From contig NZ_JAAHBQ010000077.1 in NCBI RefSeq assembly GCF_020144665.1, forward strand, positions 213-39,550: a DNA stretch of 39,338 nt, written 5' to 3'. The position numbers were made by a program, and so were the translations under genes. Source of the DNA: Oscillatoria salina IIICB1. Lineage in GTDB: Bacteria; Cyanobacteriota; Cyanobacteriia; Cyanobacteriales; SIO1D9. A model generated the notes under the pieces. It was given only the letters and a program-made list of their open reading frames with translations. It was not told the origin of the DNA and did no database searches. Position 1 is the first letter of the stretch. Each line of letters begins with the position of its first letter. Shown here in pieces: positions 1 to 39,338 of the stretch.

Positions 1-1
1 G

Positions 2-97
2 CCAACTGAATTACAAACTAATTTTGAGCAAGAACTAATCCGGGTAGACGAAAAATTAATTTTAAAATTACATTCAATTTTTCATCAATTTTACTAA
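2..97 (+). CDS. C-terminal end of an unidentified protein (partial)
   Basis: An open frame runs from the window edge to a TAA at 95-97 and encodes about 31 residues ending in LHSIFHQFY. It stops 8 bases before the ackA start on the same strand, so it could be co-transcribed with acetate kinase. Too little is present to assign a family, and no motif is visible. That it is coding at all is an inference from the open frame and the tight spacing. Confidence 0.4.
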   Translation, partial: PTELQTNFEQELIRVDEKLILKLHSIFHQFY

Positions 98-105
98 CTA
101 GATAA

Positions 106-1317
106 ATGAAAATTTTAGTATTGAATGCTGGCTCTAGCAGTCAAAAAAGTTGCCTTTATGAGTTAGAAAAAAAACTGCCTGACTCACCACTAAAACCTCT
201 CTGGGAGGCAAAAATTGACTGGACAAAAAAATCTGGTTTTGCTGTCTTAAAAGTAGAAAATAATCGGGAAAAGTCTTTAGAAAAAGAGTTACCAGGAACG
301 GAAAAAGAAAAGGCGATCGCGCAAATGCTCGATACTCTCTATCAAGGCGAAACTGCCGTCCTCTCTAGTTTACAAGAAATTGACGTAGTAGGACACAGAG
401 TTGTTCACGGTGGATCTCGCTACCGCAAAGCAACAATTGTTACTCCAGAAGTTCAAGCAACAATTAAATCTCTTTTCCCCCTCGCACCAGAACATAATCC
501 GATTAATTTAGAAGGTATTGAAGCTGTCGAAAAAGTTTTACCAAATGTTCGTCAAATTGTTGTTTTTGATACAGCATTTCATGCAGAAATTCCTTTAGCC
601 GCAGCAGTTTATCCACTTCCTTACGAATTTTTCCAGCAAGGAATTCGTCGCTATGGCTTTCATGGAATTAGCCATCAATATTGTTTACAACGCACAGCCC
701 AATTATTAGGAAAAGAAGCCAAATATTTGTCAATTATTACCTGTCATTTGGGTAATGGTTGCTCTCTCGCAGCTATTCGAGATGGCGTTTGTGTCAATAC
801 CACAATGGGTTATACTCCTTTAGAAGGATTGATGATGGGTTCTCGTTCTGGTTCAATCGATCCAGGTATTTTAATTCAGTTAATGCGTTCGGGTTACAAT
901 GCAGAAAAGTTAAATCGCTTGTTGAATAAAGAGTCAGGATTAAAAGGACTTTCTGGTATTAGTGGTGATGTCAGACAAGTCAGCGAAGCCGTTAAAAATG
1001 GTGACGAACAAGCAAAATTAGCTTTTGATGTTTATCTCCATCGCTTACAATTTTATCTTGGCGCAATGTTGTCTTCTTTAGGGAGATTAGATGCTTTAGT
1101 ATTTACTGGTGGTGTAGGAGAAAATAAACCCGAAGTGCGTCAAGCAGGCTGTGAAGGATTATCATTTTTAGGAGTAAAACTCGATTCCGAGAAAAATCAG
1201 ACTTCACCTAAAGATACCGATATTGCGACTGCTGACTCTCCAGTAAAAGTTTTAGTAATTAATACTCAAGAAGATTGGGCGATCGCGCAAGAATGTTGGC
1301 ATTTATGTCAAGATTAA
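106..1317 (+). CDS. ackA: acetate kinase
   Basis: Catalyses reversible phosphate transfer between ATP/acetate and acetyl phosphate in the cytoplasm; in cyanobacteria it serves acetate overflow and fermentation. The 403-residue length is normal. Visible signatures of the acetokinase/ASKHA fold are the N-terminal LVLNAGSSSQK, GHRVVHGG near residue 98, FDTAFH near 155, RRYGFHGISHQY near 182 (catalytic His region), the phosphate-binding CHLGNGCSLAAI, the arginine segment MGSRSGSIDPG near 248, and GGVGEN near 337. The ATG at 106 puts the LVLNAGSSS strand at the very N-terminus as expected. No phosphotransacetylase or phosphoketolase gene is visible in the window. Confidence 0.97.
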   Translation: MKILVLNAGSSSQKSCLYELEKKLPDSPLKPLWEAKIDWTKKSGFAVLKVENNREKSLEKELPGTEKEKAIAQMLDTLYQGETAVLSSLQEIDVVGHRVVHGGSRYRKATIVTPEVQATIKSLFPLAPEHNPINLEGIEAVEKVLPNVRQIVVFDTAFHAEIPLAAAVYPLPYEFFQQGIRRYGFHGISHQYCLQRTAQLLGKEAKYLSIITCHLGNGCSLAAIRDGVCVNTTMGYTPLEGLMMGSRSGSIDPGILIQLMRSGYNAEKLNRLLNKESGLKGLSGISGDVRQVSEAVKNGDEQAKLAFDVYLHRLQFYLGAMLSSLGRLDALVFTGGVGENKPEVRQAGCEGLSFLGVKLDSEKNQTSPKDTDIATADSPVKVLVINTQEDWAIAQECWHLCQD

Positions 1318-1393
1318 TCCGTTTACCAGTTCGATCCGAACTAAGAAAAATTTAAATGGATTAAACTAGATTTAGAATTCCTGAAAAATCCCA

Positions 1394-1768
1394 ATGGCAG
1401 ATTTAACCGGAACTTGGCTAGGTACTTATTGGCAACTAGGTATGCCAACCCGCTTTGAGTTAAGTATAGTTCAAGGTGGTAACACAATTACAGGTAATAT
1501 TTTAGATGACAGTTATTTAGGTGAAGCTTCTCTTTCAGGATCGGTTGTCGGAAGAAATGTTAGTTTTGTCAAACGTTACCTAACTAGTGCGCGACATTCG
1601 ATTAATTACACTGGTACAATTTCTGAAGATGAGAATTTTATCCACGGAAAATGGCAAATAGATAAACGTCATTCCGGGAAGTGGGAAGCGCGTCGCAGTG
1701 GAGAAAATTTGACTGTAGAAATTGAAACTAGCAAAGCTAACCAATTACCTGTTTTAAGCAAAAGTTAG
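1394..1768 (+). CDS. small beta-rich conserved cyanobacterial protein
   Basis: A 124-residue soluble protein with no signal peptide or membrane segment. It begins ADLTGTWLGTYWQ and has alternating hydrophobic strands with repeated Gly-Thr/Gly-Ser turns (GNTITGNI, EASLSGSVVGRNVSF, INYTGTISEDENF, GKWQIDKRHSGKWEA). The pattern resembles a small lipocalin-like or avidin-like beta barrel. I recognise it only as a protein often seen in cyanobacteria without an assigned function. It follows ackA by 76 bases on the same strand and ends at a good terminator, so it may be the last gene of that unit. Confidence 0.8.
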   Translation: MADLTGTWLGTYWQLGMPTRFELSIVQGGNTITGNILDDSYLGEASLSGSVVGRNVSFVKRYLTSARHSINYTGTISEDENFIHGKWQIDKRHSGKWEARRSGENLTVEIETSKANQLPVLSKS

Positions 1769-1775
1769 TAATAGA

Positions 1776-1793
1776 GATGTTCCCGAAAACATC
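1776..1793 (+). terminator. Rho-independent terminator between convergent genes
   Basis: Stem GATGTT (1776-1781) pairs with AACATC (1788-1793) and is followed by CTTTTATTT. It sits between the end of the gene at 1394-1768 and the end of the convergent gene starting at 4343, so it probably ends the ackA-side transcript. Confidence 0.65.
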
Positions 1794-1808
1794 CTTTTAT
1801 TTAGCTTG

Positions 1809-4343
1809 TTACCAACCAACAATAATTTGCCAAAAAGTAGCTGCTAAAACGACGATACCTAAATACTGCGGTAGTAATAATTTAAATGACTGACGGGCAA
1901 TTCTTTGCGTTACCCACATTGAGGTTATTACTCCTGCAATTAAAGTCGTTCCTTGCAAAAAGGCAACCACGGCTGGATGTGCCACTAATACTGGCAAACT
2001 TTCACCATTTAAACCAAAGGTAGCAAAACTAACTGGTAAAATGCGTCCACCTTCGCCTAAACCTAACTTTAAATAATGTGCTAAGTTTGCTGCTAAAACT
2101 AAAGGCAAATATCCGTAAGCTAATTCAAGAAACCTTTTTGGTTTAATTTTGTTAGTTAATTGATAATATCCCTTCATCACCAGATGAACTAGCATCGGGA
2201 AAATTGCAGGTAAACTCAAAGCTGCTATTGCTACTCCAAAATGCGTCCAAAAATTACTTAAATCTAAACTTAAACCAAGTTGAGATTGTATTTCTGGTAA
2301 ACGGTGCAAAAATACTGCATCTAATAACAATAATAACAAGGCTACTTCATAACTGCGCGGTTGATGACTCGTCCATAATTCTATTCCTGGCGGACGTAAA
2401 TTAAACTCAACTGAACGATGGGGACAAGCTTTTAAACAAGTCATGCACAAAACACAATCTCGGTTATCTTGTAATTGGGCAGGATGAGAATATAAAGGAC
2501 AGCCATTGGTTGCCATTCCTTCGCCTTTTTGCGGCCCTCCTTTATAACATTGATAAGTAGTACATTCTGCCGAACAAGTTCCTTGTTGCGCCCGTAATTC
2601 AGTCATCGAAAGTTTAGCGAACATTCCATTCATTCCGCCGATGGGACACAAGTAGCGACACCAAAAACGACGTTCAAAAATTGCGGAAAATATCATTGCC
2701 CCGGCAGTAATTAACAATAGTAAGCAAGCGGAAAGATAAGCTGTATTTTCTAAATCCCACAATTCTTCCCACAATAAAATTAAACTGAATAAGCCGAATA
2801 AAAACCAACCTCCCCATTTTTCTGCGGTTTGCCGAGGCCACTTTTTCAACTGTCGGGGAACCAACCATAAAGAAAGTTTTTGCGTGATTTCGCCGTAAAT
2901 CATAAAGGGACAAATGGCGCACCATAGCCGTCCAACAAAAGGAAAACCAATTAAAACTAGGGGCCACCACCAAGCCCAAAATAAATTCAAGGCGAAGTTT
3001 TTATCTCGTGTTTGGGGACCGAGAAAAAGTAGGGCAACAACGATCGCAAAAGCGGTTAAAGTAAAGCCATAGTTGAGGCGATCGGGCCACCACGGGCTAC
3101 GCAGAAAGTGACGCAAACGAGGATAGTTATTTAAGAGGTTGACGCGGAATTGTTTTTTCTTACTTTGGGAGGGCCAAACTATTTCTTCGGTGAGTTCTTT
3201 TGCGCCTGCTGCTTGGACGATCGCTCTTTGAATTAAGTTTTCTAATTCGCTAAGGTTGTTAGGAAAGTCGTAAGCTTGTAATTGTCTCACGGCTTCTGGT
3301 GTAATCCGAGGTTTTTTGATTCCTTTGGCACGAGAAATTAGACTCAAATAATAAGCCATTTGGTCGGCAATGTCGCTTTTGCGCACTCGCAAGGGCGGAA
3401 CTTTAAGTAATCGTTCGGCGTGGGGATCGATTTCTGGAATCTTTTTCTCAGAAATCATAATAATTCTCGCTTGACTTTCAATAGGTTTAACGTTTTCCCC
3501 AGAACGACTGACTGGTTTGTAAGTCTTAGTTTTGAGTAATTCGGCTATGGGAGAAAGTAATTCTTTGTCTAATTCTTGAATGTTATTTAAGACTAAAGTT
3601 CCTCGATCTAAAGCAGCAATTAAACCAGGTTTTCCGCCGACACGACCGAATAATTCTGCGCCGCTAGCTTGAATTTTACTGCAATCAAGTTTAATTATTG
3701 GTTCGCGTCGATAAGGGGAACCAAAGTGAATTAAGGCGGCGATGTTGTCTTTTCCTAATCCTGGTTCGCCGAAAATTAGCACCGATTGGCGATCGCCGGA
3801 CGCTTGTTTGATTTTTTGGCGTAATCGTACCGCATAGCGACTTTTGCCAACAATTCCCCGTCTGGCTTTGGTGACTAAGTAGGGTCGCAAAATCACCTGA
3901 CGGTCTTGTTCGTAGCTTAATTGAGATGATAATTGAGCTAGTTCTTTGGCTAATTCAGGTGCGAATTTTTGGATGATTTCGGGATATTTTTCACTTAATT
4001 CCTGAAATTTCGCGCCAGGGATTACCCACAACCGACATTCACTGCGGCTGAAGATTGTTCTTTGGACTGGTTGGTTGAAAAGTAGTTCTTGCAGGTGGAT
4101 AATTGCTCCGGGAAGCCAACTAATCGCCCAAGCGTTACTGGTTTGGCTGGTGCGATCGCTCTCTAGCTTTCCTTTTGCTAAAATATACAAATTCTTGACT
4201 GGGGTATCTTCTTTGACGAGAATTTCATCGGCTGAGACGATTTTTTCGGACATGACTTGCGCGATCGCTTCGATAACTTCTTCGCTGAGTACGCTAAATG
4301 CTGTTCTCTCTCGCAGCCAGGTTACTAAATTTGTTAAGCTCAT
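1809..4343 (-). CDS. cNMP-binding / degenerate AAA+ (NtrC-like) / membrane polyferredoxin fusion
   Basis: An 844-residue fusion. Residues 10-135 form a CRP/FNR-type cyclic-nucleotide-binding barrel (VKNLYILAKGKL). Residues 160-380 resemble the AAA+ domain of sigma-54 activators, with Walker A GEPGLGKD at 192-199, PPLRVRKSDI at 316-325 and FPNNLSELENLI at 360-371. From about 425 the protein is NapH/NosR-like: several membrane segments, CxxCP at 475-479, CxxxCP at 562-567, a cysteine group at 590/594/599/615, and a ferredoxin motif C630-x2-C633-x2-C636-x3-C640-P. The GAFTGA loop is missing, Walker B is LVLNNI instead of LxxDE, and the sensor-II Arg position is Ser. No DNA-binding HTH is evident. 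Cyanobacteria lack sigma-54, so I infer a redox-linked membrane sensor or electron-transfer protein rather than an activator. Confidence 0.85.
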   Translation of the reverse strand: MSLTNLVTWLRERTAFSVLSEEVIEAIAQVMSEKIVSADEILVKEDTPVKNLYILAKGKLESDRTSQTSNAWAISWLPGAIIHLQELLFNQPVQRTIFSRSECRLWVIPGAKFQELSEKYPEIIQKFAPELAKELAQLSSQLSYEQDRQVILRPYLVTKARRGIVGKSRYAVRLRQKIKQASGDRQSVLIFGEPGLGKDNIAALIHFGSPYRREPIIKLDCSKIQASGAELFGRVGGKPGLIAALDRGTLVLNNIQELDKELLSPIAELLKTKTYKPVSRSGENVKPIESQARIIMISEKKIPEIDPHAERLLKVPPLRVRKSDIADQMAYYLSLISRAKGIKKPRITPEAVRQLQAYDFPNNLSELENLIQRAIVQAAGAKELTEEIVWPSQSKKKQFRVNLLNNYPRLRHFLRSPWWPDRLNYGFTLTAFAIVVALLFLGPQTRDKNFALNLFWAWWWPLVLIGFPFVGRLWCAICPFMIYGEITQKLSLWLVPRQLKKWPRQTAEKWGGWFLFGLFSLILLWEELWDLENTAYLSACLLLLITAGAMIFSAIFERRFWCRYLCPIGGMNGMFAKLSMTELRAQQGTCSAECTTYQCYKGGPQKGEGMATNGCPLYSHPAQLQDNRDCVLCMTCLKACPHRSVEFNLRPPGIELWTSHQPRSYEVALLLLLLDAVFLHRLPEIQSQLGLSLDLSNFWTHFGVAIAALSLPAIFPMLVHLVMKGYYQLTNKIKPKRFLELAYGYLPLVLAANLAHYLKLGLGEGGRILPVSFATFGLNGESLPVLVAHPAVVAFLQGTTLIAGVITSMWVTQRIARQSFKLLLPQYLGIVVLAATFWQIIVGW

Positions 4344-4361
4344 TTTTGATTTTTAATTAAT

Positions 4362-4392
4362 TTAACTTATTTTTTCCCTTTTGAGTTATAAT
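4362..4392 (+). promoter_or_regulatory. possible promoter for the small membrane ORF at 4420
   Basis: A perfect TATAAT lies at 4387-4392, 28 bases before the ATG at 4420. A poor -35 match (TTAACT, 4362-4367) lies 19 bases upstream. The 76-base gap is shared with the divergent regulator gene starting at 4343. Confidence 0.35.
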
Positions 4393-4419
4393 TATACCTA
4401 ATTTATTTTTGACTGGACA

Positions 4420-4518
4420 ATGACGAACGCGATCGAACCAATTAATTTCTGGGTTCCTCTCAGCTTGCTAGGTTTAATTATTTTAGCGGCAATTTTCTTT
4501 AGCTACAGCAATAAATAA
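4420..4518 (+). CDS. 32-residue single-span membrane peptide
   Basis: An ATG-initiated ORF of 33 codons encoding one hydrophobic helix (WVPLSLLGLIILAAIFFSY) after a short polar N-terminus, ending SNK. Size and design resemble the low-molecular-weight subunits of thylakoid complexes, but the sequence does not match PsbI, PsbM, PsbT, PetG, PetL, PetN or PsaM as I know them. It is divergent from the fused redox regulator at 1809-4343 with a perfect TATAAT ahead of it. Coding status is inferred from the clean hydrophobic helix and that promoter. Function unknown. Confidence 0.5.
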   Translation: MTNAIEPINFWVPLSLLGLIILAAIFFSYSNK

Positions 4519-4532
4519 GCAGATTGATGCTT

Positions 4533-5327
4533 TCAGATCGATACTTCCTCGATTTTATCTACTTCGGTCAGCCAATTTCTACTTTTTTCTATTTCTCGGC
4601 TATCTGCATCTCGCTGACAGCGAAGAGCGAAGTTACAATAATTACACTCGCGACTACTTTCATTAACTTGAGGAAAAGGAATTCCATCATTATTGTAGCG
4701 GTCTAACCACTCATCTAGTTGCTTTAACAACTCAGTTAAATCTTCTCTAGTTTGTTTGTGTTGTTGACTATTGTACCTAAATTTACAACTTTGGGGTTTG
4801 CTTGGTAACTTAACAAACCAATAAGTCAGGGAAATTTGTTCTGGTAAATAAGCAGCAGTTTCTGCTAAAATATAAAGATAAAGACGGGTTTGCCAGTTAT
4901 TGGCTAACTTTTTTTGATTTGGCGGTTGTAAATAAGTTTTCCAGTCAAAAATTTGCGCTTTTTCCCGATCGGTAATTATCAAATCATAAATTACAGTTAA
5001 TAAGTAATCTTTAAATTGCAGAGTACGGCAATGTTCTGCATCTCGCCATTCACTTTCAGCAGGAGTTAAAATTTCCGGAGCAGTGGCAATTAGTGATTTA
5101 AATGAATGTTGAAGTTGCTCATCTTCTATTAATAAAGATTCAATCGGTAAACCTAATTCTCGTTGCTGCATTAACAAGTGAAACTGACTACCCCAACTTT
5201 GCTTTTCTAATTGTTCCGGGCTGACGGGAGAAAGTAATTGTTCCAGGTAAATATGTTGAAATTTACGAGGACAAGTTTCTAATAAATTGAGTTGGCTTTG
5301 AGATAAGCGTAGCGGGGGATCGGACAT
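4533..5327 (-). CDS. PD-(D/E)XK nuclease family protein with Fe-S cysteines (RecB/Cas4-like)
   Basis: A 264-residue cytoplasmic protein. It opens with LSQSQLNLLETCPRKF (Cys19), typical of the RecB/AddB/Cas4 nuclease superfamily. The nuclease core follows: WGSQFH near 45-50, then LIITDREKAQIFDWKTY, which carries the motif II/III acidic residues and the catalytic Lys. A C-terminal ECNYCNFALRC supplies three cysteines that, with Cys19, match the four-cysteine 4Fe-4S arrangement of AddB and Cas4. By family it should cut or trim single-stranded DNA ends. There are no CRISPR repeats, cas genes or recBCD/addAB partners nearby, so Cas4 is not justified as a name. It converges on the small ORF at 4420-4518. 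Confidence 0.85.
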   Translation of the reverse strand: MSDPPLRLSQSQLNLLETCPRKFQHIYLEQLLSPVSPEQLEKQSWGSQFHLLMQQRELGLPIESLLIEDEQLQHSFKSLIATAPEILTPAESEWRDAEHCRTLQFKDYLLTVIYDLIITDREKAQIFDWKTYLQPPNQKKLANNWQTRLYLYILAETAAYLPEQISLTYWFVKLPSKPQSCKFRYNSQQHKQTREDLTELLKQLDEWLDRYNNDGIPFPQVNESSRECNYCNFALRCQRDADSREIEKSRNWLTEVDKIEEVSI

Positions 5328-5407
5328 TGTTTAGTTACCTCAAGTTCGTTAATCTTAATTTAACTGAAAATATTAGTGCATGACCGCAAAATGTTTAATC
5401 AAAATTG

Positions 5408-5426
5408 AGGTGGGTTTTCCCCACCT
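5408..5426 (-). terminator. terminator of the PAP/fibrillin gene
   Basis: AGGTGGG (5408-5414) and CCCACCT (5420-5426) form a 7-bp stem. On the minus strand it is followed by CAATTTTG. It lies 85 bases past the stop of the gene at 5511-6098 and before the nuclease start at 5327. Confidence 0.55.
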
Positions 5427-5510
5427 AGATAAAAGTTTAACCAGATTTAAAGATTTGGCTTTCGGTAATTCGCTCTGAACAAGTATTTAAAACAGCGAAA
5501 ATCACCATAG

Positions 5511-6098
5511 TTATCGGTCTTTAGTTAAAACAAAAACACTGCCTTCATTACCACGTCCAATTCGTAAATCATTGTCTAGATAAGTGAAATCGAGCCAACC
5601 TTGTTGCTCGCGATTTTCGATGTTAAAATCAAGAGGAGGAAACTTTTTACCAGCTTCAATTTGCTTAATAAAATCTCTAGGCGAACTATAGCCAAGAAAT
5701 TTTTGCAGTCCAATAATTGACCGCTCAAACTTAACATTAACCCGCTTGGCAGATACAGGTTCAAAAGTAGCAGCAACCCCCACTAAGCCTTCAAGCAAAG
5801 GTAAACCTCCAAGTTCAGCAAAATTATAAATTCTTGCACCATCAGTACGAATACATTGATAAATTTGACCAGTTTCCAGCAAAGGAATACGATTAAAGCC
5901 CAAAAGTCCCTTACTGGTAGTGTAGAGTAAGCGCCAATCACCTTCAAGCAAATCAAGACTTTCCACAGGTCTGGGTGTAGGATTAAAATCTTCAAGTTGA
6001 GCGATCGCCGCAAGAATAGCCACCTTTTCCAACTCTTTCGCTAGCAAACCACGATTTTTTCCCGCGATCGCTTGCAGTAATTCCTCTTTCTTGCTCAT
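5511..6098 (-). CDS. PAP/fibrillin family protein (plastid-lipid-associated type)
   Basis: A 195-residue protein without a signal peptide. The N-terminal helix (KEELLQAIAGKNRG) is followed by LEGDWRLLYTTSKGLLGF, the hallmark of the PAP/fibrillin fold. Later come IYQCIRTDGARIYNFAEL, VAATFEPVSAKRVNVKFERS and a C-terminal YLDNDLRIGRGNEGSVFVL, all in the usual order. In plants and cyanobacteria these lipocalin-like proteins associate with thylakoids or lipid bodies and are linked to photoprotection and plastoquinone metabolism; the ligand is not known from sequence. Length and start are normal for cyanobacterial members. Confidence 0.9.
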   Translation of the reverse strand: MSKKEELLQAIAGKNRGLLAKELEKVAILAAIAQLEDFNPTPRPVESLDLLEGDWRLLYTTSKGLLGFNRIPLLETGQIYQCIRTDGARIYNFAELGGLPLLEGLVGVAATFEPVSAKRVNVKFERSIIGLQKFLGYSSPRDFIKQIEAGKKFPPLDFNIENREQQGWLDFTYLDNDLRIGRGNEGSVFVLTKDR

Positions 6099-6222
6099 GA
6101 GTTCCTAACCTCTGCAATCTCTTCTCTTTACATAAACTTGGCACGAGATACCAATCAGTTTTCGATAAGTTTTTTAACAATTGACAAGTTAAAATCAATA
6201 ATGTTGTTGTTAGAGTTGCCTT

Positions 6223-6462
6223 ATGTATAATCCTTCCTTACGTCAAGAACCTCGTTACGAACCAGCGTCAGTAATTCCCCTCAAGCAAGAAACCTCGCTG
6301 CTTGACTGGTTAGAATCAGAAGGTCGTCTGATCGCTCGTCAAGATCAAGAAGAAACTGATAACAATGAAGACGAAGAAGAAATCGCGGAATTGATGGATG
6401 TAGAAGATTCCGACGACTACGATATCGATGAGGATGATGAGGATCTTGACGATCTTGATTAA
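6223..6462 (+). CDS. DUF3134 family protein with acidic tail
   Basis: A 79-residue cyanobacterial protein. The conserved part is the N-terminus (MYNPSLRQEPRYEPASVIPL, then SLLDWLESEGRLIARQ), which I recognise as DUF3134. From about residue 44 the chain is almost entirely Asp/Glu (EDEEEIAEL, then YDIDEDDEDLDDLD), giving a strongly acidic, probably disordered tail. Function is unknown; the family belongs to oxygenic phototrophs. The stop is followed at once by a G-rich repeat. Confidence 0.85.
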   Translation: MYNPSLRQEPRYEPASVIPLKQETSLLDWLESEGRLIARQDQEETDNNEDEEEIAELMDVEDSDDYDIDEDDEDLDDLD

Positions 6463-6463
6463 T

Positions 6464-6524
6464 TGGTGAGGAGGGGGCTGGGGAGGAGGGGACTGGGTAT
6501 TGGGGATTGGGGATTGGGGAAAAG
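6464..6524. repeat. G-rich heptad repeat (GGGGATT/GGGGACT units)
   Basis: Tandem, slightly degenerate units of the type GGGGATTGGGGATTGGGG with interspersed GGAGGAGGGGACTGGG. Same module as at 13461, 25471, 30386, 36924 and 37711. It begins just after the DUF3134 stop codon. Confidence 0.8.
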
Positions 6525-6552
6525 TCAATCGAATCAGTTTTTCTTGAGTTAG

Positions 6553-6702
6553 ATGCGATCGCCATTAAAGGCAAAATCGTTGTCGTGCGACCATCGATTC
6601 GACTACACTCTCCTGGTGAAAAAGGGCTATCTTGAGCGCGAAGTCATGAATAAGCAAAACTTTGCCCGATTGAGTGCGATCGCGCCGGAATATAGTAATT
6701 AA
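6553..6702 (+). CDS. possible 49-residue protein upstream of mraY
   Basis: An ATG ORF (ATGCGATCGCC start) ending TAA at 6700-6702. The product is basic and protein-like in composition, with segments CDHRFDYTLLVKKGYLERE and NKQNFARLSAIAPEYSN. No recognised domain, no membrane segment and no strong ribosome-binding site. It lies in the 361-base gap between the DUF3134 gene and mraY on the same strand. I cannot name a family. It could be a genuine small gene or the leftover of a longer one. Confidence 0.35.
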   Translation: MRSPLKAKSLSCDHRFDYTLLVKKGYLEREVMNKQNFARLSAIAPEYSN

Positions 6703-6823
6703 CAACAAGATCGATCTCGTTACTCGCGATCGGGCAAGCGATCGCCCCTTGACTAAAGGGTTAATGGCGATGATAAAGTTTAGCTGGCAAGAAATTTGCG
6801 GTATTTTTTGGTGTGAGAGAATT

Positions 6824-7918
6824 GTGGACGCAAAATTATTTTCCCGAGCAGCATTAAAGCCTTCTGGAGAAGCTTTACTAATCTTACTAGGCTGTCTTTT
6901 GAGCTTATTGGCAGTAATTTTTGATGCCACTGCTGGTCAATTTCTGGGTTACGAAGGTTCAATCAGTTTACCTCTCGTCATTTGTGCTTTGTTAAGTGGC
7001 ATTTCTGGCTATGTAGTTATTCCCATCTTACGCAGGTTGAAAACAGGACAGCACGTTCGCGAGGACGGTCCTCAAACTCACTTGAAAAAAGCAGGCACTC
7101 CGACAATGGGCGGGGTGTTTTTTGTCCCCATAGCAATTTTAGTTGCTTTGTTCTGGACAAAATTTGCCCCCGAAGTAGTTGCTGTTTCGATTGTAACGAT
7201 CGCCTACGCAGCAATAGGTTGGATCGACGACTGGCAAGTTTTGCGCCGCAAGTCGAATAAAGGTATTTCCCCTCGGATGAAACTGCTATTGCAAATCGTT
7301 ACGGCGGTAGTATTTTGTCTTTGGGCTTTTGCGACTCAACCTGCAAGCATTACGACAGTTAATTTACCTGGTAATTTAATTTTGCCCTTGGGACTGTTTT
7401 TTTGGGCAGTAGCTGGCTTTGCGTTAGTTGCAGAAACCAATGCTACCAACTTAACCGATGGTGTAGATGGTTTAGCTGCTGGAACTGGCGCATTAGCTTT
7501 ACTAGGGCTAGGCGCGATCGCTACCTCAACTTCTGGGAGTTTAACTGTTTTTTGTGCTTGTTTGGCTGGTGGCTGTCTCGGCTTTGTTATCCACAACCGT
7601 AACCCAGCAAAAGTATTTATGGGCGATACTGGTTCTTTAGCGATCGGAGGTGCTTTAGCCGCCGTCGGCATTCTCAGCCAAAATTTATGGGGTTTGTTTG
7701 TCGTCAGTGGCATTTTCTTCGTCGAGTCGCTATCAGTAGTTGCTCAAGTAGGCTATTACAAAGCTACCAAAGGACCTGACGGCAAAGGTAAGCGCTTGTT
7801 GAAAATGGCTCCGATTCACCACCATCTCGAACTTAGCGGTTGGTCTGAAACCCAGATAGTAGGCGCTTTTTACCTGATTAACACCGCCCTCGCTGCTTTG
7901 TGTTTGATGTTTTTTTAG
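6824..7918 (+). CDS. mraY: phospho-N-acetylmuramoyl-pentapeptide-transferase
   Basis: Integral membrane enzyme that transfers phospho-MurNAc-pentapeptide from UDP to undecaprenyl phosphate, giving lipid I in peptidoglycan synthesis. Diagnostic segments in order: THLKKAGTPTMGG, the DDW motif in GWIDDWQVLRRKSNKGIS, NATNLTDGVDGLAAG, VFMGDTGSLAIGG, and APIHHHLELSGW near the C-terminus, with about ten hydrophobic helices. The frame stays open upstream with ATGs at 6764 and 6770. I chose the GTG at 6824 because the product then starts (M)DAKLFSRAALKPSGEA, matching the MDAKL start I recall for cyanobacterial MraY and giving 364 residues. Other mur genes are not adjacent, as is common in cyanobacteria. 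Confidence 0.95.
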   Translation: MDAKLFSRAALKPSGEALLILLGCLLSLLAVIFDATAGQFLGYEGSISLPLVICALLSGISGYVVIPILRRLKTGQHVREDGPQTHLKKAGTPTMGGVFFVPIAILVALFWTKFAPEVVAVSIVTIAYAAIGWIDDWQVLRRKSNKGISPRMKLLLQIVTAVVFCLWAFATQPASITTVNLPGNLILPLGLFFWAVAGFALVAETNATNLTDGVDGLAAGTGALALLGLGAIATSTSGSLTVFCACLAGGCLGFVIHNRNPAKVFMGDTGSLAIGGALAAVGILSQNLWGLFVVSGIFFVESLSVVAQVGYYKATKGPDGKGKRLLKMAPIHHHLELSGWSETQIVGAFYLINTALAALCLMFF

Positions 7919-7934
7919 CAAGATTGGCGACTAG

Positions 7935-8107
7935 GTTCAGTTATCAGGGAACAGTTAGCACGTACCCACATCTACAAGCTATCAGTGAAAAGTTAGCAGT
8001 TTTTATGCCCTTGAATCTGTTAGTTCCACATTGTTTAATCTCTTCCACTGACTGGTAACTGGTAACTGTTCACTGTTCACTGACAACCCCAATCCCCAGT
8101 CCCCGAT
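7935..8107. repeat. composite intergenic repeat (CAGTTATCAG and C-rich modules)
   Basis: Left part: GTTCAGTTATCAGGGAACAG followed by TTAGCACGTACCC and a second, diverged copy. Right part, in reverse orientation: ACTGGTAACTGGTAACTGTT, then CACTGTTCACTGAC, ending in CCCCAATCCCCAGTCCCC. The two halves are partly complementary, so the unit can fold. It fills the mraY-response regulator gap. Confidence 0.75.
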
Positions 8108-8156
8108 CGCCGCTAACTTGCTACATTTGAAGTAAGTAGCAATAAGGAAAATCAAG

Positions 8157-8849
8157 ATGGCAGAAACATCAAAACTACTACTGGTAGATGACGAACCCGG
8201 CTTGCGCGAAGCTGTTCAAGCTTATCTTGAAAGCGAAGATGAATTTGAGGTTGAGGTAGCCAGTAATGCTAAACAAGCTTGGGAGTTAGTACAAAAAGAC
8301 CCACCGGATTTGGTGATTTCTGACATTATGATGCCGGATGTGGATGGTTATCAGTTCCTCAAACAGCTACGAGAAGATCCTCGCTTTAAGTCGCTTCCGG
8401 TAGTTTTTCTCACAGCCCGTGGGATGACTAGCGATCGCATTCAAGGTTATCAAGCTGGTTGTGATGCTTATTTACCTAAACCTTTCGATCCTGATGAGTT
8501 GGTGGCGATCGTTCATAATCTTTTAGAAAGACGTGCTGTTTCTGCGGAAACTGGCGATAGTTCTGAGTTAGAAAAGATTGCCCGGGAAATTGCTGATATT
8601 AAGAATATCCTCGGTCAAAATTCTGGTATCGCCCAAACTCCCTCGCCAATTAAGATTGAGTTAACTCCTAGAGAACAAAGTGTCCTCGATTTAGTCGCTC
8701 AAGGTTTAATGAATAAAGAAATTGCTAGTCGTCTCAAAACTAGCGTTAGAAATGTAGAAAAGTACGTGAGTAGGTTGTTTAGTAAGACGGGAACTAACAG
8801 CCGTACTGAGTTGGTCCGTTTTGCTTTAAAACACGGGCTGACAACTTAA
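8157..8849 (+). CDS. NarL/FixJ-family response regulator (Rre1/Ycf29-like)
   Basis: A 230-residue two-component regulator. The receiver domain (about 5-125) has Asp11/Asp12, phospho-acceptor Asp56 in VISDIMMPDVDG, Thr86 and Lys108 in YLPKPF, so it looks competent for phosphorylation. A linker leads to a LuxR/NarL helix-turn-helix (about 165-228: LTPREQSVLDLVAQGLMNKE, then VRNVEKYVSRLFSKTGTNSR). No kinase gene is adjacent. It most resembles the cyanobacterial/plastid Rre1/Ycf29 group by its C-terminal TGTNSRTELVRFA, but I cannot separate it from paralogues without a tree. AAGGAAAA lies upstream of the ATG, and a strong terminator follows. Confidence 0.9.
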   Translation: MAETSKLLLVDDEPGLREAVQAYLESEDEFEVEVASNAKQAWELVQKDPPDLVISDIMMPDVDGYQFLKQLREDPRFKSLPVVFLTARGMTSDRIQGYQAGCDAYLPKPFDPDELVAIVHNLLERRAVSAETGDSSELEKIAREIADIKNILGQNSGIAQTPSPIKIELTPREQSVLDLVAQGLMNKEIASRLKTSVRNVEKYVSRLFSKTGTNSRTELVRFALKHGLTT

Positions 8850-8896
8850 AATTTTACTACCTTATTTTTCTTTTTTTGTCAAGAGTAAATATTGCA

Positions 8897-8929
8897 AGCG
8901 GATTTGAGGATCGTTTTCCCAAATCCGCT
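8897..8929 (+). terminator. strong hairpin after the response regulator gene
   Basis: AGCGGATTTG (8897-8906) pairs perfectly with CAAATCCGCT (8920-8929), a 10-bp stem followed by ATCTTCTTTG. It lies 48 bases past the stop at 8849 and should end that transcript. Confidence 0.75.
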
Positions 8930-9089
8930 ATCTTCTTTGCCTAAAACTGTTACTGACAAGTTTATGAAGTTTAATAAATTTATTTTAATTTTGATGGCTT
9001 TTTCTTATCTTTCTTCGCAGAAATTGATATTCTCGTAAATAGTTACAAAAAGCTATTTGTCTAATTTAAATTATTCGATCTAAATTCTG

Positions 9090-9260
9090 AGCAAAATCCA
9101 GGAGCAACCGTAAGTATTCTTACTCCCATAAACATCAACGAAAAGATGCTTCGGTAGCTAGTTTTACTCGCTAACCTTAAGGGAACTCAGTCAGGAAAGC
9201 GATGTTTCCCCAATGAAGAAAGCGATCTGAAAGCTAAGTTCAGGACGGATAATTTTTAGT
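9090..9260 (+). other. possible structured RNA leader before a small membrane ORF
   Basis: The 455-base gap 8850-9304 holds a terminator and then this stretch of successive potential hairpins: GTAAG/CTTAC (about 9110-9123), GGTAGC/GCTAACC (about 9153-9176), GGGAAC/GTTTCCC (about 9181-9210) and CTGAA/TTCAG (about 9227-9243). The motif GAAAGCGAT occurs twice. It leads into the ORF at 9305. I could not match it to any riboswitch class I know, and the pairing was done by eye. Confidence 0.3.
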
Positions 9261-9304
9261 TGGCAAATAAGCTCTGATGAATTCATTTTTGAGAAACAAA
9301 AGAT

Positions 9305-9418
9305 ATGAAAACCGTACAAAAAAGACACTTAGGTCAATCAATTGGTTTGGCGCTTGTTTTAGCTTTAATGAGCGTAGGAGTAATTGTTTTGATGATGATG
9401 CAAAGTGGTAGCTTCTAA
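9305..9418 (+). CDS. 37-residue single-span membrane peptide
   Basis: ORF of 38 codons with a cationic N-terminus (MKTVQKRHLGQS) and one long hydrophobic helix (IGLALVLALMSVGVIVLMMM) ending QSGSF. It fits a small inner- or thylakoid-membrane peptide with the positive end in the cytoplasm. No family recognised. It has only a weak purine stretch as a ribosome-binding site, so coding status is inferred from the helix alone. Confidence 0.45.
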   Translation: MKTVQKRHLGQSIGLALVLALMSVGVIVLMMMQSGSF

Positions 9419-9447
9419 TTACCAAAGCATTAATAGTTCAACAAAGT

Positions 9448-9469
9448 GGAGGCGCGATCGATCGCCTCC
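9448..9469. terminator. GC-rich hairpin with a GATCGATC loop
   Basis: GGAGGCG (9448-9454) pairs with CGCCTCC (9463-9469) around CGATCGAT. It lies 30 bases after the ORF ending at 9418 and could end its transcript, but no T-run follows directly, so it may only be a structured HIP1-like site. Confidence 0.3.
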
Positions 9470-9474
9470 TGGCA

Positions 9475-9754
9475 AACACTGGAAAACAACTTTTTCATTT
9501 ACCAGAAAAACTGGGTTTAAAGCCTCGCCCTTTAGATGATTTCTTGCCGACTTATGGTGAGAAACCCATTAGGCGGAAATCGTCACCGAAAGCGAATTAA
9601 GCGAGGATTATATCGTTCGGGAAATGGCAGTTCGATCGATGCTGACTGCAACGGTGCGGCTAAGATCCTTAAAAAAGTAGCGGCGACTTTGAAGTTTTCT
9701 CTCAAAGGAGTCAGTAGGGGCGCTTTGACTACGCCAAATAGAGTCAATTTTTAG
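9475..9754 (+). pseudogene. tnpB: decayed C-terminal part of an IS200/IS605-family tnpB
   Basis: Only the last portion of a TnpB-type RNA-guided nuclease remains. One frame gives RPLDDFLPTYGEKP and then hits TAA at 9598. A second frame, shifted by one, gives KRIKRGLYRSGNGSSIDADC, then NGAAKILKKVA and finally VSRGALTTPNRVNF before TAG at 9752-9754. These are the usual C-terminal landmarks of cyanobacterial TnpB, including the DADxNGA segment carrying the last RuvC acidic residue. The net frameshift lies between about 9567 and 9596. The catalytic core and the zinc-finger CxxC pairs are absent, so it is non-functional. Confidence 0.7.
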
Positions 9755-9767
9755 ATGGCTTAAGAAT

Positions 9768-9797
9768 CCCCTCCCTCCGCGTTGCTAAAGGGAGGGG
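9768..9797 (+). mobile_element. right-end hairpin of an IS200/IS605-type element
   Basis: Perfect 9-bp stem CCCCTCCCT (9768-9776) with AGGGAGGGG (9789-9797), 14 bases after the tnpB remnant stop, flanked by GAAT before and AGCAGTCAA after. Subterminal hairpins of this kind mark the 3' end in this IS family, where TnpA recognises them. No tnpA and no left end are visible. Confidence 0.65.
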
Positions 9798-9802
9798 AGC
9801 AG

Positions 9803-10516
9803 TCAAATACAAATGAGAATATTTTTTCCGTGGGTATCAGTACCGCAAGTATCGAACAAGCCGTATTTGGCACTCAATTTTTGCACTCGTTCGGTTTGTT
9901 TTGGGCTTGGTTGCCAAGGATTCGGACGGTTATAACCATAATAAGTTTCAACCCCATCAATTCCTAACTCAGCCGCAGCCGGAATTAAATCCTCAACCTG
10001 ACGTTTATTTTGATAGCGGGCTGGATGGGCTAAAACTGCTAACCCACCTGCGGTATGAATAGCATCGATAACAGTTTTCGCCCCAGCTTCTAAATCTCTA
10101 GAATCATTTCCTTGTAAATAAGGCTGTAAGACAGGATGTTCGGGATCGAAAGCATAACCGAGAATGTGTACTGTTATTTCCAGTAATTGGGCATCAATTT
10201 CTGCGCCTGTCCACAAATGAGGCAAAAATTCAGAATCAGTTTGCTGACGAGCTTTGTCTAACCAACTTTGAGCAACTTGATAGCCTTGAGCGCTATGATG
10301 ATCCGTAATTGCCAATCCTTTCAAGCCAATTTTAACAGCTTGTTGAATTAGTGCTTCTGGTTTTAGTTGTCCATCTGAGTAAATAGTATGCAAATGAAAG
10401 TTGTAGCGAGTCGGACAACTATCTGCTTGTATGGTTGACCAAACTTGTTTGAGTAAAGTTACATTTTGTGCTGCTGAGTTTGATGAAACAGAAGCCTGAA
10501 GAATGTTGACAGACAT
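9803..10516 (-). CDS. PHP-domain phosphoesterase (RNase AM/YciV-like)
   Basis: A 237-residue metal-dependent phosphoesterase of the PHP superfamily. Ligand motifs are all present: HLHTIYSDG (His41, His43, Asp48), ITDHHS (Asp72, His73, His74), GAEIDA (Glu106), LAHPARY (His164) and GTDTHG (Asp227, His229). The closest described functions in this group are 5'-3' trimming of small RNAs or hydrolysis of 3',5'-bisphosphate nucleotides; the substrate cannot be told here. The last residues (ICI) and the TGA stop read into the flank of the IS right-end hairpin, so the extreme C-terminus appears to be rewritten by the insertion. All metal ligands are upstream of it. Confidence 0.9.
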   Translation of the reverse strand: MSVNILQASVSSNSAAQNVTLLKQVWSTIQADSCPTRYNFHLHTIYSDGQLKPEALIQQAVKIGLKGLAITDHHSAQGYQVAQSWLDKARQQTDSEFLPHLWTGAEIDAQLLEITVHILGYAFDPEHPVLQPYLQGNDSRDLEAGAKTVIDAIHTAGGLAVLAHPARYQNKRQVEDLIPAAAELGIDGVETYYGYNRPNPWQPSPKQTERVQKLSAKYGLFDTCGTDTHGKNILICI

Positions 10517-10758
10517 AAACGCCTCGGAGATGGTACTGTCTTGCTAGAGAATTATCTAATTCACTGTTTCTGCTCTAGTGGTGACAATTGAGCAAGGCTC
10601 AAACATTTCTAATTGTTACGATCCACAATAGCAAAACAAATTCAAAATGGCAGGTATCGGTTGGAAGACAAAATCCTCAAATAGGCTTCTGCCTTGGTTT
10701 ATAAGTTTTAATTTTGATTATAGGATGTTTGAGTCTAATTTTTTTTATGGAATTTGCC

Positions 10759-10787
10759 TTGACATAATTAATATTCTATGATAATAA
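10759..10787 (+). promoter_or_regulatory. sigma-70-type promoter candidate
   Basis: Consensus TTGACA at 10759-10764 with TAATAA at 10782-10787 (17-base spacing); GATAAT at 10780 is an alternative with 15. No gene follows on the plus strand, so it would drive the candidate RNA below. Confidence 0.35.
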
Positions 10788-10789
10788 AT

Positions 10790-10854
10790 AGGGATTTGTT
10801 AGCGATCGCTGATTTTGAGCGAAGTCGCAAGCTCTTCTGACTCTCAAGTTTTTT
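10790..10854 (+). ncRNA. candidate intergenic small RNA
   Basis: Downstream of the promoter-like site a short transcript would end in a terminator-like hairpin. TTGAG (10815-10819) pairs with CTCAA (10843-10847), and inside it GAAG (10821-10824) pairs with CTTC (10834-10837); six Ts follow at 10849-10854. The 622-base gap 10517-11138 otherwise holds only a GTAGAGAC inverted repeat and a hairpin near 11074-11111, and I see no convincing protein gene in it. Confidence 0.28.
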
Positions 10855-10920
10855 CAGTTCTGAATATCTTAGTCAAAAATTAATACCATTTACCAAAACC
10901 AATGCTACAGACACAGACCC

Positions 10921-10949
10921 TGTAGAGACTAAAATGCAACGTCTCTACA
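10921..10949. repeat. GTAGAGAC inverted repeat
   Basis: TGTAGAGAC (10921-10929) and GTCTCTACA (10941-10949) are perfect inverted copies around TAAAATGCAAC. A related sequence with ACGTCTCTACA occurs at 32704-32729, which suggests a dispersed repeat. Confidence 0.6.
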
Positions 10950-11073
10950 CAAGATTATGTAGTGCAGTTAAAGCAAATTGGTATAACTTTTACTCGAAGG
11001 AATCAGTAAGCAAATATTCTCACTTTGAAACTTTATTAAAAATTCAGCTAGTAATTTGTGTTTTGCAAGAAGG

Positions 11074-11111
11074 CGCGGTTTCCGACCTATTTGGTAGTAG
11101 AGAAAACCGCG
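11074..11111 (-). terminator. possible terminator after the HetZ-like gene
   Basis: CGCGGTTT (11074-11081) pairs with AAACCGCG (11104-11111). On the minus strand it lies 28 bases past the stop at 11139, followed by a weak pyrimidine run (TTCTTG). The loop is long, so the call is tentative. Confidence 0.4.
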
Positions 11112-11138
11112 ATTTTGGTTAATAAACAATGACCCCGA

Positions 11139-12335
11139 TTAAATGTCATGAGTGTTACGAGTTTTCCAAGCAGCTTCGAGCAATTCCGTCCAGCGCTTTT
11201 GCACTTTTTTCGTAGTACAGCCCAAAGCTTGAGCAATTTCTTCGTCGCTTTTTTTCTCACGTTTTAGCTCTAAAAGTTGTCGCTGTTGGTCAGAAAGGGT
11301 TTCAATAAATACTTCCCATTGTTGTTCGGTCATGCCTAATTTTTGGTCGAGATCGGCTCCTAGCCACTGATGAACTAATTTCCAGTGAGAAGAGCGAGCG
11401 AATTTTTCGACATGGTATTTAAAGCGCTGTTGCAGATAGTCGCGTTCGCGAGGAGTTAGACCGAGAATTTCGTCGATTTCGCTAGCAGTGAGGTCTTGCA
11501 GTTTCAAAGTTAAATAATTAGCGCAGTCAGCATGACCTTGAGATTCGAGGTATTCAAACAAAGAAGAGATAATGCGATCGCGTAGCACTGAGTCAGAAGG
11601 ATCGGTAGTTTCGGCAACCATTGACTCGCGTACCTGCTGTACCGCCGCCGATCGCTGTTGGGCGATCGCGTCTTCTCCTTTGGGAAATTCGGCTGCTTGT
11701 TCGATATCTACGGCTGTCTCATTCGGCATCCGACGAGCAAAAGTTTGCGCTCTGAGGATAATCAGTTGTTGAGAGTAGCCATTCGGTAAGTTAATCCGAC
11801 GTTTAGCATACTGCTCGGTAAAACCCATATACTCAGCTAATTCGAGCTTAGTACGTGGTTGATAGTCAGGAGGAACATCATTTTCTCGACGAAAAGCTTT
11901 CAGAGATTCAGTGTAGAAATCTTGCAAGAAATCCTCGATCAGGTTGTAGCGAGCATTAAACCCTAATTGCGCTCCTGTCGGCGCAATGTGACGATAAACC
12001 ATCACGCTGAGGTTGCTGTGTAATTCAACCCGACCTTGTTTAGAACCGAGTTTGTAGTAGGATAAATGTTTATTCAAGCGATGACGCGCCAAAGACAACT
12101 GCCAAGCACGAACCTCACCAGTTTTTTGAATGCGATCGCTATGAGCGCAAACTCGTTCTACTTCACAAGCAATGCGAGTTGCTACTGCCTCAACTGAAGC
12201 AGATTTAACTCCGATACGAGAGTATAATTCCTCTTGAATCAGTTCTTTTAATGGTTGTTGTTCTTCTACCCCTTCCGGACAAAGAGCCCGATCGCAAGAA
12301 GAGTGATTGAGAGAGTTATCAATTTTTAAGTTCAT
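11139..12335 (-). CDS. hetZ: HetZ-family regulator with sigma-like helix-turn-helix regions
   Basis: The ATG at 12335 gives 398 residues (MNLKIDNSLNHSS...). The open frame continues upstream to 12668, but that 111-residue stretch looks like translated leader. The body contains LGSKQGRVELHSNLS, LGFNARYNLIEDFLQDFYTE, YMGFTEQYAKRRINLP, LTASEIDEILGLTPRERDYL, and a C-terminal LSDQQRQLLELKREKKSDEE with QALGCTTKKVQKRW, which reads as sigma-region-4-like HTH segments. From memory this matches HetZ, an early regulator of heterocyst differentiation in Anabaena that also occurs in filamentous species without heterocysts. Length agrees with HetZ (about 400). The DNA targets and any role here cannot be read from sequence. 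Confidence 0.65.
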   Translation of the reverse strand: MNLKIDNSLNHSSCDRALCPEGVEEQQPLKELIQEELYSRIGVKSASVEAVATRIACEVERVCAHSDRIQKTGEVRAWQLSLARHRLNKHLSYYKLGSKQGRVELHSNLSVMVYRHIAPTGAQLGFNARYNLIEDFLQDFYTESLKAFRRENDVPPDYQPRTKLELAEYMGFTEQYAKRRINLPNGYSQQLIILRAQTFARRMPNETAVDIEQAAEFPKGEDAIAQQRSAAVQQVRESMVAETTDPSDSVLRDRIISSLFEYLESQGHADCANYLTLKLQDLTASEIDEILGLTPRERDYLQQRFKYHVEKFARSSHWKLVHQWLGADLDQKLGMTEQQWEVFIETLSDQQRQLLELKREKKSDEEIAQALGCTTKKVQKRWTELLEAAWKTRNTHDI

Positions 12336-12785
12336 GGTAATGCCCCAAACAAAGTGTGATAGACGCATGGGCAGTTTGCTGCACGGCTTCCCCAATTGTG
12401 GGTAAGGGTGAAGTCTTCCAACGAGCAAATTCAAGCCGAAGATGTAGGTTCCCTTATCCGAGTGGGAGTTGAGTTTTTCTTTTTCTCTCTCCCTTTCCAA
12501 ACTGCCTACAATTTGAATGTAGATGCCTATCCTTGGCTCTTGGGCTATCCCTGTGTCACAATTAAAATCTCGATCTCGCGCTTCACTTTTACCATTACCG
12601 AGTTTCGGTTGGTCAAAAGCAATAAAACCCTTGTTGAGCGGGTATTTCAGAGCTGAAAATAGTTTCAAATTGCCCTGCCGCTAGCTATAAAAGCTGCCCT
12701 TTTTATTGAGACGCTTAGAAAATTGTCTTGTTTCCTTGGAGCATCAGGGGATTGACGATTGAGCGCTAATTAATCGCTTTTGCGG
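12336..12785 (-). promoter_or_regulatory. long leader/promoter region of the HetZ-like gene
   Basis: A 450-base stretch without a credible gene on either strand. The part nearest the start (12336-12668) stays open in the hetZ frame but has low-complexity, unconserved-looking translation. GGGGCATTACC precedes the ATG at a workable ribosome-binding distance. No clear -10/-35 pair or known operator could be picked by eye. The far end also contains the downstream region of the convergently placed YciO gene. Confidence 0.35.
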
Positions 12786-13445
12786 CTAGCTACCAGTGGT
12801 GATGGTTAGCCAATCTTCGACTGCTTCCCATCCTAAACCCTGACGGGCGATCGCTGGTTCGTCGCTAGTCATATCGATAATGGTAGAAACTTGAAAACCT
12901 GGTTCGGAATCGTCATCAATAATAATATCGACTAGATTCTCCAGAGCATCAAACAATCTCGCTTTTTCCAAGCCAATTGTCGGAAATTTTCCTTCTTCGT
13001 TCGGTAAATGAGCCGAAGTTGAAATTACCGGATTGCCTAACGCTTGTAAAAGTGCCTGACAAACCTGATTATCGGGAACGCGAATTCCCGTGGTTTTGCG
13101 TTTGGGACTCATTACCAAGCGAGGTACTAGCTTGGTTGCAGGTAAAAGGAAAGTAAATGGTCCGGGAATCAGGCGCTTCATAATTTTATAGGCGCGATCG
13201 TTTACCAAAGCGTATTCTGAGATATTGGACAGTGACGAACATAAAAATGTCAGGGGCTTATCATTAGATAATTGTTTGAGTTGTCTAACTCTTTCTACTG
13301 CCGATTTGACATTTAAGTCACAACCGATCGCATAAACGGTATCTGTAGGATATAGCATCACTGCTCCGTCTTGCAGTGCGCTTTTGATTTCTTCTATTCG
13401 GCGTTCTTGGGGTGTTTCCGGATGAATAGAGTAATAAATAGCCAC
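12786..13445 (-). CDS. YrdC/Sua5-domain protein, YciO subfamily
   Basis: A 219-residue YrdC-fold protein, related to the enzyme that makes threonylcarbamoyl-AMP for the t6A37 tRNA modification. Key segments: VMLYPTDTVYAIGCDL, RLIPGPFTFLLPATKLVP, KRKTTGIRVPDN and GNPVISTSAHLP. The PKRKTTGIRVPDN pattern and overall length resemble E. coli YciO more than TsaC, so bona fide synthase activity is uncertain. The frame opens with TTG at 13454, but the GTG at 13445 gives MAIYYSIHPETPQERRI, which aligns with the YciO N-terminus. TsaB, another t6A component, lies 5 kb away at 18440-19108. Confidence 0.88.
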   Translation of the reverse strand: MAIYYSIHPETPQERRIEEIKSALQDGAVMLYPTDTVYAIGCDLNVKSAVERVRQLKQLSNDKPLTFLCSSLSNISEYALVNDRAYKIMKRLIPGPFTFLLPATKLVPRLVMSPKRKTTGIRVPDNQVCQALLQALGNPVISTSAHLPNEEGKFPTIGLEKARLFDALENLVDIIIDDDSEPGFQVSTIIDMTSDEPAIARQGLGWEAVEDWLTITTGS

Positions 13446-13460
13446 GATCTTCAAAATTAA

Positions 13461-13643
13461 GGTGATTGGGGACTGGGGATTGGGGACTGGGTTCAGTTAT
13501 CAGTGAACAGTTACCAGTTACCAGTGAATAGTTAACAGCGATCGCTTTGTCATCCAATTCTTCATCTGTCTTCCTAATCTCCTCTATCTCCAATCTTTAC
13601 TGATTACTGGATAACTCCTAACGGGTACGTGCGGGTACGTGCT
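13461..13643. repeat. composite intergenic repeat
   Basis: Starts with G-rich heptads (GGGGACTGGGGATTGGGG), continues with TTCAGTTATCAGTGAACAGT and TACCAGTTACCAGTGAATAG, passes a pyrimidine-rich centre, and ends with two direct copies of GGGTACGTGC at 13624-13643. It fills most of the YciO-larC gap. Confidence 0.8.
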
Positions 13644-13727
13644 AATTAATAACTTCTCACTGGTAAGTGTTGAATTTCCACTTCATAAGTAATAATAAAC
13701 ATCGATCGTCATTATCATTAAAGATAA

Positions 13728-14978
13728 ATGAGAAAAGTTGCTTATCTTGAATGTCCAACTGGAATTGCTGGCGATATGTGTTTGGGTGCGTTGGTGGATG
13801 CTGGTGTTCCTCTAGATTACCTTGTTGGTAAACTGCAAAGTTTGGGGTTAGAGCAAGAGTACCGTTTGCGGGCTGAAAAAGTGCGTCGTAATGCTCAAAT
13901 AGCAACTAAAGTTTACGTGGATTTACTTCACTTGCATCATTCGGCTGACGAGTCCGATCATCACTCTGCACGACATTTACCAGAAATTGAAGCTTTAATT
14001 CAAGCTGCGGAGTTACCTTTTCAAGCGAAAAGTTGGAGTTTGCAGGTTTTTCGTCAACTGGCGATCGCTGAGGGTGCAGTACACGGAATCTCTCCAGAAA
14101 AGGTTCATTTTCATGAAGTTGGTGCTACTGATGCCATTGTAGACATTGTTGGCACTTGTTTGGGGCTGGATTGGTTGGGTATTTGCGAATTATTTTGTTC
14201 AGCGCTTCCGACTGGAGGGGGTACGGTGAAGGCTGCTCATGGTATCTTACCAGTGCCAGTTCCGGCGGTGTTAAAGCTTTTGTCTCAGCGTCAAGTCCCA
14301 GTTTACAGTAATGGGATTGAAAAGGAACTGGTAACGCCAACTGGGGCGGCGATCGCTACTACTTTAGCAACTAATTTTGGTTCTCCACCACCGATGCAAA
14401 TTGAGACAATTGGTTTAGGCGCAGGTTCCCAAGAGTTTGCTATTCCCAATATTTTACGCCTTTGGGTCGGTCAAGAGACTGGAAATGTCACCAAATCGGA
14501 TAATCTGGGTGAGATAGAAACGATCGCGACTCTCCAAACACAGATAGACGATCTTAGTCCGCAGGCGATCGCATATACTTTCGATAGATTATTTGCAGCC
14601 GGAGCGGTAGATGTCTTTACGCAACCAATTAATATGAAAAAATCTCGTTCCGGAATCTTATTAACAGTTATTTGTCCCCCAGAAAAAATCGCCGCTTGCG
14701 AAACAGTTATCTTTCGTGAAACCACAACTTTAGGTATTCGCCGCTTAACTCAACCCAGAACAATTTTACCTAGAGAAATTCAACAAGTTAAAACTGAATA
14801 TGGTACAGTCCGAGTAAAAATTGCCTTTCAAGGAAATCCCGAAGCCAAAAATATTCTTAACGTCCAACCAGAATACGAAGACTGCGCCCAAATCGCGAGA
14901 GAAAATAACCTACCTTGGCGAGTTATCTACCAAATGGTACTTGATGCGTGGCATCGTCAAAACGCAGCAAATCACTAA
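13728..14978 (+). CDS. larC: nickel pincer cofactor biosynthesis protein LarC
   Basis: LarC inserts nickel into the pyridinium-dithiocarboxylate precursor of the nickel-pincer nucleotide cofactor of lactate racemase and related epimerases. The 416-residue protein begins [20 protein letters not shown], the family signature, and continues with [52 protein letters not shown] and [14 protein letters not shown]. The His-rich stretch [14 protein letters not shown] near residues 65-78 may bind metal. In Lactiplantibacillus LarC is made through a programmed frameshift; here it is one uninterrupted frame. larB, larE and larA are not in the window. Confidence 0.93.
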
Positions 14979-15039
14979 TAATTTTGTTCTTAAATATTTT
15001 TCATTGTCGTCAATTATGCCTATTTCAATCTATCAAATC

Positions 15040-15661
15040 TCAATCTGTAATTACCTCTCCCAAACGCTTCAAAATACGCAATACCTCGCCTAACTCATGC
15101 CGTCTGGGAAATAGAGAAAACGTCCGCGATACATCATACTCAGAAGCATCTTCCTGAATTAATAACTTCAAAAAAACAAACTCATCACCATTAGTAGCCA
15201 TCCCAAAAACTGGACGTGCGGGGTTAGGATTTGCTAGGATATAAGCTAATAATTGTGGAAGTGCAGCCGGAACGGGAATACTTGTTCGTTTCGATTCTAC
15301 CACTAAAATCCATAGAGAATTTTGGACTACCAATCCATCAATCAAACCACGAATTATCTCTTGAGAATCTTCCAGTTCTAGGGTAATATTTTGAGGAGAG
15401 TGAATCCGAAATGGTGGGTCGAGAAAACCTGCAAGTTCTAATAAAATTTACTGTACCTTCGAGGAGTAAACGATCGCTACGATGGTAATCATAGCGCCTT
15501 TTGATGCGATTAACCCCTACTTGTTCGGCTTCGCTCAATTCCGGTAAATCATCAATCCATTCAGAAAAGAAGCGATCGCTATCAGTCTGACATAAATTGA
15601 AACGCTCCTCAAGGTCATTCCAAGTTTTAATCGTTTCCGTAACTGCTACACTTGTAACCAT
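15040..15661 (-). pseudogene. frameshifted PD-(D/E)XK-type (restriction endonuclease-like) gene
   Basis: Two open segments on the minus strand make one family member. The 5' part (ATG at 15661) gives WNDLEERFNLCQTDSDRFF, then ELSEAEQVGVNRIKRRYDYH and RLLLEGTVNF. The 3' part gives IRGLIDGLVVQNSLWILVVE followed by SKRTSIPVPAALPQLLAY and FSLFPRRHELGEVL. Between them the correct continuation, LLELAGFLDPPFRIHSPQNI, is readable in the other frame at about 15370-15450, so the break is a small deletion near 15445-15455. Homologues are usually single cyanobacterial proteins of about 200 residues labelled restriction endonuclease subunit R; I know of no demonstrated function. The gene is broken unless the shift is a sequencing error. 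Confidence 0.75.
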
Positions 15662-15802
15662 CAATGTTCATCCCTATCGAGAATTGACGCGAAGTGCGTA
15701 ACTCAAGACAAGAGCTATCTAAGCAAATTATAAATTAACAAACAGAAGAATTAGTTATTATCTTAATCATTGGTTAAAAAAGTTATTAACAAGCTACGAA
15801 AA

Positions 15803-15861
15803 CAGCCAGCATTGGAAATACTGGCTGAGATTTTATTTGACTAACGAGTGCGAAAACACTC
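15803..15861 (-). terminator. double hairpin after the lipoprotein gene
   Basis: Reading the minus strand from the stop at 15873: GAGTG/CACTC (15846-15861), then CAGCCAG/CTGGCTG (15803-15827) followed by TTTTCG. The second stem has ATTTTATTT on its other side, so it may work in both directions. Confidence 0.6.
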
Positions 15862-15872
15862 ACGACAAACTA

Positions 15873-16427
15873 TTATTTAACTGCGTCAGCAGCATCGTCA
15901 GCAGCTTCAGTAACTTTGCGGGTTAACTCGTTTCCTTTTACCGTACGTTCGGCAGTATTAGAAACTTCTTTCGGTGCATCTTGAGTAAGATTTTCTACAC
16001 CTTCTTTTGTACCTTCGGCAATATCTTCAGCCGTAGATTGTGCTTTCTGACTTGCATTTTTAGCTGCTTCAGCCGCCTTTTCACCGACGTTTGTACGCTT
16101 GATGTTTTCACCGACATCACCAGTTACTTTCAGGTTTCTTTTAGCATTATCTACCAATGCCTTAGCTTTAGCTGAAGTTGCGCTAGTATCTCTTCTGGGG
16201 TCAACATCAGTGTTGCGGTTCATTCCTTCAACTACTGGTGCTGGAGATTCTTCATCAGGAAAACGATACTTTAATTCTTCACTTGGTGTAGTGCTAGTAT
16301 CAGTAGCACCAGGTGTCGCATTTGCGCCACTGCAAGCAGTGCTGACAAAGAATAAAATTCCGACTAAAAATGCTGAAACTATTTGTCGGATTTGAATGTT
16401 TTTTAACCAAGAAATTAATTTTTTCAT
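15873..16427 (-). CDS. lipoprotein with helical, LEA-like tail
   Basis: 184 residues. A basic N-terminus and hydrophobic core (VSAFLVGILFFVSTAC) end in a lipobox with Cys32, so the mature protein should be lipid-anchored. From about residue 80 the chain is a run of Ala/Lys/Glu-rich amphipathic helix (AKALVDNAKRNLKVTG, AAEAAKNASQKAQSTAEDIA, EVSNTAERTVKGNEL) like LEA-type or low-temperature-induced proteins of cyanobacteria. A role in desiccation or stress protection is an inference from composition only. It lies downstream of a related lipoprotein gene (16543-17061), 115 bases away. Confidence 0.8.
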   Translation of the reverse strand: MKKLISWLKNIQIRQIVSAFLVGILFFVSTACSGANATPGATDTSTTPSEELKYRFPDEESPAPVVEGMNRNTDVDPRRDTSATSAKAKALVDNAKRNLKVTGDVGENIKRTNVGEKAAEAAKNASQKAQSTAEDIAEGTKEGVENLTQDAPKEVSNTAERTVKGNELTRKVTEAADDAADAVK

Positions 16428-16542
16428 GCTTAATTACCTCCGTTGTTTGCTTAATTAAATTTTTGCTGACAGTTAGACTTTTACCAAATAATCAAATAGA
16501 TTTATCTGGATTTGTTACTAACTGTTTAGCAAAATTATCTTA

Positions 16543-17061
16543 TTATTTGGCAGTTTTTGGCGAAACTTGTTCTGCTGCGCCGCCAATAAATTCTGAAGCT
16601 TCCTCAAAAGCTTCGCCTGCTTTTTCTAATCTTCCTTCACCAACAGTGCTACGAACTGCTGGATTTTCACTTTTAACAGGAACTCGCGAACTTGCCTTTT
16701 TCTCAGTGCTGATAATTGGCAATTCTCTTTCATTAGTAGCAGTATCTTTTTTGTACTGTGCGCCTTCTAAATTTTTGTCTACAGCAGTGCTAGCAATTAA
16801 CTGCTGTAAATTTAGTTGCCCGTTAGCTTGATTGTTTTTGAGTTCAGTTGCTTTGGGGTCGGGTGATGTTTTATACTGGGTTAGGTTATCTCCGCCAGCT
16901 TTGTGAGGGTTATTTTGCCCTCCAGCTTGGACGGGAGGATTATGAGGGCGAGCGCCTCGGATATCACCACTGTTACAAGCAGCACTGACAAAAAGAATAA
17001 TTCCTGCCAAAAATACAGTTAAAATTTGCCGCAGTTGCAGCTTTTTCAGGATGTTCTTCAC
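16543..17061 (-). CDS. lipoprotein related to its downstream neighbour
   Basis: 172 residues with a type II signal peptide (LTVFLAGIILFVSAAC, Cys29). The leader resembles the neighbour's closely: a basic helix, QIL or QIV, then F-L-x-G-I and FVSxAC. The mature part is hydrophilic and probably disordered (GQNNPHKAGGDNLTQYKTSP), then has short charged helical stretches (GRLEKAGEAFEEASEFIGGA). No domain recognised. The pair looks like an old duplication in which only the export signal stayed similar. Confidence 0.8.
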   Translation of the reverse strand: MKNILKKLQLRQILTVFLAGIILFVSAACNSGDIRGARPHNPPVQAGGQNNPHKAGGDNLTQYKTSPDPKATELKNNQANGQLNLQQLIASTAVDKNLEGAQYKKDTATNERELPIISTEKKASSRVPVKSENPAVRSTVGEGRLEKAGEAFEEASEFIGGAAEQVSPKTAK

Positions 17062-17396
17062 AAAATTCTCTCAGATTTGTCAGATTACTCTGCTAGCTTA
17101 GGAATATTCCGGCGATCGCTTCATCTAGCTCAAGTCACATTCTTAGCCTCATCACCATCGACCCTTTTCTTACTCAAGAGAGATTCACTAAGTGACAAGT
17201 TAATGTTTTTTTGTTCTCTTCGTCAAGTTTCCCGATTTGGGATAGCCTTGCTCAGGTAGATCGCTTCAAAAATATGAAATTCGAGCCTTAAAGTTTCACT
17301 TTGTGAAAGATTGAATTTTTGTGAAATCTGCTCGCAAAGATTTTTAAATTTAGTAGTTGTCAATCGAAGCCAAAATTTACACCCACTGAGAAACTA
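17062..17396. other. gene-free stretch upstream of the lipoprotein pair
   Basis: 335 bases between the lipoprotein start (17061, minus) and the end of the M48 protease gene (17397, minus). It should contain the lipoprotein promoter. The only structure I see is the short hairpin TTTCAC-TTT-GTGAAA near 17294-17308. No credible ORF. Confidence 0.4.
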
Positions 17397-18368
17397 TTAT
17401 TTTTGTCTACGTTGTTTTTCTCGCTCGATTTCTCTTTGCAATTCTTCAACTTGACGACGCAATTCTTCGACTTCAGTTTGGCTGGTTTGGGAATCTACGT
17501 TAACTGCACCTGAAGCTTCGGAACGTTGATAATTTCCTTGACGGATTTGTTGATATTCAGCAGAATTGACCCATCCGCGCAAGTAATGTAAGCGTTCGAC
17601 GGGAAAAGGATGGGTGAGAAAAGCACCATTTCCACCGTTGTAAATCAAAAATTTATAAATTTGGTTTAAACTATCTTTCTGGTCGAGTTCTTGATAATTA
17701 TCTGCTTGCTGAATAAACTCTTTTAAGCTACATTCGTGGGCATATTTATGACTACCTCCGGCACTTTTCATCATCATTTGCGCGATCGGGCGTTGGTCGT
17801 CAATTACTAACATTGCGGCGCGATCGGCGGATAATTCGGCTTTGCGTCGCCATTCATAAAAGGCATAAATTAAACCACTGTTAATTAAATTACCTAAACC
17901 TAAAGTAAGTTCGCCAAGCAAAGAAGCTGCACCCATTGCCCAAATTGCCATTTGGATTAAAATTGAGTGGTCGCATTTGATATGTCCTAATTCGTGTGCT
18001 AAGACAGTGCGAATTTCGATTTCGTCGAGTAAATCAAGTAAGCCTGTATTTAAGACGATATAAGGACGTTCGTGACCGAGAGAATAGGCATTTACTACCG
18101 GATTTTGGCTAACAAATAAGGATGGTTCGGGATAAATATCTAAGTCGCGGGCGCATTCGCGAAAGATGCCATAAACCGTGGAATATTGGCGGGGTCCAAC
18201 TTGAATATTGTTACCCAAAAGATAAATATTTTGCGGGCGTTCGTACAAGTATTCGACAAAGCTACGGGCAAGAATATTAAAGCCGGGAACGCTACGCAAA
18301 GCAAGTTCTGCTTGGCGGTCTAGGGGATGTCTGAAGGCTTCGCTGGAAATTCCGGGATAACTAGGCAT
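17397..18368 (-). CDS. M48-family zinc metalloprotease with C-terminal coiled coil
   Basis: 323 residues. The zinc site is intact: HELGH at 125-129 and the third ligand Glu178 in AELSADRA. It also has NAYSLGHERPYIVLNTGLLD, typical of the M48 (HtpX/Ste24/BepA) catalytic domain. Two weakly hydrophobic stretches (143-170) could touch a membrane, but there is no clear signal peptide. The last 35 residues (VEELRRQVEELQREIEREKQ) form a coiled coil, suggesting oligomerisation. Family members degrade misfolded membrane or envelope proteins; the substrate here is unknown. tsaB lies just upstream on the same strand. Confidence 0.9.
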   Translation of the reverse strand: MPSYPGISSEAFRHPLDRQAELALRSVPGFNILARSFVEYLYERPQNIYLLGNNIQVGPRQYSTVYGIFRECARDLDIYPEPSLFVSQNPVVNAYSLGHERPYIVLNTGLLDLLDEIEIRTVLAHELGHIKCDHSILIQMAIWAMGAASLLGELTLGLGNLINSGLIYAFYEWRRKAELSADRAAMLVIDDQRPIAQMMMKSAGGSHKYAHECSLKEFIQQADNYQELDQKDSLNQIYKFLIYNGGNGAFLTHPFPVERLHYLRGWVNSAEYQQIRQGNYQRSEASGAVNVDSQTSQTEVEELRRQVEELQREIEREKQRRQK

Positions 18369-18439
18369 TGTTGAGTTTATTTTACTGCTTTAGGTTTAAA
18401 TATTTCAGTTTCACTTTAGATCATAAACGGGCAGTTAGC

Positions 18440-19108
18440 TTATTCCACAGGATTTTGTCCGTAAAAAGGTAGTGCTTCTGACCAATGGGGACGTTTTCCT
18501 TGTTGCCATTGGTTGTATGCTAGTTCTAGTAAGGCGGTGCTAGTGTTTCCTAAGTTAGTTGGTTCTTTAATTAGCTGATAATTAGTTTCCAAATTGGCTA
18601 GGGTTTGTTGCCATCCTTCCTGGGTCATAGTTGTATTGGGTAAGGTTTCGATGAGATTTAGGCGATTGGGCAAAGCCCAGCGATCTTTGGGGCGATCGCC
18701 ACTTATTTGATAAATTGCTACAAATAGTTGACCTCGCCTTGCTTGCATTTGGATGGCGACGATCTCGCTACTCAGTTTATCTTTTTCCTGCCAAACTGCT
18801 GCGGCTAGAGTGGATATCCCAAAGACGGGAATGTCTAACTGTTGTCCTAATGTTCTAGCAGTAACTACGCCGATGCGCGTACCTGTAAAACCTCCGGGTC
18901 CTTTCCCCACGGCGATAAATCCGAGATCTCTCCAAGTCTGGGGTTGGATAAATTCATTCAGGTATTGATGCAAGTAAGTGGATACGTCTCTACCTAAGTC
19001 CCAGGTTTGCTGGCGGCTTTCGCCAGTGAAGTTACTTATCGCTAATCCTAGTTGACCAGTGGTAGTGTGTAAAGCTAAACCATAATTTTGAGGATGATTT
19101 TTTTTCAT
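18440..19108 (-). CDS. tsaB: tRNA N6-threonylcarbamoyladenosine synthesis protein TsaB
   Basis: TsaB is the ASKHA-fold dimerisation partner of TsaD in the complex that transfers threonylcarbamoyl to A37 of ANN-decoding tRNAs. The 222-residue length is normal. Visible family marks are YGLALHTTTGQLGLAI at the N-terminus, GFIAVGKGPGGFTGTRIGVV near 62-81, FGISTLAAAVW near 96, and IVAIQMQARRGQLFVAIY near 116-133. The protein lacks TsaD's metal-binding histidines, as expected. It starts at the ATG at 19108, and its stop is 71 bases upstream of the M48 protease start. Confidence 0.93.
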   Translation of the reverse strand: MKKNHPQNYGLALHTTTGQLGLAISNFTGESRQQTWDLGRDVSTYLHQYLNEFIQPQTWRDLGFIAVGKGPGGFTGTRIGVVTARTLGQQLDIPVFGISTLAAAVWQEKDKLSSEIVAIQMQARRGQLFVAIYQISGDRPKDRWALPNRLNLIETLPNTTMTQEGWQQTLANLETNYQLIKEPTNLGNTSTALLELAYNQWQQGKRPHWSEALPFYGQNPVE

Positions 19109-19343
19109 TTTGTGAATTAGGAAATACTCTTGAAATTGGGGTTAAATTGTCCGGAAAATCAGTTTTTTCAAGCAAGTTAATTGGCTTGACTTTATTTAAT
19201 ATTTCTTATCTATCTCTCCTGGCAGAGCCTAAGTTTCTACTCCAGACAGAGAAAGTTTTTTGGTTAAAAAAGCACGATTAAAGTAAGAGTTTCATAGTTT
19301 TGAAATTCCGAGCAAGAAAGTTAGTTTAACTTAGGAAAAGAAA

Positions 19344-20111
19344 ATGACTACTTACGGAAGAGATTATCGCCACAAGCGTGCTGTGGGCGTATTTCCTAGT
19401 CGCGAAGCAACAGAAGATGCTCTCCAACAATTGCGAGAAACAGGCTTTGACATGGAAAGAGTTTCTGTGATTGCTAGAGATGCTGATGGTAATAACAGAA
19501 TAGCTGATGCGGAAGTACATCACCAAAATATAGGTAATAAAGCTGATGAGGGGGCTGCAACTGGGGCTGCTACAGGCGGTGCTTTAGGGACGATCGCGGG
19601 TTTGTTTGTGGGTTTGGGTGCTTTGGCGATTCCTGGTGTTGGTCCGATTATGTTTGCTGGTGCGGAAGCTACTGCTTTAGCTACTACTTTAGCAGGAACG
19701 GCGATCGGTGCTGCGGCTGGTGGTTTAGTCGGTGCTTTGATCGGTTTGGGTATTCCTGAAGATAGAGCGAGAGTTTACGGCGATCGCGTTTCTCAGGGTG
19801 ACTATTTGGTTATGGTGACAGGTTCTGATGCCGATCTTCGCCGTGTTGAGCCAATTTTGGTTAACCGAGGTATTGAAGAATGGGATATCTATGAAATCGC
19901 ACCGGAAGAGCGCGTGAATACTGTTGAGCGGATGGAAAATGCTGAGGTTATCTACAAAAATCAGGCGGGATCTCATCCCCAAATACCTGCTACCCCAACT
20001 ACTGTAGATTATACCGAACCAGAAGAAACTGTAGAGCGCGATCGAGATGTTGTCGATAACAATCGACTGGTGGAAATTGTCGATCGCCGAGACGAAACTT
20101 ATCGGCGTTAG
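19344..20111 (+). CDS. YflT/general-stress-type protein with glycine-rich hydrophobic core
   Basis: 255 residues. The N-terminal RAVGVFPSREATEDALQQLR and VSVIARDADGN match the heat-induced/general stress YflT-like domain. Next comes a Gly/Ala-rich hydrophobic block (about residues 73-135: GAATGAATGGALGTIAGLFV, GTAIGAAAGGLVGALIGLGI), probably membrane-inserted hairpins. A second alpha/beta segment (YLVMVTGSDADLRRVEPILV) and an acidic, likely disordered tail follow. AGGAAAAG lies just before the ATG. A BON-domain lipoprotein follows 117 bases later in the same direction, which suggests an envelope stress unit; that link is inference. Confidence 0.85.
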   Translation: MTTYGRDYRHKRAVGVFPSREATEDALQQLRETGFDMERVSVIARDADGNNRIADAEVHHQNIGNKADEGAATGAATGGALGTIAGLFVGLGALAIPGVGPIMFAGAEATALATTLAGTAIGAAAGGLVGALIGLGIPEDRARVYGDRVSQGDYLVMVTGSDADLRRVEPILVNRGIEEWDIYEIAPEERVNTVERMENAEVIYKNQAGSHPQIPATPTTVDYTEPEETVERDRDVVDNNRLVEIVDRRDETYRR

Positions 20112-20163
20112 TAGAGGTTGTACGACGCTAAACATCTTGATTTCAATTTAGTCGCAATAGTCG

Positions 20164-20184
20164 AGGGTGGGTATTGTCCACCCT
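20164..20184 (+). terminator. weak hairpin between the stress gene and the BON lipoprotein
   Basis: AGGGTGG (20164-20170) pairs with CCACCCT (20178-20184). It is followed by AAAAATAAC rather than Ts on the plus strand, so it may attenuate or protect RNA rather than terminate. Confidence 0.35.
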
Positions 20185-20228
20185 AAAAATAACTTTGTTG
20201 GCGATCGTTAATCAAGGAAAAATCAATC

Positions 20229-20693
20229 ATGAACAAATTAACATCATTTTTACTTAGTTTTGCGGTACTTTTTGTTAGTGTAGCCTGTAGCGATGTGGCT
20301 AAAACTAGTTCTGATGCTCCCAATAATCCGAACGAAACTGTTACTGAACCGGAAAATATTGAGGAGACAGCAGAAGATGCAAATACTGAAGTTCGACAAA
20401 AGCAAATTGAGTCCGATACTCGCGCTAGAGATGAACGAAATGAGGCTTTAGGTGATGGAGAAGTTAAGGATGATGATGATTTAGCAAGTCAAGTTCGCAG
20501 TGAGTTGGAAACTTCTATTCCTGGTAGTAAGTTGTCGGTAAAAGTCGAAGATAGTCTGGTTACTATTTTTGGTACTGTTCCCGAACAACAAGATTATGAG
20601 TCAATTGAGCCTTTAGCTAAAGAGGTTGAAGGTGTAAAAACTGTTAAGCTTGATGTCCAAGTTGTACCGCCAAATTCCCCCGAATCTGAATAA
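20229..20693 (+). CDS. BON-domain lipoprotein
   Basis: 154 residues. A type II signal peptide (FLLSFAVLFVSVAC, Cys20) is followed by an acidic linker (residues 30-80) and one BON domain at about 83-147: DDLASQVRSELETSIPGSKL, VKVEDSLVTIFGTVPEQQDY, VEGVKTVKLDVQVV. BON domains bind membranes or phospholipids and occur in OsmY-like osmotic-stress proteins. The lipobox predicts a lipid-anchored envelope protein. A strong terminator follows directly. Confidence 0.9.
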   Translation: MNKLTSFLLSFAVLFVSVACSDVAKTSSDAPNNPNETVTEPENIEETAEDANTEVRQKQIESDTRARDERNEALGDGEVKDDDDLASQVRSELETSIPGSKLSVKVEDSLVTIFGTVPEQQDYESIEPLAKEVEGVKTVKLDVQVVPPNSPESE

Positions 20694-20708
20694 TTACTTG
20701 CATTAAAA

Positions 20709-20742
20709 CCCCGCGTCTTTATAATTTTGGCGCGGGGCTTTT
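20709..20742 (+). terminator. Rho-independent terminator after the BON lipoprotein
   Basis: CCCCGCG (20709-20715) pairs with CGCGGGG (20731-20737), followed by CTTTTCC. It begins 16 bases after the stop codon at 20693. Confidence 0.85.
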
Positions 20743-20837
20743 CCTACAATCAGTTAATTTAATTAATCTCACTTGTTTATCTATCTAGCTGACTCGATCG
20801 CTGCTTTTCTAAAGAAAAATTTATTCTTCGATAAACT

Positions 20838-21056
20838 TTATCTCTCGCCAGTTTCTACGAAGCGGAACTTATTACTTACAAAAGGAGCCGCTACGATGAT
20901 TAATTTGATAATCAGAGGTGCAAAAACTAAGCTGAAAAAGCAGCAAACTAAGGCAATAAATGCAGCAGCTATTTTCACCATTTCCTCAGTGGAATTTATG
21001 CTCAGGAAAATTGCTCCTGAAGCAACGGCTAAACTCATTAACAAGGGAACAAACAT
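20838..21056 (-). CDS. small two-helix membrane protein
   Basis: ATG at 21056 with AGAGGT 8 bases upstream; 72 residues. There are two hydrophobic helices: MFVPLLMSLAVASGAIFLS, then (after NSTEEMVK) IAAAFIALVCCFFSLVFA and PLIIKLIIVAA, ending in a short basic tail. The regular pattern and the good ribosome-binding site favour this frame over overlapping plus-strand ORFs. I know of similar short hypothetical proteins in cyanobacteria but of no function. Confidence 0.65.
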   Translation of the reverse strand: MFVPLLMSLAVASGAIFLSINSTEEMVKIAAAFIALVCCFFSLVFAPLIIKLIIVAAPFVSNKFRFVETGER

Positions 21057-21309
21057 CAAAACTACCTCTTGGCACTAACAAGCCTGTCCACAATAAATTT
21101 TTGTGGTACAAAATGAAGTGCGTTCCTTCGAGATTAATCCCTACTTCCGTCTCACCACTCCCGAGCGTTAATTTTCGTTTCTGGAGGAGTGGGAGATGAA
21201 CGATTCGTCTATTTACTTATCTTTACATTTCTGGTTTGACTTGTCAATAGTTTATTTAAATTTATTTGTTTGATAAGATTGATTTATGAATCATCGAGCG
21301 ATCGCCAGA

Positions 21310-21954
21310 TTAAATTTTACAGTCTCGAAGCCTTTGCATCAAAGAGGAATAGATTTCCGCACCACCACCCAACCAACCGGACCAAACACCACCTTCTAAA
21401 GGTAAATGTCCCATAGGAGTACGAATCGAGAAACTGAGATCGGAATGTTTCAACCATTTTTTGTGCGATCGCCAACCGACGAGATCGCCAAGCTTATGAT
21501 AATTTCCACCCACGCGATCGTAAATTCGTTTTTGTACGCTCAAACCAAAACGTCCGCCGCTATACTGTACCCAAAGTTGGTCAATAGTACGCAAATCCCT
21601 GCAAGGAAAAGTTTTCAGATCCGAATTTAACAAATAACCTCGGAGATCGGCACGAGCAACCCAAAGCATCACCCGTTTAGTTTCTTCATCAGCTTGTTGG
21701 TACCTATTTGCTGCCAATAAATCGTATAATCTACTATAATCTGCACCTACATCACTAGCGAGTGAAATCTGGGATGGTAAATCAAAGCTTGTCGGAAAAG
21801 CTGGTTCTGGTTGTGGAGGTGGTATCGGTGAAGCTTGCTTAACCAATCGTTTTTTGTCGAGATTTCGTCGCCAAAATCGCCAAATCAGAACAGCAAACAC
21901 CACTACTACTGCTATTACCACTAAAAGCCCGATTCCACCCCAATCCATAACCAT
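21310..21954 (-). CDS. GUN4-domain protein with N-terminal membrane anchor
   Basis: 214 residues. One N-terminal helix (IGLLVVIAVVVVFAVLIW), a Pro-rich linker, then a GUN4 domain from about 70: DYSRLYDLLAANRYQQADEE, FPCRDLRTIDQLWVQYSGGR, FGLSVQKRIYDRVGGN, WLKHSDLSFSIRTPMGHLP. GUN4 binds protoporphyrin IX and Mg-protoporphyrin and stimulates Mg-chelatase in chlorophyll synthesis. This membrane-anchored form lacks the N-terminal helical bundle of canonical Gun4, so it is better read as an accessory GUN4-domain porphyrin-binding protein than as the chelatase activator itself. Confidence 0.9.
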   Translation of the reverse strand: MVMDWGGIGLLVVIAVVVVFAVLIWRFWRRNLDKKRLVKQASPIPPPQPEPAFPTSFDLPSQISLASDVGADYSRLYDLLAANRYQQADEETKRVMLWVARADLRGYLLNSDLKTFPCRDLRTIDQLWVQYSGGRFGLSVQKRIYDRVGGNYHKLGDLVGWRSHKKWLKHSDLSFSIRTPMGHLPLEGGVWSGWLGGGAEIYSSLMQRLRDCKI

Positions 21955-22002
21955 ACAAAAGTAGGAAGTTTTACCAAGATTTTAGCAAAACCAAATTTGA
22001 GC

Positions 22003-23829
22003 TTAATGAAATTGCCAGAGTTTAATTGTTTTATCTTGGGAAGCGCTGGCGATCGCGGAACTATCTAAACTAATAGCTACAGCTTTCACTGGTGCTGAAT
22101 GTTCAGCTAAAGTATCAAGGAGATCGCCGCTTCCCGGATGCCAAACTTTAATCAATGTATCGTCACTACCACTGATTAAAAGATTACCTTCTCGATTAAT
22201 ACTCAGAGAATTAATTACCTCAGAGTGAGCAGCAAGATTGCGTATTAAATTACCGCTAGCGAGATGCCAAATCTTAATAGTTTTATCCGCACTAGCACTA
22301 ATTAATAATTTTCCGCTCGGACTAAAATTAATTGCTGTAACTGAACGATCATGTCCTGCAATTTTAACCTTTTTTTGGCTGTTTCTTAAATCCCAAATTA
22401 TAATTTCACCCGCGCTACTTCCACCAACAAGCAAGCTTTTTTCAGGATTAATAGCCAAACTAAAAATTTCATTTTCCAGCTCAGAAAAATTCAACCAAAC
22501 AGCATTTTTCCTTAAATCCCAAACTTTCACACTGCGATCGCTACTAGCACTAGCTAAAATTTGACCATCTTTACTAATAGCTAAAGCTTTAATCCAGCCA
22601 GAATGGGCTTGAATTGTTTGTAACTCTTCTTGGTTGACTAACTGCCAAAATTTAATCGTATAATCCCAACTACTACTAATAATCTTTTGTCCATCAGGAG
22701 TAAAAACTAGCGCCTCAATAATACTGCGATGACCGGAAAAACTTGCCTTTTCCCGTGCAGTTTGCAAATCCCAAACTTTCACAATTCTATCTGCACCACC
22801 GCTAGCTAACAATTTGCCATCAGGACTAAAACTAAGGGCATGAACTGAGCTATAATGACCTCGGAGAGTTTGCCAACATTTCCAAGTAGGAACTAAAGAT
22901 TTTGTAACCGATTTAACAGCAGATTTAGTTAAAGTTTGCCCGGAATTTAAATCTCGAAAAACTTCTGCGGCTGATTGATAGCGATTTGGCACAGAATCAA
23001 CAAGCATTTTGTTAATTATTCGACTCAATTGTTGGCTAACCGGAGTTAGTAAATAATCTTGCCAAACCGAAATTCCTGCTTGGGAACTAAATAAATCAAA
23101 AGGCTCGATTTGAGTTAGTAAATAAACACAAATAACAGCTAAACTATAGATATCGCTAGCACCAACAGCTTGAGCGAGAAGTTGTTCGGGAGCGGCAAAA
23201 CTGACAGAACCAATTAACGTTCCTTTTTGCGCTAAATTGGTTTTGCTAGTAGCTTTAGCAGCACTAAAGTCAACTAACATTAATTGATAGCCACCAGGAG
23301 GTTGAATCAGGTTATCAGGATTAAGATCTCGATGAATTACCCCGCTTTCATGGACGAATTGCAAAACTGGCAAAATCTCGTTGAGAAGTTGACGAATTTG
23401 CGTTTCATTGAAAGCTCCCTCCGCAGCTAATTTTTCTCTTAAGGTTTGTCCCTCGATAAATTCTTGTACCAACAAAGCAGGAGAATTACTGCCCGGTTCT
23501 GGTTCAAAATAAGCAAGTAGAGCGGGAATTTGGGGATGCTGTCCTACTTGTTGTAATTTGAGGGCAGTATTGCGGAAATTAGCAGCATTTGTGCGGCGAT
23601 CCAGGTAAACTTGTTTAATCACGCAACGGCGTTTGCTAATTTCACCTTCATCCACAGCTAAAAAAGTGCGTCCCGCAAGGTTAGCATAGCCATCACCACC
23701 AGTTTTTGCGATCGCCTGAAGGGGACGATAGCGAGATCCTAACAGTAACTTTGAGCCACAATTAAGGCAAAACCTGCCGTTATCTGGATTGAGCGGTTTT
23801 GGACAATTAGGGTTAAGACAGTAACTCAT
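22003..23829 (-). CDS. Ser/Thr protein kinase with zinc ribbon and seven WD40 repeats
   Basis: 608 residues. N-terminal zinc ribbon (Cys4, Cys9, Cys21, Cys24), then a Hanks-type kinase domain (about 33-290) with the ATP lysine in CVIKQVY, the catalytic loop VIHRDLNPDNLI, LVDFSAAK in place of DFG, and SFAAPEQL. The usual HRDxKPxN lysine is Asn here and DFG reads DFS, so activity may be weak. After a linker come seven WD40 repeats (about 320-608), starting TLRGHYSSVHALSFSPDGKL and ending with an IKLWQF blade, enough for one propeller. This layout is common in large-genome filamentous cyanobacteria. The target is unknown. Confidence 0.92.
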   Translation of the reverse strand: MSYCLNPNCPKPLNPDNGRFCLNCGSKLLLGSRYRPLQAIAKTGGDGYANLAGRTFLAVDEGEISKRRCVIKQVYLDRRTNAANFRNTALKLQQVGQHPQIPALLAYFEPEPGSNSPALLVQEFIEGQTLREKLAAEGAFNETQIRQLLNEILPVLQFVHESGVIHRDLNPDNLIQPPGGYQLMLVDFSAAKATSKTNLAQKGTLIGSVSFAAPEQLLAQAVGASDIYSLAVICVYLLTQIEPFDLFSSQAGISVWQDYLLTPVSQQLSRIINKMLVDSVPNRYQSAAEVFRDLNSGQTLTKSAVKSVTKSLVPTWKCWQTLRGHYSSVHALSFSPDGKLLASGGADRIVKVWDLQTAREKASFSGHRSIIEALVFTPDGQKIISSSWDYTIKFWQLVNQEELQTIQAHSGWIKALAISKDGQILASASSDRSVKVWDLRKNAVWLNFSELENEIFSLAINPEKSLLVGGSSAGEIIIWDLRNSQKKVKIAGHDRSVTAINFSPSGKLLISASADKTIKIWHLASGNLIRNLAAHSEVINSLSINREGNLLISGSDDTLIKVWHPGSGDLLDTLAEHSAPVKAVAISLDSSAIASASQDKTIKLWQFH

Positions 23830-23837
23830 CTATCAAT

Positions 23838-24095
23838 CAATGAGCAGTTAACAGTTAGCACGTAGCCGCAGTTATCAGTGAACAGTTAACAGTTACCAGT
23901 GAACAGTTATCAGTGAACAGTCACCAGTGAACAGTTATCAGTGAACAGTTATCAGTGAACAGTGAACAGTTATCAGTGAACAGTGAACAGTTATCAGTGA
24001 ACAGTCACCAGTGAACAGTGAACAGTTTATCCGCTAATTCCTCCTTGTCTCCCAATCCCCAATCCAAGGGTCCCCAATCCCCAATCGCCGATCGC
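23838..24095. repeat. tandem CAGTTATCAGTGAACAGT array plus C-rich module
   Basis: From about 23844 to 24027 the sequence is built almost only of the units CAGTTATCAGTGAA, CAGTGAA and CAGTCACCAGTGAA, with AGCACGTAGCCGC near the start. It ends with TTCCTCCTTGTCTCCC and C-rich heptads (CCCCAATCCAAGGGTCCCC). It is the longest copy of the repeat family in the window and fills the gap between the kinase and the 24098-24817 gene. Confidence 0.85.
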
Positions 24096-24097
24096 CA

Positions 24098-24817
24098 TTA
24101 ATTGTGCGGTAAAATGGTCAGGTCTAAGATCGGATGACCGATCGCGCAATACCACTGACAAACAAACAAATTCGGTTGTTGAACTTTAAGACTAGCAAGA
24201 GCCGGGGCTGCGGGAAAGGGCCAAAGGCGATCGAAAACGATTTCCTCTCCTCGTAACCGGAACTGTAACAAGTATACTGCTGGGGGAGAGGACAAACTAG
24301 ACAACAACTGGTGAGCCAAATGATAAAGTGGTTGACGTTGGCGATCGCTGAAATCTACAGGTTGCTCGTAAAAGTTAGGAGTTGCACCCTCACCAATCAC
24401 TTCACCATAAAGCGGTCCTTTTGCAGTCAAAACTATCGGCAACCAAAGATCTCCCAACCATTCTTCACCGTAACTGGTGGCATAACCTAACTTTTGCTCT
24501 ACCCATTGCCGTCTTTTTTTGATCTCCTTGCAAGCCTGAAACACCTCTTTAGCAGGAAAATCCAAGTTTTCCGGAACATCAATTGTGAGAGGAAGGTAAA
24601 TCAGTTTGTCATCTTCAGCGAGAGGATGTTGGCGTTCAAAATTAGCAGGGTTGCGCAAAGCAGCATTAGCGACAACTTCCACACTAACCCTCGAAGGTGA
24701 AGAGGAAGCGATCGCTCGTTTTAGTGCAGCTACCATTTGTTCTGTCGCCGGGGATGCCGCAATTATTTTTCCTGTCTCCCTAACCTCGGCGTTAACAATG
24801 ACGATCGCCTTATACAT
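24098..24817 (-). CDS. uncharacterised conserved cyanobacterial-type protein
   Basis: 239 residues from the ATG at 24817; the frame is also open from a TTG at 24823. Soluble, mixed alpha/beta, no signal peptide or metal motif. Segments include YKAIVIVNAEVRETGKIIAA, DKLIYLPLTIDVPENLDFPA, GEEWLGDLWLPIVLTAKGPL and LLQFRLRGEEIVFDRLWPFP. I do not recognise a functional domain. The start codon overlaps the end of the coiled-coil gene at 24810-25361 by 8 bases, which suggests translational coupling and a shared process. Confidence 0.75.
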   Translation of the reverse strand: MYKAIVIVNAEVRETGKIIAASPATEQMVAALKRAIASSSPSRVSVEVVANAALRNPANFERQHPLAEDDKLIYLPLTIDVPENLDFPAKEVFQACKEIKKRRQWVEQKLGYATSYGEEWLGDLWLPIVLTAKGPLYGEVIGEGATPNFYEQPVDFSDRQRQPLYHLAHQLLSSLSSPPAVYLLQFRLRGEEIVFDRLWPFPAAPALASLKVQQPNLFVCQWYCAIGHPILDLTILPHN

Positions 24818-25361
24818 TACCAAAGGTAGGAATTGGACCAGAAATTTTCGGCAGAAATTCAGGTAAATCGATTCTGCTAGTGCTACGACGGTTTTTCACT
24901 GCTAAACGATAACTAATGCTTTGCAGTTCCGCGTGCAACTGTCGATTTTCTCGTTGTAGTTTTTCGATTCTTTCTTTCACGGGAGTAAGACGTTCGGCAA
25001 ATTTACGACGATAAATATGTGGTAACTCCTGTACCACTTGTTCTAACATCCGGCTGCGATCGGTTAATTCCTGAACCGACTGCCGCAATTGGTAAATTTC
25101 CGTGTCACGATTCGTAATCTGATCTTGATAAAATTTTACCTGCTGCTCAACTTCTTCAAGTTGTTCTCGCAACATTCTCATCTCAGTTTGATGGCGCTCG
25201 GAAACCTGCGGCTGAGGCATAAAATTTGAGTTACCCTTGACCAACCGGAACAATTCTTGTGAAAGTTGTTGCACGAGTTGATCCCTGACTTGCAGTTCTT
25301 CTCGTAAATGAGAAATCTCCGCTTGTAAGCCTGGGAAATTTGGAGTATCAGTCTGGTACAT
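24810..25361 (-). CDS. coiled-coil protein, upstream partner of 24098-24817
   Basis: 183 residues from the ATG at 25361; a TTG at 25367 has the better-spaced GGAG. After a short N-terminus (YQTDTPNFPGLQAEI) nearly all of residues 15-150 are heptad coiled coil (LREELQVRDQLVQQLSQEL, MRMLREQLEEVEQQVKFYQD, VKERIEKLQRENRQLHAELQ), followed by a proline-containing tail. No enzymatic motif. It is probably a scaffold or polymer-forming protein, which is inference. It overlaps the next gene at ATGTATAA. Confidence 0.75.
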   Translation of the reverse strand: MYQTDTPNFPGLQAEISHLREELQVRDQLVQQLSQELFRLVKGNSNFMPQPQVSERHQTEMRMLREQLEEVEQQVKFYQDQITNRDTEIYQLRQSVQELTDRSRMLEQVVQELPHIYRRKFAERLTPVKERIEKLQRENRQLHAELQSISYRLAVKNRRSTSRIDLPEFLPKISGPIPTFGNV

Positions 25362-25470
25362 AGTCAACTAAGCTCCGCTTGAATACGTTTAACATTTTAG
25401 GAAGACAGAAAGGCTTTTTTTATTTTATATATTGCCAATTGCTGTTAATTTACCATCAGACTCTAACAAA

Positions 25471-25609
25471 TGGGGATTGGGGAGGAGGGGACTGGTGAGG
25501 AGGGGACTGGGTTCAGTTAGCAGTGAACGGTGAACAGTTACCAGTTTACTATCCACTTCCTTCTTGTCCCCCTTGTCCTCCCCCAATCAATAATCCCCAG
25601 TCCCAAACT
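25471..25609. repeat. composite intergenic repeat
   Basis: Order: G-rich (GGGGATTGGGGAGGAGGGG), TTCAGTTAGCAGTGAACGGT with GAACAGTTACCAGTTT, pyrimidine-rich (CTTCCTTCTTGTCCCCCTTG), C-rich (CCCCCAATCAATAATCCCC). The outer G-rich and C-rich parts are inverted relative to each other. Apart from this the 319-base gap 25368-25686 shows nothing but the start region of the mutase gene. Confidence 0.8.
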
Positions 25610-25686
25610 TACCCCTGATATCGTTGATTTGATGACCGGAGGATGTCAGTATTGATGTGACATCAAAAGCCAATAGCAGCAAGACT

Positions 25687-27123
25687 ATGAGTATAGCCAG
25701 TAACCCAAAAATTAAGTTTGGTACCGATGGATGGCGGGGAATCATCGCTGATGATTTTACTTTTCCCAATGTTTGTAAGGTAACGAGAGCGATCGCCTCT
25801 TACCTGGAAACTGCCTACACTAAAGACCGTCCGGTTTTAATTGCTTACGATCCTCGCTTTTTAGCTGACGAGTTCGCTACCACTGCTGCTGAAATCTTGG
25901 CAGAGTTGGGCTGGACTGTCAAAATTACTGAGCAGGATTGTCCTACTCCGACGATCGCTTACAATGCTAAACATCTTAACTCGGCAGGGGCGTTAATGTT
26001 CACTGCTAGTCATAATCCGGCTGCTTATTGCGGGATTAAGTATATTCCCGATTATGCAGGTCCGGCAACTCCAGATATTACTGATAAAATTGTTAGCGAG
26101 ATTGAAGGGGCAAGTGATGCAACTCCGACGGGTAAAAATTCTGACAAAATTTCTACTTTTGACCCGAAACCTGATTATCTAAAGTTTCTTTACAGCATTC
26201 TTGACATTGAGCGCATTCGTTCTGCCAAGTTAAAGGTCAAGTACGATGCTCTCTATTCGACAAGTCGCAACTATTTGCCAGAAATTTTAGAGCATTGCGG
26301 TTGCGAGGTAGAAAGCTTTAATACCAGTCGGGATGTTTTGTTTGGTGGGGGAATGCCGGAACCAAAGGCGGAACAGTTAGAGAAACTGGTAGAATCTGTG
26401 ACGAAGGAGCGAGCAGATTTAGGATTAGCTACTGACGGAGACAGCGATCGCTTTGGCATCGTTGATGAAAAGGGTAACATACTTTCGCCGAATACATTGC
26501 TGTTGGTTTTAGCGCGTCACTTGATGAAAAATAAAGGTAAAAGCGGCGCGATCGTCCGTACCGTAGCTACAACCCATTTACTAGATAATTATGCCCTCAA
26601 GCACGGTTTAGAGCTAATTGAGACAGCAGTTGGTTTTAAATACATCGGCGCGAAAATGCGCGAAACCGATGTACTGATTGGCGGTGAAGAATCAGGTGGT
26701 TTAAGCGTAATCGGACATATTCCCGAAAAAGACGGTATCCTAGCAGATATGCTAGTTGCCGAAGCGATCGCCTATGAAGGAAAACCTTTATCGCAATTAG
26801 TCGAAGAAGCGATCGCGGAAGCAGACGGTCCAGTATTTAATAAACGTCTCGATTTACATCTCACCCCAGAACACAAAACCGCAGTTTTGGACTCCTGCAA
26901 AACCAATCCTCCCAGTGAAGTTGCGGGAATCAAAGTTAAAGAAGTCGGTCGCAAAGACGGCGTTAAACTGTACTTAGAAGAAGGTAGTTGGGTGCTATTG
27001 CGTCCCTCCGGAACCGAACCCCTAGTAAGAGTTTACATGGAAACCGACTCTGAAGATAAGCAAAATCAAATCGCCCAAGCCATGCAACAAGCAATCGAGC
27101 GCATGAAACCCCCAGCAGTTTAA
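25687..27123 (+). CDS. alpha-D-phosphohexomutase family protein (phosphoglucomutase/phosphomannomutase)
   Basis: Interconverts hexose 1- and 6-phosphates through a phosphoserine. From the ATG at 25687 the protein has 478 residues with FGTDGWRGIIADDF near the N-terminus, catalytic Ser108 in FTASHNPAAY, the Mg-binding loop Asp250/252/254 in ATDGDSDRFG, the sugar loop GGEESGG near 332, and the phosphate loop RPSGTEP near the C-terminus. A GTG at 25657 would add 10 unconserved residues; it has GGAGGA upstream but 13 bases away. Substrate choice between glucose and mannose cannot be settled by eye. A perfect palindromic terminator follows. Confidence 0.93.
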   Translation: MSIASNPKIKFGTDGWRGIIADDFTFPNVCKVTRAIASYLETAYTKDRPVLIAYDPRFLADEFATTAAEILAELGWTVKITEQDCPTPTIAYNAKHLNSAGALMFTASHNPAAYCGIKYIPDYAGPATPDITDKIVSEIEGASDATPTGKNSDKISTFDPKPDYLKFLYSILDIERIRSAKLKVKYDALYSTSRNYLPEILEHCGCEVESFNTSRDVLFGGGMPEPKAEQLEKLVESVTKERADLGLATDGDSDRFGIVDEKGNILSPNTLLLVLARHLMKNKGKSGAIVRTVATTHLLDNYALKHGLELIETAVGFKYIGAKMRETDVLIGGEESGGLSVIGHIPEKDGILADMLVAEAIAYEGKPLSQLVEEAIAEADGPVFNKRLDLHLTPEHKTAVLDSCKTNPPSEVAGIKVKEVGRKDGVKLYLEEGSWVLLRPSGTEPLVRVYMETDSEDKQNQIAQAMQQAIERMKPPAV

Positions 27124-27164
27124 ACTATATAGGTAAGACAATTTACCACCTAATCTTAATTAGC

Positions 27165-27188
27165 AAGGTGCGTTTGCAAACGCACCTT
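27165..27188 (+). terminator. perfect 24-bp palindrome, likely terminator
   Basis: AAGGTGCGTTTG (27165-27176) is followed immediately by its exact reverse complement CAAACGCACCTT (27177-27188), then CTTAGTCTCT. It lies 41 bases past the mutase stop. The absence of any central spacer is notable, as is the weak T-run. Confidence 0.65.
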
Positions 27189-27214
27189 CTTAGTCTCTAA
27201 CTCACATTGAAATC

Positions 27215-27514
27215 ATGAAAAACTTTACTAATTTAATTACAGCTTTAATTGTCGCTATTTGGATTGGAGTAATCGCCGTTTTCTCAATTCAGAATATTAC
27301 CAATGTCTCCTTAAAATTTCTCACATTCCAAACCATAAATATTCCGATAGGAGTTGTTTTAACATTCAGCGTTGGAGTTGGCTTAATTAGCGGCTCAATT
27401 TTACCAATATTATTGAAAAAGCCAACGAAAAAAAACAAACCCAAACTAAAACGAAATTTATTTCGCAACTCGACCAAACAAGAATTAGAAGAAGATCCCT
27501 TAGAAAATTGGTAA
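27215..27514 (+). CDS. LapA/DUF1049-domain membrane protein
   Basis: 99 residues. Two hydrophobic helices (ITALIVAIWIGVIAVFSIQN and IGVVLTFSVGVGLISGSILP) are separated by the conserved VSLKFLTFQTINIPIG stretch, which is the LapA/DUF1049 pattern. A basic tail follows (KKPTKKNKPKLKRNLF). Family members sit in the inner membrane and in E. coli (YciS/LapA) take part in LPS assembly control; that role has not been shown for cyanobacterial forms. It ends 26 bases before a convergent nuclease gene. Confidence 0.85.
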   Translation: MKNFTNLITALIVAIWIGVIAVFSIQNITNVSLKFLTFQTINIPIGVVLTFSVGVGLISGSILPILLKKPTKKNKPKLKRNLFRNSTKQELEEDPLENW

Positions 27515-27540
27515 ATTTTGAATTTACTGGACAACTAAAT

Positions 27541-28101
27541 CTACTTCTGTAAACGGCGAAACTCCCACGGAGAAACATACCTACTATCTCCCCACAAACC
27601 TTTTTTACTTTGTTTGGCTGCAACTTCTGCGGCTTCAACTATTTCCAAACTCGGACAATTTTGCAAATAATCACGATAAACTTCTGCCAGTCCTTCCCTA
27701 ACTAAAACTTCTTGAATAAACGTACCATCAGGTAAACGAACTTCACTAATTTGACGACCATATTGGTCAGTATCAGTAATAGTTAAAACTACTCGATTTT
27801 TCGCTTTTTCTACCAAATTTTCTACTCGTTCTTTTGCCAACAATCCCCAACTAAATTGACTTTTATTAACTAGCTTTCTACTCTTTTTCTCAGCAACAGT
27901 ATGAGGAATTTCTGGCGCATCAACACAAGCAAAACGCACTTTAACTTCATTTCCACTGCTATCAACAACAGTCATAGTATCCCCATCAGCAACTCGCTTA
28001 ACCGTGTAGCTACCAACTCCAAAAATATCCAGCAGTAATTGACAGCCAACTAAGTTAAAACCAACTAAAATAACAGCAATTAATTTAACATTTATCTTCA
28101 T
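27541..28101 (-). CDS. thermonuclease (SNase)-family lipoprotein
   Basis: 186 residues. The signal peptide ends in a lipobox (LVGC, Cys20), so it is an exported, lipid-anchored nuclease. The SNase fold has its active-site residues: Asp41 in ADGDT, Arg56, Asp61 and Glu64 in VRFACVDAPE, and Arg116 in DTDQYGR. The C-terminus (SKKGLWGDSRYVSPWEF) is typical of bacterial homologues. It should cut DNA or RNA in a calcium-dependent way outside the cytoplasm. A paralogue with a different N-terminus lies directly upstream (28199-28867). Confidence 0.92.
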   Translation of the reverse strand: MKINVKLIAVILVGFNLVGCQLLLDIFGVGSYTVKRVADGDTMTVVDSSGNEVKVRFACVDAPEIPHTVAEKKSRKLVNKSQFSWGLLAKERVENLVEKAKNRVVLTITDTDQYGRQISEVRLPDGTFIQEVLVREGLAEVYRDYLQNCPSLEIVEAAEVAAKQSKKGLWGDSRYVSPWEFRRLQK

Positions 28102-28198
28102 AATTTAACAGCAAAATTAAATCATTCACGCTCGTCAAACAATCTCGATATTGAGAAATAAATTATCCGCGTTCATCCGCGTTTATCTGTGGTAAAAA

Positions 28199-28867
28199 TT
28201 AATCTTCAAGACGACGAAATTCCCAAGCAGGAACAAATTTGGGATCGCGCCAAAGTCCCCGCCGCCAACGTTTAGCATCTTTTTCTGCTGTTACTAAAAT
28301 AGCCGTACTCCGGCATTTTTTAAAGTAACGTTCGTAAATTTGTGAAAGTCCTTCTTTCACTAAAACTTCTTGCAAAAATGTCCCATCTCGTAAACGAATT
28401 TCGCATACTTTTCTACCGTAACGATCGGTATCGGTGATTTTCAAGAAAACTTTATTACCTTTTTCAGCAATTAATTCTTCAACTCTTTCTTTAGCGCGAT
28501 AACCCCATTTAAACTGACTTTTGTAAACCAATTTTCTACTTTTTTCTTCCGCTTTGCTATGAGGAATTTCTGGAGTATCGATCCAAGCAAAACGGACATT
28601 AATGCTTTTCCCAGCTTTATCCACCACGACAATTGTATCGCCATCAGGAACTCGTTTAATTGGATAAGTGCCAAGGTTAAATAGAAAACGAAATTGGAAA
28701 TATAATTTAGTGAAAATTGCTTCGAGAAAGTCTTTAACTTTGTGCCCTAATTTACTGAGTTTGGTTAAAATCGGATCGAGAAATGGTTTAACTTGGCGCC
28801 ATAATTTACCCAATTTAGCTACAACTGGGTTAATGATTCTGAGAATGCGAGTTTGCAGTTTAGTCAT
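28199..28867 (-). CDS. thermonuclease (SNase)-family paralogue with basic N-terminal extension
   Basis: 222 residues. The SNase domain (about 67-222) keeps the catalytic set: DGDT at 75-78, Arg92, Asp97 and Glu100 in VRFAWIDTPE, and Arg152 in DTDRYGR. It is clearly the sister of the lipoprotein nuclease downstream. Instead of a signal peptide it has about 65 residues of basic amphipathic helix (KLGKLWRQVKPFL, ILTKLSKLGHKVKDFLEAIF). This resembles a membrane-surface or partner-binding helix and lacks a lipobox, so location may differ from the sister. The genes are 97 bases apart and probably arose by tandem duplication. Confidence 0.9.
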   Translation of the reverse strand: MTKLQTRILRIINPVVAKLGKLWRQVKPFLDPILTKLSKLGHKVKDFLEAIFTKLYFQFRFLFNLGTYPIKRVPDGDTIVVVDKAGKSINVRFAWIDTPEIPHSKAEEKSRKLVYKSQFKWGYRAKERVEELIAEKGNKVFLKITDTDRYGRKVCEIRLRDGTFLQEVLVKEGLSQIYERYFKKCRSTAILVTAEKDAKRWRRGLWRDPKFVPAWEFRRLED

Positions 28868-28945
28868 TCGATTTGCAATTGTTATTAGAGATGGGAAGAA
28901 AATTGTTAAGCAAAAATTATTGTCTTAGTTAGTAATTTGTAGTTA

Positions 28946-30007
28946 TTACGGTAAGCGAGCTTGATATACTAAACCAGGAGTGCGATCGCGTTTTATTTCA
29001 ACTACTAAGTCTACAAGATCTGGATTTTGAATCAAGGGAGTGATAAACAACTCTGGATGTAAGGAAATCCAGAAATACTCGACAAATTTCTTAACTTCCT
29101 CGTCACTCATTCCTGATTTTCCTTTTGCAACCATTTTTTGTTCCGCCTCTTGTCGCCATTGTTTACTGAGACGATAATCTACTGGGTAGAGTACCATTAA
29201 ACTATCTAATCGCTCCCATAACGGTAAATATTCTTTAAGTCTTTGGTTGCAATCTTGAGCAAATTTACGGTCTTCTTGGGTTATAATTGGTGCAGGACTC
29301 GCTTGAAAAGCTTGTTCATCAATTGGTCGTACGCCAACAAACCAACCTTCAAATAAAATAACATCAACTGCATCAACTCTTTCAGGTTCGCTTCTGTCTC
29401 CTATACCTCCAAAAGCAGATTTATCAAAACGAGGAATTAAAAGAGGATATCGTCGTTTTTGTTGACGCAATCGATCTAAAATTTCTATTCCTAATTTTAC
29501 ATCATGAGTTCCCGGTGGACCTCGCCAAATTAAACGCGGATCTTGCTGTTTTAGCCTTTCTCGTTCAATATAAGTTTTATAAAGATCGTCGAGAGAAAAA
29601 TTAAGGGTAGAATAGTTGAAATGCTTGAGAATCAGGCGAATAATTGCAGCTAATGTTGTTTTTCCTGTTCCTTGTCCGCCTAAAATTCCTTGAATCAAAG
29701 GACGTTGCAGTTGTTGTTTTTTTTCGGCTAATTGTATCGCTATGGGTAGCCAAAGTTTCCAAAGTGTCTCTTGAATTTGGTCAGTATTTTTAATGCTTAA
29801 ATTTGCGCATAGTTCCACCACTTCAGGATAAACTGCTCGGAAAAGATGTTCTCGCTGTTGGATCTTCTCTAAACCATTTTCTCTGGTTATCCCCCATGCT
29901 GTTGCTGTTGCAGGTTTAGCTAATTCCTCCGCTAATAATTTTTCCTGTTCGTTAACTGTTGGTTTCTTACCTACTACCCAACGAGACAAAATTTCTTTGG
30001 CTGACAT
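28946..30007 (-). CDS. D-glycerate 3-kinase (plant/cyanobacterial GLYK type)
   Basis: Phosphorylates D-glycerate to 3-phosphoglycerate, the last step of photorespiration. 353 residues from the ATG at 30007, which has AGGA 7 bases upstream; the frame opens further back at a TTG (30037) but that adds unconserved residues. P-loop GGQGTGKTT at 110-118, then FSLDDLYKTYIERERL, WRGPPGTHDVKLGIEILDRL, PRFDKSAFGGIGDR and VDVILFEGWFVGVRP are the landmarks of this P-loop kinase class, distinct from bacterial GlxK. It follows ycf20 by 19 bases on the same strand, so the two are probably co-transcribed. GcvT, another photorespiratory gene, is at 38000. Confidence 0.93.
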   Translation of the reverse strand: MSAKEILSRWVVGKKPTVNEQEKLLAEELAKPATATAWGITRENGLEKIQQREHLFRAVYPEVVELCANLSIKNTDQIQETLWKLWLPIAIQLAEKKQQLQRPLIQGILGGQGTGKTTLAAIIRLILKHFNYSTLNFSLDDLYKTYIERERLKQQDPRLIWRGPPGTHDVKLGIEILDRLRQQKRRYPLLIPRFDKSAFGGIGDRSEPERVDAVDVILFEGWFVGVRPIDEQAFQASPAPIITQEDRKFAQDCNQRLKEYLPLWERLDSLMVLYPVDYRLSKQWRQEAEQKMVAKGKSGMSDEEVKKFVEYFWISLHPELFITPLIQNPDLVDLVVEIKRDRTPGLVYQARLP

Positions 30008-30026
30008 ACATATATCCTGATTTTTG

Positions 30027-30377
30027 TCAAGAACCAAGCTTGAAAGCTTCGATAAATAAACTAAAAGTTAGCCCAATTTTAAAAATATTGATTAGATCGG
30101 GAAAAAGCGAATTTCTAAACTTAAATCCCAGTAAATTTTGTCGCTGACTGCGATAAGTGTAGCGACTAATAACTTCCGCAAAAAAGGTTAAAACTACTGC
30201 TACCGGAACATCCCAATATGCAGCTTGTCCCGCAGTAGTAGAAACAGCAGTTCCGATGAAAATTCCTAAGAGAAAACTAATTAAAATTAAAGAGAATCGT
30301 CGCCAAGGATTGTTAAAGAATGAAAAGAGGCGATCGCCAAGGGATTCAAAGATATTATTTAGACGCGTGTTTTGCAT
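30027..30377 (-). CDS. ycf20: Ycf20 family protein (DUF565)
   Basis: 116 residues from the ATG at 30377 (MQNTRLNNIFESLGDRLFSF). The frame continues upstream to 30437, but those residues are encoded by a G-rich repeat and are not expected to be translated. Three hydrophobic helices: FSLILISFLLGIFIGTAVST, VPVAVVLTFFAEVIS, and IFKIGLTFSLFIEAFKLGS at the C-terminus, the conserved Ycf20 ending. Homologues occur in all oxygenic phototrophs and are needed for normal non-photochemical quenching in Chlamydomonas and Arabidopsis. Mechanism unknown. Placement ahead of glycerate kinase suggests one transcript. Confidence 0.88.
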   Translation of the reverse strand: MQNTRLNNIFESLGDRLFSFFNNPWRRFSLILISFLLGIFIGTAVSTTAGQAAYWDVPVAVVLTFFAEVISRYTYRSQRQNLLGFKFRNSLFPDLINIFKIGLTFSLFIEAFKLGS

Positions 30378-30385
30378 GGTTTTTT

Positions 30386-30420
30386 GGGGACTGGGAATTG
30401 GGAATTGGGAATTGGGAATT
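30386..30420. repeat. G-rich heptad repeat ahead of ycf20
   Basis: GGGGACTGGG followed by three GAATTGG-type units. It sits directly upstream of the ycf20 ATG at 30377, probably in its 5' leader, and opens a false N-terminal extension. Confidence 0.75.
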
Positions 30421-30474
30421 AACTTATCTAGAGACATTGCATTTTAGTCTCTACAATTGGTAACTGCTAAAAAA

Positions 30475-31629
30475 TCAAGATAGCGGTTTTTGTAACTGCA
30501 TTTTCAAATCTTGTTCGCGGTTAATAATTATACCTGGGTAGTTACCATTAATAACAGCCTTACCTGAAGTCAGATCGGCGGGTGGGAAGAAAAGCCAACG
30601 ACTACCTTTAGGCAGAATATTAATACTTTCAGGATTAGGAGTAATCCAAATTAGCGGTAATCTGGGTAAATTAGGGTCAGTAATATCTTCTTCCGGATAA
30701 GTTGCTGCGAGAGCTTCCAAAACGATACGATTACCATTTAATAATCCAGTGCTAGCCGTCCAAAGTTTGACATTTAATTGGGAACGACTCGCGTAAAAAT
30801 AAAGCGAAGCCGCCGCAATCACAGCTAATTCAAAATCTTCTAAATTCCAAGTAGCCCCACTATTCAAACAAATAATTACTTCTTGACCGCCTGTAACAAC
30901 TTCTAACTCACGGACTCGCAACTCGCCGTAACGTGCGCTACTACGCCAGTGAATCAATCGGGTAGGATCTCCTTGACGGTATGGTCGCAAACCCCTAGTA
31001 ATACCTTCAGTAGCGGTACGATATTGGCGATCGCTGTCAAAAACCGGACTATCTTCCTGTCCAATTGTATCGATCAGCGCACAGTGAGTTAAAGGCAAAA
31101 CCTGGGGATAAACGATCGCCTTCGCACTTGCTTCGCGACTCCGCCGCCCCCAAAATAAACCTAGAGGGCTTCCGCTTCTCAATTGCACTTCATGCCAGCG
31201 ATAAACACCACGACGATTGGTATGATGATTGTAAGTCCAGTTATACACGCTTTTCGGCGGAATTAACTCCACTGGCGACTGCTTCGGTTTATCCAAAACA
31301 TAGGGAAGCAAATCGTACACTTCCAAGAGACTTTTCGGCTTTTTCGTCGGATTTTCTATTTCTAACTCTACAGTGAGTTCATCTCCTGCACTCACAGGCG
31401 AAATAGGCTTGCGGTGAACCTTGAGATTTTTCAGCGATCGCGCCACCAAAAAAGCCCCCAACGCCAACAACGCGAAAATTACCCCACTAATTACATACAG
31501 CCACCCCGCCATCGTATTCGTCGCCGCCCCAAAAAAGCAAATCGCAATACCCGCAAGTACCCACCCCGCAAAAGAAGGTACCAGCCAACGAGTTTCCAGC
31601 CAGTTAGCAATACGCTTATGAATGTTCAT
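30475..31629 (-). CDS. DUF58 domain-containing membrane protein
   Basis: 384 residues. Two N-terminal membrane helices (about 18-62: FAGWVLAGIAICFFGAATNT, VISGVIFALLALGAFLVA), an Ig-like middle part, then the DUF58 signature GLRPYRQGDPTRLIHWRSSA near residue 217 and LRVRELEVVTGGQEVII, leading into a vWA-like fold. DUF58 proteins usually accompany a MoxR AAA+ ATPase and transglutaminase-like genes; neither is visible here. The cellular role is unknown. It lies upstream of ycf20 on the same strand but is separated from it by the repeat. Confidence 0.88.
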   Translation of the reverse strand: MNIHKRIANWLETRWLVPSFAGWVLAGIAICFFGAATNTMAGWLYVISGVIFALLALGAFLVARSLKNLKVHRKPISPVSAGDELTVELEIENPTKKPKSLLEVYDLLPYVLDKPKQSPVELIPPKSVYNWTYNHHTNRRGVYRWHEVQLRSGSPLGLFWGRRSREASAKAIVYPQVLPLTHCALIDTIGQEDSPVFDSDRQYRTATEGITRGLRPYRQGDPTRLIHWRSSARYGELRVRELEVVTGGQEVIICLNSGATWNLEDFELAVIAAASLYFYASRSQLNVKLWTASTGLLNGNRIVLEALAATYPEEDITDPNLPRLPLIWITPNPESINILPKGSRWLFFPPADLTSGKAVINGNYPGIIINREQDLKMQLQKPLS

Positions 31630-31812
31630 CCTTACTCATCTCCACCCTGGAGGATAACCTAACCGTTAGTTTAGGATAACTCGTCTCTGGTTCGTAGTTG
31701 CCCTAATCCGCGAAAAGTTGTTTTTCGTCAAACAAGTAAAGTATTTCTGCGTCTACAGTGCTAACACAACCATTTCGTTAAAATTAAAACAATTATCTCA
31801 AAATCATTATTT

Positions 31813-32358
31813 ATGACCGCAGTTTCTGCCCCCAATCTCACCTTAAAAGAAGTTCATCGTCTTTTCGGCTTTCAAAAGCAATATGATGGTTCATTCTCTG
31901 ATTTATTATCACTCGAAACCCTCACTGAACCTGAAAAACAAGAACTCTTGAAAATTCGCGATGACTTTGAACCTTATCTAGCCGAAGGACAAGCTTTAGA
32001 AGGACAAATCCGCATCGTTGTAGTTGCTCCCTTACTCAGATTAGCAGGTTTTTGTTTTTACAACTATCCTATCCAAATAAAAGTAGAAAACAATATCGCA
32101 CCGCTCGACATTCAAGATGAAGATATTAGCATTACCGGACGTTCAGATATTATTGCAATTAACAAAGATAAACAAACCACAACTAATTGGGAAATAGTCA
32201 GAACTTTGCTAGAAAGAGATCGCATTCGTAATCAAGCTGAAAAAGCATTTCGCACTGCATATCCTAATGCTCCCGAACGAATGATTAACACTGCTGTATT
32301 TCATATTTATATCGATGGTATTCAAGCCGCATTAGACTGGTTAGTAGACGTAGAATGA
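31813..32358 (+). CDS. chimeric protein: PD-(D/E)XK-type N-terminus joined to an unrelated C-terminus
   Basis: 181 residues. Residues 1-120 (LTLKEVHRLFGFQKQYDGSF, TEPEKQELLKIRDDFEPYLA, VVAPLLRLAGFCFYNYPIQI, ITGRSDIIAINKDKQ) match the N-terminal part of a common cyanobacterial restriction-endonuclease-like family, related to the broken gene at 15040-15661. The expected nuclease continuation (a WxLVxESK segment) is missing. Instead the chain runs into NWEIVRTLLERDRIRNQAEK, TAYPNAPERMINTAVFHIYI and ALDWLVDVE, which I do not recognise. The catalytic region is therefore lost, and this may be a deletion fusion. It ends at a TGA after which the same frame stays open (next entry). Confidence 0.6.
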   Translation: MTAVSAPNLTLKEVHRLFGFQKQYDGSFSDLLSLETLTEPEKQELLKIRDDFEPYLAEGQALEGQIRIVVVAPLLRLAGFCFYNYPIQIKVENNIAPLDIQDEDISITGRSDIIAINKDKQTTTNWEIVRTLLERDRIRNQAEKAFRTAYPNAPERMINTAVFHIYIDGIQAALDWLVDVE

Positions 32359-32595
32359 TTTTTGCAAAATCCTAAACATACTCTAAGCGAAGGAATTACA
32401 TTTCACTTGATATATCATCTTTATAACTGGTTACAGTTTACAGCTATCCTTTCAGATACTGATGAGGATCTAGTAGAAAAGATTAATGACGTTAAAGCTG
32501 CTATTGAAGATGACGACAAAGATGCAGCTTTAAATATCCTCGAAGAATTAAAAAATAAATTTGAAGGCAATCTTGAGTCACCAAACTTTTTTTAA
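32359..32595 (+). CDS. in-frame continuation after a TGA stop; unknown product
   Basis: The frame of the preceding ORF stays open for another 78 codons to TAA (32593-32595). Translation is protein-like: KHTLSEGITFHLIYHLYNWL, then an acidic helical part (DLVEKINDVKAAIEDDDKD, NILEELKNKF). No ATG occurs in this frame; initiation would need the TTG at 32362. Either it is the tail of one gene interrupted by a nonsense mutation at 32356-32358, or a small separate gene. No family recognised. Confidence 0.4.
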   Translation, partial: FLQNPKHTLSEGITFHLIYHLYNWLQFTAILSDTDEDLVEKINDVKAAIEDDDKDAALNILEELKNKFEGNLESPNFF

Positions 32596-32703
32596 CTCAT
32601 TACAAAATTTGCTCAAGATTATTTCGTTAGTAAAATTAACATTTTTCACTAAGGTTTTTATCTTAGATCAATTTGCAGAAAGTAATCAAAGAGAAATAAT
32701 AAA

Positions 32704-32724
32704 AGACGTAGCATTGCTACGTCT
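32704..32724. repeat. GACGTAGC inverted repeat (GTAGAGAC family)
   Basis: AGACGTAGC (32704-32712) and GCTACGTCT (32716-32724) form a 9-bp stem with a 3-base loop, extended by CTACA. Related to the repeat at 10921-10949. On the minus strand it lies 46 bases past the bipA stop and could also act as its terminator. Confidence 0.6.
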
Positions 32725-32769
32725 CTACATTTACAATTTGAATTAATAATCAGTTAATTCATTAATAAG

Positions 32770-34563
32770 TTAACGTTTCGCTAACTTTTTCGTCGCCATT
32801 TTCCGCAAGCGAATTGATTCTGGCGTAATTTCTACCAACTCATCAGAATTAATGTATTCCAAAGCGCGTTCTAAACTCATTTCCACTGGCGCTTGTAGCT
32901 GATCTAATTCCTCACCACTGGCTGCGCGCATATTAGTTAAACGCTTGGTTTTGGCAACATTAAGATCCAAATCTTGTGGACGATTGTGTTCCCCGACGAT
33001 CATTCCTTTGTAGACTTTCGTACCCGGAGTAATAAAGAATACGCCGCGATCTTCAGCATTTTTCATCGCATAGAAAGTCGCAACTCCTTCTTCAAAAGCA
33101 ATAATTACGCCGTTATTGCGAGTTTCCAATTCACCAACTAAAGGACGATATTCGAGGAAACTATGATTCATAATTCCTTCCCCACGAGTTAAGCGGAGAA
33201 ATTCACCTCGGAAACCAATTAAACCTCGCGCAGGAATCACAAATTCTAACTGAGTACGTCCATTAATTCCTACCTGCATATCCTGCATTGTACCTTTACG
33301 TTGTCCGAGACGTTCGATACAAGAACCAACAGCTTCTTCTGGTACATCTAATACCAAATATTCAAAAGGTTCGCAAGGTTGTCCGCTAATTTCTCGGTAA
33401 ATTACTTGGGGTTGAGATACCTGAAATTCGTAACCTTCGCGACGCATAGTTTCGATGAGGATACCTAAATGTAATTCACCGCGTCCAGAAACCAAGAATT
33501 TATCAGGAGAATCACTTTCTTCTACTCGCAAAGCCACATTAGTTTCTAACTCGCGGAAAAGGCGATCGCGTAATTGTCTCGAAGTCACATAACTTCCTTC
33601 CAAACCCGCAAATGGCGAATCATTAATCGAAAATGTCATTTGCAAAGTCGGCTCATCCACCTTAATTAAAGGTAACGCCTGTGGTTCATCCGGACAAGTA
33701 ATTGTTTCACCAATATTCGCCTCAGCAAACCCCGCCACAGCAATAATATTACCAGCAGATGCTTCTTCCAGGTCAACTCGCTGTAACCCTTCAAAACCCA
33801 TCAACTTGCTAATTTTTGCCTTGACAACCTCGCCAGTTTCTGTTACTAAAGCTGCTTGTTGACCAGCTTGAATTTTGCCATTGTGAATTCTCCCAATCAC
33901 AATGCGTCCCAAATAATCTGAATAATCCAGAGTAGTTACTTGCAATTGTAAAGGTTTTTCTGGGTCGCCTGCTGGTGGTGGAACGTGATGCAAAATAGCT
34001 TCAAATAGGGGCTGCATATCCACCCCTTCAGCATCTAAATCTTCTTTTGCATAACCTTCCAAACCAGAAGCAAATAACGTCGTAAAATCACATTGATCGT
34101 CATCAGCCCCTAATTCCACAAATAAGTCAAATACTTTATCAATCGCCCCATAAGGTTCAGCTTGCGGACGGTCAATTTTATTAACCACAACAATCGGACG
34201 TAAACCTTTTTCTAGTGCCTTTTTTAACACAAAACGAGTTTGCGGCATCGGTCCTTCATTAGCATCCACAATTAGGATACAACCGTCAACCATACCTAAA
34301 ACTCGTTCAACCTCGCCACCAAAGTCAGCGTGTCCGGGAGTATCGACAATATTAATTAAGGTATCTTGGTAGCGAACGGCGGTATTTTTTGAGAGAATCG
34401 TAATACCTCGTTCGCGTTCCAAAGTATTCGAGTCCATCACGCAGTCAGGAACATCTTCCCCTTCGCGAAAAATACCCGACTGCTTGAGGAGGGCATCAAC
34501 GAGGGTTGTTTTACCGTGATCGACGTGGGCAATAATGGCAACGTTGCGAATGGGAAGAGACAT
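32770..34563 (-). CDS. typA: ribosome-associated GTPase BipA/TypA
   Basis: 597 residues, the normal length. Translational GTPase of the EF-G/LepA group: G1 [10 protein letters not shown] near residue 13, [12 protein letters not shown] (switch I), G3 [21 protein letters not shown]4 [11 protein letters not shown]. Then come domain II, the EF-G III/V-like domains and the BipA-specific C-terminal domain ([40 protein letters not shown]). It assists 50S ribosome biogenesis and stress adaptation. The ATG at 34563 gives the canonical [20 protein letters not shown]. It appears monocistronic. Confidence 0.97.
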
Positions 34564-34710
34564 AGTTATGTCCGTCTAGTGCATAAAATATAGATTTCTT
34601 TACAATTTTAACTTGTCGAGGCTAAATTCTACTACTCCCGCTTGACTGAGTTAATCTAAATCCCTACAGGCTGAATGGGGGAATAGTATCATCTCCGCAC
34701 CAACTACAGA

Positions 34711-34830
34711 AAATCAAATCGAAACCAACGCGAAGGTAAGTTACTTTTGTTCCCAGGAGAAGCGGAACAACGGGCGGAACGTTTGGCGGCAAGGTTGCGC
34801 GAGTTGGGGGAAGATCCTGATAATTTGTAA
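34711..34830 (+). pseudogene. C-terminal remnant of an Uma2-type (DUF820) endonuclease gene
   Basis: In one frame the sequence reads GEAEQRAERLAARLRELGED followed by PDNL and TAA at 34828-34830. That is the coiled C-terminal tail of cyanobacterial Uma2-family proteins. The nuclease domain is absent, and no start is visible. The rest of the 319-base gap 34564-34882 holds only the upstream region of bipA. Confidence 0.6.
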
Positions 34831-34882
34831 GGCACGAGATAATCTCTACAAAAATTAAACTATTCGCGCCTTACAACTAATT

Positions 34883-37354
34883 TTATCGCGTAACGCCTTG
34901 AACGACTGGACGAATACTGGTTCCGCCATAAGGTTCGGGCGAACCCAACCAGTTAAAGTCACTAATGCGGAAGCTGATTGAACCAATTTCTAAAACTGGA
35001 TTATACCGCAATAAAATGTTGAAACTACGACGACTGTATTCGACAAAATAATCGGTGCTAATTTCGCGATTGTTGTCTAAGTTAAATGAGGTTTGAAAAC
35101 CTGCGAGAAAGGGTCCGTAAACTTGTTGAGTAATTCCCAAGGATAAGGTTCTCTCATCGGCAAAGCGGTCGAATAAAAAGGGAGATTCGTCGCCACGCAA
35201 TGCTTGGGAATAGGTAATATTAAATCCGGTGTAGTCGAGAACGGGGCGCGAAAAGTTGCCGAATTGTCCTTCTAGTCCGATACTGCCGTTGAGAGATTTT
35301 TGGCTATCGCCGTTGCTGTAGTAACTGGTAACTCCAGTGAGTCCTGTTTTTAGGCTCAAGAAAGGTAATACTGGTACTGGCGTGTAGCGTAAGCCTTCGG
35401 TGGGGGTAGCGGGTAAGGCTTCACCTTGCCAAAGGAGGAAGCCACGATTGACGGAGGCTGCGGCTTGATACCGAGTTAAGGTAGCTAGTCTGGTTCCTTC
35501 GTCTTCTTCGATTAAGTCTTCGCGATCTGATTCGGCGGTGATTTGTTGAACGCCTGCTTGATAGCTAAGGTCTACGCCTGTATTTCCTAAAGCAATAACT
35601 GGGGAAGTAATGACAGCGCCGAAGCTGCTTTGGACGGTTTGGAAGCCCAAGGAACCGTTGAAGAGGCGATCGCGGTAGCTATATTCTAAGTTCAGGGTGT
35701 GGGGTAATTCTGTGCCGATAATTTGCTGAAGTCGCAAACTAGCCCGCAGTTCGTCGTCTAGTTCGCTGGGATTGAGGCTGGTAAAAATTGCTTGACCTTC
35801 GAGATTTGTCCTCGGACCGAGAATAACGTCTAGTTCGCTTTTTAAACCTAAGACTGAGAGATCGAATGGACCTTCTTCAAATAAGGCTTTTTGCAGGAAA
35901 TACTGGGGTGTGAGTTTGAAACTTACTTGTTCGTTGTCGATGATATCGAAGCTGCGTTCGGCGTATAAACCACCGCGATCGCTACCATCATAGCGGAAGC
36001 TGACGATCCCTGGTTGTCTCGGACGGCGATCGAAGACGATCCGATCTTGGAAAATAGGTAAGGATACGTTATCGTCGAAAACGATGCGAGAGTTGGTTGT
36101 AGTTAGTTCGTCTTGTAAAGGTCCGATGTTTCTAAATTCGGCGGTATCGGCAATAACTTCTAATTCTGGGGGCGAAAATGGGTCGTTAGTGATGCGGACG
36201 TTGGTTGCACGCCAACTTTTTGCGTCAAATTCTACTCTTTCTGCTTGAAAGCGAAAGCGATTAATTGTTCCCCCACTTTCGGGTAAAGAACTTGGTCCGA
36301 TATCTCTGCTGGTACCAATAACAAAAGAATAGCCTTCGTTGGTGGTAACGCGGCGGAGGGGTTGGGCTAAGAGGAGGCGATCGCTGAGGGGTCGCGCTGG
36401 TACTAAACTATTATTTGGGTCGGTGGGTAAGTTGGCTGAGGTGTCTTGAGTTAAACTTGGTTGATAAATTGCACCGCTAGCATTCAAAATTACGCCGCTA
36501 TCTTGGACGAAGAAATACTCGAATCTCTCTCCGCGCAAAATTTGCTCCCCGCGCACTAAAGCTACATCTCCTTGGGCTACAGCGATGCGATTAGCCACGT
36601 TTACTTCGAGGCGATCTGTAGTTAAGACTGCTCCGGAAAAACGCATTTCTACATTCCCTTCGGCGGTAATAACTTGTCTTTGGTCGTCGTATTGTTGGCT
36701 ATCGGCAGTAATTTCAATTACGCCTGGAGTTTCAAATGTTTCTGTTGGTTGGGCTTCTTCTCTCTCAATAATTGGGGGAGATTCTGTTTCTGAATTTGTT
36801 GGCGTTTCGGGAACTGGGGCGGGAATTTCTAACTTAAATTCTCTTCTTTCTCCACCTCGTTCTTGAGTGAGGAGGTGAGTTATTTTTCTCCCTTGATTTA
36901 AAGAAGAACTTTCTAGTTCTAAACTGGGGATTAGGTAATTGGGGACTGGGAGATTTTCCTGGGGGGTGCCAGATATGTTCTCTTCGCTCTTTTCTAAATT
37001 CGCTAAATTTGGACTATTGACAAATTCTTGGTTTTGTGTATTGGTTCCCCAAGAATCTGAGAACAAATTAGAAACAGAAGCAACCAAAATTTCTGGTTCA
37101 GTAGATTGTGGCGATTTAGAACCTACTGTAATCGGCGGACCAAGTAAAGCGGCACTGGTGTAAACTTGATTATCTAAAGAGGGAGCTTGAGCAACCGGAA
37201 TTACAGGTTGTGAAGATGGAGAAGTTGTTTCTACGGCATTAGACAACAAAACCGATTCTGTGGGTTTCTCTTTCTCAGCTTGCACCTGAACTGTAGCTGT
37301 TGCAACATATTCAACCTGAACAACTGATTTTGGTGGCGGTGGAGATTGTAGCAT
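34883..37354 (-). CDS. LptD/OstA-like outer-membrane protein (DUF3769)
   Basis: 823 residues from the ATG at 37354; the frame extends to a TTG at 37381. A Pro/Ser/Thr/Glu-rich, probably disordered N-terminal third (to about 205) is followed by an OstA/LptA-like jellyroll (VIEITADSQQYDDQRQVITA, AEGNVEMRFSGAVLTTDRLE) and then a long beta-barrel region (PGIVSFRYDGSDRGGLYAER, LGPRTNLEGQAIFTSLNP, FNILLRYNPVLEIGSISFRI). Homologues are the cyanobacterial counterparts of the LPS transporter LptD. No convincing signal peptide is visible at either start, and the last residue is not aromatic, both unusual for an outer-membrane barrel. A repeat module lies in frame at 36924-36951. Confidence 0.85.
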   Translation of the reverse strand: MLQSPPPPKSVVQVEYVATATVQVQAEKEKPTESVLLSNAVETTSPSSQPVIPVAQAPSLDNQVYTSAALLGPPITVGSKSPQSTEPEILVASVSNLFSDSWGTNTQNQEFVNSPNLANLEKSEENISGTPQENLPVPNYLIPSLELESSSLNQGRKITHLLTQERGGERREFKLEIPAPVPETPTNSETESPPIIEREEAQPTETFETPGVIEITADSQQYDDQRQVITAEGNVEMRFSGAVLTTDRLEVNVANRIAVAQGDVALVRGEQILRGERFEYFFVQDSGVILNASGAIYQPSLTQDTSANLPTDPNNSLVPARPLSDRLLLAQPLRRVTTNEGYSFVIGTSRDIGPSSLPESGGTINRFRFQAERVEFDAKSWRATNVRITNDPFSPPELEVIADTAEFRNIGPLQDELTTTNSRIVFDDNVSLPIFQDRIVFDRRPRQPGIVSFRYDGSDRGGLYAERSFDIIDNEQVSFKLTPQYFLQKALFEEGPFDLSVLGLKSELDVILGPRTNLEGQAIFTSLNPSELDDELRASLRLQQIIGTELPHTLNLEYSYRDRLFNGSLGFQTVQSSFGAVITSPVIALGNTGVDLSYQAGVQQITAESDREDLIEEDEGTRLATLTRYQAAASVNRGFLLWQGEALPATPTEGLRYTPVPVLPFLSLKTGLTGVTSYYSNGDSQKSLNGSIGLEGQFGNFSRPVLDYTGFNITYSQALRGDESPFLFDRFADERTLSLGITQQVYGPFLAGFQTSFNLDNNREISTDYFVEYSRRSFNILLRYNPVLEIGSISFRISDFNWLGSPEPYGGTSIRPVVQGVTR
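36924..36951. repeat. G-rich repeat module inside the LptD-like coding sequence
   Basis: CTGGGGATTAGG, a short AATT spacer, then GGGGACTGGG: the same heptad units found between genes elsewhere in the window. Read on the coding strand it gives PVPNYLIPS in the low-complexity N-terminal linker, with the frame kept. Confidence 0.65.
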
Positions 37355-37495
37355 ATTTAAACCGTGTGAGGACTTTTGCAAACACTTACAGGTTATTAAT
37401 CGCGATCGAGCGTTAATTATCAGAAGAATATCAGTAATTAGCTCAATAAGCGCGAGTTACTTTGAAAACAGCAACCCACCACCACCAATTTAAGA

Positions 37496-37612
37496 TTATT
37501 CTAAATCTTGGCGACCGGGGTTGCGAGCCGGATCGTTAGACAAGAAGCCAAAAACAAACAAAGAAACAAAGAAAGCGACAACGATGTAAACAATAATTTT
37601 GAGGGTTAGCAT
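37496..37612 (-). CDS. psbI: photosystem II reaction center protein I
   Basis: 38 residues: a single N-terminal membrane helix ([20 protein letters not shown]) followed by the conserved stromal tail [15 protein letters not shown]. This matches PsbI along its whole length (canonical ending GDPTRNPKRKDLE). PsbI binds next to D1 and CP43 in photosystem II and helps early assembly and dimer stability. It starts at the ATG at 37612 with a strong AGGAGAG Shine-Dalgarno. Its stop is 141 bases upstream of the LptD-like start on the same strand, so read-through is possible. Confidence 0.95.
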
Positions 37613-37618
37613 ATTGCT

Positions 37619-37625
37619 CTCTCCT
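37619..37625 (-). promoter_or_regulatory. Shine-Dalgarno sequence of psbI
   Basis: AGGAGAG on the minus strand, 6 bases ahead of the ATG at 37612. It fixes the start of this short gene. It is the clearest ribosome-binding site in the window. Confidence 0.8.
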
Positions 37626-37710
37626 GATTCGGGTGAATTTATCCTGAGTTACTATGGCGATCGCTGAAAATCGCGACAACATTCTTAATAATAACTCAAT
37701 CTTGGTAGAC

Positions 37711-37870
37711 TAGGGATTGGGGAGGAGGGGATTGGGGATTGGGTGATTGGGGATTTTTAGTGAACAGTGACCAGTTATCAGTTTATCTCTTAATTCCTCC
37801 TTGTCTTCCCCCTCTTCCCCCTCTTCCGGTGTCCCCAGTCCCCAGTTCCCAGTCACCAATTCCCAATCCC
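37711..37870. repeat. composite intergenic repeat
   Basis: G-rich (GGGATTGGGGAGGAGGGG), then AGTGAACAGTGACCAGTTAT, pyrimidine-rich (TTCCTCCTTGTCTTCCCCC), then C-rich (GTCCCCAGTCCCCAGTTCCC, CCAATTCCCAATCCC). Same order as the copy at 25471. The rest of the psbI-gcvT gap (37871-37999) holds a GC-rich GGCGTGACGCGATGGCTGCG segment resembling a common cyanobacterial dispersed repeat and no recognisable riboswitch. Confidence 0.8.
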
Positions 37871-37999
37871 TAATTTTTGTAACTTTTTGTTGTCAAAAAA
37901 GCCCTATCGAGCTTAAGGTTGGGCGTGACGCGATGGCTGCGCCGAACCGCATAGCACTTATCGCGCCTTTAATCCCTAGCAGTTAAAGATTATATCGTT

Positions 38000-39148
38000 G
38001 TGGCATCCGAAACTAGCGCCAAACCAATAAACTCACCAACACTCGCTCGTACTCCGTTATTTGACCTTATTGTAGAAAATAATGCCAGACTGACTGAATT
38101 TGCAGGTTGGGAGATGCCAGTACAATATACTGGCTTAAAACAAGAACATTTTGCCGTACGCAACTCAGTGGGAATGTTCGATATTTCCCACATGGGTAAG
38201 TTTAAACTACAGGGAAAAGATTTACTGCATTCTTTACAATTTTTCGTACCTTCTGACTTGGAAAAATTGCAATCAGGTCAAGCGCAGTATACGGTACTAT
38301 TAAATCCCGAAGGTGGAATTATCGACGATATTATTATTTACTACCAAGGTGAAGATGAACTTGGCGAACAGCATGGCATAATGATTGTTAATGCTGCGAC
38401 AAGAGCGAAAGATAAAGCTTGGTTAAAAGGAAATTTAGAAGCTTCTCCGGTAAACTTAGAAGATATTTCCAAACAAAAGGTATTGATTGCGGTGCAAGGT
38501 CCCCAAGCGGCTGTTTCTCTCCAACCATTTGTGGAAGCAGACTTAACACCGATGAAAGCTTTTACACATTTGCAAACCAACATTTGTGGTAAACCAAGTT
38601 TCGTAGCGCGGACAGGTTATACCGGAGAAGATGGTTTTGAGATTATGCTAGACCCGGATGTGGGTGTAGAATTGTGGCGTAGTTTAGTTAGTGCTGGTGT
38701 AACTTGTTGCGGCTTGGGAGCAAGAGATACTCTACGCTTAGAAGCAGGATTAGCACTTTACGGACAAGATATTGACAATACAACGACTCCTTTTGAAGCA
38801 GGTTTAGGTTGGTTAGTGCATCTGGAGAGTAAAGGTGATTTTATCGGACGTGCGGTGCTAGAAGCACAAAAAAAAGTAGGACTTCAGCATAAATTAGTCG
38901 GTTTACAAATGGAAGGACGTTACATTGCCCGTCATGGCTATCCTGTGGTGTATGATGAGGAAGTTGTTGGCAAAGTCACTAGCGGTACATTAGCACCGAC
39001 ATTAGGAAAAGCGATCGCGTTGGCTTATGTTCCTACACCTCTTTCTCAAATCGGACAGCAACTGGAAGTAGAAATTCGCGGCAAAACATATCCAGCCCAA
39101 GTTGTCAAGAAACCTTTTTATCGTTCCCCGACTCGTCCGAGTAAATAA
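38000..39148 (+). CDS. gcvT: aminomethyltransferase (glycine cleavage system T protein)
   Basis: The T protein takes the aminomethyl group from lipoyl-H protein and passes the methylene to tetrahydrofolate, releasing ammonia. It works in photorespiratory glycine breakdown and one-carbon supply. 382 residues, with TPLFDLIVENNARLTEFAGW, EMPVQYTGLKQEHFAVRNSV, GMFDISHMGKF, YTGEDGFEIML, GARDTLRLEAGLALYGQDID and the C-terminal KVTSGTLAPTLGKAIALAYV. The start is GTG at 38000 with only a weak AAAGA upstream; no nearer in-frame ATG would keep the conserved N-terminus. gcvP and gcvH are not in the window, and no glycine riboswitch was found ahead of it. Confidence 0.95.
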   Translation: MASETSAKPINSPTLARTPLFDLIVENNARLTEFAGWEMPVQYTGLKQEHFAVRNSVGMFDISHMGKFKLQGKDLLHSLQFFVPSDLEKLQSGQAQYTVLLNPEGGIIDDIIIYYQGEDELGEQHGIMIVNAATRAKDKAWLKGNLEASPVNLEDISKQKVLIAVQGPQAAVSLQPFVEADLTPMKAFTHLQTNICGKPSFVARTGYTGEDGFEIMLDPDVGVELWRSLVSAGVTCCGLGARDTLRLEAGLALYGQDIDNTTTPFEAGLGWLVHLESKGDFIGRAVLEAQKKVGLQHKLVGLQMEGRYIARHGYPVVYDEEVVGKVTSGTLAPTLGKAIALAYVPTPLSQIGQQLEVEIRGKTYPAQVVKKPFYRSPTRPSK

Positions 39149-39173
39149 TTTTTAGTTGTACGCATTTCTCAAA

Positions 39174-39338
39174 TTAATTTTCAGCCACCATCTGCACAAA
39201 CTGTTGCAAAATCTCAGTCAAAGATTCCCCAGCTACCCAGTTCAAATCATTATGACCTGCATCTTCCACCCACAAAAATAATTTCGGTTCTGGTGCGGCG
39301 GCAAATAGTTGCTCCCCGTGAGAAAATGGGATGATTTC
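39174..39338 (-). CDS. alpha/beta hydrolase, C-terminal part (partial)
   Basis: The minus-strand frame enters from the window edge and stops at 39174-39176, giving 54 residues. It reads EIIPFSHGEQLFAAAPEPKL, then FLWVEDAGHNDLNWVAGESL. The D/E-x-IIPFSHGEQL and AGHND (catalytic His) elements are the C-terminal catalytic part of alpha/beta hydrolases of the BEM46/YfhR type. The nucleophile elbow lies outside the window. It converges on gcvT. Confidence 0.8.
   Translation of the reverse strand, partial: EIIPFSHGEQLFAAAPEPKLFLWVEDAGHNDLNWVAGESLTEILQQFVQMVAEN

Follow-up and report, generated by a model that had tools for sequence, protein, structure and literature searches.

What does an AAA+ domain of the sigma-54 activator type do in a bacterium whose genome has no match to sigma-54, and what is it doing at the head of a membrane iron–sulfur protein? 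The question is raised by a gene of Oscillatoria salina IIICB1 that lies in a 39,338-nucleotide stretch of DNA (the window). Sigma-54 and its activators are absent from 29 cyanobacterial strains (PMC3162934). An initial sequence-only reading of the window had proposed that the AAA+ module of this gene has been reused, perhaps as a nucleotide-gated switch for electron flow or as a scaffold. Our own best explanation, which we hold with roughly even confidence, is that the protein is a NapH-type redox module that retains a non-hydrolysing AAA+ domain as a platform and carries a cyclic-nucleotide-binding-domain-like (CNBD-like) domain as an optional part.

The gene is a single open reading frame with an ATG start and encodes 844 residues, in which a CNBD-like domain precedes an AAA+ domain of NtrC type and a NapH-like membrane module that contains twelve cysteines (Table 1). 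Pfam matches each of these domains, a combination which the sequence-only reading had described as a cyclic-nucleotide-type sensor, an NtrC-like AAA+ domain and a NapH/NosR-like membrane domain in one frame. The Pfam model Fer4_5 matches the protein in two stretches (E 4.2e-9), and the NapH/MauN model TIGR02163 matches residues 469-648 (E 8.6e-14, 51.7 bits against a cut-off of 213.05). The AAA+ part resembles NCBIfam models of the NtrC family, and all NCBIfam matches among the best 25 of 30 lie below the curated cut-offs. A full-length AlphaFold model built with 75 sequences has a mean pLDDT of 89 and a pTM of 0.64, which makes the placement of the domains uncertain. The alignments for structure modelling held 75 of 159 rows and 71 of 80 picked rows, nine being left out for a shorter list. 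Between an acetate kinase gene and the gene studied here, positions 1394-1768 of the window hold a 124-residue frame with sub-cut-off Pfam matches only (XRCC4 N-terminal and TDH).

Table 1. Features of the gene, with their positions in the window and the evidence for each.
Feature	Position	Strand	Evidence
Whole gene: CNBD-like domain, dead NtrC-type AAA+ domain and NapH-like membrane Fe-S protein	1809..4343	-	full-length relatives found
CNBD-like domain, residues 36-119	3987..4238	-	Pfam cNMP_binding E 7.3e-11; fold match
AAA+ core, NtrC type, residues 164-302	3438..3854	-	Pfam Sigma54_activat E 1.5e-15; fold match FleQ
Walker A GEPGLGKDN, residues 192-200	3744..3770	-	family alignment
Loop-1 deletion site removing GAFTGA, about residues 233-240	3624..3647	-	LuxO alignment and motif scans
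Walker B GTLVLNN, residues 248-254, NN for acidic pair	3582..3602	-	family alignment
Sensor-I strand RIIMISE, residues 293-299, Glu299 at Asn position	3447..3467	-	family alignment
AAA+ lid, residues 319-387; sensor-II motif 361-367	3183..3389	-	Pfam AAA_lid_14 E 6.9e-11
NapH-like membrane module, residues 416-555, with C475xxC478P	2679..3098	-	Pfam Fer4_5, NCBIfam, model, hydropathy
Second motif C562xxxC566P, past fourth helix	2643..2660	-	sequence and family alignment
Two predicted [4Fe-4S] sets: C590/594/599/615 and C630/633/636/640	2421..2576	-	family alignment
C-terminal membrane part, residues 656-844	1812..2378	-	four hydropathy peaks; five long helices in model

A search for homologues with the same architecture revealed a conserved cyanobacterial family. 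With all clades taken together, 209 of the 291 sampled Cyanobacteriia genomes match at E <= 0.001. In 202 of these the E value is 2.4e-33 or lower, and in seven the match is weak and partial; the other 82 have no match, which means that photosynthesis does not depend on the role of this protein. In a phylum-level sample of 146 genomes, those outside the class gave only partial matches of the NapH-like, NtrC-like or CNBD-like kind, and the best 80 of 418 relatives from a scan that covered other phyla all bear cyanobacterial titles. Neither among the 146 genomes nor among those 80 relatives did we see a fusion with intact GAFTGA outside Cyanobacteriia. Text searches of the literature returned no paper that we recognised as being about the protein, which is weak evidence given the small share of the matching literature covered. 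We take Synechocystis slr0593 to be a possible homologue.

A midpoint-rooted FastTree tree was computed from 159 rows, namely the query and 158 relatives, without L081, L088, L123, L125, L126, L135 and L142, which are duplicates or pieces; an earlier set of 155 rows included pieces of broken copies. The main clade (M) comprises 143 rows including the query (support 0.93), and the paralogue clade B and clade S, of eight rows each, sit on long branches under this rooting (support 1.0 each). Agreement on the first methionine (134 of 143 M rows) is partly built in, as start codons were chosen by rule. Clade S comes from genomes of 2.4-3.7 Mb and lacks the CNBD; its loci (L132-L134, L137-L141) have a further eroded AAA+ domain and all twelve cysteines intact. 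Two genomes, G225 and G362, have matches to M as well as to B; in G362 the M match is partial and interrupted by a stop. Copies of 1121 residues in G025 and G040 (L148 1143-4505 and L149 686-4048) have tandem AAA+ domains before the membrane part, both of NtrC type by Pfam in L148 and recognised by translation in the other. A few loci (L125, L126, L135, L142 and L275) are broken into two or more frames and are perhaps pseudogenes or assembly errors.

By its overall form, the AAA+ domain is a bacterial enhancer-binding protein (bEBP) domain. It scores 57.7 bits against Sigma54_activat (cut-off 20.2), and modelled residues 159-393 match FleQ (6jdi) with a VIA Z of 25.9 and an rmsd of 2.2 over 227 aligned residues, tied with several other bEBP chains; NtrC1 (3m0e) follows with a Z of 24.2 over 225. 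The protein is nevertheless not a sigma-54 activator, since GAFTGA, the Walker B Asp-Glu pair, a helix-turn-helix (HTH) and an rpoN gene in the host were all looked for and none was found. The Pfam match would mislabel this widespread cyanobacterial protein as an activator. Neither PF00309 nor PF04552 matches in the O. salina genome (completeness 99.99%), so that an rpoN gene, which the sequence-only reading had named as a finding that would refute it, was not found; both models matched in 4 of 14 control genomes. Across the 291 genomes of the class, PF04552 gives four fragmentary hits, none of which covers more than 41 of 160 positions; their frames reach 107 residues at the longest, and one hit is just above the cut-off (23.7 against 22.8 bits). 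PF00158 matches seven places in the O. salina genome, the gene studied here being the best by far (2.4e-16; next 1.6e-7). Because it also matches all 14 control genomes and six other places in the same genome, this model is not specific. The matches at those six over-cut-off places hold no GAFTGA-like letters; one locus has GAFWGA elsewhere.

The losses within the domain extend across the sampled family. GAFTGA-like letters are found neither in the query nor in the 155-row set, the 158 relatives or the 42 clade B copies (41 with an AAA+ domain), as the sequence-only reading had claimed for the query, and the loss takes the form of a loop 1 that is eight residues shorter than in LuxO when the two are aligned. 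The NN pair that it had noted at the Walker B acidic positions recurs throughout the main clade (N253 in 142 and N254 in 141 of 143 rows). In clade S (n=8) the first position is Asp in five and Ser in three, and the second is Gln in three, Gly in three and Cys in two. For clade B we compared 42 copies, one of them (L275) a piece without the AAA+ domain, with 31 M rows: the first position is Asp in 21 of 41, and the second is Asn in 35, Gln in 5 and His in 1. None of the 143 M, 8 S or 41 B rows has the catalytic Walker B Glu, and no examined homologue keeps either this Glu or GAFTGA. At sensor I, all 143 M rows and all 8 S rows have Glu, and 37 of 41 B copies have Pro; the canonical Asn, whose position we assume to correspond to that in PspF, is absent from every row scanned in the three clades.

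One alternative is that the protein regulates transcription through sigma-70-type polymerase, akin to VpsR, Rhodobacter capsulatus NtrC and TyrR. Among PDB sequences, VpsR indeed matches the soluble part best (E 2.3e-18), with LuxO practically level (2.5e-18), and bEBPs that lack GAFTGA and use sigma-70 are documented (PMC3162934 and PMC10274813). However, the Pfam matches to the protein at E up to 1 include no DNA-binding HTH, and the protein is anchored in the membrane by 8-9 predicted helices, which leaves such a regulator very unlikely.

Loss of catalytic motifs, together with the broken copies mentioned above, could also mean that the protein is simply a decaying version of an activator that once worked and was fused by chance. 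Selection argues the opposite. Median dN/dS values are 0.225 for the CNBD, 0.105 for the AAA+ core, 0.082 for the lid, 0.043 for the NapH part and 0.102 for the C-terminal helices, from a simple Nei-Gojobori count over 150 of 1,493 pairs (filtering left 126 to 150 per segment). Mean pairwise identities in the main clade, from 400 random pairs, are 0.48, 0.64, 0.68, 0.84 and 0.63 in the same order, so that constraint is strongest in the NapH part. The AAA+ part, being under purifying selection, is not decaying; judged by its residues it is very likely catalytically dead, and it is maintained nonetheless. With matches in 209 of the 291 genomes, 202 of them strong, and the same replacements in 141-143 of the 143 M rows, we give decay almost no credence: purifying selection and replacements common to the family contradict it. 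The proposal that the AAA+ module was reused in a genome without sigma-54 is supported by these results, the losses being family-wide as sampled and neither an examined homologue with intact motifs nor an rpoN match in the genome having been found.

The residues that would bind nucleotide tell a more mixed story. The Walker A Lys198 is invariant, so nucleotide binding could still matter. The preceding Gly197 is retained in the O. salina copy and in all 41 clade B copies that have the domain; in the main clade Glu occupies this position in 110 of 143 rows (Gly 21, Asp 7, Gln 3, Ser 1), and Glu is found in 8 of 8 S rows. At the sensor-II position the main clade has Lys in 69, Arg in 49, Thr in 17, Ser in 3 and Gln in 3 of 143 rows, clade S has Arg in 8 of 8, and clade B has Ala, Thr, Ser, Val or Gly. 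The Ser that the sequence-only reading saw in place of the sensor-II Arg is thus real in the query (S365) but nearly private, with Ser in 3 rows and Lys or Arg in 118 of 143, and it is ruled out as a family feature. Given the roles of Walker A, Walker B and sensor residues in AAA+ proteins, the family as a whole has very likely lost ATP hydrolysis; most members of clades M and S probably bind nucleotide less well, and binding may survive in clade B and in the query.

It follows that the nucleotide-gated switch of the sequence-only reading, in which ATP would bind without being hydrolysed and so gate the flow of electrons, is doubtful for most members of the family. The invariant Lys, the lid Lys/Arg of most M rows, and the Gly kept in the query, 21 M rows and all B copies with the domain would suit such a gate, but the change from GxGK to GxEK in most of the main clade and all of clade S should hinder phosphate binding, and the sensor-I Asn is lost. 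We consider the gate unlikely.

The CNBD-like domain is the least constant part of the protein. Modelled residues 1-139 match 9la1_D, a chain titled Arabidopsis GORK, with a Z of 17.4 and an rmsd of 2.0 over 138 aligned residues, and the query has both phosphate-cassette residues, E86 and R95. The cassette Arg is kept in 34 of 143 M rows (9 gapped) and 0 of 8 B rows; in the 42 B copies its position holds Thr in 29, Ala in 8 and Ser in 3, with 2 gaps. The domain is missing from 9 of 143 M rows and from clade S. The cyclic-nucleotide-type domain of the sequence-only reading is therefore there as a fold, but in the main clade its cassette Arg is kept by a minority of rows.

The membrane module stands at the other extreme. 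Both Cys motifs and all Fe-S cysteines, which the sequence-only reading had picked out, are invariant in all 159 rows (143 M, 8 B and 8 S), and all twelve cysteines are present in 42 of 42 B copies; the one row with Leu at 615 belongs to the 155-row set with its pieces of broken copies. E666, Y743, E764 and Q797 in the C-terminal membrane part are likewise invariant. As candidate heme ligands in the C-terminal helices we considered several His residues, and rejected them as they are not common to all clades. Hydropathy indicates eight helices, four peaks on either side of the Fe-S region, and the model about nine, with one extra after that region; AlphaFold confidence is low at residues 588-604 and 624-632 of the Fe-S region. 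By the positive-inside rule, the model and the hydropathy profile suggest that the N-terminal domains, the two Cys motifs and the Fe-S sets all face the cytoplasm. Modelled alone, the membrane part reaches a pLDDT of 85.6 and a pTM of 0.86. A PDB fold search with it gave nothing significant (best Foldseek E 0.37, best VIA Z 6.4), which does not establish a new fold but means that quinone binding cannot be argued from a solved structure. Both Fer4_5 matches of the genome lie in this gene, and FMN_bind (PF04205) matches neither the protein nor the genome, which together make a NosR/PceC-like route via FMN unlikely. The missing FMN_bind fits the underrepresentation of flavinylation systems in Cyanobacteria described in PMC8238504. 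Quinol oxidation has a precedent in NapH (PMC8238504 and PMC5928378).

Gene neighbourhoods point to a possible partner in one clade only. Around the main clade no neighbour is widely conserved (84 loci, that of the window among them; no group of neighbours spans more than 21), and the larger groups, judged from representatives, are taken as synteny among close relatives; we therefore name no partner for the gene. NtcA, CRP and Fur-type boxes show no excess over shuffles upstream in 145 non-B (M and S) regions, and in 8 B upstream regions there is one Fur-core match against 0.15 expected.

Among 388 genomes, at least 44 have a B-type match (58-100% identity to a B protein; 42% or less in the others), and from the genomes so listed, G039 and G045 apart, we collected 42 clade B loci (L192-L199 and L242-L275). 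A cysteine synthase gene follows on the same strand within three frames in 27 of these, which span 10 family labels of the sample; in 23 it is the immediate neighbour, at a distance of -7 to +36 bp in 18 of them. The other 15 show no cysteine synthase in the available stretch, and three of the 42 (L256, L262 and L268) end before any downstream frame. When 41 B loci (L242 left out; average locus length 12.0 kb) were compared with 73 M loci at least 12 kb long (average 15.9 kb), a cysteine synthase was nearby in 26 of 41 against 2 of 73 and a rhodanese-like protein in 10 of 41 against 0 of 73. DUF302, SQR-like, CoA-disulfide-reductase-like and DsrE proteins occur at 2-4 B loci each and are not clearly enriched (Fisher p 0.04 to 0.3); as the loci are related by descent, such p-values overstate independence. 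Because of its conserved place before cysteine synthase, the clade B module probably acts in the metabolism of cysteine or reduced sulfur, and this neighbour offers a testable way in. Other surroundings occur as well: at L197 (8475-10858) a B copy without a CNBD has a DUF1636 protein and more frames on the same strand after it in place of cysteine synthase, and downstream of the G225 B copy we recognised a NifH-like protein by eye (L198 11136-12029).

The module might serve to sense rather than to transfer electrons. In that case, the Fe-S part would respond to the redox state of the quinone pool or the cytoplasm, or to reduced sulfur, and signal via the AAA+ and CNBD parts to a partner with little net electron flow. 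N-terminal domains of regulatory type, the optional CNBD and the lack of any enzyme partner that recurs widely beside main-clade genes would all suit a sensor, and NosR/NirI-type proteins were first named as regulators (PMC5928378). Yet it is the redox module and not the signalling part that is most constrained, and neither an output domain nor a conserved partner was seen in our analysis. We regard a sensor as improbable, although far less so than the nucleotide gate.

We thus prefer electron transfer: the protein may function in the manner of NapH-type redox modules, with a bEBP domain put to new use. By analogy with NapH (PMC5928378), the main clade most likely moves electrons between quinone and a cytoplasmic partner. 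In the mechanism we propose, a membrane-embedded NapH-type module with its Fe-S clusters and its CxxCP and CxxxCP motifs facing the cytoplasm would most likely connect the quinone pool with a soluble carrier or enzyme by electron transfer. The AAA+ domain of NtrC type, presumably unable to hydrolyse ATP or to touch sigma-54, would be retained as a platform for oligomerisation or partner binding, and would determine where, with whom or when the redox module works, and the CNBD-like domain would be an optional additional input. A more specific version, which we put forward tentatively and rate only slightly above the sensor, is that the AAA+ domain of a sigma-54 activator was rebuilt to control, without ATP, a quinone/iron-sulfur oxidoreductase of the membrane; cyanobacteria would thereby have an undescribed regulated electron route between the plastoquinone pool and a cytoplasmic carrier in the main clade, or cysteine/reduced-sulfur metabolism in clade B. 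The family looks like a clean case of a transcription-motor AAA+ domain that stayed under selection after losing both its sigma-54 target and its catalytic residues, joined to a membrane redox protein, and may conceal a redox connection with the quinone pool.

Set against known systems, each part of the protein has familiar relatives. The CNBD-like domain shares its fold and Pfam match with the CNBDs of CRP and channels, but differs as a family in that the phosphate-cassette Arg is unconserved. The AAA+ domain has the same fold as those of FleQ and NtrC1, but is without their Walker B acids, GAFTGA and sensor-I Asn. VpsR, R. capsulatus and Caulobacter NtrC and TyrR are DNA-binding regulators with an HTH, whereas the query is a predicted membrane redox protein with no HTH listed, in a genome without a sigma-54 match. 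What it shares with them is an NtrC-type AAA+ domain with a changed or deleted loop 1 and independence of sigma-54 (PMC3162934 and PMC10274813), and the loop-1 deletion of Caulobacter NtrC is similar in size to the eight-residue loss described here (PMC10274813). With NapH, NosR and PceC (RdhC) the query has in common a four-helix module, two Cys motifs (CxxCP and CxxxCP here) and, after them, two Fe-S cysteine sets as described for NapH and NosR (PMC5928378). It differs from NosR and PceC in being without their covalent-FMN domain and, while possessing the Fer4_5 module with two Cys motifs of NapH, misses the TIGR02163 cut-off by the margin given above. To all three it adds N-terminal regulatory domains, predicted to be cytoplasmic, and four or five additional C-terminal helices.
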